From Arthrobacter sunyaminii (lineage in GTDB: Bacteria; Actinomycetota; Actinomycetes; Actinomycetales; Micrococcaceae), in assembly GCF_018866305.1 (NCBI RefSeq), contig NZ_CP076456.1, positions 3,286,001-3,350,000 of the forward strand: 64,000 nucleotides of DNA, written 5' to 3'. Under the pieces are notes generated by a model. That model made no database searches, was not told the origin of the DNA, and saw only the letters and a list, made by a program, of their open reading frames with translations. Below, piece after piece: positions 1-64,000 of the stretch. The translations under genes were made by a program, and so were the position numbers. The stretch's first letter is position 1, and each line of letters starts with the position of its first letter.

Positions 1-278
1 GGGACCAGCTTGACCTTCGGCTGCCGGATTTCCGCTACCGCGCGGTGGATGCCTCAGGAATCGTGGAGCACGAGATCTGTCCTGTCTACACGGCGGTCAC
101 GGACGTAGATCCCGTGCCTGCTGCGGACGAAGTCATGGACTGGAAGTGGGCGGATCCGCTCGCGCTGGCCGAGGCCGTGCGCCTGACCCCATGGGCCTTC
201 AGCCCCTGGCTGGTGCTGCAGTTGCCCCTGCTCTATCCGGAGGTATTCGCGGGCCGCGGTTCCTCCGTGCCGGCATAG
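1..278 (+). CDS. idi: Isopentenyl-diphosphate delta-isomerase, C-terminal part (cut by left edge)
   Basis: The visible reading frame begins at base 3 and ends at the TAG at 276-278, so the start lies outside the window. The 91 or so visible residues match the C-terminal part of type I IPP isomerases: the segment VEHEICPVY, then DEVMDWKWADP and the typical ending TPWAFSPWLVLQ. The enzyme interconverts isopentenyl and dimethylallyl diphosphate in the cytosol, which feeds the polyprenyl and menaquinone genes found later in the window. Its 3' end overlaps the convergent glycosyltransferase gene by 46 bp. Confidence 0.85.
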   Translation, partial: DQLDLRLPDFRYRAVDASGIVEHEICPVYTAVTDVDPVPAADEVMDWKWADPLALAEAVRLTPWAFSPWLVLQLPLLYPEVFAGRGSSVPA

Positions 279-1018
279 GCCGCAAAGGAGAGCCGGCGGG
301 GCCAGCGAACCCACGGCGCTTCAGCGGGCCAGTGTGCCCACAGGGTGTGAAAGGCCCGGCGGAACCGGCGGATGACGTTCGCGGTTCCGATCAGCGCCCG
401 CGGGGCCATGCCCACCACTAAGGTCCGTTCAAAGCGGCACCGGTAGCGCTGGCCCATATGCAGACTGAGGCAGACGTCGTCGTGCATTTCCGTATCGCTG
501 CGGTGCACCTCGGAGCGGATCTCACACCACGCTGAACGGCGCAGGGCGAGGTTGGAGCCGAAGAGCGGCAGATGCCCCATGGCGAGACCCATGGCCAGGT
601 AATAGGACCCGAGGTACAACACACTGAGCACAGCGCCAACCGGCCTGCGGAAGCCGTAGAAGGAGCCGGGCCCGGAGAGCGCCGCGAGGGCGGGATCGGC
701 GCGGAAGGATTGTGCTATCTGCTGAATCCAGTCCGGCGGCAGCACGCAGTCGGCGTCGCACCGCGCAATGATGTCTCCTGTCGCGGCGTCGTAGCCGGCG
801 GCAGCTGCGGCCGGAATTCCGCGTTCCCCCTCAAACACCACGCGGGCACCAAACCGGCGTGCGACGGCGGCGCTGGCATCAGTGCTGTTGTTGTCCACCA
901 CCACGATTTCAAGCGGCGGCACCGATTGTCCGGCGAGGGAGGCCAAGCACCCCTGGAGGGCGGCCGCGTCATTCAAACAGGGGATCACCACGCTGACTGA
1001 GGGCAGGGCGGCAGACAT
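233..1018 (-). CDS. Family 2 glycosyltransferase
   Basis: A 261-residue GT2 (GT-A fold) enzyme. The N-terminus has the classic strand VSVVIPCLND, then EIVVVDNNSTD, and a metal-binding segment DIIARCDADC (DAD in place of DXD) near residue 90. A hydrophobic stretch follows (SVLYLGSYYLAMGLAMG, about residues 131-147), and HDDVCLS later corresponds to the catalytic-base region. It probably moves a sugar from a nucleotide or polyprenyl donor to a lipid or cell-envelope acceptor; the sequence does not reveal which. The gene converges on idi and appears to be a single transcription unit. Confidence 0.8.
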   Translation of the reverse strand: MSAALPSVSVVIPCLNDAAALQGCLASLAGQSVPPLEIVVVDNNSTDASAAVARRFGARVVFEGERGIPAAAAAGYDAATGDIIARCDADCVLPPDWIQQIAQSFRADPALAALSGPGSFYGFRRPVGAVLSVLYLGSYYLAMGLAMGHLPLFGSNLALRRSAWCEIRSEVHRSDTEMHDDVCLSLHMGQRYRCRFERTLVVGMAPRALIGTANVIRRFRRAFHTLWAHWPAEAPWVRWPRRLSFAAYAGTEEPRPANTSG

Positions 1019-1117
1019 GGGGGAAGTCTACCGGGACCGGCATCCGTCTGGGACACGGCGGACCTCCCGGATGCTGCTCGTCTGCCGCCGGGCTGCACGC
1101 TGCGCTACCGTGAATTC

Positions 1118-1756
1118 ATGATTGACGCCCTCCTCCGCCGTCCCGCGGGTTCCGGAGAGTTCTTCGCTGACGGGGTGCGCCTGGCCGTCCTGTTCAGCCT
1201 CGCTGCAGCTCTCCTCTGGTACGGCCCGGTGGACGTGGCCCTGTTTTTCCTCGTTCTGGGGGGAACGCTGGTCTCACGTTCCCTGAACATCTCCCGGCTT
1301 TTTGACGGGCTCTACGGGCTGACGCTGCTGGCCGCGGCATGGAGCAGCGTCCTGGACGTGTACGCGCGGGTGGGCTGGTGGGACCTTCCGGTGCACTTCG
1401 CCGCCACCGGTGTCATAGCCGGCATGACGTACTTCCTGCTGTCCCGCCTCGGTGTGATTTCCGTTCCCGAGCGTCGCCCCGCGCCTCCCGCAGCCCGGCT
1501 GGCCGTGCCGGTGCTCGTTTTCGCCCTGGGGCTGGCCGTGAGCGTGTTGTGGGAACTGGGCGAGTGGTGGGGCAACTCCTTTGTGGACGCCGCCATCAAC
1601 GTGGGCTACCAGGACACCATGGGTGACCTGGTAGCCGGCGGATTGGGCTCGCTGCTCGCCGGCGTCGTGATGGATCAGATGATCCGGCGGAACCCGGAAT
1701 CAGCAGCTCAAGCATCAGGTGCCGGTTCGCCGCTGCAGCGCCGCCTCCACCGCTGA
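1118..1756 (+). CDS. YjdF/DUF2238-like integral membrane protein
   Basis: A 212-residue protein with about five or six hydrophobic segments. It carries the pattern WDLPVHFAATGVIAG, then LWELGEWW and GYQDTMGDLVAGGLGSL, which resembles the conserved Trp/His/Glu/Asp residues of the YjdF (DUF2238) family. No biochemical role is established for that family. The start is the ATG at 1118. The last 42 bases overlap the end of the convergent ABC permease gene. Confidence 0.6.
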   Translation: MIDALLRRPAGSGEFFADGVRLAVLFSLAAALLWYGPVDVALFFLVLGGTLVSRSLNISRLFDGLYGLTLLAAAWSSVLDVYARVGWWDLPVHFAATGVIAGMTYFLLSRLGVISVPERRPAPPAARLAVPVLVFALGLAVSVLWELGEWWGNSFVDAAINVGYQDTMGDLVAGGLGSLLAGVVMDQMIRRNPESAAQASGAGSPLQRRLHR

Positions 1757-2497
1757 TACCAGCGCGTAAAGCACGATCGACGCAAGGGTCACGACGACGA
1801 CGCCGGCCCAGACCTGGTCATACCGGGCACGGGAAACGGCTGACACGATCCCGTAGCCTATCCCCTGGCCGGTTGCCAGCCATTCGGCCAGCAGCGCTCC
1901 CGTCAGTGCTCCCGGAATCGACACCCGCAGAGCCGTGAAAAAAGCCGGCGCAGCGGAGGGCAGTGCCACCTTCCGGAAGGCGTCCAGCCGGCTGCCGCCG
2001 TAGACCTGGACAACCTCCAGCATGGCCGGCGAGGCAGATCGAAGTCCGAACACCATCGTGACCAGTGCAGGGAAGAGCACCACGATGCCGCCCATGGCAG
2101 CCACTGCGGCTTCCTGCCGGCCAAAAATCAGGATGATCATGGGTGCCAGCGCCACCAGCGGCACCGACCGAAGAAGCATGGCCAGGGGCATCAGGGCTTG
2201 TTCCACTCCTCGGAAGACCGTGAAAAGGCAGGCCACGACGGCGGCGGCGAGCATTCCCGCGGCGAACCCCATTCCGGCGTCCAGCAGGGTCTGGCCCAGC
2301 TGCCCCATGATGAGGGCCCGGTTTTCCGCTGAATCCGGATCACGGAGCAAATAGCTGTAAACGTCCCAGGGACCCTTGCCGATGTAGGCCGAAACCTCGA
2401 AAACGCGCAGCAGCCCAACCCACAGCGCTCCGACAACGGCCAGGGACAGGACAAGGCCAAACAGCATCTTCCCCGTAGACCGGAGCACCCCGCGCAT
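1715..2497 (-). CDS. ABC transporter permease (second permease of NMT1/THI5-type importer)
   Basis: A membrane-spanning permease of the BPD_transp_1 family with the coupling loop EVVQVYGGSRLDAFRKVALPSAAP (EAA motif) in its second half. I chose the ATG at 2497, giving 260 residues, because it overlaps the stop of the upstream permease gene (TGATG) and has GGAGGG a few bases before it; an in-frame TTG at 2530 is the alternative. It is the last gene of a four-gene importer operon. Two different permeases suggest that a heterodimer forms the channel. Confidence 0.85.
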   Translation of the reverse strand: MRGVLRSTGKMLFGLVLSLAVVGALWVGLLRVFEVSAYIGKGPWDVYSYLLRDPDSAENRALIMGQLGQTLLDAGMGFAAGMLAAAVVACLFTVFRGVEQALMPLAMLLRSVPLVALAPMIILIFGRQEAAVAAMGGIVVLFPALVTMVFGLRSASPAMLEVVQVYGGSRLDAFRKVALPSAAPAFFTALRVSIPGALTGALLAEWLATGQGIGYGIVSAVSRARYDQVWAGVVVVTLASIVLYALVSAVEAALQRRTGT

Positions 2498-3315
2498 CAG
2501 GACCCTCCGGCCCGGACGCCGGAAGCCCAAGGTGCAGCGAACCGGGAGAGGAGTCCCAGCACGGCGTACGCTCCCCCGGCCAGGGCGGCACAGGCAAAGG
2601 CAATTCCCCAGACCCGGGCTACTTCCAGGGTCTGTTGGGCGTTGACCATTGCCGGTCCCAGCCCGCGGTCCACTCCCCCGACATACTCGCCCAGGATGGC
2701 GCCCAGCAACGCGGCCGGGGCCGCGATTTTAAAGGCCGCCAAGACCGCCGGGAGGGCCGCAATGATGCGGACTTTCAGGAGTTGGTGGATCCTGCGGCCG
2801 CCGAACACCGCCACAATATCCAGGCAGGACCGGTCGGCCGCCTTCAACCCGGCGAGGGCACTGACCATAGTGGTGAAGAAGACGGACAGGGCAGCCAGTG
2901 CTACGGCGGTGCCTGAGGGATCACCGGAGCGCGGAGGTCCCAGGACGATGAAGATCACCGGGCCAACGGCCACCACCGGCAGGCAGTAACTAATGACGGC
3001 CAGCTGCGTTGCCAGGCGTTCCAGCGGCGGAACCAGCAGCACCAGGAACGCCAACAGCAAAGCCAGGGCGTTGCCCCACGCGTAGCCGGCACCGGCTTCG
3101 AGCAGGGTCACTGCGGCGTTCCGCCAGTAAAACCCCCATCCGTCAGCTCCCATTTGGCTCAGCACCTGCCAGGGTGTGGGTATGGCTCCTGTGCCGCCCC
3201 CGGCCGGGGCCCCGACACCGCGCAGGAATGTGGCGGCGCCGATCCACCACAGCGCCAGTGCAGCGCCCGCCCCGGACAGGCCCACGGCCCAATGCGGAAG
3301 CTGTAGGCGTCTCAC
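2497..3315 (-). CDS. ABC transporter permease (first permease of NMT1/THI5-type importer)
   Basis: A 272-residue BPD_transp_1 permease, related to SsuC/ThiX/RibX-type proteins, with several transmembrane segments. The EAA loop reads [25 protein letters not shown]. The GTG start at 3315 overlaps the TGA of the ATPase gene (GTGA), a sign of translational coupling. Together with the second permease it should form the membrane pore for the substrate captured by the lipoprotein at 4167-5228. Confidence 0.85.
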
Positions 3316-4166
3316 GGGGTCTCCCCGGACGCCGGACCGCTGAACAGCAGTTCTGAAGCATGGTCATGCAGGGCGTGGAATTCAGGGGTGCGCATCATGT
3401 CCGGAGTGCGCGGCCGCGGCAGGTCCACGGTGATGACTTCCTTGATCCGTCCCGGCCGTGGGCTCATGACCGCAACGGTGTCAGAGAGGAAAATGGCTTC
3501 GGAGATACCGTGGGTGACCATCAGCGTGGTGGCAGGTTTCTCGGTCCAGATTCGCAGCAGTTCCAGGTTTAGCCGCTGGCGGGTCATGTCATCCAGTGCT
3601 CCGAAGGGTTCATCCAGGAGCAGCACGGACGGTTTCAGGACCAGGGCCCGCGCAATCGAGACGCGCTGGCGCATTCCGCCGGAAAGCTGTGCCGGGCGGG
3701 CCTTCTCAAACCCGTTCAGCCCCACGAGGCTGATCAGTTCACGGATATACGCGTCATCAGCGGGCAGCCCCGAGACTTCGAGCGGCAGCCGGATGTTGGT
3801 GTAGACGCTGCGCCACGGCAACAGGGCCGAATCCTGGAAGGCGATGCCCAGTTCGTGTCCGCGGCGAAGATCCTGCGGGGATTTTCCGTCCACCAGCACT
3901 TCACCGGTGGTGGGGGTTTCCAGCCCGGCCAGGATCCGGAGCACGGTGGATTTGCCGCAGCCGGATGGTCCGAGCAGAGAGAGGAACGAGCCCCGTTCGG
4001 TCATGAGATTGGCAGCTTCCAGAGCCGTGACCTTCTGCCGGCCGGAGATGAAGGTCTTGCCCAGGTCTGCGAGCCGGATTCCCGTTCCTGACCGGGACTC
4101 CGCGGATTCCGGTTGCACCAATGTGCCTGCGGGCGGCACTGCGGCAGCCACGAAGTCCCGGCGCAA
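3312..4166 (-). CDS. ABC transporter ATP-binding protein (NMT1/THI5-type importer)
   Basis: This 284-residue ATPase has Walker [11 protein letters not shown]-loop [12 protein letters not shown], signature [15 protein letters not shown], Walker [12 protein letters not shown] and the switch histidine in MVTHGISEA. It belongs to the SsuB/TauB/ThiZ group and powers the importer in this operon. The longest frame begins with TTG at 4166, directly after the TAA of the binding-protein gene; the real start may be one of the GTG codons a few residues downstream, since the first 25-30 residues are not conserved domain. Confidence 0.9.
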
Positions 4167-5228
4167 TTACTTCAGCTCCGGGTTTTCTTCGTAAACCTCC
4201 GCCAGCAGGCTCATGTCAAAGACATCTTCGGCAGCGAGGTCATAGCCGGCCAGCTTCAGGATCGAGAGGTTCTCTTCGATCAGGGAATCAGAGATGGTGA
4301 AGAGACCATTGGTTTCGGTCTCCTCGGTAACCACCAGCTTGGTGTTCTGCTCTTCGGCCTGCATCTTCTCCTTGGCCATGTCCAGGTTCAGGTCGGCGCC
4401 GTAGACTTCCACAGCCAGACGTGCCGATTCCTCCGCATCCGCCACGGCGTCCTTCCAGCCGCGCAGTGTGGCACGCAGGAAATCCTTGAGCTCTTCGCGG
4501 CGGTCCGCGATGCTCTCATCCGTGGTGACAAAGCTCTCCGCAACAAAGGGCAGTCCGTTGTCCGCGAAGGGCAGCACTGCCGTCGCGTGGCCGGCCAGTT
4601 CCAGGGTCAGCACCTCGTTGGTCAGGTAACCGAAGAAGCCGTCCACATCGCCGTTGACGAGAGGCTGGGGATCATATTGGACCGGCACCTTCTCGACCGT
4701 CCCGGCATCGATGCCGTTGACTTCCAGCAGAGCGTCGAACAGGGTCTCGTTGACCCCGGCCTGCACACCTATCCGCTGGCCTAACAGGTCTTCCGGGGCG
4801 GTTATCGGGTTGCCGTCCAAAGAAATGATGACAAACGGATTCTTCTGGTACGTGGTGCCGATGATTTTCAGCGGCGCGTCTTCCTCCATAATGACCGGTG
4901 CAACACCCATGGGGCTCGAGGTGCCCACCAGGGCCCCGCCGGAAAGGAGCATGGTTTCCGTGGACGTGCCGCCCGGTCCGCCGGCAATCAGGTTCAGCTC
5001 GCTGAAGCCCTCCTCGGCGTAGTAACCGTTCGCGTCGGCGAAGTATTCTCCGGCGAACTCCGCGTTCTTGATCCAGGACAGGTTCATGTCCAGGGTGCCG
5101 TAGTCGCCGGCATCTGTGCCGGCCTCCGCCTCGGACCCCGTGCAGGCGGTGACCATAAGCAGGCTGGATGCGGCCAGAGCGGCAAGGGCTGGCGTGAAAC
5201 GTCGTGTTGGCCGGGAGGTAAGGCTCAT
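4167..5228 (-). CDS. NMT1/THI5-like substrate-binding lipoprotein
   Basis: A 353-residue lipoprotein. The signal sequence ends in the lipobox LLMVTAC (Cys about residue 29). The mature part has the NMT1/THI5 features WIKNAEFAGEYFADANGYYAEEG and AGGPGGTSTETMLLSGGALVG. This family binds thiamine precursors (hydroxymethylpyrimidine), riboflavin, sulfonates or related aromatics, and the substrate cannot be told here. It is the first gene of the importer operon, so the operon promoter lies in 5229-5330. I saw no thiamine, FMN or other recognisable riboswitch in that leader. Confidence 0.85.
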   Translation of the reverse strand: MSLTSRPTRRFTPALAALAASSLLMVTACTGSEAEAGTDAGDYGTLDMNLSWIKNAEFAGEYFADANGYYAEEGFSELNLIAGGPGGTSTETMLLSGGALVGTSSPMGVAPVIMEEDAPLKIIGTTYQKNPFVIISLDGNPITAPEDLLGQRIGVQAGVNETLFDALLEVNGIDAGTVEKVPVQYDPQPLVNGDVDGFFGYLTNEVLTLELAGHATAVLPFADNGLPFVAESFVTTDESIADRREELKDFLRATLRGWKDAVADAEESARLAVEVYGADLNLDMAKEKMQAEEQNTKLVVTEETETNGLFTISDSLIEENLSILKLAGYDLAAEDVFDMSLLAEVYEENPELK

Positions 5229-5376
5229 CGGTATCAGGCTTTCCGTAGGCGAATAAGTCCTGAGCCTAGGAACGCATTGTTACCACCGGCGTACTTTCCT
5301 CGTTACGTTGCGGTAAACGGGCAGGCCGGCGCTTGCGCCCCGCCCGTCCGTGCCCGTTGAATCCGCGGCCAGGCAC

Positions 5377-5416
5377 AAAAAAGTCCGGACGGGGCCCTGC
5401 GCCCCGTCCGGACTTT
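5377..5416 (-). terminator. Rho-independent terminator after terC
   Basis: The inverted repeat AGTCCGGACGGGGC / GCCCCGTCCGGACT has a short loop. On the minus strand it is followed by a run of six T residues, which suits termination of terC reading leftward. It sits 34 bp beyond the terC stop. Confidence 0.85.
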
Positions 5417-5449
5417 GATCCTGCTGTGCGGTTACTCGCTGATGTACTT

Positions 5450-6637
5450 CTACTTGCTGATGTACTTCGCGTGCGCCTCGTGCGCCCGGGCTACCTCTGC
5501 CCGGATCTCCTCGATGTCCTTGACCTTGTTCCGGTACTTGAGGTCCATCCCGGCGATCTGCCGTTCTTCCTCGCAGAGCGCGGTGTAGATACGTTCCCGT
5601 TCGCCTTCATCCGTCGTGTAGGTCAGGTCCAGGTAGGCGTTGGCGTGGCGGCGGGCATTGTTCACGGCCGTTTGGGCCTTGCCGGCCGGGCTGACCAGCG
5701 ACGCGATGATCGTGACCGTCAGGACCCCGATGATCACACCGAGGGACAGTCCCGTGCCGATCTCGATGACCTCCACATGCTCACCGTTGTTGATGAACCA
5801 CAGCGTGTTTTCGTGCAGTGCATGCAGCACCAGCTTCACGCCGATGAAGGCGAGAATGGCGGCCAGACCGTAGGAAAGGTAGATCAGGCGGTCCAGCAGC
5901 CCGTCGATGAGGAAGTAGAGCTGGCGCAGGCCCATCAGGGAGAACGCGGTGGCGGTGAAGACAATGAACGTGCTCTGGGTCAGGCCGAAGATGGCCGGAA
6001 TGGAGTCCAGGGCGAAGAGAATATCGGTTCCGCCGATGGCCACCATGACCAGCAGCATGGGGGTGAGGACCTTCTTGCCGTTCTCCACCGTGACGAGCTT
6101 GTCGCCGTCGTAATGGTCGGTGGTGGGCAGCACACGTTTGGCGATGCGGATGATGAAGTTGTTTGCCTCATCCTTTTCGCTGTTCTCGGGCTTGAGCAGA
6201 TTGCCGGCCGTGATCAGCAGGATCAGGCCGAACAGGTAGAAGATCCACGAGAAGGAGTTGATCAGCGCCGCGCCCAGGAAGATGAACCCGGTCCGCGCGA
6301 TCAGGGCGAAGACGATGCCGAAGAGCAGCACCTTCTGCTGGTCTTCGCGGGGCACCCGGAAGCTGGCCATGATGATGAGGAAGACAAAGAGGTTGTCCAC
6401 TGAGAGAGCCTTCTCAGTGATGTATCCGGCGAAATACTCACTGCCGGCGGTGGCTCCGCCGAAGACCAGGACCAGGACGCCGAAGACGAGCGCCAGACCC
6501 ACGTAGATGGAAGACCAGACAGCGGCTTCCTTGAGCGTGGGAATATGCGCCTTGCGGATGTGGAAGAAATAATCGAAGGCCAGCAGGCCCAGAATGACGG
6601 CAATCGTCACTCCCCAGATCAAGGGGGAAACAGTCAT
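5450..6637 (-). CDS. terC: TerC/Alx-family membrane protein (probable manganese exporter)
   Basis: This 395-residue protein has about eight or nine membrane segments. The first conserved half contains the acidic motif EKALSVDNLFVF and the second half GGTDILFALDSIPAIFG, the two Asp-rich signatures of TerC proteins. The C-terminal 65 residues are a charged cytoplasmic tail typical of actinobacterial members. TerC/Alx relatives export manganese and are linked to metalation of exported proteins; tellurite resistance is the historical name. The start is the ATG at 6637. A probable yybP-ykoY manganese riboswitch lies directly upstream, which supports the metal role. Confidence 0.9.
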   Translation of the reverse strand: MTVSPLIWGVTIAVILGLLAFDYFFHIRKAHIPTLKEAAVWSSIYVGLALVFGVLVLVFGGATAGSEYFAGYITEKALSVDNLFVFLIIMASFRVPREDQQKVLLFGIVFALIARTGFIFLGAALINSFSWIFYLFGLILLITAGNLLKPENSEKDEANNFIIRIAKRVLPTTDHYDGDKLVTVENGKKVLTPMLLVMVAIGGTDILFALDSIPAIFGLTQSTFIVFTATAFSLMGLRQLYFLIDGLLDRLIYLSYGLAAILAFIGVKLVLHALHENTLWFINNGEHVEVIEIGTGLSLGVIIGVLTVTIIASLVSPAGKAQTAVNNARRHANAYLDLTYTTDEGERERIYTALCEEERQIAGMDLKYRNKVKDIEEIRAEVARAHEAHAKYISK

Positions 6638-6645
6638 GGAAGTCC

Positions 6646-6778
6646 GCTTTCGTAGGGTCGTCAGAGAACCATAGGTCTCTCCGGCAACCCTGAACAGGTG
6701 CCCGCTGCATCCGGCGGGGGCATCGGTGCCCAGCGTGTTGACGGATAACGGCGAGGTGGATACTCCCCTACGAAGGGA
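6646..6778 (-). promoter_or_regulatory. Probable yybP-ykoY (manganese) riboswitch upstream of terC
   Basis: On the minus strand the leader starts with CTTCGTAGGGGAGTATCC and ends with GGAGAGACC, a second hairpin, then CCCTACGAA. The outer stem TTCGTAGGG / CCCTACGAA (6766-6774 with 6649-6657) closes a roughly 130-nt element. GGGGAGTA and GAGAGACC are, from memory, the two conserved blocks of the yybP-ykoY class, which senses Mn2+ and very often precedes TerC-family genes. I did not compute a covariance score. Confidence 0.75.
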
Positions 6779-6801
6779 TCAGTCTAACGGGTTTGGAAGC
6801 G

Positions 6802-7437
6802 TTACTGCCACTCATTGTTCGCGGGGATCTCCAGAAGCGGCAGGTCAGCCGGGGTGTCAACGTCCAAACCGTCAGAAAGATCAGAGCAGTTGACGACGTC
6901 GATCAGTGAGGGATTGGCGTGCAGGTACGCTCTGGCGCCGGCGTCTCCAGCCGCCGTCTTCGCCGCAGCGGCGGCCAGGACCGGGTCAAAGACCAGCGGA
7001 TGGCCGCGGCGAAGATCGGCTGACCCGGGCTGCCGGTAGCCGGCGGCGGTGATACGGCCGGGTTGATGGCGTGCAATCAACCGGCCGACGACGGCGGCGC
7101 TCACCCCGGGCTGGTCGCCGAGTGCCACCAGCAGCGCTTGTGCGCCGGGGTGGTCCGCCAGCGCGGCGTTGACGCCTCGGCTAAAGGAGGATCCCAGTCC
7201 GGTTTCCCAGGACGGGTTGGTAACTATTCCGGCCCGGTCCAGCCGCGCATGGGCCAGCACCCGGTCGGCTTGGGCCCCAAGGACCACGGTAATGTCAGTG
7301 CAGCCGCCGCTGCGAAGCTGCGTGAGGATGTGTTCAATCAGCGGTCTGCCCCGGAAGGACAGCAGTGCTTTGGTGCCCAGACCCAAACGGGTGCCCGCCC
7401 CGGCAGCCAGCACAAGGCCAACCACCGGGACGGGCAC
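6802..7437 (-). CDS. MobA/MocA-like nucleotidyltransferase
   Basis: This 211-residue protein starts with the nucleotidyltransferase loop VVGLVLAAGAGTRLGLGTKALL (GxGxRxG, Lys) and has the metal-binding segment LLVALGDQPG. The pattern matches MocA-type molybdenum cofactor cytidylyltransferases and relatives that handle molybdopterin or hydroxylase maturation. No molybdoenzyme gene is nearby, so the nucleotide and acceptor are inferred from family only. The GTG start at 7437 lies just after the stop of the DUF4193 gene, so the two are probably cotranscribed. Confidence 0.75.
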   Translation of the reverse strand: MPVPVVGLVLAAGAGTRLGLGTKALLSFRGRPLIEHILTQLRSGGCTDITVVLGAQADRVLAHARLDRAGIVTNPSWETGLGSSFSRGVNAALADHPGAQALLVALGDQPGVSAAVVGRLIARHQPGRITAAGYRQPGSADLRRGHPLVFDPVLAAAAAKTAAGDAGARAYLHANPSLIDVVNCSDLSDGLDVDTPADLPLLEIPANNEWQ

Positions 7438-7441
7438 GATG

Positions 7442-7747
7442 TCAGCCTTCGCAGTCAGAGCAGTACTTCATGCCGTTCTTTTCCAGGGCCACCTGGGAGC
7501 GGTGGCGGACCAGGAAGCAGGAGGCGCAGGTGAATTCGTCGTCCTGCGCCGGAACCACGCGGACCAGCAGTTCCTCGCCGGAGAGGTCAGCGCCGGGGAG
7601 TTCAAAACTCTCCGCGGCCTCCGTTTCATCAACGTCTACGGCGGTGGCGGACGGGGTCACACTGCGCTGGGCCTGCAGTTCTTCAAGGGACGCGGTGGAT
7701 GCTCCGTCGTCCTCGGTCTTGCGCGGTGCGTCGTAATCTGTCGCCAT
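7442..7747 (-). CDS. DUF4193 family protein (small actinobacterial zinc-ribbon-like protein)
   Basis: A 101-residue acidic protein with the start MATDYDAPRKTEDD and a C-terminal four-cysteine arrangement, CASC then CSDC, typical of the actinobacterial DUF4193 family. The spacing suggests one bound zinc. The function is unknown; in many actinobacteria relatives lie near core metabolism or transcription genes. It is followed after 4 bp by the nucleotidyltransferase gene. Confidence 0.85.
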   Translation of the reverse strand: MATDYDAPRKTEDDGASTASLEELQAQRSVTPSATAVDVDETEAAESFELPGADLSGEELLVRVVPAQDDEFTCASCFLVRHRSQVALEKNGMKYCSDCEG

Positions 7748-7935
7748 CTTCCTTGGCTCACACTCCTATTTTCAGCTCATTGTCGGATCCGGCCTTGATC
7801 GTAACGGATGGACGGCAACTCCCCTGCCTCCAAGGGCAACAATCCGGACATATTCGCCGCAGGCCGAATCAGGTGCAGCCCGCCGTACGCCCAGGGCAGG
7901 TCCGGCACCCTGCCGCGCCGGCCCCGGGCATGCCA

Positions 7936-7965
7936 AAGGGGCGCCCCGTTTCCGGAACGCCCCTT
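7936..7965 (-). terminator. Probable terminator after the YtxH-like gene
   Basis: The inverted repeat AAGGGGCG / CGCCCCTT has further pairing inside. It lies 21 bp beyond the stop of the leftward gene at 7987. There is only a short T run, so efficiency is uncertain. Confidence 0.55.
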
Positions 7966-7986
7966 CGAATTATCCGTGTAGTTTGG

Positions 7987-8355
7987 CTACGGCTTCTTGG
8001 GCTCGGGCTGCACTTCGGCCGGAGCCATGGTGTGGTTACCACCCGTGGTGAAGGATCCGTTGGAAGCGGAGCCGGTTCCGCTCGCTTCAGCGGGCTTGGA
8101 AGCGGACGAGCCTGCCGATGAGGCGGGCTTACCGGAATCCGATGAATGCGAGACCTTGTCCTTGGCAGTGGAAGTAACCTCGGACACCTTCTCCTGCAGT
8201 CCGGGTGCCTTTTCCTTTGCCCACTCCGTGCCGTGGGAAACAGTTTCCTGGACCTTGGGGTCCTTCCAAAGTTCCATCAGCTTTTCGCGGCCGGCCTTGG
8301 AACCGAGCAGGTAGCCAACGCCTGCGCCGGCCAGAAATACGAACTTCTTAACCAT
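7987..8355 (-). CDS. YtxH-like small membrane-anchored protein
   Basis: I place the start at the ATG at 8355, preceded by GAGGAG at good spacing, giving 122 residues. The N-terminus MVKKFVFLAGAGVGYLLGSKAGREKL is a short membrane anchor with the glycine pattern of YtxH-like proteins. The middle is a charged helix and the last 50 residues are a Ser/Ala/Gly/Lys-rich disordered tail. Such proteins are often stress-induced. No partner is indicated by the neighbours. Confidence 0.7.
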   Translation of the reverse strand: MVKKFVFLAGAGVGYLLGSKAGREKLMELWKDPKVQETVSHGTEWAKEKAPGLQEKVSEVTSTAKDKVSHSSDSGKPASSAGSSASKPAEASGTGSASNGSFTTGGNHTMAPAEVQPEPKKP

Positions 8356-8488
8356 GGTGCTCCTCATTCCTGCCCCCGTGAGGGGCATTGCGAATACCGT
8401 CTGGGTGTTCATACGCACACTACCGCCGGAAGCGGAAGAATCAACAGCAACCTTACTATGTCCGGACCGGTTCCGCGTACCGGTGTGC

Positions 8489-8923
8489 CTAGCTGCCCAT
8501 CAGGCGGGACCGGATGAGGAACCGCTTGCCCTCCGGAGCTTCGACAGAGAAGCCGCTCCCCCGGCCCGGGACCACGTCGACCGTAAGGTGAGTGTGCTTC
8601 CAGTACTCGAACTGCTCCAGGGACATCCAGAAGTCCAGTTGTTCCCCGGGCGCCACTTCAAAGGTCCCCAGCAACACATCCGCTTCAGAGGTGATGAAGT
8701 CCCCGGCCGGATAGCACATCGGTGATGAGCCGTCGCAGCAGCCGCCCGATTGATGGAACATCAGCGGGCCGTGCTGTTCCCGCAGCTGCAGCAGGAGCTC
8801 CTGCGCAGCAGGCGTCAACGCCACCCGGGAAAAGTTCTCCCCGGGCAGCGTGACGGCGGCCTCCAGCGCCTCTGCAGACACGATGGCGGCGCGGTTGGAG
8901 CCTGCTTCCTGGTTTGCAGCCAT
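8489..8923 (-). CDS. DUF779 domain protein (acetaldehyde/ethanol operon)
   Basis: This 144-residue protein has GPLMFHQSGGCCDGSSPMCYP and QFEYWKHTHLTVDV, hallmarks of DUF779 (AcoX-like small protein family). Members are regularly encoded beside acetaldehyde dehydrogenases; their function is not established. The ATG at 8923 overlaps the TGA of adhP (ATGA). Position and coupling make it part of the alcohol/aldehyde operon that begins with the aldehyde dehydrogenase at 11526. Confidence 0.85.
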   Translation of the reverse strand: MAANQEAGSNRAAIVSAEALEAAVTLPGENFSRVALTPAAQELLLQLREQHGPLMFHQSGGCCDGSSPMCYPAGDFITSEADVLLGTFEVAPGEQLDFWMSLEQFEYWKHTHLTVDVVPGRGSGFSVEAPEGKRFLIRSRLMGS

Positions 8924-9942
8924 CAGTACTGGACAACCACCCGTCCGTCGACTTTGCCCTGCTCCAGCTCCTCCATCACGGCGTTGATCTCCTCGAGGTT
9001 CCGGGTGCTCACCTTCGGATGGATGAGGCCGCGGTCGTAGAAGTCGATCGCCTCGGCAAGGTCCTGCCGGGTGCCCACAATCGAGCCGCGGATGGTGAGT
9101 CCCTTGAGCACAATGTCAAAGATGGGTGCCGGAAAATCTCCCGGCGGAAGGCCGTTGAAGACAATGGTGCCGCCGCGCCGTGCCATGCCAATGGCCTGCC
9201 CGAATGCCGAGGGATGGACCGCTGTAACCAGCACGGCATGGGCACCGCCAATCTTGGACTGGATTGCCTCGACGGGATCCTCGGTGCGTGCATTGACCAC
9301 CACTTCGGCGCCGAATGACGTGGCGAGCTCCAGCTTGTCGTCAGCGATGTCCACTGCGGCAACCCGCAGCCCCATGGCTTTGGCATATTGAACCGCGATA
9401 TGGCCCAGCCCTCCAACGCCGGAGATCACCACCCATTGCCCGGGCCGTGCTTCGCTGACCTTCAGCCCCTTGTAGACGGTCACTCCGGCGCACAGCACCG
9501 GGGCGATCTCCACCGGGTCCGCACCCTTGGGGATGCGGGCGGCAAATTTGGCGTCAACCAGCATGTATTGACCGAAGGATCCGTTGACTGTGTAGCCGCC
9601 GTTCTGTTGCTGCTCGCACAGCGTTTCCCACCCGGTGCGGCAGTACTCACACACGCCGCAGGCGGACCACAGCCACGCGTTGCCCACCATGTCCCCCAGG
9701 GCGACATCAGTAACGCCGTCTCCCACAGCAACAACTTCACCGACGCCCTCGTGGCCGGGGATGAAGGGCGGAGTGGGTTTCACCGGCCAGTCACCCTGGG
9801 CAGCGTGAAGGTCAGTGTGGCAGACGCCGGTGGTGACCAGCTTGACCAGCACCTGTCCCGGTCCGGGGTCCGGGACCGCCACTTCTTCCACTGACAGTTC
9901 CTGTCCAAGCTCGTTGACTACGGCTGCTTGCATGTTTGCCAT
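8923..9942 (-). CDS. adhP: Zinc-dependent alcohol dehydrogenase (AdhP type)
   Basis: A 339-residue medium-chain dehydrogenase. It has the catalytic zinc set GVCHTDLHAAQGDWP and GHEGVGEVVAVGDGV, the structural-zinc cysteines CGVCEYCRTGWETLC, and the Rossmann glycines SGVGGLGHIAVQYAKAMG. It interconverts primary alcohols such as ethanol with aldehydes using NAD. The aldehyde dehydrogenase gene lies 60 bp upstream on the same strand and DUF779 follows with a 1-bp-shifted overlap, so all three should act in ethanol to acetate oxidation. Confidence 0.93.
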   Translation of the reverse strand: MANMQAAVVNELGQELSVEEVAVPDPGPGQVLVKLVTTGVCHTDLHAAQGDWPVKPTPPFIPGHEGVGEVVAVGDGVTDVALGDMVGNAWLWSACGVCEYCRTGWETLCEQQQNGGYTVNGSFGQYMLVDAKFAARIPKGADPVEIAPVLCAGVTVYKGLKVSEARPGQWVVISGVGGLGHIAVQYAKAMGLRVAAVDIADDKLELATSFGAEVVVNARTEDPVEAIQSKIGGAHAVLVTAVHPSAFGQAIGMARRGGTIVFNGLPPGDFPAPIFDIVLKGLTIRGSIVGTRQDLAEAIDFYDRGLIHPKVSTRNLEEINAVMEELEQGKVDGRVVVQY

Positions 9943-10002
9943 TCGGTCCTCATCTCCTTGATCCGCGCGGGTGTAGTTCAGCGTAGGTTCGACCGTCCGG
10001 GG

Positions 10003-11526
10003 TTAGAAGAAGCCCTGCTTGTTTTCGGCGTAGCTGACCAGCAGGTTCTTGGTCTGCTGGTAGTGGTCCAGCATCATGGCGTGGTTCTCTCGTCCGATGC
10101 CGGAGGACTTGTAACCGCCAAACGCCGCGTGTGCGGGATAGGCATGGTAGTTGTTCACCCATACCCGGCCGGCCTGGATGTCCCGGCCGGCGCGGTACGC
10201 GGTGTTGCCGTTGCGGGACCATACGCCGGCTCCGAGGCCGTAGAGGGTGTCGTTGGCTATGGCCAGAGCCTCGCCGTAGTCCGAGAAGCGGGTCACCGAG
10301 ACCACCGGGCCGAAGATCTCCTCCTGGAAGATGCGCATGTTGTTGGTGCCTTCAAACACGGTGGGCTTCACGTAGAAGCCGCCGGCGAGATCGCCGTCGA
10401 GCATCAGACGCTCACCGCCGGTGAGCACTTTTGCGCCTTCCTGATGCGCAATATCCATGTAGGAGAGGATCTTTTCCAACTGGTCGTTGGACGCCTGCGC
10501 ACCGACCATGGTGTTGGTGTCCAGCGGATTGCCCTGGATCATCTGCGCGGTGCGCGCCAGCGCATCCGACATGAAAGAGTCGTAAATGGAGTCCTGGACC
10601 AGCGCCCGTGAGGGGCAGGTGCACACTTCACCCTGGTTCAGGGCAAACATGTTGAACCCTTCCAGTGCCTTGTCGTAGAAGGCGTCATCCTCCTGGGCGA
10701 CATCCGCGAAGAAGATGTTCGGGCTCTTGCCGCCCAGCTCGAGGGTGACCGGAATGAGGTTCTGGCTCGCGTACTGCATGATCAGCCGGCCGGTGGTGGT
10801 TTCACCGGTGAAGGCGATCTTGCGGATCCGCTTTGAGGATGCCAGCGGCTTGCCGGCCTCCACGCCAAAGCCGTTGACCACATTGAGCACACCGGCGGGC
10901 AGAATGTCCGCGAGCAGTTCCATGAGGACCATGATCGAGGCCGGAGTCTGCTCGGCCGGCTTCAGGACGATGGCGTTGCCCGCGGCAAGCGCCGGAGCCA
11001 GCTTCCAGACAGCCATGAGGATGGGGAAGTTCCACGGGATGATCTGTCCCACCACACCCAGCGGTTCGTGGAAGTGGTAAGCCGTGGTGTTGTCGTCAAT
11101 CTGGGAGAGCGTGCCCTCCTGCGCGCGGACGGCTCCGGCAAAATAGCGGAAGTGGTCAACGGCCAGCGGCATATCCGCGGCCAGCGTCTCACGGACGGGC
11201 TTGCCGTTGTCCCAGGTCTCGGCAACAGCCAGCAGCTCCAGGTTTTCTTCGATGCGGTCGGCGATGCGGTTCAGGATCTGTGCCCGTTCCGCCACCGAAG
11301 TCTTGCCCCACGACGGAGCGGCCTTGTGCGCCGCGTCCAGGGCCAGGTCAATGTCCTCTGACGTACCCCGGGCCACTTCGCAGAACACCTTTCCGGTGAC
11401 CGGAGAAACGTTTTCAAAGTACCCGCCCTTGACCGGGGGCACCCATTCGCCGCCAATCCAGTTCTCGTATCGGGGCTTGAAGGAAAGCTTGGAGCCCTCG
11501 GTGCCGGGCTGTGCATATACAGTCAT
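10003..11526 (-). CDS. NAD-dependent aldehyde dehydrogenase (ExaC/AcoD type)
   Basis: I chose the ATG at 11526 (507 residues, [14 protein letters not shown]) because CAGGAG precedes it by 6-7 bases; an upstream start would add 16 atypical residues. It shows NADP/NAD-binding PWNFP, the general-base glutamate in [13 protein letters not shown] and the catalytic cysteine in [11 protein letters not shown]. The C-terminal [11 protein letters not shown] is typical of acetaldehyde/chloroacetaldehyde dehydrogenases such as ExaC/AcoD. It is the first gene of the adhP-DUF779 operon. Its probable job is oxidation of acetaldehyde to acetate. Confidence 0.92.
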
Positions 11527-11699
11527 GTTGCGCTCCTGGAGTTGTGACGTCGGTGTCTTTTCCGTCGGTGGCATGAGCGTAGACCCGGCTACGTTGCATC
11601 TACGTAGCGCCAGGGATGGTGCAGCGCCTGCACCGGCATTATTGTTGCCGTGGGCAATTTTCCGGACCTGCTCCCGGACGGACCTGACAAGGACGGCAC

Positions 11700-13367
11700 A
11701 TGGCTATCGAACGCAGTACCGACGGCGGGGCACCGGGCACCAGCCGCTACATCCGTTACCGGTGGTGGGGCCTGCTGGCCATCAGCCTCGGTGTGGCCAT
11801 GATTATCATGGACGCCACCATCGTGTCGGTGGCCGTGCCCTCAATCGTTGGTGATCTGGGCATCTCCAGCACCCAGATCCAGTGGGTCCAGGAAATCTAC
11901 ACCCTGCTGTTCGCTGCCCTGCTCCTCACCTGGGGCCGGATCGCGGACCGGGTGGGACGACGGCGGGTGATGCTGGCCGGCGTCGTCCTGTTTGTTGCCG
12001 CGAGCATACTGTGCGCCCTCGCCGAGTCCGGCGGTGTTCTGATCCTGGGGCGCGCCATCCAGGGGTTGGGCGGATCGATGATCCTGCCGACCACCCTGGC
12101 CCTGTTGAACGCCAATTTCCAGGGACGCGAACGCGGCATCGCCTTCGCCGTCTGGGGATCAACGATCGGCGGCATGGCGGCCATTGGCCCGCTGCTGGGC
12201 GGCTGGCTCACCGAGAATGCCAGCTGGCGCTGGGCTTTTGGCATCAACATCCCGGTTGGCGTGCTGATTGTGGGCGGTCTGCTGCTGTTTGTCGCGGAGT
12301 CGTCCGAACCCGTGGTCGGCGCCGCACAGCGCTTGGACCTGGGCGGAGCCGCCCTGTCCATTATCGGCTTCGGGGCACTGGTGTTCGGCCTGATCGAAGG
12401 CCGCACCTACGGCTGGTGGAATGCGTCCGAGGACGCTGCGTTCCAGGTGGGGAACCTCTCCCCTGTTCCCCTGGCCTTCCTGCTCGCTGTATTGGCCCTG
12501 ACGTGTTTTGTGCTGCTGCAGCGCTCGCGGACGGCCGCGGGGAAGGGCGTGATCCTGGATCTGTCGCTTTTCCGGATCCCGTCCTTTGCCAACGGCAACG
12601 TCACCGCGCTCATTGTCAGCTTCGGTGAGTTTGGGCTGATCCTATCGCTGCCGCTGTGGTTCCAGAATGTGCTGGGCTTTACCGCTTTCCAAGCCGGCCT
12701 GGCCCTGCTGCCGCTGGCCGTGGGATCTTTCCTCGCCAGCGGAGGCGTTGCGGCGCTGGCGCGGAGGTTCAGCCCCATCCTGGTGGTCCGGATGGGACTG
12801 GGTCTGGAAATCCTGAGCATTGCCGCCCTGGCCCTGCTGATCCGGCCGGACAGCACCGCCTGGCTGACCTCGCCCATCCTGCTGGTTTACGGCATTGGCG
12901 TGGGACTGGCCACCGCCCAACTCACCTCAGTGGTCCTTGCCGAAGTTCCCATCGCCAAGAGCGGACAGGGCTCGGCTACCCAGAGCACCGCGCGGCAGAC
13001 CGGATCCGCGCTGGGCATCGCCGTGCTGGGAACGGCCTTCTTCACCACCCTGCGCACCGGCACCGAGGACCGGGTGGCGGACGCCGTCGCCGGCAACCCC
13101 CAGCTGGGTGCTGTGGTGGATTCCGTCAATGCAACCTCAGGCGGCAGCATCTCCGCACTGGCAGCGGATCCGCAGACCGCTTTCATCGCGGACGCCGCTC
13201 GGGAAGCCATGACCAACGGGGCGTCCCTGGCGGGCTGGATCGCCGCTGCCGCACTGCTGATTGGCTTCCTCACCAGCCTGCGCATCAAGCCGGTTATCGG
13301 GCCGCGGGCCGGTGAGCCGGCCGGTGTGCGGGCTCCGGAAGAGGGGCCCGGCGCAAGTTCTCCGTAG
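11700..13367 (+). CDS. MFS drug-exporter-like transporter (DHA2, EmrB/QacA type)
   Basis: This 555-residue protein has about 14 membrane segments. Early motifs include [13 protein letters not shown] (motif D1) and the loop [14 protein letters not shown] (motif A), characteristic of the 14-helix DHA2 family of proton antiporters. It should export a hydrophobic or cationic compound. It is divergent from the aldehyde dehydrogenase operon (174 bp between starts) and convergent with the GAF regulator gene, and no substrate can be inferred. Confidence 0.85.
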
Positions 13368-13380
13368 CCGCCGTCCCGGG

Positions 13381-14736
13381 TCAGCCCAGGTCCCGCTCAA
13401 TGCGCTGGAGGCCGGCCACTATCGAGGCTTTCCGCGGGGAGCGCGCAGGAAGCAGCTGCAGGGCGCGGGACCAGGCCTCGGCGTCGTCCCTGCCCTCCGG
13501 CAATGCCAGGTACGCGAGCAGCGAATCCGGACCGGCGTCCGAGAGCATCGCCTCGCGCAGCACCATGCTGACCTCGCTGCGCAGAGCGGTAATGGCCGGG
13601 GCATCCGAGCGCGGCAGGACCGGCCCCCGGTACAGTCCCAGCGCCAGCCGATAGGCGCCGTTCTCCAGGTATCCGAGCACCTGTTTGGCATCAATGACCA
13701 CCCCGCGCGGAAGCCGGTACGGACGGGACTGCGGTACCAGGGCAGGCTCCGGCGCACCTTGGCTGTGCTTTCCCAGCAGATTCCGCAGCCGCAGCATTTC
13801 AGCACGGACGGTGCTCACGGAGGTGCGCTCCGGATAGACCATGACGGAGAGTTCATCGGCGGTGAGCCCGCCCGGGTGCAGGGCAAGGAGAGTGAGCAGC
13901 TCAGCGTGCCGGGTGCTGAGCGTCGCGGGACGTCCGCCGACGTTGACCACCGCCGGATCACGCCCCAAAATCTGCAGGCTGTCCTGCCGAAGGAGGGTCC
14001 GGTGTGCTGAGCGCGGCGAGGCATCCGGCAGGCGCGGACGGCGGCGCAGGTTGCGGCGGCGGCCGGCCGCCTGCAGACGCGCCACCTTCAACTGGGACTC
14101 CGCTGCCGCCACGGTGGCTTCAACCAGCGCCAGGGTGTGGGCTGCCACGGCTTCGTCTTTCCCGGTGATGTCGACGACGCCGATGAGGGTCCCCGTATCC
14201 GGATCGTGGACGGGCACCGCGGTGCAGCTCCACGAATGAACCTGGCGGCTGAAGTGCTCAGCTCCCGAAATCTGAACGCTCTGGCCCGAGGCAAGCGCAG
14301 TCCCCGGGGCGCTTGTTCCAATGGAACGCTCCGACCAGTCCGTGCCGGGGATAAACAGCATTCCTTCCGCGAGCCGGCGTGCGTCGTCGTCGCCCTCCAC
14401 CCACAGCAGCCGCCCCAGTTCATCTCCCACGGCCACGAGGAGCCCGGTGTCGGTGCCCGGGCGGACCAGCAGCCGCCTGATGACCGGCATGATGGCTGCC
14501 AGGGGATGCGAGGTGCGGTACTCCCCCAGCTCGGAGCCGGTAAACACCAGCTGCGGAACGGCCTCGTCCGGGTCTGTGTGGTGGCGCAGGGACCGCTGCC
14601 AGGATTCACGGACCGGGGGCCGGAGCCAGCGCGTCAAACCGTCCGCAGAACCAAGGTTTTCGTGAGCGCGGAAGGCATCGCGCTGCAGGGCGTCCGCAGT
14701 GCGCGGAGGCGGATCATCGTAGTCCTGATTGTGCAC
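13381..14736 (-). CDS. AcoR-like GAF regulator with C-terminal winged-helix-type region
   Basis: This 451-residue protein starts with GTG. The first 230 residues have the organisation of AcoR N-termini: the segment PPVRESWQRSLRH, a GAF domain, and SWSCTAVPVHDPDTGTLIGVVDITG. The usual AAA and Fis parts are absent. Residues about 270-380 look like a winged-helix DNA-binding region (ATLSTRHAELLTLLALHPGG, then SVSTVRAEMLRLRNLLG), followed by a short helical tail. Such proteins regulate acetaldehyde or acetoin genes, so the aldehyde dehydrogenase operon is the likely target. The arrangement is inferred from sequence pattern only. Confidence 0.75.
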   Translation of the reverse strand: MHNQDYDDPPPRTADALQRDAFRAHENLGSADGLTRWLRPPVRESWQRSLRHHTDPDEAVPQLVFTGSELGEYRTSHPLAAIMPVIRRLLVRPGTDTGLLVAVGDELGRLLWVEGDDDARRLAEGMLFIPGTDWSERSIGTSAPGTALASGQSVQISGAEHFSRQVHSWSCTAVPVHDPDTGTLIGVVDITGKDEAVAAHTLALVEATVAAAESQLKVARLQAAGRRRNLRRRPRLPDASPRSAHRTLLRQDSLQILGRDPAVVNVGGRPATLSTRHAELLTLLALHPGGLTADELSVMVYPERTSVSTVRAEMLRLRNLLGKHSQGAPEPALVPQSRPYRLPRGVVIDAKQVLGYLENGAYRLALGLYRGPVLPRSDAPAITALRSEVSMVLREAMLSDAGPDSLLAYLALPEGRDDAEAWSRALQLLPARSPRKASIVAGLQRIERDLG

Positions 14737-14763
14737 TGCCCCGACCTATCCACACCGATAAGG

Positions 14764-14805
14764 AGACTGTCCTGGCACCCGCAACTGCGGGTGTCAGGAC
14801 AGTCT
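14764..14805 (-). terminator. Strong stem-loop between fprA-like gene and GAF regulator
   Basis: The near-perfect inverted repeat AGACTGTCCTG-x-CACCCGC / GCGGGTG-x-CAGGACAGTCT has a four-base loop. It lies 74 bp beyond the stop of the ferredoxin reductase gene and 27 bp before the start of the regulator gene, both leftward. It probably terminates the reductase transcript. There is no long T run. Confidence 0.6.
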
Positions 14806-14878
14806 ACTCATGCCGCTTCCGTCCGTTCCACGGGAAAGGGCCGAAGCTTCGGTGTTATCCGGGCGTGCCGACGGCGGG

Positions 14879-16300
14879 TTACTGTCCGCGGGCGATCCGG
14901 ACCATCTCGTCACGGTCCACAACCTTGACGCGCTCGCGCACCAGCTCGCCCGTGGCGGGATCGGGATGGACGTAGGACGCGCCGAGGCTCTTTTCGTAGG
15001 CGTCCAGCTTCAGCCAGCCCTCCCACGTGGTGTATTCAACGCCGCGGTCTTCGAGCAGCTTGATGATGGATTCCTCGTCCGGTTCCTCGGCGGCCGGCAG
15101 GTTCAGCCGGTCTTCCAGCAGGAAGCCGATGGTTTCCAGCGCGTCACCCTTGGTGTGTCCGATCAGGCCAACGGGGCCGCGCTTGATCCAGCCGGTGGTG
15201 TAGATGCCGGGAACGGGGGTGCCGGCTTCGTCGATGACCCTTCCGCCCTCGTTCGGAATGACGCCGCGCCGGGAGTCAAAGCCCACCTCCGGCAGTTCGG
15301 ACCCGAAGTAGCCGATCGCCCGGTAGACCGCCTGGACCGGGTAGTCGACGATTTCTCCGGTGCCGCGGGCGTTGCCGGTTCCGTCCAGTTCATTGCGTTC
15401 GAACTTCATGCCGGCCACCTTGCCGGGGTTGGCGGGGTCCTCGTAGATCTCCACCGGGCTGTGCAGGAAGTGCAGGTGCAGGCGGCGGGAGGCACCGGAG
15501 TCCTGTTCCTCGACCAGCCAGTTGGTCAGCGTGTTGACCATGGTTTTGGTCTGGTTGTTGGTGCGGATCTGCTCGTCCGAGCCTTCGTCGAACTCGAAGT
15601 CCTCCGGGTAGAGCACAATGTCAACGTCACGGGAGTGCGAGAGTTCGCGCAGTTCCAGCGGCGTGAACTTCACCTGTGCCGGACCGCGGCGGCCGAAGAT
15701 GTGGACGTCCGTGACGGGGGACTTTTTCAGGCCCTCATAGACATTGTCCGGAATCTCGGTGGTGAGCAGGTCATCGGCGTGCTTGGACAGGATGCGGGCA
15801 ACGTCCAGGGCCACGTTGCCGTTGCCGATGACGGCAACTTCCTTGGCGTCCAGCGGCCATTCCCGCGGCACGTCCGGATGTCCGTCATACCAGGACACGA
15901 AGTCGGCACCGCCGAAGGAGCCCTCGAGCTCGACGCCGGGGATGCTCATGTCCGCGTCCTTGATGGCGCCGGTGGCGAAAATGATGGCGTCGTAGAAGTG
16001 CCGGAAGTCGGTGAGGGTCAGGTCTTTGCCGTAGTGCACGTTCCCGAGGAACCGGATGTCACCACGATCCATGACTTTGTGCAGGGCGTTGACGATGCCC
16101 TTGATCCGGGGGTGGTCCGGAGCCACGCCGTAGCGGATCAGGCCGTAGGGTGCGGGGTATTTGTCGAAGAGGTCAATGCTGACCTCGAAGTCCCGTTCAG
16201 CTTTGGTGAGGATATCTGCGGCATAAACACCGGCGGGGCCAGCGCCGATGATGGCGACTCGCATGGGGCGCTGCGACCGGTCCGCGGCTGAATTAGACAC
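14879..16300 (-). CDS. fprA: Ferredoxin/adrenodoxin-type NADP+ reductase (FprA-like)
   Basis: This 473-residue flavoprotein is close in length and pattern to mycobacterial FprA and mitochondrial adrenodoxin reductase. It has the FAD-binding start MRVAIIGAGPAGVYAADIL, the segment YPAPYGLIRYGVAPDHPRIK, NADPH-binding EVAVIGNGNVALDVARIL and the C-terminal GWIKRGPVGLIGHTKGDA. It passes electrons between NADPH and ferredoxin in the cytosol. The ATG at 16300 may be preceded by other starts. It stands alone between the GAF regulator and rarD. Confidence 0.9.
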   Translation of the reverse strand: MSNSAADRSQRPMRVAIIGAGPAGVYAADILTKAERDFEVSIDLFDKYPAPYGLIRYGVAPDHPRIKGIVNALHKVMDRGDIRFLGNVHYGKDLTLTDFRHFYDAIIFATGAIKDADMSIPGVELEGSFGGADFVSWYDGHPDVPREWPLDAKEVAVIGNGNVALDVARILSKHADDLLTTEIPDNVYEGLKKSPVTDVHIFGRRGPAQVKFTPLELRELSHSRDVDIVLYPEDFEFDEGSDEQIRTNNQTKTMVNTLTNWLVEEQDSGASRRLHLHFLHSPVEIYEDPANPGKVAGMKFERNELDGTGNARGTGEIVDYPVQAVYRAIGYFGSELPEVGFDSRRGVIPNEGGRVIDEAGTPVPGIYTTGWIKRGPVGLIGHTKGDALETIGFLLEDRLNLPAAEEPDEESIIKLLEDRGVEYTTWEGWLKLDAYEKSLGASYVHPDPATGELVRERVKVVDRDEMVRIARGQ

Positions 16301-16494
16301 TGATAGTCCTTCGTCTCGGGGAGAAATCCTGTGCGGAATAACGCACAGTTTCCTATTCTAAATGCCGCGTACGACGGCGTCTAAACGGTTCGGTGCGAAC
16401 GTCCCCGCGGATGGGCGGGGGACGGGTTTGCGCTCCTGGCCACCGGCTGCGCTGCGGCGGGAATACCCGGCGGTCTCAGCATGTTGTGGCTCAC

Positions 16495-17550
16495 GTGTCT
16501 TCTTCGAACGGAACCGGCGCCGAGCGCTCCGCATCCTTGTCCGCCTCCGCATCCTCCCCCGCGTCCGCGCCAGCCCGTTCCGCCCCGCAGCAGCCGGCGG
16601 CGCAGGCGTCGCCGCCGCCGTCCGGGGCGTCGTCCGGCAGACGCAGCGAAAACTCCACGGGCATCCTGTTTGGGGTCGGTGCGTATGTGCTGTGGGGACT
16701 GCTGCCCCTGTACTTTGTCCTGCTGGTTCCGGCGGGAGCGGTGGAGATTGTTGCCTCCAGAATCGTCTTCTCCCTGGTGTTCTGCGCTGCGCTGCTCACC
16801 ACCCTGCGCTCGTGGAAGGCCACGGCCGCAGCCGCAAGGAACCCGAGATTGGTGGCCACGCTGAGCGGCGCCGCCGTACTCATTGCCGTTAACTGGCTCA
16901 CTTATGCGTGGGCCGTCCTGAATGAACACGCGGTGGAGGCCGCCCTGGGGTACTTCATCAACCCTCTGGTCTCCGTACTCCTGGGCGTGGTGATCCTCAA
17001 GGAAAAACTCAGGCCGCTGCAGTGGGTGGCTATGGCGGTGGGGTTTGTTGCCGTGCTGGTACTGACGTTCGCCTACGGCACTGTGCCCTGGGTGGCGCTT
17101 GCCCTCGCCTTCAGCTTTGGCCTGTACGGGCTGGTGAAGAAGGGCGTGGGTGGAAAGGTTGATGCAATCTCCAGCCTGACCATTGAGACCGCCGCTCTGA
17201 CGCCAATCGCCGTCGGCGTCCTGATCTGGCTCTCGCTTAGCGGAACGGCCACCATCCTCAGCAACGGCGCCGCTCACTTCTGGCTGCTCGCCGCTTCCGG
17301 CATCATTACGGCTGTTCCGCTGATCTTTTTCGGCGCCGCCGCCCGGCGCCTTCCGCTCTCAACGGTGGGCATGCTGCAGTACCTGGCGCCCACCCTGCAG
17401 TTCATTATTGCCCTGGCGGTCTTCAAGGAAACCATGCCGCCGGAGCGCTGGGCAGGTTTCGGACTGATCTGGCTGGCGTTGGTGATCCTGACCGTGGACA
17501 TGATGGGCGGTCCCCGACGGAACCGGCTGCTCCGCGCCGCCGGGGTCTGA
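16495..17550 (+). CDS. rarD: RarD-type EamA-family permease
   Basis: The protein has ten predicted membrane segments, beginning with GILFGVGAYVLWGLLPLYF and including the RarD signatures SRIVFSLVF, NWLTYAWAV, EAALGYFINPLVSVLLGV and YLAPTLQF. RarD proteins belong to the drug/metabolite transporter superfamily, and substrates are poorly known. I favour the GTG at 16495 (352 residues). The frame stays open upstream to 16393, and no clear ribosome site decides between starts. Residues 1-55 are Ser/Ala/Pro-rich and probably disordered. Confidence 0.8.
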   Translation: MSSSNGTGAERSASLSASASSPASAPARSAPQQPAAQASPPPSGASSGRRSENSTGILFGVGAYVLWGLLPLYFVLLVPAGAVEIVASRIVFSLVFCAALLTTLRSWKATAAAARNPRLVATLSGAAVLIAVNWLTYAWAVLNEHAVEAALGYFINPLVSVLLGVVILKEKLRPLQWVAMAVGFVAVLVLTFAYGTVPWVALALAFSFGLYGLVKKGVGGKVDAISSLTIETAALTPIAVGVLIWLSLSGTATILSNGAAHFWLLAASGIITAVPLIFFGAAARRLPLSTVGMLQYLAPTLQFIIALAVFKETMPPERWAGFGLIWLALVILTVDMMGGPRRNRLLRAAGV

Positions 17551-17574
17551 GCAGGAGCAACGACTCAAAAAGAA

Positions 17575-17612
17575 AACAGCCCCCGCTGTCCGAAAGGACG
17601 GCGGGGGCTGTT
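17575..17612. terminator. Bidirectional terminator between rarD and the CAP protein gene
   Basis: The hairpin CAGCCCCCG...CGGGGGCTG has A residues on its left side and TTTT on its right, so it can stop transcription from both convergent genes (rarD ending at 17550 and the CAP gene ending at 17632). Confidence 0.85.
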
Positions 17613-17631
17613 TTGGTCTGCGTGAAGCGTT

Positions 17632-19302
17632 TTAGCGGATCGAAGCTGCGCGCTGGCGCTGGAGTGCCACCAGGGCGGCACCACCGGTCAGCGCCATCAG
17701 GGCGCCGATCCCGCCGATGGCCAGCTGCGCGGCATTCAGGCCGGTTGCGGCCAGCTCCGCTGTCCCGTCAGCTGCAGCCGGAACCGGCTGCGCTGCCAGG
17801 ACGGTGACAGCCTGCTCGACCGTGAAGGTTGTCCAGCCTGCAAGGGCCCCGTTCCGGAACAGAGCCACCTTGTGCTCACCTGCTGCCAGAACGGCCGGAA
17901 CGGCCACAGCCAGTGATCCCTGGGTGTCTGCGGTAACCTCACCCAGATTGACACCTGCGGACGGCAGCACCACTTCGTAGGCGGTTCCGCCGTTCAGGCC
18001 CGAGATGCGCAGCTGGCTGCCGGATGCAGCAGCGGTGACCGTTCCCCGCGCGGCTTCGGTGAGGAGCGTGTCCTGCCCCAGCGTCACCTGCTCAACAGTG
18101 GCGACCCCGGCCGCAGCCTTGGCCTTGGCCTGCTCGGCTGCACGGCGTGCTTCTTCTTCTGCAGCAGCTTGCGCTGCGGCAGCCGCCTGGGCTGCTTCCT
18201 TAGCTGCGGCCTCATTAGCTGCTTCCTGGGCGGCAGCTTCCTGTGCGGCGGCCTCGGCAGCAGCGGCTTCCTGGGCAAGGGCCTCGTCAGCGGCGGCCTG
18301 CTCTTCAGCGGCCTGGCGTTCCTGTGCTGCGGCTTCCTCAGCAGCCTTCTGAGCAGCGGCGTCCTCAGCAGCCTTCTGAGCGGCGGCCTCCTGCGCGGCC
18401 TTATTTGCAGCAGCGGCTTCCTCGGCGGCCTTCTTGGCAGCAGCTTCCTCGGCGGCCTTCTGAGCGGCGGCTTCTTTAGCGGCCTTCTGCGCAGCGGCCT
18501 CTTCAGCGGCCTTGTCCTCCACCGGGGCGGTGTCAGGCTTAGCAGCTGCCGCTTCTTCGGCGGCCTTCTTGGCAGCGGCTTCTTCGGCCGCAGCCTTGGC
18601 GGCGGCTTCCGCAGCTGCCTTGGCAGCCTCGGCCTCGCGGGCGGCGTTGGCAGCAGCCTCTTCGGCGGCAGCGCGGGCAGCAGCTTCAGCGGCTGCCTTT
18701 TCCTCAGCGGCGCGGGCGGCGGCCTCCTGTGCCGCTGCCTCTTCGGCAGCAGCGCGGGCAGCAGCTTCAGCAGCTGCCTTTTCCTCGGCGGCGCGCGCGG
18801 CGGCCTCACGGGCTGCTGCTTCGTCCTGCGGCGAGACCGCGTACTGGCCGAACTTCGCAGTGGCGAGGTAGGCGCCCTGGTTGGGACCGGCAGTCAGCTG
18901 GACTGCTCCGATTCCAATATCCGTGTCAGCGGCACGGAGCATGTTGGCGCGGTGCGCCGGCGAATTGACCCACCAGCTAAAAGCCTGGTCGGCGCTCATG
19001 TTCCAGACGATGTTCTCGGGGAACGCATAGGATCCCGGGCTGTGCTGGAAGACGCCGGCTCCGTAGATGTTGGCCTGGTCGGCCGACTGCTGTGTCCAGG
19101 ACTGCGACTCGGCAGACATCTGGTCATTCCAGCGCAGCGGGGCCAGCGCATGCTGTGCCCGGTAATCATTAATCAAGACGTACAGGCGGTTGGCGAACTG
19201 AGCGTCCGCGGAGCTTGCCGCTGCGGACGGGATCGAGATCAACGCCGTCATGAGTGCGATGGCGAGCGCCGTGAAGACGCCCACAAGTTTCTTAAAGCGC
19301 AA
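17632..19302 (-). CDS. Secreted CAP-domain protein with alanine-rich stalk and LAATG sortase signal
   Basis: A 556-residue surface protein starting with TTG at 19302, with AAGGA six bases upstream. A signal peptide covers residues 1-29. Residues 30-155 are a CAP/SCP domain (LNDYRAQHALAPLRWN-like helix, HSPGSYAFPENI, HRANMLRAADTDIGIG). Residues about 165-400 are a charged Ala/Glu/Lys repeat, likely a long helix or coiled-coil stalk. A small beta-like domain follows, then LAATG at 517-521, a hydrophobic segment and a basic tail. LAxTG is the signal recognised by class E sortases of high-GC Gram-positives, so it is probably cell-wall anchored. No sortase gene lies in the window. Confidence 0.85.
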   Translation of the reverse strand: MRFKKLVGVFTALAIALMTALISIPSAAASSADAQFANRLYVLINDYRAQHALAPLRWNDQMSAESQSWTQQSADQANIYGAGVFQHSPGSYAFPENIVWNMSADQAFSWWVNSPAHRANMLRAADTDIGIGAVQLTAGPNQGAYLATAKFGQYAVSPQDEAAAREAAARAAEEKAAAEAAARAAAEEAAAQEAAARAAEEKAAAEAAARAAAEEAAANAAREAEAAKAAAEAAAKAAAEEAAAKKAAEEAAAAKPDTAPVEDKAAEEAAAQKAAKEAAAQKAAEEAAAKKAAEEAAAANKAAQEAAAQKAAEDAAAQKAAEEAAAQERQAAEEQAAADEALAQEAAAAEAAAQEAAAQEAANEAAAKEAAQAAAAAQAAAEEEARRAAEQAKAKAAAGVATVEQVTLGQDTLLTEAARGTVTAAASGSQLRISGLNGGTAYEVVLPSAGVNLGEVTADTQGSLAVAVPAVLAAGEHKVALFRNGALAGWTTFTVEQAVTVLAAQPVPAAADGTAELAATGLNAAQLAIGGIGALMALTGGAALVALQRQRAASIR

Positions 19303-19536
19303 AGTGCATCCTTATGCCTCGGGACCCGGTGAAACACCGGTGCCGGCCGTGCGCAGACTCCCCAGAAGACTGCGGTGCCCGGTAAAAACGTCACGGGGCA
19401 ACGATGTGAATTTACCGCAGGCACCACCAATAGACAACAGGCCCTCTAATAACATCAGTAACACCAATAACAAATAGGACACGCTGAACCCGGTAACCGC
19501 TGTCAGTACCGGGCTTGCCGGAGGGTGGCCCGGGAC
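19303..19536 (-). promoter_or_regulatory. Promoter and long leader of the CAP protein gene
   Basis: This gap contains no gene. On the minus strand, TTGTTA (19473-19468) and TATTAG (19451-19446) are separated by 16 bp and form a plausible promoter in a locally AT-rich patch. The transcript would have a leader of about 140 nt with GC-rich inverted segments (for example CCGGTGTTTCACCGG near 19330) before the ribosome site. The length suggests RNA-level control. I cannot assign a riboswitch class. Confidence 0.5.
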
Positions 19537-19578
19537 GCAAAAAGATGCGCCGGGCTCTTCGCAGAGTCCGGCGCATCT
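19537..19578 (-). terminator. Terminator after gabT
   Basis: The inverted repeat AGATGCGCCGG / CCGGCGCATCT is followed on the minus strand by TTTTT. It begins 28 bp past the gabT stop. Confidence 0.85.
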
Positions 19579-19605
19579 CCAGCACCGTGAGGGCGTGCTC
19601 AGCAG

Positions 19606-20961
19606 CTAAAGCTGTGCGCGCACCGCCGCTTCCAACACGTCGAGGGCGTCTGACAGCAGCTCTTCCCCAATCACCAGCGGCGGCAGCAGGCGCACCACGT
19701 TGCCGTAGGTGCCGCAGGTCAGGATGATGACGCCTTCAGCCAGACACGCCGCGGCGATGGCCTTGGTGATGTCAGCGTCAGGGTTTTTGGTGCCGGGCTT
19801 GACGAATTCCAGCGCCAGCATGGCACCGCGGCCGCGGACCTCGCCGATAACGCCGGTGTCTTCAGCGAGCTGCTGCAGCCGCGGAACCGCCAGCTCCTCG
19901 ATCCGGCGGGCGCGCCCGGAAAGATCGAAGGCTTCCATAGTCTCGATTGCTGCCAAGGCCGCGGCGCACGCAACGGGGTTGCCGCCGTAGGTGCCGCCCA
20001 GACCGCCGGCGTGGACGGCGTCGAGCAGTTCGGCGCGGCCGGTGACGGCCGAGAGCGGCATGCCGCCGGCAATTCCCTTGGCCATGGTCATGATGTCCGG
20101 AATGACGCCCTCATGCTGCACGGCAAACCATTCGCCGGTACGGCAGAAGCCGGACTGGACCTCGTCCGCGATGAAGACAATTCCCTTGGACTTGGCCCAC
20201 TCGGCCAGCCGCGGGAGGAAGCCTTCCGCCGGAACAATGAAACCGCCCTCGCCCTGAATCGGCTCGATCAGGATGGCTGCCGTCTGGTCCGCACCGATCT
20301 GCTTTTCGATGGCCAGGATGACCCGATCGGCTGCCTCGGCACCGGTGAGCTCCGCATTTTCCTCGCGGAACGGGTAGCTCATGGGCATCCGGTAGATCTC
20401 CGAGGCAAACGGGCCGAATCCGGTCTTGTACGGCATGGCCTTGGCGGTCAGCGCCATGGTGAGGTTGGTGCGGCCGTGGTAGGCGTGGTCAAAGGCGACG
20501 ACGGCGTCCCGGCCGGTGGCGGACCGGGCAATCTTGATGGCGTTCTCCACGGCCTCGGCGCCGGAGTTGAAGAGGACGGTGCGCTTCTCATGGTCCCCGG
20601 GGGTCACTTCGTGCAGCTTTTCGGCCAGCGCAATGTAACCCTCGTAGGGGGTCACCATGAAGCAGGTGTGAGTGAAATGTTCCACCTGCTGCTTCACCGC
20701 GTCGACGACGGCGGGATCCGACGCACCGACGCTGGTCACGGCAATGCCGGAACCCAGGTCAATGAAGGAGTTGCCGTCCACATCACGGATGATGCCGCCG
20801 TCGGCGTCGGAGACATACACCGGAACGGACGAGGCCACGCCCTTGGCAACCACCGCTGCCCGGCGGGCGTTCAGCTCGGTGGACCTGGGGCCTGGGAAGG
20901 TCCCGTTGATGCTGCGCTTCTGCTCCAGCCGGTAGGCGGGTGAGAGGGCTTGGGTGCTCAT
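19606..20961 (-). CDS. gabT: 4-aminobutyrate aminotransferase
   Basis: This 451-residue class III PLP aminotransferase has the PLP-lysine motif IMTMAKGIAGGMPLSAV, the aspartate in VFIADEVQSGF and the phosphate-binding FNSGAEAVENAIKIAR. The length and N-terminus (GPRSTELNARRAAVVAKGV) match actinobacterial GabT. It converts 4-aminobutyrate and 2-oxoglutarate to succinate semialdehyde and glutamate. It follows the aminobutyraldehyde dehydrogenase gene by 65 bp on the same strand, so GABA made from putrescine would be passed on directly. The PucR gene beyond is the likely regulator. Confidence 0.93.
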   Translation of the reverse strand: MSTQALSPAYRLEQKRSINGTFPGPRSTELNARRAAVVAKGVASSVPVYVSDADGGIIRDVDGNSFIDLGSGIAVTSVGASDPAVVDAVKQQVEHFTHTCFMVTPYEGYIALAEKLHEVTPGDHEKRTVLFNSGAEAVENAIKIARSATGRDAVVAFDHAYHGRTNLTMALTAKAMPYKTGFGPFASEIYRMPMSYPFREENAELTGAEAADRVILAIEKQIGADQTAAILIEPIQGEGGFIVPAEGFLPRLAEWAKSKGIVFIADEVQSGFCRTGEWFAVQHEGVIPDIMTMAKGIAGGMPLSAVTGRAELLDAVHAGGLGGTYGGNPVACAAALAAIETMEAFDLSGRARRIEELAVPRLQQLAEDTGVIGEVRGRGAMLALEFVKPGTKNPDADITKAIAAACLAEGVIILTCGTYGNVVRLLPPLVIGEELLSDALDVLEAAVRAQL

Positions 20962-21026
20962 GGGGTGTGCCTTTCAAACGGTGTTGCGGGGAGATAGGTG
21001 CTGCGTTGCAGCGGCGGGAGTGAAGC

Positions 21027-22457
21027 CTAGGCGTCCAGCGCGGTCATGACGTGCTTGATCCGCGTGTAGTCCTCTACGCCGTACATGGAGAGGTCTTTGC
21101 CGTAGCCGGAGCTCTTGAACCCGCCGTGGGGCATTTCGGCCGTCAGCAGGATGTGCGTATTGATCCAGACAGCGCCGAAGTCAAGGTCGCGGGCCAGCCG
21201 CATGGCCCGGCCGTGGTTGGTGGTCCAGACGCTGGAAGCCAGGGCGTATTCGACGTCGTTGGCCATTTCCACGGCCTCTTCCTCGGTGCGGAAACTCTGC
21301 ACCGTGATGACGGGGCCGAAGGTTTCCTTCTGGACGATGTCATCATCCTGGCGGGCGCCGGTGATGACCGTCGGTTCAAAAAAGAACCCCTTGGCACCGG
21401 CACGCTTGCCGCCGGTGACAATGCTGCAGTGCTCCGGCAGGGCGTCGATGACGGCATTGACCGCATTGAAGTGGTTGATGTTGTTCAGCGGTCCGAAGTA
21501 GTTCTCCTCGGAATCCTCGTGCCCGGTCTGCAGGGTTTTGGTGTGCTCCACCAGGGCGGCCACAAACTCGTCCTGAACAGAGTCCTCCACGAGTACGCGG
21601 GTGATGGCGGTGCAGTCCTGGCCTGCATTAAAGAAGGAGAACTCGGCCACGGCCCGGGCAGTCTTCTGCAGGTCCGCGTCAGCGAACACCACAGCCGGCG
21701 CCTTGCCGCCGAGTTCCAGGTGCGCACGCTTGAGTGTTTTGGCGGCGCCGGAAGCCACCGCGATGCCGGCGCGGACCGAACCGGTGATGGACACCAGGCC
21801 CGGCACGGGGTGCTCCACCATTGCGGCACCGGTTTCTCCGGTGCCCAGGACCACGTTCAGGACGCCGGCAGGGAAAATCTCCCCGGCGAGGCGGGCCAGA
21901 ACGAGTGTGGATTCGGGCGTGGTGTCGGAGGGCTTGAGCACTACGGTGTTCCCCGCGGCGAGCGCCGGGCCGATCTTCCAGACGGCCATCAGCAGCGGGT
22001 AGTTCCAGGGGGCAACCTGGGCGACGACGCCGATAGGCTCGCGGCGGATGAATGAGGTGTGATCCTCCATGTACTCCCCCGCTGCCTTGCCCTCCAGCAG
22101 ACGGGCAGCACCGGCAAAGAAGCGCAGCTGGTCCGCTCCCACGGCCACTTCCTCCGCGGCAATGACCGACCGCACCTGTCCGGTGTTGCGGTGTTGGGCG
22201 TCCACCAGCTCATCGGCATTGGCTTCCAGTGCGTCGGCCAGACGAAGGAGCATGAGCTGGCGTTCGGACGGAGTGGTCCGCTTCCAGGTCTTGAAGGCGG
22301 CCGCGGCGGCCTCCATGGCGGAGTCGACGTCGGCCTGATTGGACACCGGAGACGAGGCAACCACTTCGCCGTTGACCGGGTTGATGATTTCCAGCTGCTC
22401 GGTTCCCTGTGCCGGGACAAACTCTCCGTTGATGAAGTTCTGCAGCGTCTGGGCCAT
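21027..22457 (-). CDS. Gamma-aminobutyraldehyde dehydrogenase (PatD/betaine aldehyde dehydrogenase family)
   Basis: This 476-residue protein starts at the ATG at 22457, with GAAAGGA about 11 bases upstream; a GTG three codons earlier is too close to that site. It has PWNYP, the glutamate in HLELGGKAPAVVF and the catalytic cysteine in FFNAGQDCTAITRV, typical of gamma-aminobutyraldehyde dehydrogenases. It oxidises 4-aminobutanal to GABA with NAD. Succinate semialdehyde or betaine aldehyde remain possible substrates, but the gabT neighbour favours the polyamine route. Confidence 0.85.
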   Translation of the reverse strand: MAQTLQNFINGEFVPAQGTEQLEIINPVNGEVVASSPVSNQADVDSAMEAAAAAFKTWKRTTPSERQLMLLRLADALEANADELVDAQHRNTGQVRSVIAAEEVAVGADQLRFFAGAARLLEGKAAGEYMEDHTSFIRREPIGVVAQVAPWNYPLLMAVWKIGPALAAGNTVVLKPSDTTPESTLVLARLAGEIFPAGVLNVVLGTGETGAAMVEHPVPGLVSITGSVRAGIAVASGAAKTLKRAHLELGGKAPAVVFADADLQKTARAVAEFSFFNAGQDCTAITRVLVEDSVQDEFVAALVEHTKTLQTGHEDSEENYFGPLNNINHFNAVNAVIDALPEHCSIVTGGKRAGAKGFFFEPTVITGARQDDDIVQKETFGPVITVQSFRTEEEAVEMANDVEYALASSVWTTNHGRAMRLARDLDFGAVWINTHILLTAEMPHGGFKSSGYGKDLSMYGVEDYTRIKHVMTALDA

Positions 22458-22617
22458 GGCTCGCACTGTCCTTTCGGGTGGAGGTAAGCCCGGACTCCGT
22501 TGCCCGGGACTTTCCTCTCAACCTATGCGGTGAAGACTTCGTTCCATAGGGACAAAACTACAATGGTCACCGTCTTGGTCTGTGCAGGCGACCAAAGCCC
22601 GCCCGTATAGTTGCTGC

Positions 22618-24042
22618 ATGCCAATCCAACTGTCCGATCTCCTCGCCGCTCCCGGTCTCAACCTGCGCAAATGCGGCACTGCCGAGCTCACACCCGCACC
22701 CCTCCAGTGGGTTGCGGTGACCGAACTTGAAGATCCGTTTCCCTTTCTGGGCGGCGGAGAGGTCGTATTGACGACGGGGCTGCGGCAGCGCAGCGGAGCC
22801 GTGCAGCGCAGTTTCGTGGACAGCGTGCACCGGGCCGGAGCGCTGGCTATTGGTTTTGGCACCGGACTCAGCCACGCAAAGGTGCCGGCTGCCCTTCTCG
22901 AAGCGGCGGACCAGCGCGGCCTGTCCGTCTTCGAAGTTCCCTACGAGACCCCGTTCGTGGCCCTTGGCAAGATGGTGGCGGACGCCTTGGCGGCTGATCA
23001 CGTCACTCAGCTTCGCGATCTGCTCGCTGCACACCAGTCCCTGGCGGCAGCGCTGCTGGGCGGGAAAGGCCTGCCCGGATTGCTGCAGGAACTCTCCGGG
23101 CTGCTGGACAGCCCGGTTGCCCTGTACCAGTACGGTGCGCGGCTGTTCACCACCGGTGCCCGCGCCGAGTCCGGGCCGCGCCGGCGAGTTCCCATCGCCA
23201 CCGGCCTCCGGGACCGGTGCACCCTGATGATCGCTGAACCCTATCTCCGGTCGGACATTGTGGCCTACGCCCAAAGCCTGATCAGCGTCGAACTAAGCAA
23301 CCAGGCCCGCCGGCGCACCCGCGAGCGCGCCGTGACCGGTCAGCTGCTGGCCGACGTCGTCGCGGGCCGGCTGACCGGCACCGACGCCTCGATGCGCCTG
23401 CAGGGGGCCGGCATCTCCATGACCGGGCGCAACGTGACTTTCCTGGTGGAAGCCGCTTCCGGCCAGGTGCGTTCGCTGCCGTCCCTTCCGCTGCCCGCGG
23501 AGTTCGACGGCGCTGCCACCGCCGTCGTCGACGACCGGCTGGTTGTCGTGGTTCCGCAGGGTTCCCGCCCCGAACTCGCCCGGATCCTTTCCGACTACCT
23601 CTACGGCAGCGGGCTCACCGCGAAGATCGGCATCGGCGGTTCCTACGCGGACCATGCCGGGCTGCGCTGGAGCTATTTCGAGGCCAAGGAAGCCCTCCAG
23701 CGGGGCCAGAGCCTCAACGAACCGGTTCGGCTGAGCCTCACCTCACTGCTGATGTCCGGCACCGACGTTCCGCTGGCCGATCTCGCCGCCGAAGCGCTGG
23801 ACCCGGTGACGGACTTTGACGCCGCCCACGACGCAAACCTGCTGGAGACCCTGGATCATTACCTGGCCCTGAACGGATCCGTGGCTGCCGTGGCGGATGA
23901 GCTGGGACTGCACCGAAACACCGTGCGCTACCGCCTGGGGCAGATTACCGAACTGACCGGCTACGACCCCGCCGTCACCGCGGACCGGGTACATCTGTTC
24001 CTGGCACTGAATGTTCGCCGTCTCGGCCTCGGAGCGCCCTGA
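22618..24042 (+). CDS. PucR-family transcriptional regulator
   Basis: This 474-residue protein starts at the ATG at 22618. The N-terminal PucR domain (MPIQLSDLLAAPGLNLR, then EVVLTTGL) runs to about residue 130. The C-terminal HTH_30 domain includes LETLDHYLALNGSVAAVADEL and LHRNTVRYRLGQITELTG. PucR regulators sense nitrogen or small-molecule catabolites. The gene is divergent from the GABA operon with 160 bp between starts, so it very likely controls that operon, as in other actinobacterial GabR-like PucR systems. Confidence 0.88.
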   Translation: MPIQLSDLLAAPGLNLRKCGTAELTPAPLQWVAVTELEDPFPFLGGGEVVLTTGLRQRSGAVQRSFVDSVHRAGALAIGFGTGLSHAKVPAALLEAADQRGLSVFEVPYETPFVALGKMVADALAADHVTQLRDLLAAHQSLAAALLGGKGLPGLLQELSGLLDSPVALYQYGARLFTTGARAESGPRRRVPIATGLRDRCTLMIAEPYLRSDIVAYAQSLISVELSNQARRRTRERAVTGQLLADVVAGRLTGTDASMRLQGAGISMTGRNVTFLVEAASGQVRSLPSLPLPAEFDGAATAVVDDRLVVVVPQGSRPELARILSDYLYGSGLTAKIGIGGSYADHAGLRWSYFEAKEALQRGQSLNEPVRLSLTSLLMSGTDVPLADLAAEALDPVTDFDAAHDANLLETLDHYLALNGSVAAVADELGLHRNTVRYRLGQITELTGYDPAVTADRVHLFLALNVRRLGLGAP

Positions 24043-24167
24043 GGTGCGGGACACAAAACTTCTCCGCGTTATCTAGTACGGTGCAGGTATTCAAAGTGCA
24101 AACCACCATCACGTAGACGCCGCAACCTTAAGAGTGCCCGCTGCAGTGTCCACACGAGGAGCCACCA

Positions 24168-26120
24168 ATGCCGCAGTCGGGGATCGATTTTTCCAGTGCT
24201 GACAACAGCGTCCGTCCCCAGGACGACCTCTACCAGCATGTCAACGGCGCGTGGCTCAACAGCACCGTAATCCCTGATGACAGGCCGCTGGAGGGCACGT
24301 TTACCGCCCTGCGTGACGGAGCTGAACTGGCAGTCAAGGCGATTATCGAAGAAGCCGCCGCCAAAGGAGAGTCCGCATCCGGCGTCGAGCAGCAAATCGG
24401 CGGCCTTTACTCCAGCTTCATGGACGTCGCTGCAGCCGACCAGCTGGGGTTGAAACCCCTGCAGGAACGTCTGGAACAAATCCGCGGCGTGCGCTCAATC
24501 GAAGAGTTCGCGGGCCTGCTTGGCCGGCTGTTCCGCTCCAACGTCCACGGTCTCTTTTCCATCTACCCCGACCCGGACGCGGGCAACCCGGAACGGGTCA
24601 TCCTCCATCTCGGGCAGGGTGGCCTGGGGCTGCCGGATGAGTCCTATTACCGCCAGGACAAGTTTGCCCCTGTCGCAGCGGCCTACGGCGACTACGTTGC
24701 CAGGTTGTTCACCCTCGCTGACATCCCTGATGCCCAAGCCGCGGCGTCCCGCGTCGTCGAACTCGAAAGGGCCCTGGCCTCGTATCACTGGGACCGGGTC
24801 ACGGTTCAGGATGCCCACAAGACCTACAACCTCAAGACAGCCGCTGAAGCCGCTGCTCTCTTTCCGCTGCTGGACACGTGGTTCGAAGCCGCCCGGGTGG
24901 AACCGGCCAAACGGGATGAGGTTATTGTCAGCACTCCGGACTTCTTCGCCGGTGCCGCCGGCTTGCTGGAGTCCGAACAACTGGGCACTTGGAAGGAATG
25001 GCTGACGCTGCGGGCCCTTAGCTCGGCCGCCCCCTACCTGTCCTCTGAATTTGTGGAGGCGCATTTTGACTTCTACGGCACCACTCTCAGCGGGACACCC
25101 CAAAACAAGGAACGGTGGAAGCGCGGGGTGGCCGTCGTCGAAGCGAACCTGGGCGAGGCAGTGGGCCGGATCTACGTGGAGCAGCACTTCCCCGCCGGCC
25201 ACAAAGCCCGGATGGAGTCCCTCGTCGCCAACTTGACCGAGGCCTACCGGGACAGCATCTCCTCCCTGGAGTGGATGGGCGAAGAAACGAAGGCTGAAGC
25301 ACTGATGAAGCTGAAGGCCTTCCGTTCCAAGGTGGGGTTCCCGGAAAAATGGATCGACTACTCGGACGTTGAGATCGATCCGCATGATCTTCTGGGCAAT
25401 ATCGAGCGGGCCCACAACGCCGACGTCGACCGGCATCTGGACGAGGTCGGCAAACCGGTTGACCTCACCAAATGGCGCCTAACACCGCAGACGGTGAACG
25501 CCTACTACCACCGGACGCTCAACGAGATCGTCTTTCCCGCCGCCATCCTCCAGCCGCCTTTCTTCAACGCGGAAGCAGACGACGCCGTCAATTACGGAGG
25601 AATCGGAGCGGTGATCGGCCATGAAATCGGCCACGGATTCGACGACCAGGGTTCACAGTTCGATGGCAGCGGGGCGCTGCGGAATTGGTGGACTGATGAG
25701 GACCGGGCCGCGTTTGAAGCTTTGACGGCCAAACTGGTGGCGCAGTACGACGCGCTCTCTCCGTATGCCGCACCAGGCCACAAGGTGAACGGAAAGCTGA
25801 CCCTGGGCGAGAACATCGGCGACCTCGGTGGTCTGGCGATCGCTTATAAGGCCTACCTCCTCAGCTTGGGCGGAGCCGAACCGGAGGTGATTGACGGCGT
25901 CACGGGACAGCAGCGGTTCTTCATGTCATGGGCAGCCGTATGGCGCCAGGTAATCCGTTCAGAGGAAGCAATCCGGAGACTGGCGACGGATCCCCACTCT
26001 CCCAACGAGTTCCGCACAAACGCCATAGCCCGCAACCTCGACGCTTTCCATGAAGCATTCAAGGTCACCGCCTCCGACGGCATGTGGCTGGATCCGGAGC
26101 AACGCGTCAGCATCTGGTAA
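24168..26120 (+). CDS. pepO: M13-family (neprilysin/PepO-like) zinc metallopeptidase
   Basis: This 650-residue protein has the zinc motif HEIGH at 485-489 (GAVIGHEIGHGFDDQGSQFD) and the third ligand in ENIGD at 548-552. NAYYHRTLNEIVFPAAILQPPFF precedes it, the M13 substrate-binding NAY motif. There is no signal peptide, so it should act in the cytosol on small peptides. It has GAGGAG before the ATG. It ends 304 bp before the quinoprotein operon. Actinobacteria often carry this gene by itself, so a link to PQQ is only a possibility. Confidence 0.92.
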   Translation: MPQSGIDFSSADNSVRPQDDLYQHVNGAWLNSTVIPDDRPLEGTFTALRDGAELAVKAIIEEAAAKGESASGVEQQIGGLYSSFMDVAAADQLGLKPLQERLEQIRGVRSIEEFAGLLGRLFRSNVHGLFSIYPDPDAGNPERVILHLGQGGLGLPDESYYRQDKFAPVAAAYGDYVARLFTLADIPDAQAAASRVVELERALASYHWDRVTVQDAHKTYNLKTAAEAAALFPLLDTWFEAARVEPAKRDEVIVSTPDFFAGAAGLLESEQLGTWKEWLTLRALSSAAPYLSSEFVEAHFDFYGTTLSGTPQNKERWKRGVAVVEANLGEAVGRIYVEQHFPAGHKARMESLVANLTEAYRDSISSLEWMGEETKAEALMKLKAFRSKVGFPEKWIDYSDVEIDPHDLLGNIERAHNADVDRHLDEVGKPVDLTKWRLTPQTVNAYYHRTLNEIVFPAAILQPPFFNAEADDAVNYGGIGAVIGHEIGHGFDDQGSQFDGSGALRNWWTDEDRAAFEALTAKLVAQYDALSPYAAPGHKVNGKLTLGENIGDLGGLAIAYKAYLLSLGGAEPEVIDGVTGQQRFFMSWAAVWRQVIRSEEAIRRLATDPHSPNEFRTNAIARNLDAFHEAFKVTASDGMWLDPEQRVSIW

Positions 26121-26154
26121 CGCGCAGGTCCTTCTCGTCTTCACCCCCTCCTCC

Positions 26155-26200
26155 GGGGCAGCATCGCGCGTGCACGCAGGGGCAGCATCGCGCGTGCACG
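26155..26200. repeat. Two-copy 22-bp direct repeat upstream of the quinoprotein operon
   Basis: The unit GGGGCAGCATCGCGCGTGCACG occurs at 26155-26176 and, after two bases, at 26179-26200. The rest of the 26121-26424 gap holds the shared promoter described separately and no gene. Confidence 0.8.
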
Positions 26201-26247
26201 GGGGCAAATGCGGGCCGTTGCGTTGCATCAGACGGCGGATTCGGTGT

Positions 26248-26332
26248 TGAGCGGTGCGTTCAGACCCCTGAGCGGCGTAGTCCGGGGATCGGGCGGTTCT
26301 CCCTCGTTGTCCGGGTTTGGCAGGCATACGGT
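26248..26332 (+). promoter_or_regulatory. Island promoter A: paired TGAGCGG sites and TACGGT box (quinoprotein operon)
   Basis: TGAGCGG lies at 26248 and again at 26269 (21 bp apart), and TACGGT lies at 26327, 58 bp after the second site. The intervening GATCGGGCGGTTCTCCCTCG and the downstream AACTGGCTCG...GAGCGAG are shared with the copy before the exchanger gene. The geometry equals that of the copies at 32156-32240 and 40005-40089. TACGGT sits about 93 bp before the GTG of the first gene and may be the -10 box; the paired sites would bind an activator. Confidence 0.75.
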
Positions 26333-26424
26333 TACTCCCAACTGGCTCGTCTGAGCGAGTGCACTCTGAACATGCCTGCACTGCCGGAGTTCAGATGTGT
26401 CTTTTCACGAGGAGGTGAAGTCCT

Positions 26425-26901
26425 GTGGAGATTACTGAAGAAAACATCACCGAAGAACGATCCGCGATGTTGTCCAGGCTCGGTCTGGACGTACAGAACA
26501 AAGGAACCATGGGCCGGATTTTGGCCACCGGTTCCATCGCCGAGGCAACCGAACGCCCGGACGGCACGATGGAAGCCACCATTCGGATCAACGAAGACGA
26601 GATCTGCTGGGAACCGGCAATTCTGGTGCTTCCGCACGGCGGCGAACTTGACCTGACGGTCATCAACGATGACACAAACACGCATTCGTGCCTGCTGCCC
26701 AGTAACGGTGACCAGAAGTTTCTGTGGCTGGTGAACCATTCCAGGGGCCGGGCAACCCTGACCCTGGATGGGCCGGGCTACTACTGGTACAGCTCACCAG
26801 GAGGAAACGATGAGGGCCGCGGCCTGACCGCCGCCATCGTGGTGCGGGGCGAAGTGCCCCCGGAAGCCCGCCTCGACCGTCCCGACCAGCCCCGACCATA
26901 G
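26425..26901 (+). CDS. Cupredoxin-like PQQ-associated protein lacking copper ligands
   Basis: The 158-residue protein starts with GTG at 26425 after a strong GAGGAGGTG site. Residues 65-141 resemble a cupredoxin: beta strands and NDDTNTHSCLLPSNG, with H87 where the first copper ligand falls. The loop that normally supplies Cys, His and Met reads YYWYSSPGGNDEGRG (119-133), so those ligands are absent. It has no signal peptide. It ends 15 bp before the quinoprotein gene and is clearly cotranscribed. I recall a family named after M. smegmatis MSMEG_3727 in the same setting but could not check. It may be a partner or chaperone of the dehydrogenase. Confidence 0.7.
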   Translation: MEITEENITEERSAMLSRLGLDVQNKGTMGRILATGSIAEATERPDGTMEATIRINEDEICWEPAILVLPHGGELDLTVINDDTNTHSCLLPSNGDQKFLWLVNHSRGRATLTLDGPGYYWYSSPGGNDEGRGLTAAIVVRGEVPPEARLDRPDQPRP

Positions 26902-26916
26902 GAAGGAACTGAACCA

Positions 26917-28602
26917 ATGACTATTGAGTATTTGGACGCCGGTGAGGCAATCAGCCACGGTGCCCTCAGCGCCGTACCCGGTGTTGCACCGGCGGTTACG
27001 GACAACATTGACTACGAGCGTTTGCTGAGATCACGTGCGGAGTCGCATAACTGGATCACTTACTACGGCGCCTATGACGGGCAGCGGTACAGTCTGCTGG
27101 ACCAGATCAACACGGAGACCGTAAAGCAGCTCACCCCGGCCTGGATCTTCCAGGCCGGGCAGTCGGGACAGATTGCCGGCGCCTCGACCTACGCTTTCGA
27201 GACCTGCCCGCTGATCGTGGACGGCGTCATGTACGTCACCGGATGGGACGGCTGGTTCTGGTGTTTGGATGCGGTGACGGGCAAGGAACTCTGGCGCTAC
27301 AAGCATGCGGTGCCCTATGACGTTTCGCTGTGCTGCGGCAACGTCAACCGGGGTTGCGCAGTGGCAAACGGAAAAGTGTACTTCGTGACCCCGAACGCCC
27401 AGCTGGTGGCGTTGGATGCTACCAACGGCCAGAAGGTGTGGCAGAAGACCATTGGTGACGTGCGTGCCGGTGAAAGCGCATCGCTGGCTCCGACGGTCAT
27501 TAAGGACCTGCTCATCACCGGAAGCGCCGGCGGCGAGTTTGGCGTGCGCGGCCATATCGATGCGTGGGATCTGGAAACCGGCGAGCAGCGCTGGCGCACC
27601 TACACCGTGCCCAAGCCCGGCGAGCCGGGTTCGGAAACCTGGCCCGCTGACGGTGAGGCCTGGCAGCGCGGCGGGGCAAACCACTGGGTCACCGGAACGT
27701 ATGACCCGGAGACGAACCTGTACTACGCGGGCACTGGAAACCCTGCCCCCGATTTCGACGGCGAAGTCCGCGAGGGAGACAACCTTTACACCGACAGCGT
27801 CGTTGCACTGGACGTCGACTCAGGTCAGATCAAGTGGCACTACCAGTTCACTCCGCACGATCTGTGGGATTACGACTCCACGATGGAAATGACCCTGTTC
27901 GAGCGCGACGGCAAGAAGCTGCTCGGGCATTTCGACAAGAACGGTTACTTCTTCGTCCTGGACCGTACCAACGGTGAACTGCAGAACGTCACCCCCTTCG
28001 TGGACCGCATCGACTGGGGTGTCATTACCCCGGACGGAAAGGTCACGCCCCGGAAGTACCCGGACAAAGAGGGCGTGCCCGTTCACTTCTACCCCGGCCC
28101 GGCAGGCGCGAAGGAATGGACCCACGCGGCATACAGTCCGAAGACCGAGATGTTCTACGTGCCGGTCGCCGACGTGGGTGCCACTGCAACCCGGCGTCGC
28201 CGGGAGTTCAAGGAAAGCATGCCGTACTGGGGTGCCGGCGTTGCCGTGGACATCGACGACATGGCCGGCTCGGTCAGCGCGTTCGACACCCACGGCGAGG
28301 AAAAGTGGCGCTGGCGCATCGACTACCCCATGGCCGCCTCGGTTCTGGCCACCGCAGGGGACCTGGTCTTCGCAGGCACCCCGACCGGTGAGTTCGTCGC
28401 CCTGGATGCCCGGACCGGTGAGAAGCTGTGGGAATTCCAGTGCGGCAGCGGCCACCACGGCAGCTCCTCGACCTACAAAGTCGACGGCAAACAGTACGTC
28501 GTTGTCCCCGTCGGTTGGGGTGGATGGCTTGAAGGCATCATCCCCGGAATGCTCGGCGCCGGCCACGGCAGCGCGTTGATCGCGTTCGCCCTGCCCGACT
28601 GA
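26917..28602 (+). CDS. PQQ-dependent methanol/alcohol dehydrogenase, lanthanide-type motif, no signal peptide
   Basis: A 561-residue eight-bladed quinoprotein. Visible active-site features are the adjacent cysteine pair CC139-140 (CCGNVNRG), E207 (GGEFGVRG), N275 (GTGNPAPD), and D318 as the catalytic base in HDLWDYD. D320, two residues on, is the extra Asp that marks lanthanide-dependent XoxF/ExaF-type enzymes; calcium-type MxaF has Ala there. Oxidation of methanol to formaldehyde fits the hexulose-phosphate genes in the island; ethanol or other alcohols are possible. Residues 1-40 show no signal peptide or twin-arginine motif, unlike usual periplasmic members, and AAGGA precedes the ATG. The electron acceptor is not encoded nearby. 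Confidence 0.92.
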   Translation: MTIEYLDAGEAISHGALSAVPGVAPAVTDNIDYERLLRSRAESHNWITYYGAYDGQRYSLLDQINTETVKQLTPAWIFQAGQSGQIAGASTYAFETCPLIVDGVMYVTGWDGWFWCLDAVTGKELWRYKHAVPYDVSLCCGNVNRGCAVANGKVYFVTPNAQLVALDATNGQKVWQKTIGDVRAGESASLAPTVIKDLLITGSAGGEFGVRGHIDAWDLETGEQRWRTYTVPKPGEPGSETWPADGEAWQRGGANHWVTGTYDPETNLYYAGTGNPAPDFDGEVREGDNLYTDSVVALDVDSGQIKWHYQFTPHDLWDYDSTMEMTLFERDGKKLLGHFDKNGYFFVLDRTNGELQNVTPFVDRIDWGVITPDGKVTPRKYPDKEGVPVHFYPGPAGAKEWTHAAYSPKTEMFYVPVADVGATATRRRREFKESMPYWGAGVAVDIDDMAGSVSAFDTHGEEKWRWRIDYPMAASVLATAGDLVFAGTPTGEFVALDARTGEKLWEFQCGSGHHGSSSTYKVDGKQYVVVPVGWGGWLEGIIPGMLGAGHGSALIAFALPD

Positions 28603-28634
28603 TCCCCGCCCATCAAGAACTGATCCCCGCCCAT
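28600..28634 (+). repeat. 21-bp-period direct repeat in the pqqA1 leader
   Basis: TGATCCCCGCCCAT begins at 28600 (its TGA is the stop of the quinoprotein gene) and again at 28621. A similar sequence, TGATTCCTGCCCAT, precedes pqqA2 at about 32307, followed in both cases by a purine-rich ribosome site. The leader seems to have been duplicated along with pqqA. Confidence 0.7.
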
Positions 28635-28659
28635 TAGGAAACAGAAAGGAAAAACAAAC

Positions 28660-28755
28660 ATGACCGCTAATAACGATCTGCAGAAGTGGGAAGCCCCCAC
28701 CCTCGCGGAAATCCGCGTGTCGGCCGAGGTCACCGCCTACGTCGCCACGAAGTAA
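28660..28755 (+). CDS. pqqA: PQQ precursor peptide PqqA (copy 1)
   Basis: This 31-residue peptide has the required Glu-x3-Tyr pair, E23 and Y27, in AEVTAYVATK. PqqE joins those two side chains and PQQ is built from them. The preceding WEAPTLAEIRV segment is typical of the leader that PqqD binds. The ribosome site is AGAAAGGA. It lies 57 bp after the quinoprotein gene and is followed at once by a 40-nt hairpin and pqqB. A second gene at 32345 encodes the same 31 residues. Confidence 0.93.
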   Translation: MTANNDLQKWEAPTLAEIRVSAEVTAYVATK

Positions 28756-28762
28756 TTCACAT

Positions 28763-28802
28763 CAGGCGGGCCGCCGGGCGACACGGTCCGGCGGCCCGCC
28801 TG
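28763..28802 (+). promoter_or_regulatory. Stem-loop between pqqA1 and pqqB
   Basis: A perfect 15-bp stem CAGGCGGGCCGCCGG / CCGGCGGCCCGCCTG with a 10-base loop starts 7 bases after the pqqA1 stop. No T run follows, so it is more likely a partial terminator or a 3' stabiliser that keeps pqqA mRNA in excess. A hairpin of the same size stands in the same place after pqqA2. Confidence 0.75.
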
Positions 28803-28829
28803 CCACCAGCGAAAAGGATGCCATCAACG

Positions 28830-29723
28830 ATGTGGGCACGAGTACTCGGATCAGCCGCCGGCGGAGGATTCCCGCAATGGAACTGCGACTGTCCCCGATG
28901 CCGGGCAGTACGAGACGGCTCACGGCCCTGCGTCCCGCGCAGCCAATCGTCCATTGCGGTAAGCGCCGGCCGGCAACAATGGTTCCTGATTAACGCCTCG
29001 CCCGATATCCAGTTCCAAATAGAAGCCTTCGGGGCCCTGCACCCCGCAGACGGCAGTGTGACCCGGATGCAGTCCGTCCTGCTCACCGACGCCGAGCTTG
29101 ACCACACACTCGGCCTGCTCCTGATGCGGGAAGGCCGCGGGCTCGAGATACACGCAACCGAGTCGGTGTATGAGACTCTCACCACCGGCACCGGGATACT
29201 GCGGACGCTCGAAGGTTACTGTCCCGTCACCTGGCGACCGGTGATGCCGGGCACCGAGATGATGCTGGGCGAAGGACTGTCTTACCGCGCCTTCGATGTC
29301 CCCACGACCAAACGGATGCGGTTCCCCGGGGCCGCGGAGAAAGGCCGGGTCGTGGGCTACCGCATCACCGATACCGCCAGTCAGCGAAGCCTGGTCTATC
29401 TCCCCGGCGTGCAGCAGATCACACCGGACGTCCTTGAGGAGCTGGCGGGCTCCTCCGCACTGCTGGTTGACGGCACCTGCTGGCGCGATGATGAGATGCC
29501 CGGCCTCGGCCTTGCCAGCAAGACATCGCGCGACATGGGACACATGCCCATCGACGGACCGGACGGCAGTCTCGAGCTGCTTGCACCCCTGCCCGTCGAC
29601 CGCAAGATCTACATCCACATCAACAACACCAATCCCATCTTGATCGACGACTCCCCCGAACGCCTGTCCCTGGACAGGCGTGGCCTGGAGGTCGCCGTAG
29701 ACGGCTTGGAACTGGAAATCTAA
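28830..29723 (+). CDS. pqqB: PqqB, PQQ biosynthesis hydroxylase-like metallo-beta-lactamase-fold protein
   Basis: The ATG at 28830 follows GAAAAGGA and gives 297 residues, the usual PqqB length; an ATG 12 bases earlier lacks a ribosome site. It has the structural-zinc motif WNCDCPRC, then INASPDIQFQIE and LLTDAELDHTLGLLLMREG, all typical of PqqB. The family hydroxylates the tyrosine-derived part of the intermediate. It acts in the cytosol between PqqE/PqqF-type processing and PqqC. Confidence 0.95.
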   Translation: MWARVLGSAAGGGFPQWNCDCPRCRAVRDGSRPCVPRSQSSIAVSAGRQQWFLINASPDIQFQIEAFGALHPADGSVTRMQSVLLTDAELDHTLGLLLMREGRGLEIHATESVYETLTTGTGILRTLEGYCPVTWRPVMPGTEMMLGEGLSYRAFDVPTTKRMRFPGAAEKGRVVGYRITDTASQRSLVYLPGVQQITPDVLEELAGSSALLVDGTCWRDDEMPGLGLASKTSRDMGHMPIDGPDGSLELLAPLPVDRKIYIHINNTNPILIDDSPERLSLDRRGLEVAVDGLELEI

Positions 29724-29729
29724 GGAGCA

Positions 29730-30425
29730 ATGATGACGGCAGTACTCACCCCCGATGAACTCGAGGAAACGCTCCGCTCACACGCCAAGCAGTACCACAG
29801 CGAGCATCCGTTCCACCGTCGGATGAACGATGGCCAGTCCAGCCGTGAGGAGATCCGGGGGTGGGTTGCCAACCGCTTCTATTACCAGGTCAACATTCCC
29901 CGGAAGGACGGGGCGATCCTCAGCAGCTGCCCGGACAGTGATGTCCGGCGCCGCTGGGTCCAGCGGATCATCGACCACGACGGCGTCACTGAAGGAACCG
30001 GGGGAATCGAGTCCTGGCTGCGTTTGAGTGAGGCAGTCGGCCTGACCCGCGAGGAAGTGGAGGATTCACGGCATCTGCTCCCGGGCGTGCGGTTTGCCGT
30101 GGATGCCTACGTCACCTTCACCCGCACCCGGCCCTGGGTGGAGGCGGTGGCATCCTCCCTCACCGAATTGTTCGCACCCGATCTGATGGCCGAGCGGATC
30201 GCGGCATTCGAACGCGACTACACCTGGATTGCACCGGAGGGCCTGGCCTACTTCCGGTCCCGCCTTACCCAGGCCCCCCGCGATTCACAACACGGTCTTG
30301 AGATCGTCAGGAAGCACTGCACCACACCGGAAACACAGGCAGCAGCAGTGGCGGCGCTGTCCTTCAAATGCGATGTGCTCTGGAGCATGCTGGACGCAAT
30401 GGAACAGGCCTATGGAAACCGCTGA
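29730..30425 (+). CDS. pqqC: PqqC, pyrroloquinoline-quinone synthase
   Basis: This 231-residue protein of the heme-oxygenase-like fold begins MMTAVLTPDELEETLR (the ATG at 29733 is equally possible) after AAGGAG. Conserved parts include HPFHRRMNDGQ, RFYYQVNIPRKDGAILS and the C-terminal LSFKCDVLWSMLDAME. PqqC closes the second ring and carries out the final oxidation to PQQ without a cofactor. The 3' end overlaps pqqD by 14 bases. Confidence 0.95.
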   Translation: MMTAVLTPDELEETLRSHAKQYHSEHPFHRRMNDGQSSREEIRGWVANRFYYQVNIPRKDGAILSSCPDSDVRRRWVQRIIDHDGVTEGTGGIESWLRLSEAVGLTREEVEDSRHLLPGVRFAVDAYVTFTRTRPWVEAVASSLTELFAPDLMAERIAAFERDYTWIAPEGLAYFRSRLTQAPRDSQHGLEIVRKHCTTPETQAAAVAALSFKCDVLWSMLDAMEQAYGNR

Positions 30426-30690
30426 CCTGAATGCCCGGCCGCGGTTGGCGCCGCACGTACGGATGGTTTTCAATGCCGCACGCGGGGAACACGCGTTATT
30501 GTCACCGGAATTGATTTGGGTCATCAACGCCACCGGAGCCGCCATCGTCGAGTTGTGCGATGCCAAACGGACCATCGCGGAAATCGCCGTCGAATTGCGC
30601 GGCCAGTTCGACCAAGTCGCTGAAGGCGACGTTCAACGCTTCGTGGCCGACCTCGTCACCAAGCACGGCATGGAGGTAGACCATGGATAA
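30412..30690 (+). CDS. pqqD: PqqD, PqqA-binding peptide chaperone
   Basis: The ATG at 30412 lies inside the end of pqqC and gives 92 residues. The sequence RPRLAPHVRMVFNAARGEHALLSPE, then LCDAKRTIAEIAVEL, matches the winged-helix RiPP recognition fold of PqqD. It presents PqqA to PqqE. The last 8 bases overlap the pqqE start (ATGGATAA), which suggests coupled translation and equal amounts. Confidence 0.94.
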   Translation: METADLNARPRLAPHVRMVFNAARGEHALLSPELIWVINATGAAIVELCDAKRTIAEIAVELRGQFDQVAEGDVQRFVADLVTKHGMEVDHG

Positions 30691-31858
30691 CCCTTACGGA
30701 CTGCTCGCAGAACTCACGTATTCCTGCCCGCTGCAGTGTTCCTACTGCTCCAACCCCCTTCAGCTCGATGATTATCGAGACGAGCTGAGTACCGAGGAGT
30801 GGAAAAGAGTATTCACCGAGGCCGCCGGCCTGGGCGTGCTCCAGCTGCATCTTTCGGGCGGTGAACCGCTGCAGCGCCGCGACATCGTCGATCTGGTGCA
30901 GCATGCCAACCAGCTGGGCCTGTACACAAACCTGATTACCAGCGGGCTCGGGCTGTCCACGCTTCGGGCCGAGCAACTCCGCAAGGCGGGCCTCGACCAC
31001 GTGCAGCTCAGCATCCAAGCCGATGACCAAGCCCTGTCCGATCAGATAGCAGTGACTACGTCGTTCGAACGCAAGCAGGTAGCCGCAGGGCTCATCAAGT
31101 CACTGGGCTGGCCGCTCACCCTGAACGTTGTGTTGCACCGGCAGAACATCGACAGGATCGGGGGCATCCTCGATATGGCGGAGGCGATGGAAGCCGACCG
31201 GGTGGAACTGGCGAACACGCAGTATGCCGGCTGGGCAGGACCCAACCAGGCCGAACTGCTGCCCACCAGGAACCAGTTGGAGGGTGCGGAGGCGGTGGTG
31301 CGGGCAGCCCGGGAGCGGATCGGGGATCGGATGGAGATCATTTACGTCATGCCCGACTACTACAGCATGTATCCCAAGCCCTGCATGGACGGCTGGGCCA
31401 GCCGTCAATTCACCGTGGTGCCCAACGGCGAGGCGCTGCCATGCCCGGCAGCCCATGAGGTGGCCCGCGGCCTCGGCCTTCCCCCTGCCACGGTGCGCGA
31501 GCACTCCCTCCAATGGATCTGGAATGAGGCACCATTGTTTCAGCAGTACCGCGGGACCGATTGGATGCCGGATCCGTGCCGAAGCTGTGACCGGAAGGAA
31601 ATCGACTTCGGCGGCTGCCGCTGCCAGGCCTTTGCGCTCACCGGTGACGCTGCCCGGACTGACCCCGTCTGTCATCTGTCTCCCGATCACGGAATTGTCG
31701 AGGCGGCAGTGGAGGCAGCCAACGACCCGCTGCGGCCGCACAACGGACCGTTGATTCCCCGCGCGAAGGTGAGCCGCGCCAAGCGCGCTGCCACAGCCAC
31801 GCAGGAAAGGCCGGCGCGAACTTCGCTGTCCCTGTCCCCCACCAGATTGAAGGATTAG
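30683..31858 (+). CDS. pqqE: PqqE, radical SAM PqqA peptide cyclase
   Basis: This 391-residue radical SAM/SPASM enzyme has the cluster motif C15-x3-C19-x2-C22 (CPLQCSYC), the SAM-binding HLSGGEPLQRRD, and C-terminal cysteines for auxiliary clusters (CMDGWASRQF, then CRSCDRKEIDFGGCRC and DPVC). It forms the Glu-Tyr carbon-carbon bond in PqqA. The extra 20 or so residues after the last cluster are basic and probably disordered. It completes an uninterrupted pqqA-B-C-D-E order. No pqqF/G-type peptidase gene is seen. Confidence 0.95.
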   Translation: MDNPYGLLAELTYSCPLQCSYCSNPLQLDDYRDELSTEEWKRVFTEAAGLGVLQLHLSGGEPLQRRDIVDLVQHANQLGLYTNLITSGLGLSTLRAEQLRKAGLDHVQLSIQADDQALSDQIAVTTSFERKQVAAGLIKSLGWPLTLNVVLHRQNIDRIGGILDMAEAMEADRVELANTQYAGWAGPNQAELLPTRNQLEGAEAVVRAARERIGDRMEIIYVMPDYYSMYPKPCMDGWASRQFTVVPNGEALPCPAAHEVARGLGLPPATVREHSLQWIWNEAPLFQQYRGTDWMPDPCRSCDRKEIDFGGCRCQAFALTGDAARTDPVCHLSPDHGIVEAAVEAANDPLRPHNGPLIPRAKVSRAKRAATATQERPARTSLSLSPTRLKD

Positions 31859-31860
31859 TC

Positions 31861-31911
31861 ATGGGACATCTGGAGATACGCTGCGTCGATCCGGACGGGG
31901 CGCGGTTCTGA
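31861..31911 (+). CDS. 16-residue leader ORF coupled to the cysteine-rich gene
   Basis: ATG at 31861, two bases after the pqqE stop, has AAGGA at good spacing and encodes MGHLEIRCVDPDGARF before TGA. The TGA overlaps the ATG of the next gene (TGATG). It may be a coupling leader or the remnant of a longer gene. The start signals are good but nothing shows that the peptide itself matters. Confidence 0.4.
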   Translation: MGHLEIRCVDPDGARF

Positions 31912-32111
31912 TGCCGGACACCGATGTCAGCGGCCGGAGAAACGACAGCAAGCGTCCGCCGTGCTACCAGTGCGGTGAGGCCTACACGCCGGAGGACGCG
32001 GACCGGCACCTGGAACCGGTCAATTGCACCCGGTGTCCGCGCTGCAAGATGATGCCCGCGTGCTACACGTGCCGAAACATGTACTGCTCGTGTGAAGTGC
32101 ACCAGCTCTGA
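31911..32111 (+). CDS. Small cysteine-rich protein of the PQQ operon
   Basis: This 66-residue protein contains nine cysteines arranged as CYQC, CTRCPRC, CYTC and CSC, plus two histidines. The spacing suggests two zinc knuckles or ribbons. I do not recognise the family. The ATG at 31911 overlaps the stop of the 16-residue leader, so translation probably reaches it from pqqE. It sits between pqqE and the second promoter/pqqA copy. A role in metal handling, PqqA processing or redox protection is only a guess. Confidence 0.65.
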   Translation: MPDTDVSGRRNDSKRPPCYQCGEAYTPEDADRHLEPVNCTRCPRCKMMPACYTCRNMYCSCEVHQL

Positions 32112-32155
32112 GAACCTCGCAGGGCCATGCGTCTTGGTGTGATGCGGATTCGGAA

Positions 32156-32240
32156 TAAGTGGTCTGTTCAGTCCACTGAGCGGCGTGGTCCCGGGATCGG
32201 GCGGTTGCCCCTCGTTCTCAGCCTTGAGCGGGGCTACCGT
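32156..32240 (+). promoter_or_regulatory. Island promoter C: paired sites and TACCGT box (pqqA2-katG)
   Basis: TAAGTGG at 32156 and TGAGCGG at 32177 are 21 bp apart, and TACCGT at 32235 is 58 bp after the second site, the geometry of promoters A and B. The segment GATCGGGCGGTT is also shared with A. The box lies about 105 bp before pqqA2. The first half-site has two mismatches to TGAGCGG. Confidence 0.7.
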
Positions 32241-32344
32241 GTCCAGTGGGAGACCAATGACGAAACCATGGCCGCAAACGGAACAGCGGAACCGCCCGGC
32301 CCCTTTGATTCCTGCCCATCAATAAGGAGAAAGGAAACCAGAAT

Positions 32345-32440
32345 ATGACTGCTAACAACGATCTGCAGAAGTGGGAAGCCCCCACCCTCGCGGAAATCCG
32401 CGTGTCGGCCGAGGTAACCGCCTACGTCGCCACCAAGTAA
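32345..32440 (+). CDS. pqqA: PQQ precursor peptide PqqA (copy 2)
   Basis: It encodes the same 31 residues as copy 1, with E23 and Y27. The two genes differ at four bases, all silent (Thr2, Asn4, Val24 and Thr30 codons). It has its own promoter (32156-32240), a GGAGAAAGGA ribosome site and a hairpin directly after the stop. katG begins 61 bp downstream, so it heads a pqqA2-katG unit. Its probable role is to raise PqqA dose under island induction. Confidence 0.92.
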   Translation: MTANNDLQKWEAPTLAEIRVSAEVTAYVATK

Positions 32441-32444
32441 GTGA

Positions 32445-34742
<2,298 letters not shown>

Positions 34743-34751
34743 TTTCGCAGC

Positions 34752-34795
34752 CGCGGTTCCGCCCTGCCCGCTGACGCAGGCAGGGCGGAACCGCG
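34752..34795. terminator. Hairpin terminator between katG and the HbpS-like gene
   Basis: A 16-bp perfect stem GCGGTTCCGCCCTGCC / GGCAGGGCGGAACCGC with a 10-base loop stands between two convergent genes. It probably ends both transcripts, although T runs are short. Confidence 0.75.
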
Positions 34796-34807
34796 CAGGT
34801 GCCGGTG

Positions 34808-35206
34808 TCAGAGGGCTTTGACGCCTGCTTCTGCAACGTCCTGGTCCTGGTTGCCGGAACCGCCGCTGACGCCGATGGCGCCAACCACTTCCCCGTCACG
34901 GATGAGCGGGATGCCGCCGGCAAAGATCATGATCCGGCCGTTGTTGCTGGCAGCAATGCCGTAGAACTGCTGGTTGGGCTGGGAGTTCTCGGCCAGGTCC
35001 TTGGTTTGGATATCGAAGGCCCGGGACGTGAAAGCCTTGTTGATGGAGATGTCGATGCCGCCAAGCCAGGCACCGTCCATCCGGACATGAGAGATGACGT
35101 TGCCACCGACGTCGACGACGGCAATGTTCATGGGCTGGCCTATCTCGGTGGCTTTGGCCTCGGCGGCGCTAATGATGTTACGGGCGTCCTCAAGAGTCAG
35201 TGCCAT
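34808..35206 (-). CDS. HbpS/GlcG-family (DUF336) protein
   Basis: This 132-residue protein has the family pattern NIAVVDVGGNVISHVRMDGA, SINKAFTSRAF, FAGGIPLIRDGEVVGAIGVSGGSGNQD. Relatives bind heme (HbpS, which protects against peroxide) or accompany glycolate and alcohol oxidation genes. There is no signal peptide. It converges on katG. Heme or redox-cofactor protection next to katG is an attractive guess, but the family also has cobalamin-related and unknown members. Confidence 0.8.
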   Translation of the reverse strand: MALTLEDARNIISAAEAKATEIGQPMNIAVVDVGGNVISHVRMDGAWLGGIDISINKAFTSRAFDIQTKDLAENSQPNQQFYGIAASNNGRIMIFAGGIPLIRDGEVVGAIGVSGGSGNQDQDVAEAGVKAL

Positions 35207-35392
35207 AACGTTCTCCTCGATCTAGTGGGCAGGCAGACGTCGTCGTTAATGCCAGCCCATTGAGTTGGAAATTCATGCCGCCGTCCGGGCGGCACTGGTT
35301 GGCAGGGTACGGGTTTGACCGTTGGTTTGCCTGCGTAATTGACGGATTATTTATGCGTTCCCAAGCATCCCGGCTTCTCCATTTCCTTGTGA

Positions 35393-35408
35393 TGTAACAG
35401 GAGTTACA
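35393..35408. promoter_or_regulatory. Inverted repeat before the ChrB-like gene (possible operator)
   Basis: TGTAAC-AGGA-GTTACA is a perfect 6-bp inverted repeat placed about 10-25 bases before the start codon of the ChrB-like gene, where a bound repressor would block expression. The owner of the site is unknown; the ChrB-like protein is one candidate. Confidence 0.5.
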
Positions 35409-35417
35409 CTTCGAAAT

Positions 35418-36035
35418 GTGATGCAACATATCGACTGGGTCCTGATCCTGCCGCAGCTTCCTTCCGAACCCTCCCGGCACCGGGTCGCCGTATGGCGCCA
35501 GCTGCGCAAGGCGGGCGCCGTGCCGGTCTCACCCGGCGTTTGGGCACTCCCTGCCGGACCGGCGTTCCAATCGGAACTGGACCGCGCCGGAGAATTGTGC
35601 CGCAAGGGCGGCGGAACTTTGGCCGTTGTTGATGCAACGCCGCGGGACGAGGCCTCGGCCACGATGATCCGGAATGCTTTCACTGCGGTACGCATCGATG
35701 AATGGGCTGAGTTCACCGCTGACTGCGGCAAGTTCGAGGTGAAAATTGCCCGGGAAATCCAGAAGCGGAAGTTCACGTTCGCTGAGCTGGAGGAGGAAGA
35801 GCAGAGCCTGGATCGGCTGCGGCGCTGGTACCGGGACCTGAAAAGGCGGGACATACTGGAGCTGCCTGAGGCGAGGGCCGCCGATGTGCGGCTGCGTGCC
35901 TGTGCAGCCGCCTTGGAGGACTACGCAGAGCAGGTATATCAGGCCGTTCATGGTGCATCCGGAGACGGCGGCCGCCGCCTGGCCGAGCCGACACTGTTGG
36001 AGGCTCCGCAGGAACAGGCCGGTTCCCGCTCATGA
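35418..36035 (+). CDS. ChrB N-terminal-domain protein
   Basis: This 205-residue protein starts at GTG 35418 or ATG 35421. The pattern WVLILPQLPSEPSRHRVAVWRQLRKAGAVPVSPGVWALP, then FAELEEEEQSLDRLRRWYRDLKRRD, matches the ChrB N-terminal domain seen in chromate-resistance loci, where ChrB acts as a chromate-responsive regulator. The C-terminal thiol-transferase-like half of full ChrB is absent. Its stop overlaps the start of an MFS gene (ATGA), so the pair works together. The residue quotes here are split from one longer stretch seen in the first 40 residues. Confidence 0.8.
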   Translation: MMQHIDWVLILPQLPSEPSRHRVAVWRQLRKAGAVPVSPGVWALPAGPAFQSELDRAGELCRKGGGTLAVVDATPRDEASATMIRNAFTAVRIDEWAEFTADCGKFEVKIAREIQKRKFTFAELEEEEQSLDRLRRWYRDLKRRDILELPEARAADVRLRACAAALEDYAEQVYQAVHGASGDGGRRLAEPTLLEAPQEQAGSRS

Positions 36036-37249
36036 ACGCCCGGCAGAGGCGCAGCAAAGCCGCCGGGGCAACTCCTCCGGCGGTCCCAAAGCCCTCTGCC
36101 CGCATCCTGGCACCCCTTTACGCCGCTGGATTCACCACGGCCTTCGGAGCCCACAGCATAGCTGCCGGGCTCGGTGCCGAAAGCGGCGGCATAGGAATGG
36201 GGATGCTCACCCTCGGTGTGCTCCTTGCCATTTACGACGTCGCCGAAGTGGTCATCAAGCCCGTCTTCGGTTACCTGAGCGACAGGATCGGCGCCAAGCC
36301 GATCATTGTGGCCGGGTTGTTCGGTTTCGCCCTCGCCTCTTTGTTGGGTACGACGTCGGCCACCCCCCTCATGCTTGGGCTTGCCCGGCTGGGGCAGGGC
36401 ATAGCCGCAGCAGCCTTTTCCCCGGCGTCGTCAGCGGCTGTTGCCCGATTGGCCGGGACGGCCGCGGCGGGCAGCTACTTCGGCAAGTATGGTTCGTGGA
36501 AGGGCCTGGGCTACGTGCTCGGCCCCCTGCTGGGCGCCGTGCTTATCTGGGCCGGGGGCTTCCGCGCCCTGTTCCTGTCAATGGCCATTGCCTCGGCCGC
36601 GGCCGCTGTATGGGTTTGGATCGCCATGCCTGCGCTGCAGGTTCTCGCCCGCCCGCGCTACACCGTAACCGAACTGGTGCGCCAAAGCACCCGGCGTTCC
36701 TTCCTGGTGCCCACGCTGGCACTGGCAAGCACTACGGGAGCTCTCGGCGCCTCCGTCGGCTTCCTGCCGCTGCTGGGCAACAACCTGCACTTGAACCTGT
36801 TCGCGAGCATAGCCGTGGTGTCCCTCCTCGCCTTGTCTTCCGCCCTGATCCAGCCGCTGGTGGGCCGATGGTCGGATCAGGGCCGCATCACAGCCCCCGC
36901 CGGCATGGGTCTGGGCCTGGCCATGATCGCAGCTGGAGTTACGCTCCTTGCCCTGCTGCCGGTGCCGGTAACGCTGTACCTGGCCGCGGTGGTCATTGGC
37001 TGCGGCATTGGCATTACTACGCCTCTGGGATTCGCGTACCTTGCCGTCACCACCCCCGAAGAACGGATGGGCCGCACCATGGGCGCCGCGGAAATCGGCA
37101 GGGAAGTGGGAGAAATCGGCGGACCACTGATCGTAGGAGCAGTTGCAACCGCTGCGAGCGTGGCAGCGGGTCTTGGAATGCTGGGACTGATCGTGGCCGG
37201 CACATCCGTGCTGTGTCTTGCTTTCCTGCGCAACCATTCCCAACGCTGA
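36032..37249 (+). CDS. MFS transporter coupled to the ChrB-like protein
   Basis: This 405-residue protein has about 12 membrane segments and the MFS loop GYLSDRIGAKPIIVAG (motif A). The ATG overlaps the ChrB-like gene stop by four bases. In actinobacteria this kind of MFS protein replaces the CHR-type ChrA exporter beside ChrB domains, but the exported compound (oxyanion or drug) cannot be read from sequence. It lies inside the island but lacks the island promoter. Confidence 0.82.
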   Translation: MNARQRRSKAAGATPPAVPKPSARILAPLYAAGFTTAFGAHSIAAGLGAESGGIGMGMLTLGVLLAIYDVAEVVIKPVFGYLSDRIGAKPIIVAGLFGFALASLLGTTSATPLMLGLARLGQGIAAAAFSPASSAAVARLAGTAAAGSYFGKYGSWKGLGYVLGPLLGAVLIWAGGFRALFLSMAIASAAAAVWVWIAMPALQVLARPRYTVTELVRQSTRRSFLVPTLALASTTGALGASVGFLPLLGNNLHLNLFASIAVVSLLALSSALIQPLVGRWSDQGRITAPAGMGLGLAMIAAGVTLLALLPVPVTLYLAAVVIGCGIGITTPLGFAYLAVTTPEERMGRTMGAAEIGREVGEIGGPLIVGAVATAASVAAGLGMLGLIVAGTSVLCLAFLRNHSQR

Positions 37250-37421
37250 ATGCTGAATCCAATATTTTGGAAACCCCATATATTTTGGCCATATTCCGTT
37301 GCCAGAAGCGCTGCCGCACCATAGAGTCCGTTACCAATTGGACAGTCCGTGACCACGTACAATCCGATGAGCAACCCCAAAGGGGTGATTTCCGATTTTA
37401 GCTGAGCAACGGCGCCAGCAG
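37250..37421. promoter_or_regulatory. AT-rich intergenic region before the GAF-LytTR regulator
   Basis: This stretch is clearly richer in A and T than its surroundings. It contains ATATTTTGG twice (near 37261 and 37282), with CCAATATTTTGG nearly palindromic. It probably holds the promoter of the regulator at 37422 and possibly its binding sites. No gene is visible. Confidence 0.4.
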
Positions 37422-38795
37422 ATGCTCCCCCAATCCGCCAAGGATGAGGTGAGAGGCGCATGGGAACGGTTCGTGCAGGGCGACGACGACATCTATGGCG
37501 TGCGGCCGGAAGTCGCCATTTCCTGGCAGCGGTCCCGGGATCGCTACCGGGTTGACCCTTTTCTGTCCGAGGTGCCCAACGCTGTCTCGCAGGTGGCCCA
37601 CTCACCCAATCAGGATGCTGTCTTTGCGGAGCTGGGGTTCTGCGCCGCAGCAATGGCAAACGAGGTGGCCAGTGCCGGGGGCATTGTGACCATTGCGGAC
37701 GCCTATGGGCGGGTGCTGTCCGCCTGGGGCGATAAAAGCACCCGTTCGATCGCTACCGCGGGTGGACTCGCGCCGTGGCACTGCTGGTCCGAGGGTGCAG
37801 TAGGCACGAACAGCATGGGCACAGCACTCGAAACTCACCACGCGGTAATGATCAATCAGTCGGAACACTGGCTGCAGGCCTTCCACGACTGGTCCTGCGG
37901 GGCCATCGCGGTACGGGACGTAGTGAGCGGGGACCCCCTCGCCGTTCTGAACATTTCATGCTGGCGCAGTGACCTGCCGCTGTCCACCCGCAAATGGCTG
38001 GAGAACTCCGCCGCCCACACTCAGAACACCCTGCGCACCCGCGCGCGGGACAGCGGAAGCGAGTTGGTCGCCGCTTACGTCCAGGCCCGGGGGCGGACAA
38101 ACGAGCCGCTGGTTGCCGTTGATCTCGCCGGCGGGGTGGTAATTGCAGACGACAGAGCGAGCGTCTTTCTCGGCGTACCCGGAAATGTCCCAGCAATTGA
38201 CCCCGTGACGCGCTGGGCACCGCAGCTTCCGGCCTTCATCCACGCGGCAGGTTATGCGACGAAAAAGGCCAGCTCAGACCCTGGATGGACCGGGTCCACG
38301 AAGATCTTCACCGCTCTCTCCGACGAACCGCTATCGATCGGATTCCGTCCCGTCTTCCTTCACAAGTCTCTGATTGGGCATTTGATCTCGTTTGGTGCAT
38401 CTTCAGGCGAGGAGTTCCCGCAGACGAAAAAAGGCAGCACGTCCCTAGGGCAATCCCGTCGGATAGTCGCGCTCCGCGGAGAGAACAGAATGGTTCTGCT
38501 GGCACCGTCAGAGGTCACAATGGCCGGTTCGGAAGGCAGTGACGTGTGGCTGCTCACGGATGAAGGCAAACTCCCGGCCGCCCAGTCCGGCTTGGAAAAG
38601 CTCGACCATGATCTGGCTGATACCGGTAACTTCCTGAGGGTACACCGTCAGTATCTGGTCAACCTCAGCCGTATCCGGGAGGTGGAACGCCGGGAGAAAG
38701 GGGAACTTGTTCTGATTATGGACGATGCAGAGAACACCCGCGTTCCGGTCTCCCGGCGTAACACCGGCGCGGTGCGCCGCGCACTGAGCATTTGA
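37422..38795 (+). CDS. GAF-type sensor regulator with C-terminal LytTR DNA-binding domain
   Basis: A 457-residue protein. Residues 1-60 carry the AcoR-like start (VRPEVAISWQRSRDRYRV). A GAF domain covers about 65-205 (LAPWHCWSEGAVGTNSMG, DWSCGAIAVRDVVSG). A second PAS/GAF-like part lies at about 225-335. A LytTR domain occupies 346-457 (NFLRVHRQYLVNLSRI, VPVSRRNTGAVRRAL). The usual sigma-54 AAA module is missing, so it should act with normal sigma factors. LytTR proteins bind paired direct repeats about 21 bp apart, so it is the leading candidate for the TGARCGG sites of island promoters A, B and C. That link is inference. Confidence 0.82.
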   Translation: MLPQSAKDEVRGAWERFVQGDDDIYGVRPEVAISWQRSRDRYRVDPFLSEVPNAVSQVAHSPNQDAVFAELGFCAAAMANEVASAGGIVTIADAYGRVLSAWGDKSTRSIATAGGLAPWHCWSEGAVGTNSMGTALETHHAVMINQSEHWLQAFHDWSCGAIAVRDVVSGDPLAVLNISCWRSDLPLSTRKWLENSAAHTQNTLRTRARDSGSELVAAYVQARGRTNEPLVAVDLAGGVVIADDRASVFLGVPGNVPAIDPVTRWAPQLPAFIHAAGYATKKASSDPGWTGSTKIFTALSDEPLSIGFRPVFLHKSLIGHLISFGASSGEEFPQTKKGSTSLGQSRRIVALRGENRMVLLAPSEVTMAGSEGSDVWLLTDEGKLPAAQSGLEKLDHDLADTGNFLRVHRQYLVNLSRIREVERREKGELVLIMDDAENTRVPVSRRNTGAVRRALSI

Positions 38796-38819
38796 GCCTC
38801 TGAGTGCGCGGCAACCGGC

Positions 38820-39908
38820 TCAGTCCATCTCTACCGGTATCTCCCCGAACCCGAAGAAGGTGACCATCCAATAGACGGCGTAGAGACCCAGGAGGACAAA
38901 GCCGTGCCATCTGCGCAGGTGGCCTGTCCACAGGAAGTACGTCGCCAGCCAGGTCATCAGCGTCAGTGCCGGCAGGTGCCATGTGATCACCGAAGAGTCG
39001 ACAATCACGCTGCCGAACAGCAGAAGCACGCCGAGTTTCGCCGTCACGGAGAAAACGGCGCTGCCGATCACGTTGGCGATGCCGATCTCGGGAGCGCCCC
39101 TCATTACCGGCCTGACCGTCAGGTACAGGTCTTCGAGAGTGAGCACCAGAGTGGCGATAGTAGCTCCGAAAACCGTCGCTTCCATGCCAAAGTCTTCCAG
39201 GATGCCTTCGGTTCCCTCGGCAACCAGATAGGCACCCAGGATCAGCCCGACGAGCGCGACGGCGGCCAGCGCCAGTGCAGGCCAGCCAGTGCGCCGATTT
39301 GCCTCCGGAAACGGCATTTCCTTGCCGAAGAACTTGTTGGTCCGGCCAGTTGCAGCTCCACCCTCGCCGCCGGTCAAGGTCAGCGTGTCAACGCTGGAAC
39401 GGGCTCCGGTGCCGGAAGTGCGGGCGAGCTCATAAGCCTCAAACATCTCCGCATCGCGGAAGACCGGCCGGTTGGCCTTGGATTCCCGGCCGACAACGTA
39501 AACGAGGAATGCCAGGAACAGGCCCAGCAGAATGACTCCGTGGATAACAGTCATTGGCCCGGTTAGGAGGAACGGGATGAGGACGAGCGGCGTGAGTGCA
39601 AAAATGCTGAGGTAATCCCGCGGGATGCTAACCCGCGTCGGTGCCAGAATCGCCGCGATGGCGAGGACCAAGCCGCTGTACCCCACCGTGGTTCCAAACA
39701 CGATGCCGACAGCAACCCCGTCCATTTCTTCTAAGTTGAAAACAACGCCAAGGGCTACATCGTCGAACTCAATCCCGGTGAAGATGATGGCGAGCAAAAA
39801 GATCGAGGCGGTCAGGCCCCTCGCTGCGCCGACCAGATGAGTGACGAGTTTGTCGGCAGCGTAGATCAGTATCGCGGCCCCAAGAACGAACGTGATCATT
39901 GAAACCAT
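38820..39908 (-). CDS. Cation (calcium/sodium)-exchanger-like membrane protein
   Basis: I place the start at the ATG at 39908 (362 residues), preceded by AGAGG; the longer frame would run through the promoter. It has about ten membrane segments in two repeats: GIEFDDVALGVVFNLEEMDG in the first and ATLVLTLEDLYLTVRPVMRG with GIANVIGSAVFSVTAKLG in the second. The acidic residues and the position of the GNxIGS-like segment resemble the Na/Ca exchanger (CaCA) superfamily, though the first repeat is divergent. It carries island promoter B, so it may supply or balance the metal (calcium or lanthanide) used by the quinoprotein. The ion is not established. Confidence 0.7.
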   Translation of the reverse strand: MVSMITFVLGAAILIYAADKLVTHLVGAARGLTASIFLLAIIFTGIEFDDVALGVVFNLEEMDGVAVGIVFGTTVGYSGLVLAIAAILAPTRVSIPRDYLSIFALTPLVLIPFLLTGPMTVIHGVILLGLFLAFLVYVVGRESKANRPVFRDAEMFEAYELARTSGTGARSSVDTLTLTGGEGGAATGRTNKFFGKEMPFPEANRRTGWPALALAAVALVGLILGAYLVAEGTEGILEDFGMEATVFGATIATLVLTLEDLYLTVRPVMRGAPEIGIANVIGSAVFSVTAKLGVLLLFGSVIVDSSVITWHLPALTLMTWLATYFLWTGHLRRWHGFVLLGLYAVYWMVTFFGFGEIPVEMD

Positions 39909-40004
39909 ATGCCTCTGACCAGCCCTTCCGATATGTGAGTACAGATGGACGCTCTGCCGTGCAGAGCAGGCAGGCCCTCGCTCGTCCGAGCCAGTTGAGA
40001 GGTA

Positions 40005-40089
40005 ACCGTATGCTGGCCATGGCAAGACAGCCAGAGACAACCGCCGAACCCCCGCACCGTGCCGCTCACCTGCCCTAACACGCCGTTCA
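40005..40089 (-). promoter_or_regulatory. Island promoter B: paired sites and TACGGT box (exchanger-like gene)
   Basis: On the minus strand TGAACGG starts at 40089 and TGAGCGG at 40068 (21 bp apart), and TACGGT starts at 40010, 58 bp after the second site. Sequence around the box (AGCATACGGTTAC, then AACTGGCTCG and GAGCGAG) matches promoter A closely. The box lies about 97 bp before the ATG at 39908. Confidence 0.75.
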
Positions 40090-40127
40090 GCCTCAAAACG
40101 GGACTGTTACCGGGGTGATCACACAGG

Positions 40128-41432
40128 TCAGAGTCCGTTGCTGTGTGCCAGGGCGATGGCTTCGGTGCGGGATCCGACGTCGAGCTTTTTGAAGAGGTTC
40201 CGCACATGGAACTTGACCGTGTTCTCGCTGATGCCCAGCGTTGACGCGATGGTGCGGTTACGGTGCCCCGCGACAAGCAGCTCAAGGACTTCCAGTTCCC
40301 GGGCAGCCAGGTTCCAGCCGGCCGCATCCCGGGCGGGACGGGTGGTCAGGTCCAGTGGAAGCGAGACGAAGACATCGGCACCCCACCCCGGCATGACTTC
40401 CATCCGCAACTGTCCGGTCAGCGCTTTTACCCGGCGTTCCAGACCCCTGACACTGGCTGAGTCGGCGGTCAGCACGCCGCCGCCGTCGTCGCGCACGTTG
40501 ATCAGCAGGTTTTCACCGTCGCAGTCCCAGCGCGTGCGGATTCTGCTGATGTCGGTTTGCTCCATCATGGTCAGCACAAGTCCGCGGACAATGGCCCGTG
40601 CTGCGTGCGCGACCTCGCCGGGGAGCGCGCGCCCGTTAAGGGGAGGCTCGATGAACTGGATCTCAATACCGCTGAAGCGGGTGAGCGGCCGCAGCTCCTC
40701 CCGCAGGCGTTCAAAAGCCCTGGCTACGGGTTCTTCCACCGCAGTGGTGGTGCGGTCGCTGAGGGCACGGATGCTGATCAACGCCTTGCCGGCGAGGTCA
40801 GTGACGGTTGAACGGGCCGCGGCGTCGTTCAACGATGCAGAACGCAGGGCTGCCAGAAGGGTTTCCAGGGTTGTGGAGTGCATATCGGTGAGTTCTGCGG
40901 TTACGCGCAGGCGTTCAGCCGAGGCTGCGCGCGACTCCAGCAGGTACGACGGCGGCGCGTCGGCGATTTTTTCCTGAATCCGCCGGGCGGCGATACGCCA
41001 CAGATACTTGACCACATCCAGCTCGGCACCGTAGCTGCCGGCGCCGGGATGAGGATCGGTAACCACGAGCATCGCACGGCTGGAAACGTGTTCCAGAGCC
41101 AGCACGGGCAGAATGCGGCCCGCGATCTCAGCCTCTGTGAAAACGGGATTCTCACCTGAAAGCGCTGGGCGAAGCTTTTCGAGCTCGGCGATGGAAACCC
41201 GGGAGATGATCGATTCCTCGCCGGCTTTCTTCTGCGGCCGTCCGGTGCAGTCCTCAGTAAAGATGACCAGCGCGCTGCTTTTTAGGTAGGGAAGCATAGC
41301 GTTTCGGAGCCGTTCCGCTATGTCGGTCAAAGGAGCATCCGCCAATGACGCGACTGCGCGCAGAAACAGCCACGGAAGGCTCGACAGAGACTCGGATTCT
41401 TCGTCCCGGGGCAGGCTGGTGACAGCACTCAT
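40128..41432 (-). CDS. LuxR-family regulator fused to a degenerate NarL-type histidine kinase
   Basis: A 434-residue protein. Residues about 35-160 are GAF-like. Residues 174-200 look like a HisKA_3 segment, but ELTD (180-183) replaces ELHD, so the phospho-accepting His is Thr182. Residues 270-360 resemble a HATPase domain: the G1 box DDGGG is at 315-319, while the N-box Asn is not visible. A LuxR HTH closes the protein (375-430, ARELEVLELLVAGH, ISENTVKFHVRNLFKKL). It is divergent from tkt with 161 bp between starts and is the natural candidate to regulate the ribulose monophosphate genes. Confidence 0.82.
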   Translation of the reverse strand: MSAVTSLPRDEESESLSSLPWLFLRAVASLADAPLTDIAERLRNAMLPYLKSSALVIFTEDCTGRPQKKAGEESIISRVSIAELEKLRPALSGENPVFTEAEIAGRILPVLALEHVSSRAMLVVTDPHPGAGSYGAELDVVKYLWRIAARRIQEKIADAPPSYLLESRAASAERLRVTAELTDMHSTTLETLLAALRSASLNDAAARSTVTDLAGKALISIRALSDRTTTAVEEPVARAFERLREELRPLTRFSGIEIQFIEPPLNGRALPGEVAHAARAIVRGLVLTMMEQTDISRIRTRWDCDGENLLINVRDDGGGVLTADSASVRGLERRVKALTGQLRMEVMPGWGADVFVSLPLDLTTRPARDAAGWNLAARELEVLELLVAGHRNRTIASTLGISENTVKFHVRNLFKKLDVGSRTEAIALAHSNGL

Positions 41433-41467
41433 GCGGTGAGTGTACGGGAGCGAAGCGTGTTTACAAC

Positions 41468-41514
41468 CCTTAAGGGTAGTGAGAACCGTTCAAAAACAGT
41501 GTTACCCCTACCCG
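41468..41514 (+). promoter_or_regulatory. RuMP leader block 1 (before tkt)
   Basis: A 47-bp block from CCTTAAGGGTAGT through CCGTTCAAAAACAG to TTACCCCT-x-CCCG. It matches the block before hxlB at 44 of 47 positions. It includes the palindrome ACCCTTAAGGGT (41467-41478) and an outer inverted pair AGGGTA / TACCCC. It should contain the activator site and promoter of the tkt-tal-rpe unit, and by position also that of the divergent LuxR gene. Confidence 0.75.
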
Positions 41515-41593
41515 TAAGTTTCTCGATCATGAGTATCAGCCAAGGCATGTGGTGCCGCTACAGGCCCGATGACCGAATCAAGGGAGATACATC

Positions 41594-43843
41594 GTGAATC
41601 CGACAGCAAATGCAACGCTCAATGAGGAACCGGCAACACTGATCTGGACTGAACTCGATCAGCGGGCCGTGGATACGGCTCGCGTGCTGGCCGCTGACGC
41701 CGTGGAGAAAGCGGGCAACGGTCATCCGGGCACTGCGATGAGTCTGGCGCCGGCCGCCTACCTCCTGTTCCAAAAACTGATGCGGCATGACCCGTCGGAT
41801 CCGGAGTGGACAGGACGTGACCGTTTCGTGCTCTCCCCCGGCCATACGTCGCTGACCCTGTACATCCAGCTCTTCCTCTCGGGTTACGGCCTGGAGCTCA
41901 ACGATCTGCAGGCCCTGCGAGCCTGGGGCTCACTAACCCCGGGGCATCCCGAGTACCGGCACACCAAGGGGGTGGAGATCACCACGGGTCCGCTGGGCCA
42001 GGGACTGGCCACAGCGGTGGGCTTCGCCTACGGGCAGCGCCGCCAGCGCGGGATGTTCGACGCCGGTGCTGCGCAGGGTGAGAGCCCGTTTGATCACACG
42101 ATTTGGGTCATCGCCTCTGACGGCGATCTCCAGGAAGGCGTGACAGCGGAAGCTTCCTCTTTGGCCGGGCACCAGGAGCTTGGGAATCTAGTGGTGCTCT
42201 ACGACGAGAACCACATCTCCATTGAGGATGACACGAACATCTCCTTCACCGAGGACGTCCTGAAGCGCTACGAGGCGTACGGCTGGCACACGCAGCGTGT
42301 CGACTGGACCAGGACGGGCGAATACATCGAAGACATTGCCGAGCTGCACTCCGCGCTTCTGGCTGCCAAGGCAGAGACCTCCAAGCCGTCCATCATCTCG
42401 CTGCGCACCATCATCGGCTATCCGTCGCCGAAGAAGCAGAACACGGGCAAGATCCATGGATCCGCGCTCGGAAAGGACGAAGTCGCGGCGCTGAAGGAAG
42501 CCCTGGGCTTTGACCCGGAGAAGTCCTTCGAGGTCGCCCCGGACGTCCTGGCGCACGCCCGCGGTGTGCTCCAGCGGGGCATGGAAGCGCACAGCTCCTG
42601 GCAGAAGAGCTTCGATGCGTGGCAGGCATCGCATGTCAGGGAGGCTGCCGCGCTTGAACGCATTCAGGCCCGCACCCTGCCTGCGGGCTGGGACGCCGCC
42701 CTCCCGGTGTTCGAAGCGGGAAAGGACATGTCCACGCGGGCCGCCTCGGGCAAGGTGCTGAACGCCCTCGGCCCCGTGCTCCCCGAACTCTGGGGCGGCA
42801 GCGCCGACCTCGCTGAATCGAACAACACCACCATCGAGGGCGCCGCCTCCTTCATTCCGGCGTCCCGTTCCACCGGCGTCTGGAAGGGAAACCCGTACGG
42901 GCGGGTCCTGCACTTCGGCATTCGCGAGCATGCCGCCGCCGCGATCGTCAACGGCATCGTCATGCACAGCAGCACGCGCGCCTTCTCGGGAACCTTCCTG
43001 ATCTTCAGCGACTACCAGAAGCCCGCCCTCCGCCTCGGCGCCCTCATGGGTGTTCCGGCGATCTACGTCTGGTCACACGACTCAATCGGCCTGGGAGAGG
43101 ACGGTCCCACGCACCAGCCGGTGGAGCAGCTCGCCTCCCTGCGCAGCATTCCCGGGCTCGACGTCGTTCGCCCGGCGGATGCGAACGAGGTCGCCGTCGC
43201 CTGGCGCACCATTCTGGAGAACACGCAGAACCCGGCCGGCATCGTGCTCACCCGCCAGAATGTCTCTGTGTTCCAGCGCGGCGCAGGTGAGGCCCGGGGC
43301 GAGACATTCGGGGCGGCGGAGGGTACGGCGAAGGGCGGTTACATCCTTGCAGAAGCGAAGAACGGGCTTCCCGACGTCATCCTGATCGGCACAGGCTCCG
43401 AGGTCCAGCTCGCCGTGGAAGCCCGTGAGGGGCTCGAAGCGGAGGGAATCTCCACCCGCGTTGTGTCCATGCCGTGCCTGGAATGGTTCAACGCACAGGA
43501 TTCGTCCTACCGCGACGCAGTCCTGCCGCGCACCGTGCGCGCCCGGGTCTCCGTCGAGGCAGGCGTCTCGCAGGGCTGGCACGGCGTCGTCGGTGATGCC
43601 GGACGCAGTGTCGCCCTTGAGCACTTCGGAGCCTCCGCCGACTATCAAACGCTTTACCGCCAGTTCGGTCTTACGGCAGACGCCGTCGTCGCGGCGGCGA
43701 GGGACTCCCTGGCAGCCGTGGCCGCCGAACCCCTGGCGCCCAACGGCACGCCGGCCATGCCGTCCGGCCACCGGGGCACCGAGACCGGCGACCAGCAGAA
43801 AAACGGAAAAGGAGCACACCATGACCTCATCACCCACAGCTGA
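41594..43843 (+). CDS. tkt: Transketolase
   Basis: This 749-residue protein starts with GTG after AAGGGAGA. Thiamine diphosphate features are [34 protein letters not shown], the metal site [16 protein letters not shown] and [19 protein letters not shown]. It moves two-carbon units among sugar phosphates and here should regenerate ribulose 5-phosphate for formaldehyde fixation. Dihydroxyacetone synthase has the same fold, but the hxlA/hxlB neighbours argue for transketolase. The last 35 residues are low-complexity. The end overlaps tal by 23 bases. As a second copy dedicated to C1 growth it is probably not the housekeeping enzyme. Confidence 0.93.
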
Positions 43844-44963
43844 TCTCACGGCCGCCGGCGTCTCAATCTGGCTCGATGACCTCTCCCGGGAGCGCATCAA
43901 TTCGGGCGCCTTCAAGCATCTCATCGAGGAGCGCAACGTCGTCGGCGTCACGACCAACCCCAGCATTTTTGCCGCAGCGCTGAAGAAGGGCGAGTCCTAT
44001 GCCTCGCAAATCGGCGCTCTCGCACAAGCAGGAGCCAGCGTCGGCCAGGCCGTTTTCGACATCACTACGCACGATGTTGCCCAGGCCTGCGACATTTTTG
44101 CCGAAGCCGCCAAGCGCACCAACGGAGCCGATGGCCGCGTCTCCATCGAGGTTGACCCGGGACTGTCGCGAGACACCGCGGGAACGGTTGCCGAGGCCAA
44201 GCGGCTGCACGCGAAGGTGCAGCGCACCAATGTCCTGATCAAGATCCCGGCTACCCGCGAGGGCCTGCCTGCCATCTCCACGACACTTGCCGGGGGCATC
44301 AGCGTCAACGTCACGCTGATCTTCTCCCTGGAACGCTACCGTGACGTCGTTGACGCCTTCATGCTTGGTCTCGAACAGGCCAAGGAGAACGGCCACGACC
44401 TGTCGCAGATTCACTCCGTGGCCTCGTTCTTTGTCTCCCGTCTGGACACCGAAATCGATGCACTCCTCGATGCGGTCGGAACTGACGAGGCGAAGGCACT
44501 CAAGGGGCAGGCCGGCGTCGCCAATGCCTGTTTGGCCTACCGGATCTTCCAGGAGCAGTTCGCCACCGAGCGCTGGCAGGCCTTGGAGGCCGCCGGTGCC
44601 CATGCCCAGCGTCCCCTCTGGGCTTCAACCGGAGTGAAAGACCCGAACCTCCCGGACACGCTCTACGTCGCGGGCCTCGTCGCTCCCCATGTCGTCAACA
44701 CGATGCCGGAGAAGACACTCGAGGCCGTGGCCGACCACGGTGTCGTGAGGTTCGATACCATCACCGGATCCTACGAGCAGTCCGAGAAAACCCTCAACGG
44801 CCTCGCGGCCGTCGGCATCTCCTACGACGAGGTAGTCCAGCAGCTCGAGACCGAGGGTCTCGACAAATTCGTTGCCAGCTGGGCGGAACTGCTGGCCGAC
44901 GTCGAAGCTGCCCTCACACACGCCGCTCCCGAAAGGCAGACGCCATGCCCGGTTTCCCTCTGA
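43821..44963 (+). CDS. tal: Transaldolase
   Basis: The ATG at 43821 follows AAAAGGAG and gives 380 residues, the long actinobacterial type. It has [32 protein letters not shown], the Schiff-base lysine in [16 protein letters not shown] and [15 protein letters not shown]. It transfers dihydroxyacetone units between sugar phosphates, supporting the transaldolase variant of the ribulose monophosphate cycle. It overlaps both tkt (23 bases) and rpe (19 bases), so the three genes are translated as one tight operon. Confidence 0.95.
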
Positions 44964-45628
44964 AATGCTGCATCAACCCAAGCATCCTCTCGGCTGACTT
45001 CGCGAACCTGGAGTCCGAGCTCGCGCTCATAAGCAACGCCGATGCCGTTCACGTGGATGTCATGGACAACCACTTTGTTCCGAACCTGACCATTGGCCTG
45101 CCCGTGGTGGAGCGGCTGCAAAAGGTCAGTCCCGTACCGTTGGACGCCCATCTGATGATCTCCAACGCAGACCGCTGGGCACCGCAATATGCCGACGCCG
45201 GTTTAAACTCGGTCACTTTCCATGTCGAAGCATCGGACGCCCCCATCAAACTCGCCCGCGAACTGCGTGCCAGAGGCACCAGGGCAGGTATGGCCCTGCG
45301 CCCGGCCACTGCGGTGGAACCGTACCTGGATATGCTGCCGGAACTGGACATGCTGTTGATCATGACGGTGGAACCGGGCTTTGGGGGCCAGGCATTCCTG
45401 GACGTAATGCTGCCCAAGATTCGCCGTGCCCGCGCGGCTGTAGAGGGTTCCGGAGTGGACGTCGCCATCCAGGTGGACGGTGGCATCACGGAAGAAACAA
45501 TCACCCGGGCTGCGGAAGCCGGAGCCAACGTCTTCGTGGCCGGTTCTGCCGTCTACGGCAGGCCGTCGCCGGCGGAAGCCATCGAGTCACTGCGGGCAAA
45601 CGGCCAGCGCGCCCTGACCCGTCCTTAA
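44945..45628 (+). CDS. rpe: Ribulose-phosphate 3-epimerase
   Basis: This 227-residue TIM-barrel protein has [17 protein letters not shown], the metal residues [38 protein letters not shown] and the phosphate loop [11 protein letters not shown]. It interconverts ribulose 5-phosphate and xylulose 5-phosphate, connecting transketolase products to the acceptor for formaldehyde. The ATG lies inside the end of tal. The TAA stop is embedded in the leader block of hxlB. Confidence 0.95.
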
Positions 45629-45669
45629 GGGTAGTCAAAACCGTTCAAAAACAGTGTTACCCCTGCCCG
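45623..45669 (+). promoter_or_regulatory. RuMP leader block 2 (before hxlB)
   Basis: The block CCTTAAGGGTAGT...CCGTTCAAAAACAG...TTACCCCT-x-CCCG differs from the tkt copy at three of 47 positions. Similarity continues downstream (ATCATG-x2-TATCAGCCA, CCGCTACAGG) and includes the start codon and first codons of hxlB (GTGAATCCGACA). It is an internal promoter that gives hxlB-hxlA its own transcript, possibly with readthrough from rpe. Confidence 0.75.
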
Positions 45670-45749
45670 GAGTGCTCACCATCATGGATATCAGCCACAA
45701 GCGGCCGCAAGGCCGCTACAGGTCGATGACTGCTTTGAAAGGACAAACA

Positions 45750-46349
45750 GTGAATCCGACAACAGATGCACCGGCCATTGCGCCCGCCACTGAGAGTGAC
45801 GTGCTCCGCAATATCTCCCTCGTCAGGGACGAAATCACCAACACTGCAGCCAAACTGGATGCCCGCGAGCTGGCCGGCCTCGCGGCTCATCTCAGCCAGG
45901 GCGGACGGGTGTTCGTTGCCGGGGCGGGCCGAAGCGGCCTGGTTCTTCGGATGGCCGCCATGAGGCTGATGCATCTGGGACTGACGGTTCATATCGCCGG
46001 TGACACCACTACCCCGGCTATCACATCCGGCGACCTGCTGCTGGTAGCTTCCGGGTCCGGAACCACGTCGGGGGTGGTCAAGTCGGCGGAAACCGCGGCG
46101 AAGGCCGGAGCGCGGATTGCAGCGTTCACGACCAACCCGGATTCACCGCTGGCCGGGCTCGCCGACGCCCTGGTCATTATTCCGGCCGCACAAAAAACTG
46201 ATCACGGCTCGAGCGTGAGCCGCCAGTACTCCGGTTCGCTGTTTGAACAGGTCCTCTTTCTCGCCACCGAAGCCATCTTCCAGTCCCTGTGGGACAACAC
46301 CGATGAACCCGCCGAGGACCTCTGGCTCCGGCACGCCAACCTCGAGTAA
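45750..46349 (+). CDS. hxlB: 6-phospho-3-hexuloisomerase
   Basis: I chose the GTG at 45750, preceded by GAAAGGA and homologous to the tkt start, giving 199 residues, the normal length; the frame stays open upstream. The SIS-domain motifs GRVFVAGAGRSGLVLRMAAMR, LVASGSGTTSGVV and QKTDHGSSVSRQYSGSLFEQ match Phi/HxlB. It isomerises hexulose 6-phosphate to fructose 6-phosphate, the second step of formaldehyde fixation. hxlA follows after 54 bp. Confidence 0.95.
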   Translation: MNPTTDAPAIAPATESDVLRNISLVRDEITNTAAKLDARELAGLAAHLSQGGRVFVAGAGRSGLVLRMAAMRLMHLGLTVHIAGDTTTPAITSGDLLLVASGSGTTSGVVKSAETAAKAGARIAAFTTNPDSPLAGLADALVIIPAAQKTDHGSSVSRQYSGSLFEQVLFLATEAIFQSLWDNTDEPAEDLWLRHANLE

Positions 46350-46403
46350 GCACAACGTCCGCCGTCACAGCCCAACGCAGTCCCCTACAGAAAGAAGCAG
46401 CTC

Positions 46404-47027
46404 GTGAAACTTCAAGTAGCCATGGACCTCCTCACCACCAAGGACGCCCTCGAACTGGCAGGCCGGGTGGCCGAGTACGTCGACATCATCGAACTCGGCA
46501 CTCCCCTGATCAAGGCCGCGGGGCTTTCCGTTGTCACAGCAGTCAAGGAAGCCCATCCGGACAAGCTTGTCTTCGCTGACATGAAGACCATGGACGCCGG
46601 CGAGCTTGAAGCCGACATCGCCTTCAAAGCCGGTGCAGACCTGATGACCGTGCTCGGTGTCGCCGATGATTCCACCATTGCCGGCGCCGTCAAGGCAGCC
46701 AAAGCGCACAACAAGGGCGTCGTGGTCGACCTCATCGGAGTTGCGGACAAGGTCACCCGCGCCAAAGAGGTCCGTGCGCTCGGTGCGGAGTTCGTTGAGA
46801 TGCACGCGGGTCTGGACGAGCAGGCCCAGCCCGGTTTCGATCTGCAGGGGCTTCTCACCGCAGGCGCCGAAGCCCGCGTTCCGTTCTCCGTTGCCGGCGG
46901 GGTGAAGGTGAGCACCATTGGAGCGGTTCAGCAGGCCGGAGCCGACGTAGCTGTAGCCGGCGGCGCCATCTATGGTGCAGCCGATCCGGCCCTGGCCGCC
47001 AAGGAACTGCGCGAGGCCATCGCCTAG
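46404..47027 (+). CDS. hxlA: 3-hexulose-6-phosphate synthase
   Basis: This 207-residue enzyme of the OMP decarboxylase superfamily starts with GTG after GAAAGAAG. Family residues are LQVAMDLLTTKDAL, DIIELGTPLIKAAG, the metal/catalytic ADMKTMDAGELEAD, VVVDLIGVAD, EMHAGLDEQ and VAGGVKVSTI. It condenses formaldehyde with ribulose 5-phosphate. With hxlB it forms the key module of the ribulose monophosphate pathway, and in this island it is the sink for formaldehyde made by the quinoprotein. A strong hairpin follows the stop. Confidence 0.96.
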   Translation: MKLQVAMDLLTTKDALELAGRVAEYVDIIELGTPLIKAAGLSVVTAVKEAHPDKLVFADMKTMDAGELEADIAFKAGADLMTVLGVADDSTIAGAVKAAKAHNKGVVVDLIGVADKVTRAKEVRALGAEFVEMHAGLDEQAQPGFDLQGLLTAGAEARVPFSVAGGVKVSTIGAVQQAGADVAVAGGAIYGAADPALAAKELREAIA

Positions 47028-47035
47028 CTCCCGAA

Positions 47036-47078
47036 GGGCGCCCCCGTCGAGTGTCCGGGACACTCGACGGGGCGCCCC
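47036..47078 (+). terminator. Strong stem-loop after hxlA (end of the island)
   Basis: The inverted repeat GCCCCCGTCGAGTGTCC / GGACACTCGACGGGGCGC has almost no loop and lies 8 bp after the hxlA stop. No T run follows, but the stem is long and very stable. It marks the end of the C1 gene block. Confidence 0.7.
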
Positions 47079-47172
47079 GGAGCGCTTCGGCATGGGCCCG
47101 CCGCTCCGGCGGCACAACAAGCACCAAAGCCTCCCGTTGCCGCCTACCGCCCGGTAACCATAATGTGGGGGA

Positions 47173-47805
47173 ATGGAAAACTGCGTGCAACCCGCCCGAA
47201 CTCTCCGCTGGCAGGGTCTGGAAGACACCGCACGCCATGACACCGCAGCCGTATCGTTCCGGGACCGGGAGCTGGCTGCCGGCGGCACCTCGGTCGCCGA
47301 GGAGTACACCGCCTCGTGGACCCTTTCCACCTCGCCGGGCTGGGTAACCACCCGCTTCTGCATCCGGGTCGAAGCACCTAGCTGGTCGCGTTCCCTGGAG
47401 CTCACGCGCTCCCCCGAAGGAAAATGGACTGCCGACACGCAGGTATCAGGGAACTCCGGGCTGCCTGCTCCCGGCATCGAGGACGCCGGCTCGCTGGACA
47501 ACGCCCAGGACGTTGACCTTGACCTGTGTCCTCTGACCAACACCATGCCCATCCTCCGCCTGGACCTGCTGAACGCCTCAGCTCCTGCGGATGACACCAA
47601 ACTCACCATGGCCCGGGTGGAAATGCCAAGCTTGCGGGTGCTCCCCAGCGATCAGGTCTATTCCCAGGTTTCGGCCTACGGCGAGGAACGGGGTTACGGT
47701 GTGGTCCTCTTCAGTTCCACTTCCCGCGGGTTCACCGCCGAGCTGACCGTGGATTCTGACGGTGTGGTCATCGACTATCCGGGCCTTGCCCGCCGCCTGC
47801 CCTAA
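47173..47805 (+). CDS. Putative glycolipid-binding (PF06475-like) protein
   Basis: This 210-residue protein has the pattern RTLRWQGLEDTARHD, then SWTLSTSPGWVTTRF, DVDLDLCPLTNTMPILRLDLL and, near the end, FTAELTVDSDGVVIDYPGLARRL. These match the putative glycolipid-binding family, whose function is not demonstrated in bacteria. It is soluble and without a signal peptide. It stands alone just beyond the island terminator. Confidence 0.75.
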   Translation: MENCVQPARTLRWQGLEDTARHDTAAVSFRDRELAAGGTSVAEEYTASWTLSTSPGWVTTRFCIRVEAPSWSRSLELTRSPEGKWTADTQVSGNSGLPAPGIEDAGSLDNAQDVDLDLCPLTNTMPILRLDLLNASAPADDTKLTMARVEMPSLRVLPSDQVYSQVSAYGEERGYGVVLFSSTSRGFTAELTVDSDGVVIDYPGLARRLP

Positions 47806-47899
47806 CCCTGCCTTCCCTGGCCCCGGCTTCCGGGTGCACCGGGCTGCCTCCTCCCGCGGCTAGGATTGAAGTACACCATCCGCAATTTTGGAGACCCCA

Positions 47900-48325
47900 T
47901 TGAGCCAAATGTTCCTGGACAAATTCAAAGCCCTGGTCCCCAAGTATCTTGAGGACGACTGGCGCGAAGAAGAAGACGGCATCCCCGCCGACATCCTCAA
48001 TGAGATGCTCGACGCCCACGATTTCGCCATTCCCCTGGTGCTGCGGGAGTTCTACCTTGCCCTGGGCAACAGTGAAGACCTCATGGAGGCCTACCACTTC
48101 TTCTGGGATCCGGACGAGCTGGAAATCGAAGACGGTTATCTGCTCTTCCTCGAAGACGAGGACGAGAAGTTTGTCTGGGGCTTCCGTGTGGATCAGCTGG
48201 ACGTGCCGGACCCGATCGTGTGGCGGCGCAACAACGCCCGCGGCGACTGGCAAAGCGAAGAGGGCACCTTCAGCGAATACGTCTTTGACATGTTCGAGTG
48301 GGTCTTCGAGGAAGATCCCAACTAA
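47900..48325 (+). CDS. Acidic hypothetical protein
   Basis: A 141-residue protein starting with TTG at 47900 (GGAG eight bases upstream); an ATG at 47909 is the alternative. It is very acidic and rich in Trp and Phe (DDWREEEDGIP, FFWDPDELEIEDG, FLEDEDEKFVWGF). The layout is loosely like SMI1/KNR4 (SUKH) immunity-type proteins, but I cannot confirm that. The HIT gene follows after 22 bp and is likely cotranscribed. Confidence 0.65.
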   Translation: MSQMFLDKFKALVPKYLEDDWREEEDGIPADILNEMLDAHDFAIPLVLREFYLALGNSEDLMEAYHFFWDPDELEIEDGYLLFLEDEDEKFVWGFRVDQLDVPDPIVWRRNNARGDWQSEEGTFSEYVFDMFEWVFEEDPN

Positions 48326-48347
48326 CCCTTCCCGGAAGGAGCCACGC

Positions 48348-48860
48348 ATGCAGCAGCCCGGCACCGTCGATGAGGTGTGGCCCAGCCACGCGCCGGAGAA
48401 CTACCAGTGCCCGTTCTGCGACATGGCGTCCGGAGAGTTCGCGTTCCCGGACAACCTTTGCGAGCCCGGAGACCTGGTGTATTCCGACGAGCTGGTACTG
48501 GCGTTCATCGCGTCCCACGGCTTCGATCCGGAGCCGGGCCACGTCCTGGTGACGCCCCGGGAACATTTTGAGCTGCTGTATGAACTGCCCGACGACGTCG
48601 CTGCCCGCCTCATGATTGTCACCCGGGACATGGCTGTGGCCATCAAAAGGGCGTGGCATCCCGACGGCGTCACCACCCGGCAGCACAACGAGCCCGCCGG
48701 CAGTCAGCACGTCTGGCACTACCACCAGCACGTGCTCCCCCGCTGGAACAATGACGGGCTCTATTTCACGCCCAAGCGCCCGATTGTGGACCCCGCGGTG
48801 CGGGCCCGGAAGGCCGCCGAACTTCGCGCCGTCCTAGAGGGCGGACCGACCCGGCATTGA
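48348..48860 (+). CDS. HIT-family hydrolase/nucleotidyl-binding protein
   Basis: The ATG at 48348 follows GGAAGGAG and gives 170 residues. A CPFC pair near the N-terminus is followed by the HIT core: FDPEPGHVLVTPREHFE and the triad GSQHVWHYHQHVLPRW (H-Y-H-Q-H). HIT proteins hydrolyse nucleotide phosphoramidates, dinucleoside polyphosphates or similar compounds. The specific substrate is unknown. Confidence 0.88.
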   Translation: MQQPGTVDEVWPSHAPENYQCPFCDMASGEFAFPDNLCEPGDLVYSDELVLAFIASHGFDPEPGHVLVTPREHFELLYELPDDVAARLMIVTRDMAVAIKRAWHPDGVTTRQHNEPAGSQHVWHYHQHVLPRWNNDGLYFTPKRPIVDPAVRARKAAELRAVLEGGPTRH

Positions 48861-48894
48861 TGCTGCTGCGCCGCGAGTATCTCCGGCTCCGGCC

Positions 48895-49884
48895 CTACGG
48901 CCGTGACCTGTCAGTCTTCTTGGGTTCATGGTCCTGGGTCCAGGCTTGGGAGTAAAGGCCAAGCGCGGCTTCCTCCGGTGGAGTAATGCCAAACCTGTTG
49001 AGCAACCTTCTGCTCTGATAAATGGTCAGGAACTCCGCGCTGCGGCTGATTCGGGCCTTATCCGCCTGGTACAGGTAAGAATCCACGGCGCGGCTCCAGC
49101 GCTTACGGCAGTTGTCGACGGACGGCTCGGAAGCGATGGCGGACATGATACTGAGTGCGGGAACCACCTGTGTTGCCGTCCGCAATGTCAGGGCTTGGCG
49201 TGCGCGTTCTGCCTGGGGTCCAAAAGATTCCGTGCAGCTGCGCAGATGCCTCGTCCAGTAGTAGTCCCAGCTAAGCGCCCGGCGATCCGGCCACAATGCC
49301 GAACGGGGTCCGCGCATCATGGCATAAGCCGTGTCGTGGAGAAGCAGGGCCGCAAACGCCGAGCGGGTGCCGGCGGCGGCAAAACGGCCCAGCCCCCAAG
49401 CCGCGAGCTCCGAGGAGAGTTCCGCCACTTCGCAGGTGAGCGCAATACCCTTTATACCTCCGAAGGAAGCCATGACTGCCTCGATGTGCGGCGTGGCTGG
49501 CCCGCCCTGGGGTGGCGGGTATTCACCGCGGTGTTTCTCGGAAAGGTGCAGCTCCCCCAGCTGGGGCGAGGACTGGAGCGCGAGAGCCTGTGCAAAGCGC
49601 TTCAGTCGGCCCGCGATCTCGCCTCGGACCAAAAAATGCACCTGCACGCTCGGTTCCGTGGCATCCAGATGCCGTAAGTAGAAACTCCGCTCGGCCCCCC
49701 AAGTTCTGGCTTGAGTAATCAGTGGCGTGACCACATGCCGAACGACGGCGTCACACACCTCTGCACGCGCTGGCTGCACCGTCAGCACCCACCAGCCCGT
49801 CATATCAGCCTTCTGCGGCAAGGACCTGGCTGACACCGCCCCGACCTGGTGCACTTCACGGCGTGTGGCCACAACTTGGCTCAT
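48895..49884 (-). CDS. Solitary LanB C-terminal-like (thiopeptide-type biosynthesis domain) protein
   Basis: I chose the ATG at 49884 (329 residues), which has GGGGAGAG upstream. The N-terminal part WWVLTVQPARAEVCDAVV...GAERSFYLRHLDATEPSVQVHFLVRGE resembles the start of the Lant_dehydr_C domain (aromatic-x-Arg, Asp, then a His/Arg-rich strand). The middle has a YPPPQGGPA region where family members have a Tyr/Gly/Gly-rich turn. Such domains eliminate glutamyl-tRNA adducts or close thiopeptide rings. No precursor peptide or partner is visible. The call is tentative. Two palindromic sites lie upstream. Confidence 0.4.
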   Translation of the reverse strand: MSQVVATRREVHQVGAVSARSLPQKADMTGWWVLTVQPARAEVCDAVVRHVVTPLITQARTWGAERSFYLRHLDATEPSVQVHFLVRGEIAGRLKRFAQALALQSSPQLGELHLSEKHRGEYPPPQGGPATPHIEAVMASFGGIKGIALTCEVAELSSELAAWGLGRFAAAGTRSAFAALLLHDTAYAMMRGPRSALWPDRRALSWDYYWTRHLRSCTESFGPQAERARQALTLRTATQVVPALSIMSAIASEPSVDNCRKRWSRAVDSYLYQADKARISRSAEFLTIYQSRRLLNRFGITPPEEAALGLYSQAWTQDHEPKKTDRSRP

Positions 49885-49902
49885 GGGCTCTCCCCTGGAA
49901 TG

Positions 49903-49915
49903 TACTACAACGTAG
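49903..49915. promoter_or_regulatory. Inverted repeat ACTAC-AAC-GTAGT (possible operator)
   Basis: A perfect 5-bp inverted repeat around three bases lies 19-31 bp upstream of the ATG at 49884. The form is similar to BlaI/CopY-type operator sites, but no such repressor is in the window. Confidence 0.5.
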
Positions 49916-49964
49916 TGGTTCACAGCGTGGCACAAACCCGGAAAGCGCCCTCTGACCTGCAGAT

Positions 49965-49992
49965 AATCATAGAAAGTATGCTTACTATGATT
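49965..49992. promoter_or_regulatory. 28-bp inverted repeat AATCATAG...CTATGATT (possible operator)
   Basis: The outer arms AATCATAG and CTATGATT match perfectly and the inner part (AAGtATgCTT) nearly so. It lies in an AT-rich patch about 80 bp upstream of the solitary LanB-like gene and 33 bp beyond the stop of the polyprenyl synthase gene. A dimeric repressor of that gene could bind here. Confidence 0.6.
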
Positions 49993-50024
49993 GCCGGGGG
50001 CGGCGGCGTCCGCTAGGGTGCGCC

Positions 50025-51086
50025 CTAGACGTCCCGTTCCACCACGGCCACGGCAAAGCTGGCCAGCGCCTGCTTCACCACGGTGTCCGGCAGCGGTTCC
50101 AGCGCGGCAACTGCCTCATCGGACCACTGTCGGGCTACCGCCCAGGCTTCTGACGTGGCCCGGTTCTCCCGCAGTGCCTGCACGGCTGCGGCCAGCGCTG
50201 CATCGGAGCTCAGGTCCCCGTCCACCAGCTCAAGTACGGCGGCGGCATCGGCGTCGCCCGCAGCAGCGTTGCGGCGCAGCAGCAGCACCGGCAGGGTTGG
50301 CACGCCTTCACGCAGGTCAGTACCCGGTGTCTTGCCGGACTTAGCCTGAAGTCCGGTGACGTCTATGACGTCGTCGGCCAGCTGGAACGCGGTGCCCACC
50401 TTCTCGCCGTACTCCACCATGACGTCGACGGCCCGGCGGTCTGCACCGGAGAAGAGCGAGCCGAACTCGCCGGCGGCGGCGATCAGCGACGCTGTCTTAC
50501 CGGAAATGACGGACAGGTAGTGTTCCAGCGGATCCTGTTCCTCGCGCGGTCCCACCGTTTCATGCAGCTGGCCCATGCAGAGCCGTTCAAAGGTGCGGGC
50601 CTGAATGCCCAGGGCTTCGCCGCCGAGCTCGGACACCAGTGAGGAGGCACGGGCAAAAATCAGGTCTCCGGTCAGCACAGCCACCGAGTTGCCCCACACC
50701 TCGTGGGCCGTGGGCGCACCGCGGCGCAGGGGCGCGGAATCCATGACGTCGTCGTGATAGAGCGTGGCCAGATGCGTCAGTTCAACGACGACGGCGGTCT
50801 GGATGACGTCGTCGTTGACCGGGTTGGGGCCCAGATGTGAGGCCAGCAGCGCCAGCAGCGGGCGGATTCGCTTGCCGCCGGCCTGCGCCAGATGCCGTGA
50901 GGTGGCGTTGGCAAAGGGATCCGAGTTGGAGATTGCTTCAAGGAGCCGGGCTTCCACCAGCTCCAGGGCGGCGGCAATGGAAGGGCCCAGCTGGGGGTCT
51001 TCGGCGATAAGCGCGAATCCTGCCGGCAGTGCGGGCGCGGCGTCGTCAGCGGCAGTATCCGGGCTGGTGTTCGAGGATTCAGTCAC
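50025..51086 (-). CDS. Long-chain polyprenyl diphosphate synthase
   Basis: I chose the GTG at 51086 (353 residues), which overlaps the end of the menJ-like gene. It has the first Asp-rich motif LYHDDVMDSAPLRRG and the second FQLADDVIDVTG, plus GGKRIRPLLALLA. The enzyme builds the side chain (probably hepta- to nonaprenyl diphosphate) for menaquinone. It is the last gene of a menG-menJ-synthase operon, so side-chain synthesis, methylation and chain reduction of menaquinone are encoded together. Confidence 0.9.
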   Translation of the reverse strand: MTESSNTSPDTAADDAAPALPAGFALIAEDPQLGPSIAAALELVEARLLEAISNSDPFANATSRHLAQAGGKRIRPLLALLASHLGPNPVNDDVIQTAVVVELTHLATLYHDDVMDSAPLRRGAPTAHEVWGNSVAVLTGDLIFARASSLVSELGGEALGIQARTFERLCMGQLHETVGPREEQDPLEHYLSVISGKTASLIAAAGEFGSLFSGADRRAVDVMVEYGEKVGTAFQLADDVIDVTGLQAKSGKTPGTDLREGVPTLPVLLLRRNAAAGDADAAAVLELVDGDLSSDAALAAAVQALRENRATSEAWAVARQWSDEAVAALEPLPDTVVKQALASFAVAVVERDV

Positions 51087-52428
51087 GGTGTGAACTAACT
51101 TTTCGTCGGAGCGGTTTGGACAGCGGGCGGGATGGATCGTCTTGGTTCGAGGCTGCCGGGACAAGGGCTTCCAGCACGGCAATAACTCTATCCTCCAAAC
51201 CCTTGTTGCTGCGGTCCGTGAGGTTGGCCAGCATCCGCACCACAAATTTCATCAGCACCGGCAGCGGCATTCCGGTGCGCAGCGCGAGCTTCATGATGGC
51301 GGGTTTGCCGATCAGTCCGGCGAAGATCCGGCCCAGGGTGAAGTGGCTTCCCCACTCTGCACGGATATGGTCGGCGTAGCCCGAGAGACGGTAATCAAAG
51401 GCTGCCGGGGCAGACAGGATTCCCGGAGTGCGTGCCTCAGCCTCGGCTGCCACGATAAAGTCGGCGGCGAACCGCGCGGATTCCATGGCGTAGGAAATAC
51501 CCTCGCCGTTGAACGGCGAGACCATGCCGCCGGCGTCGCCCAGCAGCAGGAGCCCCGGTGAGTAGTGCGGGGTGCGGTTGAAGCCCATCGGCAGCGCCGC
51601 ACCGCGGATCTCCCCCACCTGGTTCTCCGGAGAAAAACCCCACTCGGCGGGCATACCCGCGGTCCAGTCGCGCAGGACCTTGCGGTAGTCCAGCTTTCCG
51701 AATTCCTTGGACGAGTTCAGGATGCCCAGGCCCACATTGGACGTTCCGTCGCCCACCCCGAAGACCCAGCCGTAGCCGGGGAGCGGATTTCCGGCGGCGT
51801 CGGGAAGTTCCAGCCAGCCTTCCATCCAGTCATCGTTGCTGCGCGGGCTTTCGAAGTAGGTGCGCACGGCCACGCCCAGCGGCCGGTCGTCGCGCTTTTC
51901 GATGCCCAGGCTCAGCGCGGTGCGGCTGGAGTTGCCGTCCGCCGCCAGCACCACGTCGGCGAAGAATTCGCGGGTTTCACCGGTGCGCCGGCCGGCGTCG
52001 TCGAGCACGTTGGCCACTGCCCCGGTAACCCGGCCGTCATCGCTGCGCAGCGCGGAGGTGACCGAGTGCCGCTCCAGAATGAGCGCCCCGGCCGCCTGCG
52101 CGTGGCGGGCCAGCGCCTCGTCAAAGCCCAGGCGGGTGCGGATCAGTCCGTAATCGGGGAAATCGGAGAGCACCGGCCAGGGAAGTTCAACGGTGCGTCC
52201 CCCTGCAATGAGGCGAAGGCCCTTGTTGCGGCGCCAGCCCTCTGATTCTTCATGGGGCAGGCCGAGGAGCTGGATCTCACGGACGGCGCGGGGCGTCAGG
52301 CCGTCGCCGCAGACCTTCTCCCGGGGGAAGGAGGTCTTTTCCAGGACGGTAACGTCCACTCCGGCGCGGGCCAGGTAGTAGGCAGCGGTGGAACCGGCGG
52401 GCCCGGCACCGACAATAAGGACCTTCAC
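51079..52428 (-). CDS. menJ: Geranylgeranyl-reductase-family FAD enzyme (menaquinone reductase, MenJ-like)
   Basis: This 449-residue flavoprotein starts with GTG directly after the menG stop. It has the N-terminal FAD motif KVLIVGAGPAGSTAAYYLAR, RxxxCGDGLTPRAV-like TSFPREKVCGDGLTPR, ADVVLAADGNSSRTA-like segment and LLLGDAGGMVSPFNGEGISYA. This family reduces isoprenoid double bonds. Lying between menG and the polyprenyl synthase, it most likely saturates one unit of the menaquinone side chain like mycobacterial MenJ. It could otherwise reduce archaeal-type or carotenoid precursors. Confidence 0.87.
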   Translation of the reverse strand: MKVLIVGAGPAGSTAAYYLARAGVDVTVLEKTSFPREKVCGDGLTPRAVREIQLLGLPHEESEGWRRNKGLRLIAGGRTVELPWPVLSDFPDYGLIRTRLGFDEALARHAQAAGALILERHSVTSALRSDDGRVTGAVANVLDDAGRRTGETREFFADVVLAADGNSSRTALSLGIEKRDDRPLGVAVRTYFESPRSNDDWMEGWLELPDAAGNPLPGYGWVFGVGDGTSNVGLGILNSSKEFGKLDYRKVLRDWTAGMPAEWGFSPENQVGEIRGAALPMGFNRTPHYSPGLLLLGDAGGMVSPFNGEGISYAMESARFAADFIVAAEAEARTPGILSAPAAFDYRLSGYADHIRAEWGSHFTLGRIFAGLIGKPAIMKLALRTGMPLPVLMKFVVRMLANLTDRSNKGLEDRVIAVLEALVPAASNQDDPSRPLSKPLRRKVSSHRD

Positions 52429-53136
52429 TTAGATGGCTGTCCTCCCCGGCTTTACAGCACGGTGGATGGCCACGATGCCGCCGGAGAGGTTGCGGTAGGC
52501 CACGTCGTCCCAGCCGGTCTCCGAAATCCAGGCCGCCAGTCCGTCCTGGTTGGGCCAGGCGCGGATGGACTCGGCGAGGTAAACGTAAGCATCGGGGTTG
52601 GAGGCAACCTTGCGGGCGATAGGCGGAAGGGCCCGCATCAGGTATTCGGTGTACATGGTCCGCCACACGGGAACGGTGGGAGAGGAGAACTCGGCGATGA
52701 CCAGACGGCCGCCGGGCTTGGTGACCCGCAGCATTTCGGAGAGCGCCTTTTTCGGCTCGTTCACGTTGCGCAGACCAAAGGAGATGGTGGAGGCGTCAAA
52801 GGAGTTGTCCTCGAACGGCAGATTGGTGGCGTCGCCGGCCACGAAGTCGATGTCCGGACGGCGCCGCTTGCCCACCTTGAGCATCCCCAGGGAGAAGTCG
52901 CAGGCAACTACGTTGATGCCGGCGTCTGCGTAGGGTTCGCTGGAGGTGCCGGTGCCGGCGGCCAGGTCAAGGACCCGCTGGCCTGGCTGGGCGCCAACGG
53001 CGTCCACCACCAGACGACGCCAACGGCGCGTCTGTCCCAAGGACAGCACGTCATTCACGACGTCGTATTTCGGTGCCACGTCGTCAAACATGGCAGCGAC
53101 TTCATCAGGGCGTTTTTCCAACGATGCGCGCTTCAC
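52429..53136 (-). CDS. menG: Demethylmenaquinone methyltransferase
   Basis: This 235-residue UbiE/MenG enzyme has the start [33 protein letters not shown], the SAM-binding [12 protein letters not shown] and [21 protein letters not shown]. It methylates demethylmenaquinone with S-adenosylmethionine at the membrane surface. It leads the three-gene menaquinone operon and is divergent from menF, with 142 bp between starts. Confidence 0.95.
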
Positions 53137-53278
53137 TCGATCATTGTCTCAAAGAATGTCCACGGGACCGAACGCGCAGTTGCAGGTGTCTTCCGCCTCA
53201 CGGAGGATGGCCCCGTGCCCTCAGCGGCGTGGAACGCCGCCCGGGACACATCCGCGCGAGGAGTAGGCTGGAGTCATT

Positions 53279-54604
53279 ATGACCACCCTGCGTTCCCTGA
53301 CCGTGCCCATTGGTGAGCTGTCCGCCACAATCGGGCTGCTGGAGTATCTGGTCCTTAATGACCAGCTTGCCTGGATCCGCAGCGGAGAAGGGCTGGTGGG
53401 CTTCGGTGAAAGTGCCCGTTTCACCTCCAGCGGCCCCGAACGCTTCGCGGACGCGCAACAGTGGTGGCTAAAGCTGGCGGACGACGCCGAGATCGAGAAT
53501 CCGCTGTCGGTTCCCGGCAGCGGCCTGGCCGCTTTCGGATCCTTCGGATTCTCCAAACGCTCTCCTTTTGAATCCCGGCTCATTGTGCCGGAGATCGTGG
53601 TGGGTTCACGCGACGGTGTCACCTGGATTACGCAGACCACAGCAGATCCCGATGCCGAGCTGAGCCCGGCCTCCGCCAGGTCGGCCCTGGACCTGTATCT
53701 GGATGAAGTTCCGGTTGCGCGCGAGCCGGACCCGGAGGACCGCATCCTGCCCGGTATCCTCAGCGAGGCCGAGTGGAAGAACGCCGTGGCCCGCTCGGTG
53801 GCGCACATCAACGCCGGGGACCTCAGCAAGATTGTCCTGGCCCGCGACATTGTGGCGTCCCTCGGTTCGCCCGTGTCTGCGGCGCAGGTGCTGCGCGAGC
53901 TGGCTTTGCGGTACCGCAGCTGCTGGACCTATTCGGTGGACGGCCTGATCGGCTCCACGCCCGAAATGCTGATCAAGGTGGAGAACGGAGTCGCCCGCGC
54001 CCGCGTCCTGGCCGGCACCCTGGACCGTGCCACGGCGCCGGCGGATGATCCGCACTATCCGCAGCGGGTGCTGGCCGGATCCGACAAACAGCGTCATGAA
54101 CACCAGATCGCGATTGATTCGCTCACCCGCCAGCTGCAGCCCTTCACCTCCTCCATGACCTCGCACAGCGAGCCGTTTGTCTTGGAACTGCCCAACGTCT
54201 GGCACCTCGCGTCCGACGTGGCCGCCGACTTGGCGCCCGGCGCCGACGGCGGAATCCCGACGTCGCTTGCCCTGGTGGAGGCGCTGCATCCCACCGCGGC
54301 AGTCTGCGGCTTCCCCACCAGCGTTGCCGGCGAACTGATCAGTGAACTTGAACACATGGACCGCGGACCCTATGCCGGCCCCGTGGGCTGGATGGACGCC
54401 GCAGGCAACGGCGAATGGGGCATCGCCCTGCGCGGAGCCGTCATTGAGGACCCCCGCACGGTGCGGCTGTATGCAGGCTGCGGCATTGTGGCCGGATCCA
54501 ATCCGGCCGCGGAACTGGCGGAAACCTGGAGCAAGTTCCGCCCCATGCTCGAAGCACTGGAACTGGACCGCGCCCGCGGTGCCGTGGCCGGATCCCGGGC
54601 TTAG
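53279..54604 (+). CDS. menF: Isochorismate synthase
   Basis: This 441-residue chorismate-using enzyme has the conserved sequences AEWKNAVARSVAHINAGDLSKIVLARD, SPEML-like GSTPEMLIKVENG, LAGTLDRA, SDKQRHEHQIAIDS and the C-terminal YAGCGIVAGSNPAAELAETWSKFRP. It converts chorismate to isochorismate at the entry to menaquinone synthesis. It is divergent from menG. menD, the next enzyme, lies about 4 kb further on, separated by an amino-acid ABC transporter. Confidence 0.92.
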   Translation: MTTLRSLTVPIGELSATIGLLEYLVLNDQLAWIRSGEGLVGFGESARFTSSGPERFADAQQWWLKLADDAEIENPLSVPGSGLAAFGSFGFSKRSPFESRLIVPEIVVGSRDGVTWITQTTADPDAELSPASARSALDLYLDEVPVAREPDPEDRILPGILSEAEWKNAVARSVAHINAGDLSKIVLARDIVASLGSPVSAAQVLRELALRYRSCWTYSVDGLIGSTPEMLIKVENGVARARVLAGTLDRATAPADDPHYPQRVLAGSDKQRHEHQIAIDSLTRQLQPFTSSMTSHSEPFVLELPNVWHLASDVAADLAPGADGGIPTSLALVEALHPTAAVCGFPTSVAGELISELEHMDRGPYAGPVGWMDAAGNGEWGIALRGAVIEDPRTVRLYAGCGIVAGSNPAAELAETWSKFRPMLEALELDRARGAVAGSRA

Positions 54605-54688
54605 CACTCAGGGCCGCCTGCTCCTAAACTTTAAGCGCCTCCCTTGACGGTGTGACGAAGGTTGTGTATCGCACCGCTTCGGAGTGCG

Positions 54689-54718
54689 TATAATTGAGTG
54701 ATCGTGCATATTTATGCA
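54689..54718 (+). promoter_or_regulatory. Promoter box and inverted repeat before the first amino-acid binding protein
   Basis: A perfect TATAAT occurs at 54689-54694. Just after it, at 54705-54718, TGCAT-ATTT-ATGCA forms an inverted repeat at the expected transcription start, where a repressor could act. I see no convincing -35 box at the usual spacing. Confidence 0.5.
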
Positions 54719-54787
54719 TAGCTCAGGCAGCAGCACCGGCCCCTCCGGCCGGTCCCGTCCCTTTCCGATTTCGAGGTTGTAATTCCC

Positions 54788-55579
54788 ATGCTGTACAAAA
54801 CACGCACCGCCTTGGCCGCCGTCCTGGCTGTCGGCGCCCTGACCGCCACTGCCTGCAGCGGCGGCAGCGGTTCTGCGGAAACGGAATCCGGGATTCCGAT
54901 CGTGAACGACGGCGCACTGACGGTTTGCTCCAACGTTCCGTTTGAGCCCTTTGAATATGTAGGCGAGGACGGCGAGTACACCGGCTTCGACATGGACCTC
55001 AGCCGTGAGATCGCCGCCGGCATGGGCCTGGAGTTGGAAGTGCAGAACGCCAGTTTCGACGGCCTGCAGAGCGGCACCGTCCTGGCCGCCAACCAGTGCG
55101 ACCTGATCGCCGCGGCCATGACCATCACCCCGGAGCGCGAAGCAAACCTCGCGTTCTCCGATCCGTACTACGACTCGCTGCAGTCACTGCTGGTTCCTGC
55201 GGACTCTCCGGCAAAGTCGCTGGAGGACATGTCCGGCAAGAGAATCGGCATTCAGCAGGGCACCACCGGCGAAACCTATGCCCGTGACAATGCACCTTCC
55301 GACACCGAGGTTATCGCCTACCAGACGGACGCGGATCTGTTCCAAGCGCTGCAGGCCGGCAACATTGACGGCGTCTTCCAAGACCTGCCGGTAAACCTCA
55401 AGCACGCGGATGACAAGAATTTCAGCCTCGCCGGAACTTATTCCACCGGTGAATCCTATGGTCTGGCTGCAAAGAAGGACGGCAGCGAAAAGCTGATCAC
55501 TGAGATCAACGCCCAGCTCGCCGAGATGCACAGCAACGGCAAGTACCAGGAGATTTACGACAAGTACTTCACCGAATAA
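54788..55579 (+). CDS. Amino-acid ABC transporter binding lipoprotein 1
   Basis: This 263-residue SBP_bac_3 protein has a lipobox GALTATAC, then NDGALTVCSNVPFEPFEY, GFDMDLSREIAAGMGLELE, CDLIAAAMTITPERE and FSDPYYDSLQSLLVP. It should capture a polar or basic/neutral amino acid outside the membrane. A paralogue follows 144 bp downstream, and the permease and ATPase lie beyond, so one transporter probably serves two binding proteins. Confidence 0.9.
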   Translation: MLYKTRTALAAVLAVGALTATACSGGSGSAETESGIPIVNDGALTVCSNVPFEPFEYVGEDGEYTGFDMDLSREIAAGMGLELEVQNASFDGLQSGTVLAANQCDLIAAAMTITPEREANLAFSDPYYDSLQSLLVPADSPAKSLEDMSGKRIGIQQGTTGETYARDNAPSDTEVIAYQTDADLFQALQAGNIDGVFQDLPVNLKHADDKNFSLAGTYSTGESYGLAAKKDGSEKLITEINAQLAEMHSNGKYQEIYDKYFTE

Positions 55580-55723
55580 CGCGTAGGCGGAGCCCAATAC
55601 GCGAACGGCGCCGTCGTGTTCAGTACCCCGATGAAATGTGACATGCGTAGAATCTAGAGTGCTTTCATCTGTTTATAAAGGGGCAATCGCCACTGGGTCC
55701 GTCCATGAAAAGGTTGTAAATCC

Positions 55724-56512
55724 ATGCTGAACAACGCACGCCGAACCGCCCTCGCCACAGTGGCGCTAACCGCCTTGGCCCTGACCGCCTGCGGTGGTGA
55801 CGATTCATCCGCCGACGGTGCCGCTGACTCGGGACTCGGCCTGGTTTCGGAAGGAACCCTGAAGGTCTGCTCTGAAATCCCCTACGTGCCGTTCGAATAT
55901 GTCGAGGACGGAGAATATACCGGCTTTGACATTGATTTGATCCGGGAAATCGCCACCGGCATGGGTTTGGAAACAGAGATCCAGCAGTCGGCCTTTGAAG
56001 CAATTCAGGGCGGTACGGCTGTCAGCGCGGGAATGTGCGACCTCAGCGCCAGCGCAGTCACCATTACGCCCGAACGCTCGGAGAATCTGCTCTTCAGTGA
56101 TCCCTACTATGACTCGCTGCAGACGCTCATGGTTCCCGAAGGCTCGGACATTACGGGCATCGACGATTTGGCCGGAAAGCGCGTAGGTGTGCAGCAGTCC
56201 ACCACCGGTGCCGCATATGCACAGGAAAACGTCGAGGGCGCCGAGATCCTTGAGTACCCCGGCGACGGCGAGCTGTTTCAGGCCATTCAGGCCGGGAGCA
56301 TCGACGCCATCCTCCAGGACATCGCCGTGAACACGAACCACACGAAGGAGGGCGAGTACGACATCGTAGAAGAATACGAGACGGACGAGTCCTACGGCTT
56401 CGCCACCAAAAAGGAAAACACTGCCCTGATCGAAGAGGTCAACGCCCAGTTGGCCGACCTCCGGGAGAACGGCAAATACACCGAAATTTACGACAAGTAC
56501 TTTGCCGAATAA
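55724..56512 (+). CDS. Amino-acid ABC transporter binding lipoprotein 2
   Basis: This 262-residue paralogue of the preceding protein has a lipobox ALALTAC and the same order of motifs (SEGTLKVCSEIPYVPFEY, GFDIDLIREIATGMGLETE, CDLSASAVTITPERSENLLFSDPYYDSL). The two copies have clearly diverged, more acidic here (VEGAEILEYPGDGELF), so they may bind different amino acids. The gene has its own leader with TTTATAAAG near 55672. Confidence 0.9.
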   Translation: MLNNARRTALATVALTALALTACGGDDSSADGAADSGLGLVSEGTLKVCSEIPYVPFEYVEDGEYTGFDIDLIREIATGMGLETEIQQSAFEAIQGGTAVSAGMCDLSASAVTITPERSENLLFSDPYYDSLQTLMVPEGSDITGIDDLAGKRVGVQQSTTGAAYAQENVEGAEILEYPGDGELFQAIQAGSIDAILQDIAVNTNHTKEGEYDIVEEYETDESYGFATKKENTALIEEVNAQLADLRENGKYTEIYDKYFAE

Positions 56513-56600
56513 GCCCTGACAAGCATTGAACGTTCCGCCGTCCCGGTTTGTGACCCACTCCGGGGCGGCGCCACACATATCTTCCGCGGAAGGCTCCACC

Positions 56601-57386
56601 TTGAAACCCTCCACCCGCAGACGCCTCTTCCGGGGCGTCCTGTACGTCGTCTTCATCCTGGCCGTTCTGGCCATCGTCCTGCTTGCGGACTGGAAAGCTA
56701 TCGGGGTGAACTTCTTTGACGCCGAAGTGGCCAAGAAGGCTTTCCCGACGATCATCACCGTGGCCGTCAAGAACACCATCATCTACACCGCCATCGCCTT
56801 TGCCGGCGGCCTGGCACTTGGCCTGATCCTGGCCCTGATGAAGCTCTCCCCCGTGGCACCCTACCGCTGGGCCGCGACGGCCTACATTGAACTATTCCGC
56901 GGGCTCCCGGCTCTGCTGGTCATCTTCGCGTTTGCCTTCGCCGTGCCGATCGCTTTCTCCTGGCAGTGGCCCGGAGGAAATGCCGGAGGCGGCCTCATTG
57001 CCTTGATCGTGGTCTCGGCCGCGTATATTGCCGAGACCATCCGCGCGGGCATCCAGGCGGTACCGGCCGGCCAGATCGAAGCGGCCCGTTCCCTGGGCAT
57101 GGGCCCGGCCTGGACCATGGTGTCCGTGACCCTGCCGCAGGCGTTCCGCATCATCACCCCGCCGCTGACCAACGAACTCGTCATCCTGATCAAGGACACC
57201 TCGCTGCTGTTCATTGCCGGAATGGCGCTGGCGGACCGTGAACTGACAACGTTCGCCCGCGACGCAGTGTCCCAAAACGCCAATTCCACTCCGCTGGTGC
57301 TGGCTGCACTGATGTACCTCATCATCACGCTGCCGCTGACGCAGCTGGTAGCCAAGCTTGAGCGCCACAACCAGAGAGGCCGGTGA
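56601..57386 (+). CDS. Amino-acid ABC transporter permease
   Basis: I chose the TTG at 56601 (261 residues), preceded by GGAAGG; it gives the usual start [14 protein letters not shown] before the first membrane segment, although the frame is open from 56526. The protein has about five membrane segments, the HisM-type [15 protein letters not shown] and the coupling loop [24 protein letters not shown] single permease implies a homodimer. Its stop overlaps the start of the ATPase gene. Confidence 0.9.
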
Positions 57387-58165
57387 CTGCCATGAGTACT
57401 GCAGCATCCAGCTCCCCCGCCGCCGCCAGCAAAGCGGTTCCCGCCATCCAGGTTCAGAACCTGCACAAGAGCTTCGGTTCCAAAGAGGTGCTCAAGGGCA
57501 TCGACTTCCACGTGGACCAGGGCGAGGTGGTGTGCGTGATCGGCCCGTCCGGTTCCGGCAAGTCCACCCTGCTGCGCTGCGTCAACCGCTTGGAGGAGCC
57601 CACCAGCGGCACCATCCTGGTGGAAGGCGTGGACATCACCGATCCCGAGACGGATCTGGACAAGGTCCGCACCCGGATCGGTATCGTGTTCCAGCAGTTC
57701 AACCTCTTCCCGCACCTGAACGTGCTGAAAAACCTCACTCTCGCCCAGCGCCGGGCCAAGAAGCGCGGCAAAGTCGAGGCTGAGGAAATCGCCAGAACGA
57801 ACCTGGCCAAGGTGGGCCTGGCCGACCGCGGCGACTCGTTCCCCGCGCAGCTTTCCGGCGGCCAGCAGCAGCGTGTGGCCATTGCCCGGGCGTTGTCCAT
57901 GGATCCGGACATGATGCTCTTTGACGAGCCGACCTCCGCCCTGGACCCCGAACTGGTGGGCGACGTCCTCGCGGTCATGCGGAAGCTGGCCGAAGAGGGC
58001 ATGACCATGATGGTGGTGACCCACGAGATCGGTTTTGCCCGGGAAGTCGGTGACCGCGTGGTGTTCATGGACGGCGGCGTCGTCGTCGAGCAGGGCCGCC
58101 CCAGCGACGTGCTGGATAACCCGCAGCACCCGCGCACCCGTGAGTTCCTCTCCAAGGTGCTCTAG
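57383..58165 (+). CDS. Amino-acid ABC transporter ATP-binding protein
   Basis: This 260-residue GlnQ-type ATPase has Walker [20 protein letters not shown], the Q-loop [18 protein letters not shown], signature [15 protein letters not shown], Walker [17 protein letters not shown] and [14 protein letters not shown]. It starts with GTG overlapping the permease stop (GTGA), or with the ATG nine bases later. It ends at a strong terminator. Confidence 0.93.
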
Positions 58166-58176
58166 CGTTCCACAGC

Positions 58177-58218
58177 AAAGCAGCCCTCCCGCACGCCACG
58201 TGCGGGAGGGCTGCTTTT
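58177..58218 (+). terminator. Terminator after the amino-acid ABC operon
   Basis: The hairpin GCAGCCCTCCCGCA / TGCGGGAGGGCTGC is followed by TTTTGTT. On the other strand it faces the menD end, which is 18 bp away, so it may serve both. Confidence 0.88.
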
Positions 58219-58235
58219 GTTGGTGCCCTGGAAAG

Positions 58236-59969
58236 TTACCTGAGCACGTTCTGCACGGCGCCCTTGACCGCCGCGTGCAGTTCCCGGAGGGCGTCCCGGC
58301 GCACCGGAACCTCCAGGATGGAGCGGCCCGTGACGGGGGCGTCCAGGGCGGCGTCGAGCTCGTCCGCCGTGCGGACCAGCGTGTGCGGCACACCGTAGGC
58401 GGCGGCCAGGGCGGCCATGTCCACGGTGTGCGGGGTGCCGAAAAAGCGCTCGACGACGGCGGCATACTCTTCGCGCTCCCCCAGTGCCCCGTGCTCAAGC
58501 GTGGAGAAGATGCCGCCGCCGCCGTCGTTCAGCACCACCAACTGCAGGTCCGGCTCAGGTTCGTCGGGGCCGAGCAGGAGGGCGCCGGCGTCGTGCAGGA
58601 AGGTGAGATCGCCCAGCAGCACCCGGGTGGGGATGCCGTTGGCCAGCGCAATGCCGGCCGCCGTCGCAATGGTGCCGTCAATGCCGGCCAGGCCGCGGTT
58701 GGCGTAGACGTCCAGCGGATGCCAGTCCGGGGCCGCCACCAGGTCCATGTCCCGGATGGGGTTGGAAGAGCCCAGCACCAGGTTGCCGTCCGTGTGGTCC
58801 CACACCAGATCCGCCACGTGCAGGCCGTTTAGTTCGCTCTCCCCGTCGAGCAGCGAGGATACCGCGGCCATCGCCGCGGCGGAGGCGGTTTGCCAGCGCT
58901 CCAGCCAGCCGGGAGTGCCTCCGCCGACAAAGTCGAACAGTCCGGCCAAGTCGGTGATGAGAGTTTCGGGGCGGCGTCCGGCGGTAAACCAGTTCACCGG
59001 GCGCGGTACGTAAATGGCCTTCTCCACGTCCCTGCGGGCGAGCAGTCCGGCGACGGGTCGGGACAGGGTTGGCCTGCCGAAGACCACCACGCGCTCGACC
59101 TCCGGACCCAGTTCCTCCAGCAGCAGGCGGTAGGCGCCAATCGCGTTCGGGCCGAAACGGGCGTTCGAGGACGGTTCGGCCAGCAGAGGCAATCCTGCGC
59201 GGCGGGCAAACAGTGCGGCAATCTCGCCGGCGCCGTCGCCGGCGATGACCACGGCGCGGTGAGTTCCGGGGTGGTTGGCCAGGGCCGCTGCCTCGCGGCC
59301 GGTGGCGACGGGTTCTGCCGGGAGTTCGGCTGGAGTTTCGGCGTCGGGGACTGCCAGTTCGGCGGTGTCGCTGTCCTGCGGGATCAGCGGGTCACGGAAC
59401 TGCAGGTTGATGTGGATCGGCCCCACCGGGCTGCCGGCGCCGACCGCCGCTAAGGCTGCACCGATGGCTCCGGCAGGGTCATCTCCCGCGCGGACGTTCG
59501 CCGTGGAGGCCGGAAACTCGGCGAAGATCCCGGGCTGGACGGTGGTCTGGTTGGCGCCGGTCCCGTGCAGCTCCGCGGGCCGGTCGGCGGAGAGCACCAC
59601 CAGCGGCACGCCGGCGTGGTGGGCTTCCATGACGGCGGGCATCAGTTCGCCCACCGCCGTGCCGGAGGTGGTGACGACGGCGGCCGGACGGTGTCCGCCG
59701 CGGGCCAGGCCCAGCGCAGTGAACCCGGCAACGCGTTCGTCGATCCGCACGTGCACCTTCACCCGTCCCTGCACCTCGGCCTCCGCCAGCGCGTAGGCCA
59801 GCGGGGCGCTGCGCGATCCCGGGGCAATGACGACGTCGGTCACCCCTGCCGCGGTGAGTGCGGCCACCGCGGAGCGGGCGGCCTGCAGCGAACTGAGATT
59901 GCTTCCCGCCTTCGGGTCGGAGGATGCGGCGGAGGCCGACGGGCTGGGAGATTTCGAGGTTCCGGTCAC
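58236..59969 (-). CDS. menD: SEPHCHC synthase MenD
   Basis: This 577-residue TPP enzyme begins after a Ser/Ala/Lys-rich stretch with LQAARSAVAALTAAGVTDVVIAPGSRSAPLAYAL, and has RIDERVAGFTALGLAR, TSGTAVGELMPAVMEAHHAGVPLVVLSADRP and LLGDLTFLHDAGALL. It joins 2-oxoglutarate to isochorismate in menaquinone synthesis. The order of the men genes in the window (menG operon, menF, then menD) suggests a dispersed men cluster interrupted by the amino-acid transporter. Confidence 0.94.
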   Translation of the reverse strand: MTGTSKSPSPSASAASSDPKAGSNLSSLQAARSAVAALTAAGVTDVVIAPGSRSAPLAYALAEAEVQGRVKVHVRIDERVAGFTALGLARGGHRPAAVVTTSGTAVGELMPAVMEAHHAGVPLVVLSADRPAELHGTGANQTTVQPGIFAEFPASTANVRAGDDPAGAIGAALAAVGAGSPVGPIHINLQFRDPLIPQDSDTAELAVPDAETPAELPAEPVATGREAAALANHPGTHRAVVIAGDGAGEIAALFARRAGLPLLAEPSSNARFGPNAIGAYRLLLEELGPEVERVVVFGRPTLSRPVAGLLARRDVEKAIYVPRPVNWFTAGRRPETLITDLAGLFDFVGGGTPGWLERWQTASAAAMAAVSSLLDGESELNGLHVADLVWDHTDGNLVLGSSNPIRDMDLVAAPDWHPLDVYANRGLAGIDGTIATAAGIALANGIPTRVLLGDLTFLHDAGALLLGPDEPEPDLQLVVLNDGGGGIFSTLEHGALGEREEYAAVVERFFGTPHTVDMAALAAAYGVPHTLVRTADELDAALDAPVTGRSILEVPVRRDALRELHAAVKGAVQNVLR

Positions 59970-60209
59970 CTCTCCATCCTAGGGTTCGGGGGCTGGTGTG
60001 TATCGTCAGCCGGTCGATACCGGCTTGAAAGGCAGGCAGCCGTCGTCGTCTGCTCCGGTTTGGGAAATCCCCTCCGTTTTGGGAGATCCCTGCCGTTCCG
60101 CAGCGGCAGCAAAATCCCAAACCGGTCGCCTTTTCCCCAAGTAGAGGGATTTGGCAGGGCGCAGCCGCAGCGAGATAGCCGCGGACAGCCGACCCCTTCC
60201 TCAGTACGC

Positions 60210-61919
60210 TCAGTACGCCTTCACGCGCTGCTCGACAACCAGGTGGATGAGCGCAAAGGTCTTGTCCTCATCGATAGCCTTCAGCGCAGCCTCGATGGCC
60301 GCGGGAATATCGGCGTCGTTCTCCACTTTGATGCCGAAGCCCCCAAAGGCCTGGGCCATGAGTGCAAACTCGGGGTTTTTCAGCTGGGTGCCGGAGACCC
60401 GCTCGGGGTAGTGGCGCTCCTGATGGGTTCGAATGGTGCCATATTCCTGGTTATCCATGACGATCACCAGCGGGGTGGCCCCGTACTGGGCGGCCGTGGC
60501 CAGCTCCTGGCCGTTCATCAGGAACTCGCCGTCGCCGGCGATGGTCACCACGCGCCGGCCCGGGTAGGTCAGCGACGCAGCCACCGCCGACGGCACGGAA
60601 TAGCCCATGGAACCGTTACGGGCGCTGACCATGGAGGCGTATCGCTTCGTGGGGAAATAGCGGTGGGCCCAGTTGGTGTGCTCGCCTGCGCCCAGGGTGA
60701 CCATGGCGTCATCCGGCAGCGTCGGCACCAGATGCGCCATCAGGGTGTCCATCCGTGCCTGCCCGGTCTGCGGTCCGGCGGGCGGCAGGGCGGCGAACGA
60801 TTCCTGCTCACCGCGCATGCGGGAGGTCCAGGCCTTCCACTCGTCCTTCACCGGCAGATCCATCAGCACCAGGTCACGGACAAAGACATCCGGCTTGGCG
60901 ACGATCTGGTAGGAAACCGGACCGGAACGGCCGCGCAGCGAGGGATCGATCGTGACGAGGAAGTTCTTCTTGCCCCAGTCCTGCCTGGCGACAAAACCAT
61001 CGGTGAGCACGTCACCGGGCACGGTACCGACAAAGACCAGCAGGTCCGTCTCTTCGAGCAGGTCGTACGTGGGCTTCGGCCTGCCGTACCCGATCGGCCC
61101 GACGTAGGAGGGTGAGTCGAAGGGTACGATTCCCTCGCAGCGCCACTCAGCGGCGGCGGGGAGGTGGTGTTCCTCCAGCCACCGGGTCAGGGCGTCTGCT
61201 CCTTCCTGCGTCCAGTCATTGCCGCCGGTGACAAACAGCGGTTTGTCCGCTTCCTTTAGCGCAGCCTGCAGCGCTTTCCAGTCCGTCACTGTCATGCCGC
61301 CGGGGGCAACCGGAATCGGCGGATGCAGGTCGGCGCTGATTTCCTTGCGGATAATGTCCTCGGGAAGGCCGACGACGACGGGGCCCGGACGGCCGCTCAT
61401 CGCGGCAAAGATCGCCTCGGCCACAATCTCGGACGCCCGCTCGGCGTGGTCCAGGACCATCACCCGTTTGGCGCCGGTGTCGAACCAGGCCTTGATATCG
61501 AATTCCTGAAACGCCTCACGGTCCCGGTGCTCGAACGGAATCAGGCCCACAAAAAGCACCATGGGCGTGGAATCCTGCCAGGCCGTGTGCAGGCCGACGT
61601 GCGCGTTTGCCGCACCCGGACCGCGGGTAACCATGGCGATGCCCGGAAGCTGCTGCATCTTGCCTGCGGCCTCGGCCATGTAGGCGGCCCCGCCTTCATG
61701 CCGGCATACGACGGTTTCAATCGCTGACTGGTGCAGTCCGTCCAGCACATCCAGAAAACTTTCGCCGGGCACCACGTAGGCCCGCTCCACCCCGTGAGCA
61801 GCCAGCGAATCAACAATCACGTGGCCGGCGGACTTGGTCGCGGAACTGGTTGCTGCCGTGGAGGGAGCGGATACTCGGGGAAAGGAGGATGCCTGAGGCA
61901 GCTCTGACGTCGTTGTCAT
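60210..61919 (-). CDS. Thiamine-diphosphate-dependent enzyme of unknown substrate (acetolactate synthase-like)
   Basis: A 569-residue protein with three TPP-enzyme domains. The catalytic Glu is in VVCRHEGGAAYMAEAAGK. The central domain has GPVVVGLPEDII. The TPP/Mg site is VTIAGDGEFLMNGQELATAA followed by MDNQEYGTIR. It resembles biosynthetic and catabolic acetolactate synthases and related decarboxylases or ligases (oxalyl-CoA, sulfoacetaldehyde, glyoxylate). There is no regulatory subunit gene beside it, so a classic anabolic acetolactate synthase is unlikely. The substrate is open. The ATG is at 61919. Confidence 0.8.
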   Translation of the reverse strand: MTTTSELPQASSFPRVSAPSTAATSSATKSAGHVIVDSLAAHGVERAYVVPGESFLDVLDGLHQSAIETVVCRHEGGAAYMAEAAGKMQQLPGIAMVTRGPGAANAHVGLHTAWQDSTPMVLFVGLIPFEHRDREAFQEFDIKAWFDTGAKRVMVLDHAERASEIVAEAIFAAMSGRPGPVVVGLPEDIIRKEISADLHPPIPVAPGGMTVTDWKALQAALKEADKPLFVTGGNDWTQEGADALTRWLEEHHLPAAAEWRCEGIVPFDSPSYVGPIGYGRPKPTYDLLEETDLLVFVGTVPGDVLTDGFVARQDWGKKNFLVTIDPSLRGRSGPVSYQIVAKPDVFVRDLVLMDLPVKDEWKAWTSRMRGEQESFAALPPAGPQTGQARMDTLMAHLVPTLPDDAMVTLGAGEHTNWAHRYFPTKRYASMVSARNGSMGYSVPSAVAASLTYPGRRVVTIAGDGEFLMNGQELATAAQYGATPLVIVMDNQEYGTIRTHQERHYPERVSGTQLKNPEFALMAQAFGGFGIKVENDADIPAAIEAALKAIDEDKTFALIHLVVEQRVKAY

Positions 61920-62112
61920 CTATTCACTTTCGTTGCTCGGATTCATCAATGCGCCGTCGGACTGTCAATGTCCGTTCGATTTCCGTTAGCAAAGCACTTG
62001 CTTGGTTTCGAGGTGGGATCATCCTAACCGCACCGGGCCGATATGCGGCGTAGTGTGACGAGATCCGGTCCCCGTGTCCGGAGCGATACCTTCCGAGGCA
62101 CCGTTAACCGCG

Positions 62113-62143
62113 GAAGCGGGAACCAAGATGGCTCCCGCTTCCC
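62113..62143 (-). terminator. Terminator after the BCCT transporter gene
   Basis: The inverted repeat GGAAGCGGGA / TCCCGCTTCC lies 39 bp past the BCCT stop (reading leftward). The other 62144-62181 and 61920-62112 intergenic bases show no gene. Confidence 0.6.
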
Positions 62144-62181
62144 TTTCACCCGGGCAGCAACGGCTCACCCCGGTCCAGGCG

Positions 62182-64000
62182 CTAGTCGGCGGTGGCGGCT
62201 TTTACCTTGTCCGGCTGCTCCTCCGGACCCTCCACGACGTCCGGATCCTGCACGGCCTCCGTGTACCACTCGGTGAGCGCGGGGTCATCGCTCTCAAAGT
62301 CGGCGCCGGCTCCTTCGTCCTCCGACACGGGAGCGGCACCGAAGACAAAGTCGTCACCGTGCTCACCGATACCCCGGCGCACTCCTCCCCTAATGGCCTC
62401 CAGTGCATACCGGCGGCGAATCATGTAGGGATCATTGCGCAGCTCCTTGCCCCACGACACCATCACGCCGATCAGGATGATGGTGAAGGGCAGGGCACAG
62501 GTCACCATGATGGACTGCAGCCCCGAGAGTGCGTTGCGTCCGCCGGCCAGCAGCAGGGCCATGGAGATCAGTCCAAGCGCGGAAGCCCACACGATGGTCA
62601 CCGATTTCGAGGGGACCGGCCGCCCCGACTGGGACATGGACCCCATGACGTTGGCTGCGGAGTCCGCGGCGGTGACAAAGAAGACCAGAATGGCCACCAG
62701 GCAGACAACCGATGTCACGGTACTGAAGGGGAGATTGCCCAGCAAATCGAACATGACGTTCTCCCCGGCACCCACCACCGTCATGTCCCTGCCCTCCAGG
62801 TTCATCCAGATGGCGCTGCCGCCGAAGACCGTGAACCAGACGATGGAGATGGCCGAGGGAACAAACACCACCACGGTGACGAACTGTCGCAGGGTCCGGC
62901 CCTTGGAAATCTTCGCAATGAACATTCCCACGAACGGGGACCACGAAATCCACCAGGCCCAGTACAGCGTCGTCCAGGCCGTCAGATACGCCTCCTCCGT
63001 GGCGCCCTGGCCGGCAAAGACCGTGAGCATGTTCGGCAGGTTGTCGAAAAACGCGATGAGTGAAACCGGCAGCAGATCCAGCACGAAGAAGGTCGGTCCT
63101 GCCAGCAGGACAAAAGCCGCGAGCAGGATGACCAGGGTCATGTTGGCGTTGGACATCAGCCGAATGCCCTTTTTAATGCCGGCCACTGCGGAGATGGTGA
63201 AGACAACCGTCAGAATGGTGATGGCCACGACGACGAAACCATTGCCCAGTTCCTTCCCGGTGATCATCGAAACGCCCGTGCGGATCTGGAGTGCGCCGAT
63301 ACCCAGCGACGTCGCTGTGCCGAACAGGGTCACCAGCACGGCGAAGACATCGATGATCTTGCCCAAAACACGGTTGTTGCCGTCCGGAAAAACCGGTTCA
63401 AAGAGTGAGGAAATCAACGGCAGGCGGCCGCGCCGGTAGGAGGCGTAAGCCAGTGCCCCGCCCACCAGGGCGTAGATGCACCAGGCGATGGACGCCTGGT
63501 GCAGGAAGGCGTCAGTCATGGCGGGCAGGATGGCGTCGGAGGTCCCGGCCTCGGCATCCGTCGACGGCGGAGGGCTAAGGAAATGGCTGAGCGGCTCCAT
63601 GGGTCCGTAGAAAATCAGGCCAATACCCAAACCGGCGGCGAACAGCATGGAGATCCACGACAGAGTCGAGTATTCCGGGGTGCTGTCGTCGGCACCCAAG
63701 CGGATCTTGCCGGTGGGGCCAAAACCCACCAGCAGCATGAAGATCACGATGCCCACCACGGTTGCATTGAACAGCCACCCGAAGCGAACCACCACCCAGC
63801 CCTGCATGGTGGTGCCGACCAGGTTGAGGTTGGCCGGCGCAAGTGTTGCCCACGTCAGGATTGCCAGGGAAACAGCCAGCGCGACAATGAACACGCTGCG
63901 CCGGGTTGGAAAACCAACCCCGGTGTCCTCAACGCTGATTCCCGGCACAAGTCCGGGGTGAAGACCGAACGTTGGTTCGGAAGCGGCATGGCGCAGTGCC
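62182..64000 (-). CDS. BCCT-family betaine/choline transporter (N-terminus cut by right edge)
   Basis: At least 588 residues are visible from the GTG at 63948, and the frame stays open without a stop to the right edge (SEPTFGLHPGLVPGIS), so the true start is probably outside. There are twelve membrane segments. The BCCT signature WTTLYWAWWISWSPFVGMFIAKISKGRTLR and GLGIGLIFYGPMEPL are clear. The C-terminal 90 residues are acidic and cytoplasmic. It should import betaine, choline or a similar compatible solute with sodium or protons for osmotic protection. Confidence 0.92.
   Translation of the reverse strand, partial: ALRHAASEPTFGLHPGLVPGISVEDTGVGFPTRRSVFIVALAVSLAILTWATLAPANLNLVGTTMQGWVVVRFGWLFNATVVGIVIFMLLVGFGPTGKIRLGADDSTPEYSTLSWISMLFAAGLGIGLIFYGPMEPLSHFLSPPPSTDAEAGTSDAILPAMTDAFLHQASIAWCIYALVGGALAYASYRRGRLPLISSLFEPVFPDGNNRVLGKIIDVFAVLVTLFGTATSLGIGALQIRTGVSMITGKELGNGFVVVAITILTVVFTISAVAGIKKGIRLMSNANMTLVILLAAFVLLAGPTFFVLDLLPVSLIAFFDNLPNMLTVFAGQGATEEAYLTAWTTLYWAWWISWSPFVGMFIAKISKGRTLRQFVTVVVFVPSAISIVWFTVFGGSAIWMNLEGRDMTVVGAGENVMFDLLGNLPFSTVTSVVCLVAILVFFVTAADSAANVMGSMSQSGRPVPSKSVTIVWASALGLISMALLLAGGRNALSGLQSIMVTCALPFTIILIGVMVSWGKELRNDPYMIRRRYALEAIRGGVRRGIGEHGDDFVFGAAPVSEDEGAGADFESDDPALTEWYTEAVQDPDVVEGPEEQPDKVKAATAD

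Follow-up and report, generated by a model that had tools for sequence, protein, structure and literature searches.

Gene content of the locus

The window analysed here, 64,000 nucleotides of the Arthrobacter sunyaminii genome (contig NZ_CP076456.1), carries on its forward strand, at 26917–28602, an open reading frame with an ATG start and a product of 561 aa. It encodes a leaderless PQQ dehydrogenase with a lanthanide-type aspartate, Asp320. The match to TIGR03075 (627.5 bits; cut-off, 480.05) assigns the protein to the PQQ-dependent methanol/ethanol family. The nearest structure was that of PedH of Pseudomonas putida KT2440 (PDB 6zcv and 6zcw), a lanthanide-dependent PQQ alcohol dehydrogenase; the structures of XoxF (PDB 6dam, 6oc5 and 4mae) showed a lower identity of 34–35%. 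The residues C139, C140, E207, N275, W317, D318, Y319 and D320 could be read off as an earlier note on this DNA had given them.

The sequence AGGAAGGA sits 5′ of the dehydrogenase ATG. The TAG of the preceding gene, at 26899–26901, ends 15 bases ahead of this ATG and is also the nearest in-frame upstream stop for the dehydrogenase, five codons 5′ of its start, so that an N-terminal extension of the protein is impossible. No signal-like start was found in the window dehydrogenase, nor is there room for one. In conjunction with the start region conserved in the clade described below, the position of this stop bears out the claim that the enzyme lacks both an export signal and the space for it, and rules out a mis-called start. 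A pseudogene is likewise ruled out, as the reading frame of the window gene is intact and its product has the active-site residues seen throughout the clade.

The preceding gene, at 26425–26901 on the forward strand, encodes a leaderless, cupredoxin-like protein of 158 aa, which belongs to the MSMEG_3727 family of PQQ-associated proteins (TIGR04339, 268.6 bits against a cut-off of 75; PF23509, 267.7 bits). The PQQ association of this family is already catalogued, as the family is so named in NCBIfam and Pfam. The family is rare, being found in two of 394 genomes of the class, the genome under study included. In an alignment of 22 rows, H71 and H87 were invariant, and no cysteine was present among the invariant or nearly invariant columns; the Cys/His/Met ligand set of blue-copper cupredoxins is thus incomplete in the partner. 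The structural model of the partner was weak (pLDDT 59), its top fold matches in the PDB were mostly of the cupredoxin type (best E-value, 2.4e-5), and no PDB relative was detected by sequence at an E-value of 1. The namesake of the family lies in the MSMEG_3721–3727 region of M. smegmatis, which we compared by description only; PMC6529628 attributes to this region putative genes for PQQ synthesis and for alcohol dehydrogenases that depend on PQQ.

The dehydrogenase gene is followed on the same strand by pqqA (28660–28755; PQQ precursor peptide of 31 aa; TIGR02107, 32 bits, cut-off 20), pqqB (28830–29723; TIGR02108, 373.7 bits, cut-off 245), pqqC (29730–30425; TIGR02111, 338.5 bits, cut-off 240), pqqD (30427–30690, start codon unsure; TIGR03859, 80.8 bits, cut-off 46) and pqqE (30683–31858; TIGR02109, 498.2 bits, cut-off 381). 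Next comes katG (32502–34742, forward strand; TIGR00198, 1014 bits, cut-off 770), encoding a bifunctional catalase-peroxidase that carries R105, W108 and H109, which we take to be the distal active-site residues, and H271, presumably the proximal one. Further downstream are a LytTR-domain regulator (37422–38795, forward strand; PF04397 and clustering), which has a homologue close to the cassette in the majority of loci, and a cation transporter of the Na/Ca-exchanger family (38820–40040, reverse strand; PF01699 and clustering). Directly 5′ of the cassette, an M13-family zinc peptidase (PepO-like; PF05649 and PF01431) is encoded at 24168–26120 on the forward strand; that this peptidase might trim PqqA is no more than conjecture. 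An HbpS/GlcG-like small protein (PF03928; 34808–35206, reverse strand) is encoded right past katG, and its cluster was found in only three sources. No Rfam element or riboswitch was detected at gathering score within the window.

The leaderless relatives and their neighbourhoods

Genomes were scanned with an alignment of the upstream partner, and the best 80 of 202 stretches encoding a relative gave 79 loci from Actinobacteria. A dehydrogenase frame was located 3′ of the partner gene in 76 of these loci; of the exceptions, L029 and L066 stop at contig ends just past the partner, and in L057 the dehydrogenase frame is broken. The 76 loci yielded 77 frames, two of them from L011 (the second L011 frame and that of L082 are cut by contig ends). 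A signal-free N-terminal block, M-T-x-E-Y-V-D-A-G-E-A or a close variant, was present in all 77 frames, a few of which have preceding residues. These frames were aligned with eight deep-lineage rows of the same phylum, one row from a Streptomyces plasmid and the window protein. The CC pair and the catalytic residues of the family (CC, E, N, W, D, Y and D) were kept in all 87 rows, which are related to one another (L077 and L078 are identical) and do not represent 87 independent events. Among the protein-database relatives (120 listed of 7842 matches), the enzyme was covered over 95–100% and nearly all proteins were of 559–569 aa. The partner–dehydrogenase pair occurs twice in Psychromicrobium (L010), head to head and with equal scores, and twice in the same direction in Micrococcaceae RIT 802 (L011). 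Two proteins 77% identical to the dehydrogenase (P0207 and P0214) are attributed by a source to Dehalococcoidia MAGs, and would place the leaderless enzyme beyond Actinomycetota unless the bins are mixed.

As exported controls, 11 dehydrogenases were taken from plasmid records. One branch (SH-aLRT 99) split the leaderless rows from these controls in a quick tree with long outgroup branches, placing the leaderless relatives, which are carried by many soil actinobacteria, in a single clade. At position 320, the controls had Asp in seven cases, Ser in two and Thr in two. The second metal-site Asp typical of the lanthanide enzymes PedH, ExaF and XoxF is present as D320 throughout the 87 rows. The calcium methanol dehydrogenase MxaF has Ala at this position, and the window enzyme does not share it. 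The earlier note had regarded this position as a choice between Asp and Ala; the Asp is indeed present, but Ala is not the sole calcium-type alternative, for ethanol dehydrogenases may have Ser or Thr. The calcium-type ethanol dehydrogenase 1flg, for example, reads W-D-F-S at the motif, indicating that the second Asp is replaceable by Ser.

The number of cysteines in the leaderless rows ranged from 5 to 10 (3, 15, 24, 32, 11 and 2 rows for 5, 6, 7, 8, 9 and 10 cysteines, respectively). Except for C509, found in 86 of 87 rows (one row is cut short), the extra cysteines differ from row to row. Among the exported controls, two body cysteines were counted in L113, L115, L118, L120 and L122, and probably also in L112 (start unsure); three were counted in L114, and four in L117 and L119, two Asp-site enzymes that we take to be XoxF. 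The controls L116 and L121 have a haem or lipobox cysteine in addition to the CC pair. Crude hydropathy was only partly useful as a signal detector: the leaderless rows reached a maximum of 1.70 (median 0.75, n=87) and nine of the 11 controls lay above them, with L118 (1.37), L112 (0.23, start unsure) and the Tat-type paralogue L094 (1.11) falling within the leaderless range. Because of this overlap, the case for a leaderless enzyme is built on conservation, the closed upstream frame and the number of cysteines.

Neighbouring genes were clustered over 88 sources, namely, the 79 loci, eight short deep-lineage loci and the window. The resulting counts are lower bounds, as contig ends truncate many of the loci and gene calling was crude: KatG was found in at least 72 sources, the LytTR regulator in 67, pqqB in 48, pqqE in 46, an MntP-like transporter in 28 and the Na/Ca exchanger in 14. 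The eight deep-lineage cassettes, of 12–20 kb each, contained the partner and dehydrogenase together in all cases, pqqBCDE in seven (L134 ends within pqqB), an MntP-like gene in six and KatG in none. The core of the cassette thus appears to be formed by the partner, the dehydrogenase, the pqq genes and often a cation transporter, with KatG and the regulator apparently added in Actinomycetes; given its absence near the deep cassettes, we do not regard KatG as obligatory. The MntP-like and Na/Ca-exchanger clusters shared no locus among the 88 sources (28 versus 14; P=0.003, ignoring relatedness), but the deep-lineage locus L137, with MntP plus weak exchanger-like matches, weakens the idea of an either-or transporter. 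Transporters of either kind could handle cytosolic metal. MntP-like genes were seen 3′ of pqqE in L135, L136 and other loci. In a Thioclava plasmid (L120; NZ_CP135445.1, 2334–7521), the gene for a signal-bearing Asp-site PQQ dehydrogenase is flanked by katG and the gene for a c-type cytochrome; the katG neighbourhood is therefore not confined to the leaderless clade.

Substrate, electron acceptor, metal and location

A complete RuMP set is located at 41594–47027 on the forward strand, each gene scoring above the curated cut-off of at least one NCBIfam model: transketolase (41594–43843; TIGR00232, 741 bits, cut-off 682), transaldolase (43821–44963; NF002881, 527 bits, cut-off 367), ribulose-phosphate 3-epimerase (44945–45628; TIGR01163, 250 bits, cut-off 213), 6-phospho-3-hexuloisomerase (PHI; 45654–46349; TIGR03127, 234 bits, cut-off 160) and 3-hexulose-6-phosphate synthase (HPS; 46404–47027, GTG start; TIGR03128, 257.5 bits, cut-off 200). 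These genes are less than 20 kb from the dehydrogenase, and HPS was found near the dehydrogenase in nine other loci. In 49 cassette genomes, about one per species and drawn from the 79 loci, HPS above the cut-off was detected in 19, compared with seven of 394 class genomes (own included). With strata drawn by organism name and kinship, the excess was observed both within the order (8/9 versus 7/40, own included) and outside it (11/40 versus 0/354). The RuMP set of the window and the enrichment of HPS in cassette genomes make it likely that the dehydrogenase serves to convert methanol into formaldehyde for RuMP in this organism. NDMA-methanol oxidoreductase, which had no match in the own genome, was ruled out as the methanol enzyme. 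PMC5606694 reports xoxF5-like amplicons from Actinobacteria, and growth on methanol of two Arthrobacter isolates not known to carry the cassette: the density of one was 1.35 with Ce3+ versus 0.86 with Ca2+ (significant), and that of the other 1.10 versus 0.79 (not marked).

Known relatives hand their electrons to a cytochrome c outside the membrane, as described for XoxG in PMC10875860. In the own genome, searches with PF13442 and PF00034 detected one frame with cytochrome c domains, a dihaem protein located between CtaE-like and QcrA-like genes and hence QcrC (names by eye); a dedicated cytochrome c acceptor was not among the matches. PF13442 was also searched in 20 cassette genomes, consisting of 18 of the 49 (mostly chosen with HPS) and two deep ones, and gave one dihaem frame in 17, two in one, and none in both deep genomes. 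Since no dedicated cytochrome c was found, the electrons would not be passed to one, and the predicted acceptor must be another molecule. Mycofactocin was rejected for this role, the best match in the own genome being PqqE itself and another match being weak, both below the maturase cut-off. Two matches of the GSDH family (PF07995) above the cut-off are present in the own genome, at 1517587–1518480 and 165736–166596; these are possible further PQQ users, and the idea that the dehydrogenase alone uses PQQ was dropped.

The enzyme might be cytosolic and yet act broadly on alcohols or aldehydes instead of methanol, with the RuMP neighbours serving another source of formaldehyde. PedH, the nearest structure, is a dehydrogenase of volatile alcohols (PMC13088180), and 30 of the 49 cassette genomes lack HPS above the cut-off; these organisms would have to dispose of the product in another way, or else use the enzyme on different alcohols. 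We consider this alternative unlikely, given the HPS enrichment both inside and outside the order and the nearness of RuMP or HPS genes in the window and in nine other loci. A further proposal concerns the acceptor only and is compatible with a cytosolic methanol dehydrogenase: O2 would re-oxidise reduced PQQ, making the pair an alcohol oxidase, and KatG would remove or use the H2O2. It is favoured by the frequency of the KatG cluster (72 of 88 sources, with the catalytic residues in 70 of 72 rows and two rows gapped), by the position of katG upstream of the partner gene, on the same strand and within 1.5 kb, in 47 of 88 sources, and by an own genome with QcrC as its only c-type cytochrome (PF13442 and PF00034) and no mycofactocin maturase above the cut-off. 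Against it, the reaction of the known PQQ dehydrogenases with O2 is slow, and KatG is missing from all eight deep-lineage cassettes; we regard this oxidase route as rather doubtful.

With respect to the metal, lanthanide use is predicted from the invariant metal-site Asp. Use of Ca2+ despite Asp320 would fit the transporters that accompany the cassette, whose families handle Ca and Mn, and would dispense with a conjectural cytosolic lanthanide supply; against it stand the presence of Asp320 in every row and the lanthanide selection by PedH, which has the same Asp (PMC13088180), and we judge it improbable. As to location, the earlier note had offered either a cytosolic enzyme or one leaving by an unrecognised route. 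The comparison supports the former well, through the conserved leaderless start, the extra cysteines, the leaderless partner, the formaldehyde sink in the window and the failure to find a dedicated cytochrome c, and a cytosolic location is favoured; the latter gained no support. Export without a classical signal, by hitchhiking on a Tat partner, by an ESX-type system or by another route, would let the enzyme work outside like its relatives, described as periplasmic in PMC10875860 and, for PedH, in PMC13088180, and would agree with the CC pair kept in 87/87 rows. The invariance of this pair speaks most strongly against a simple cytosolic interpretation, except if the disulfide can form in the cytosol or the enzyme functions with the pair reduced. 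Nevertheless, non-classical export seems very improbable: the extra cysteines are scattered, the operon partner is leaderless too, no known export carrier was identified among the clusters recurring beside the cassette, as far as these were identified, no dedicated cytochrome c was found that could accept electrons outside, and the actinobacterial PQQ-type paralogues L091, L093 and L094 do bear lipoprotein- or Tat-like starts, as judged by eye.

Proposed cytosolic route and its significance

Taken together, we infer that the window probably encodes a cytosolic, lanthanide-type PQQ dehydrogenase of methanol, or more broadly of alcohols, which delivers formaldehyde to RuMP and electrons to a non-cytochrome acceptor. 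The products of the adjacent pqqABCDE would synthesise PQQ in the cytosol, where the cofactor would also be inserted into the dehydrogenase, for which the leaderless cupredoxin-like partner would be the likeliest docking or stabilising subunit. The enzyme would then oxidise methanol to formaldehyde inside the cell, HPS and PHI of the RuMP operon would fix the formaldehyde, and the electrons would pass to an acceptor on the cytosolic side. This could be menaquinone, a flavin or another carrier, or else O2, reached directly or by an indirect path, in which case KatG would remove H2O2. The O2/H2O2 route is attractive given the adjacent KatG, but the absence of KatG in the deep lineage argues against its being obligatory. 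Counting against this explanation are the CC pair, which is disulfide-bonded in exported relatives and odd for a reducing cytosol, as well as the cassette genomes without strong HPS and the deep cassettes without KatG. Further points are that HPS and PHI can serve formaldehyde from other sources, that two GSDH-family matches exist, and that the PQQ genes of M. smegmatis were no substitute for mycofactocin in growth on ethanol, according to PMC6529628.

The proposed system differs from those known. PedH is periplasmic (PMC6839425 and PMC13088180), whereas the window clade is leaderless, rich in cysteine, associated with a cupredoxin-like partner and without an adjoining cytochrome c gene. XoxF resembles the window enzyme in its metal-site Asp, probable methanol substrate and fold, but is periplasmic and works with the cytochrome XoxG and with XoxJ (PMC10875860). 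In that 2024 survey, XoxF is treated as periplasmic and its absence from the Gram-positive MAGs studied is called 'not surprising'. Searches of an open-licence PMC library brought up no account of a lanthanide-type PQQ dehydrogenase in Actinobacteria that is leaderless or cytosolic. The window enzyme would extend a field in which, to our knowledge, no cytosolic lanthanide enzyme has been known before.

More tentatively, the whole actinobacterial clade may run a cytosolic, rare-earth quinoprotein oxidation of alcohols (methanol) that is cytochrome-free and passes formaldehyde straight to RuMP, a reading to which we give somewhat less than an even chance. It requires that lanthanides be handled in the cytosol and that the vicinal disulfide, or its reduced form, work there; it is a guess that the partner serves in electron transfer or docking, and another that the transporter, whether MntP-like or exchanger-like, handles the lanthanide. 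If the proposal is true, a conserved leaderless clade would overturn the expectation that Gram-positives have no such enzymes, and cells would handle rare-earth ions in the cytosol. Methanol oxidation would yield formaldehyde where RuMP uses it, which would be useful for synthetic methylotrophy. The clade poses a clean question on the cytochrome-free electron acceptor, and culturable actinobacteria bearing the cassette make the claim testable.
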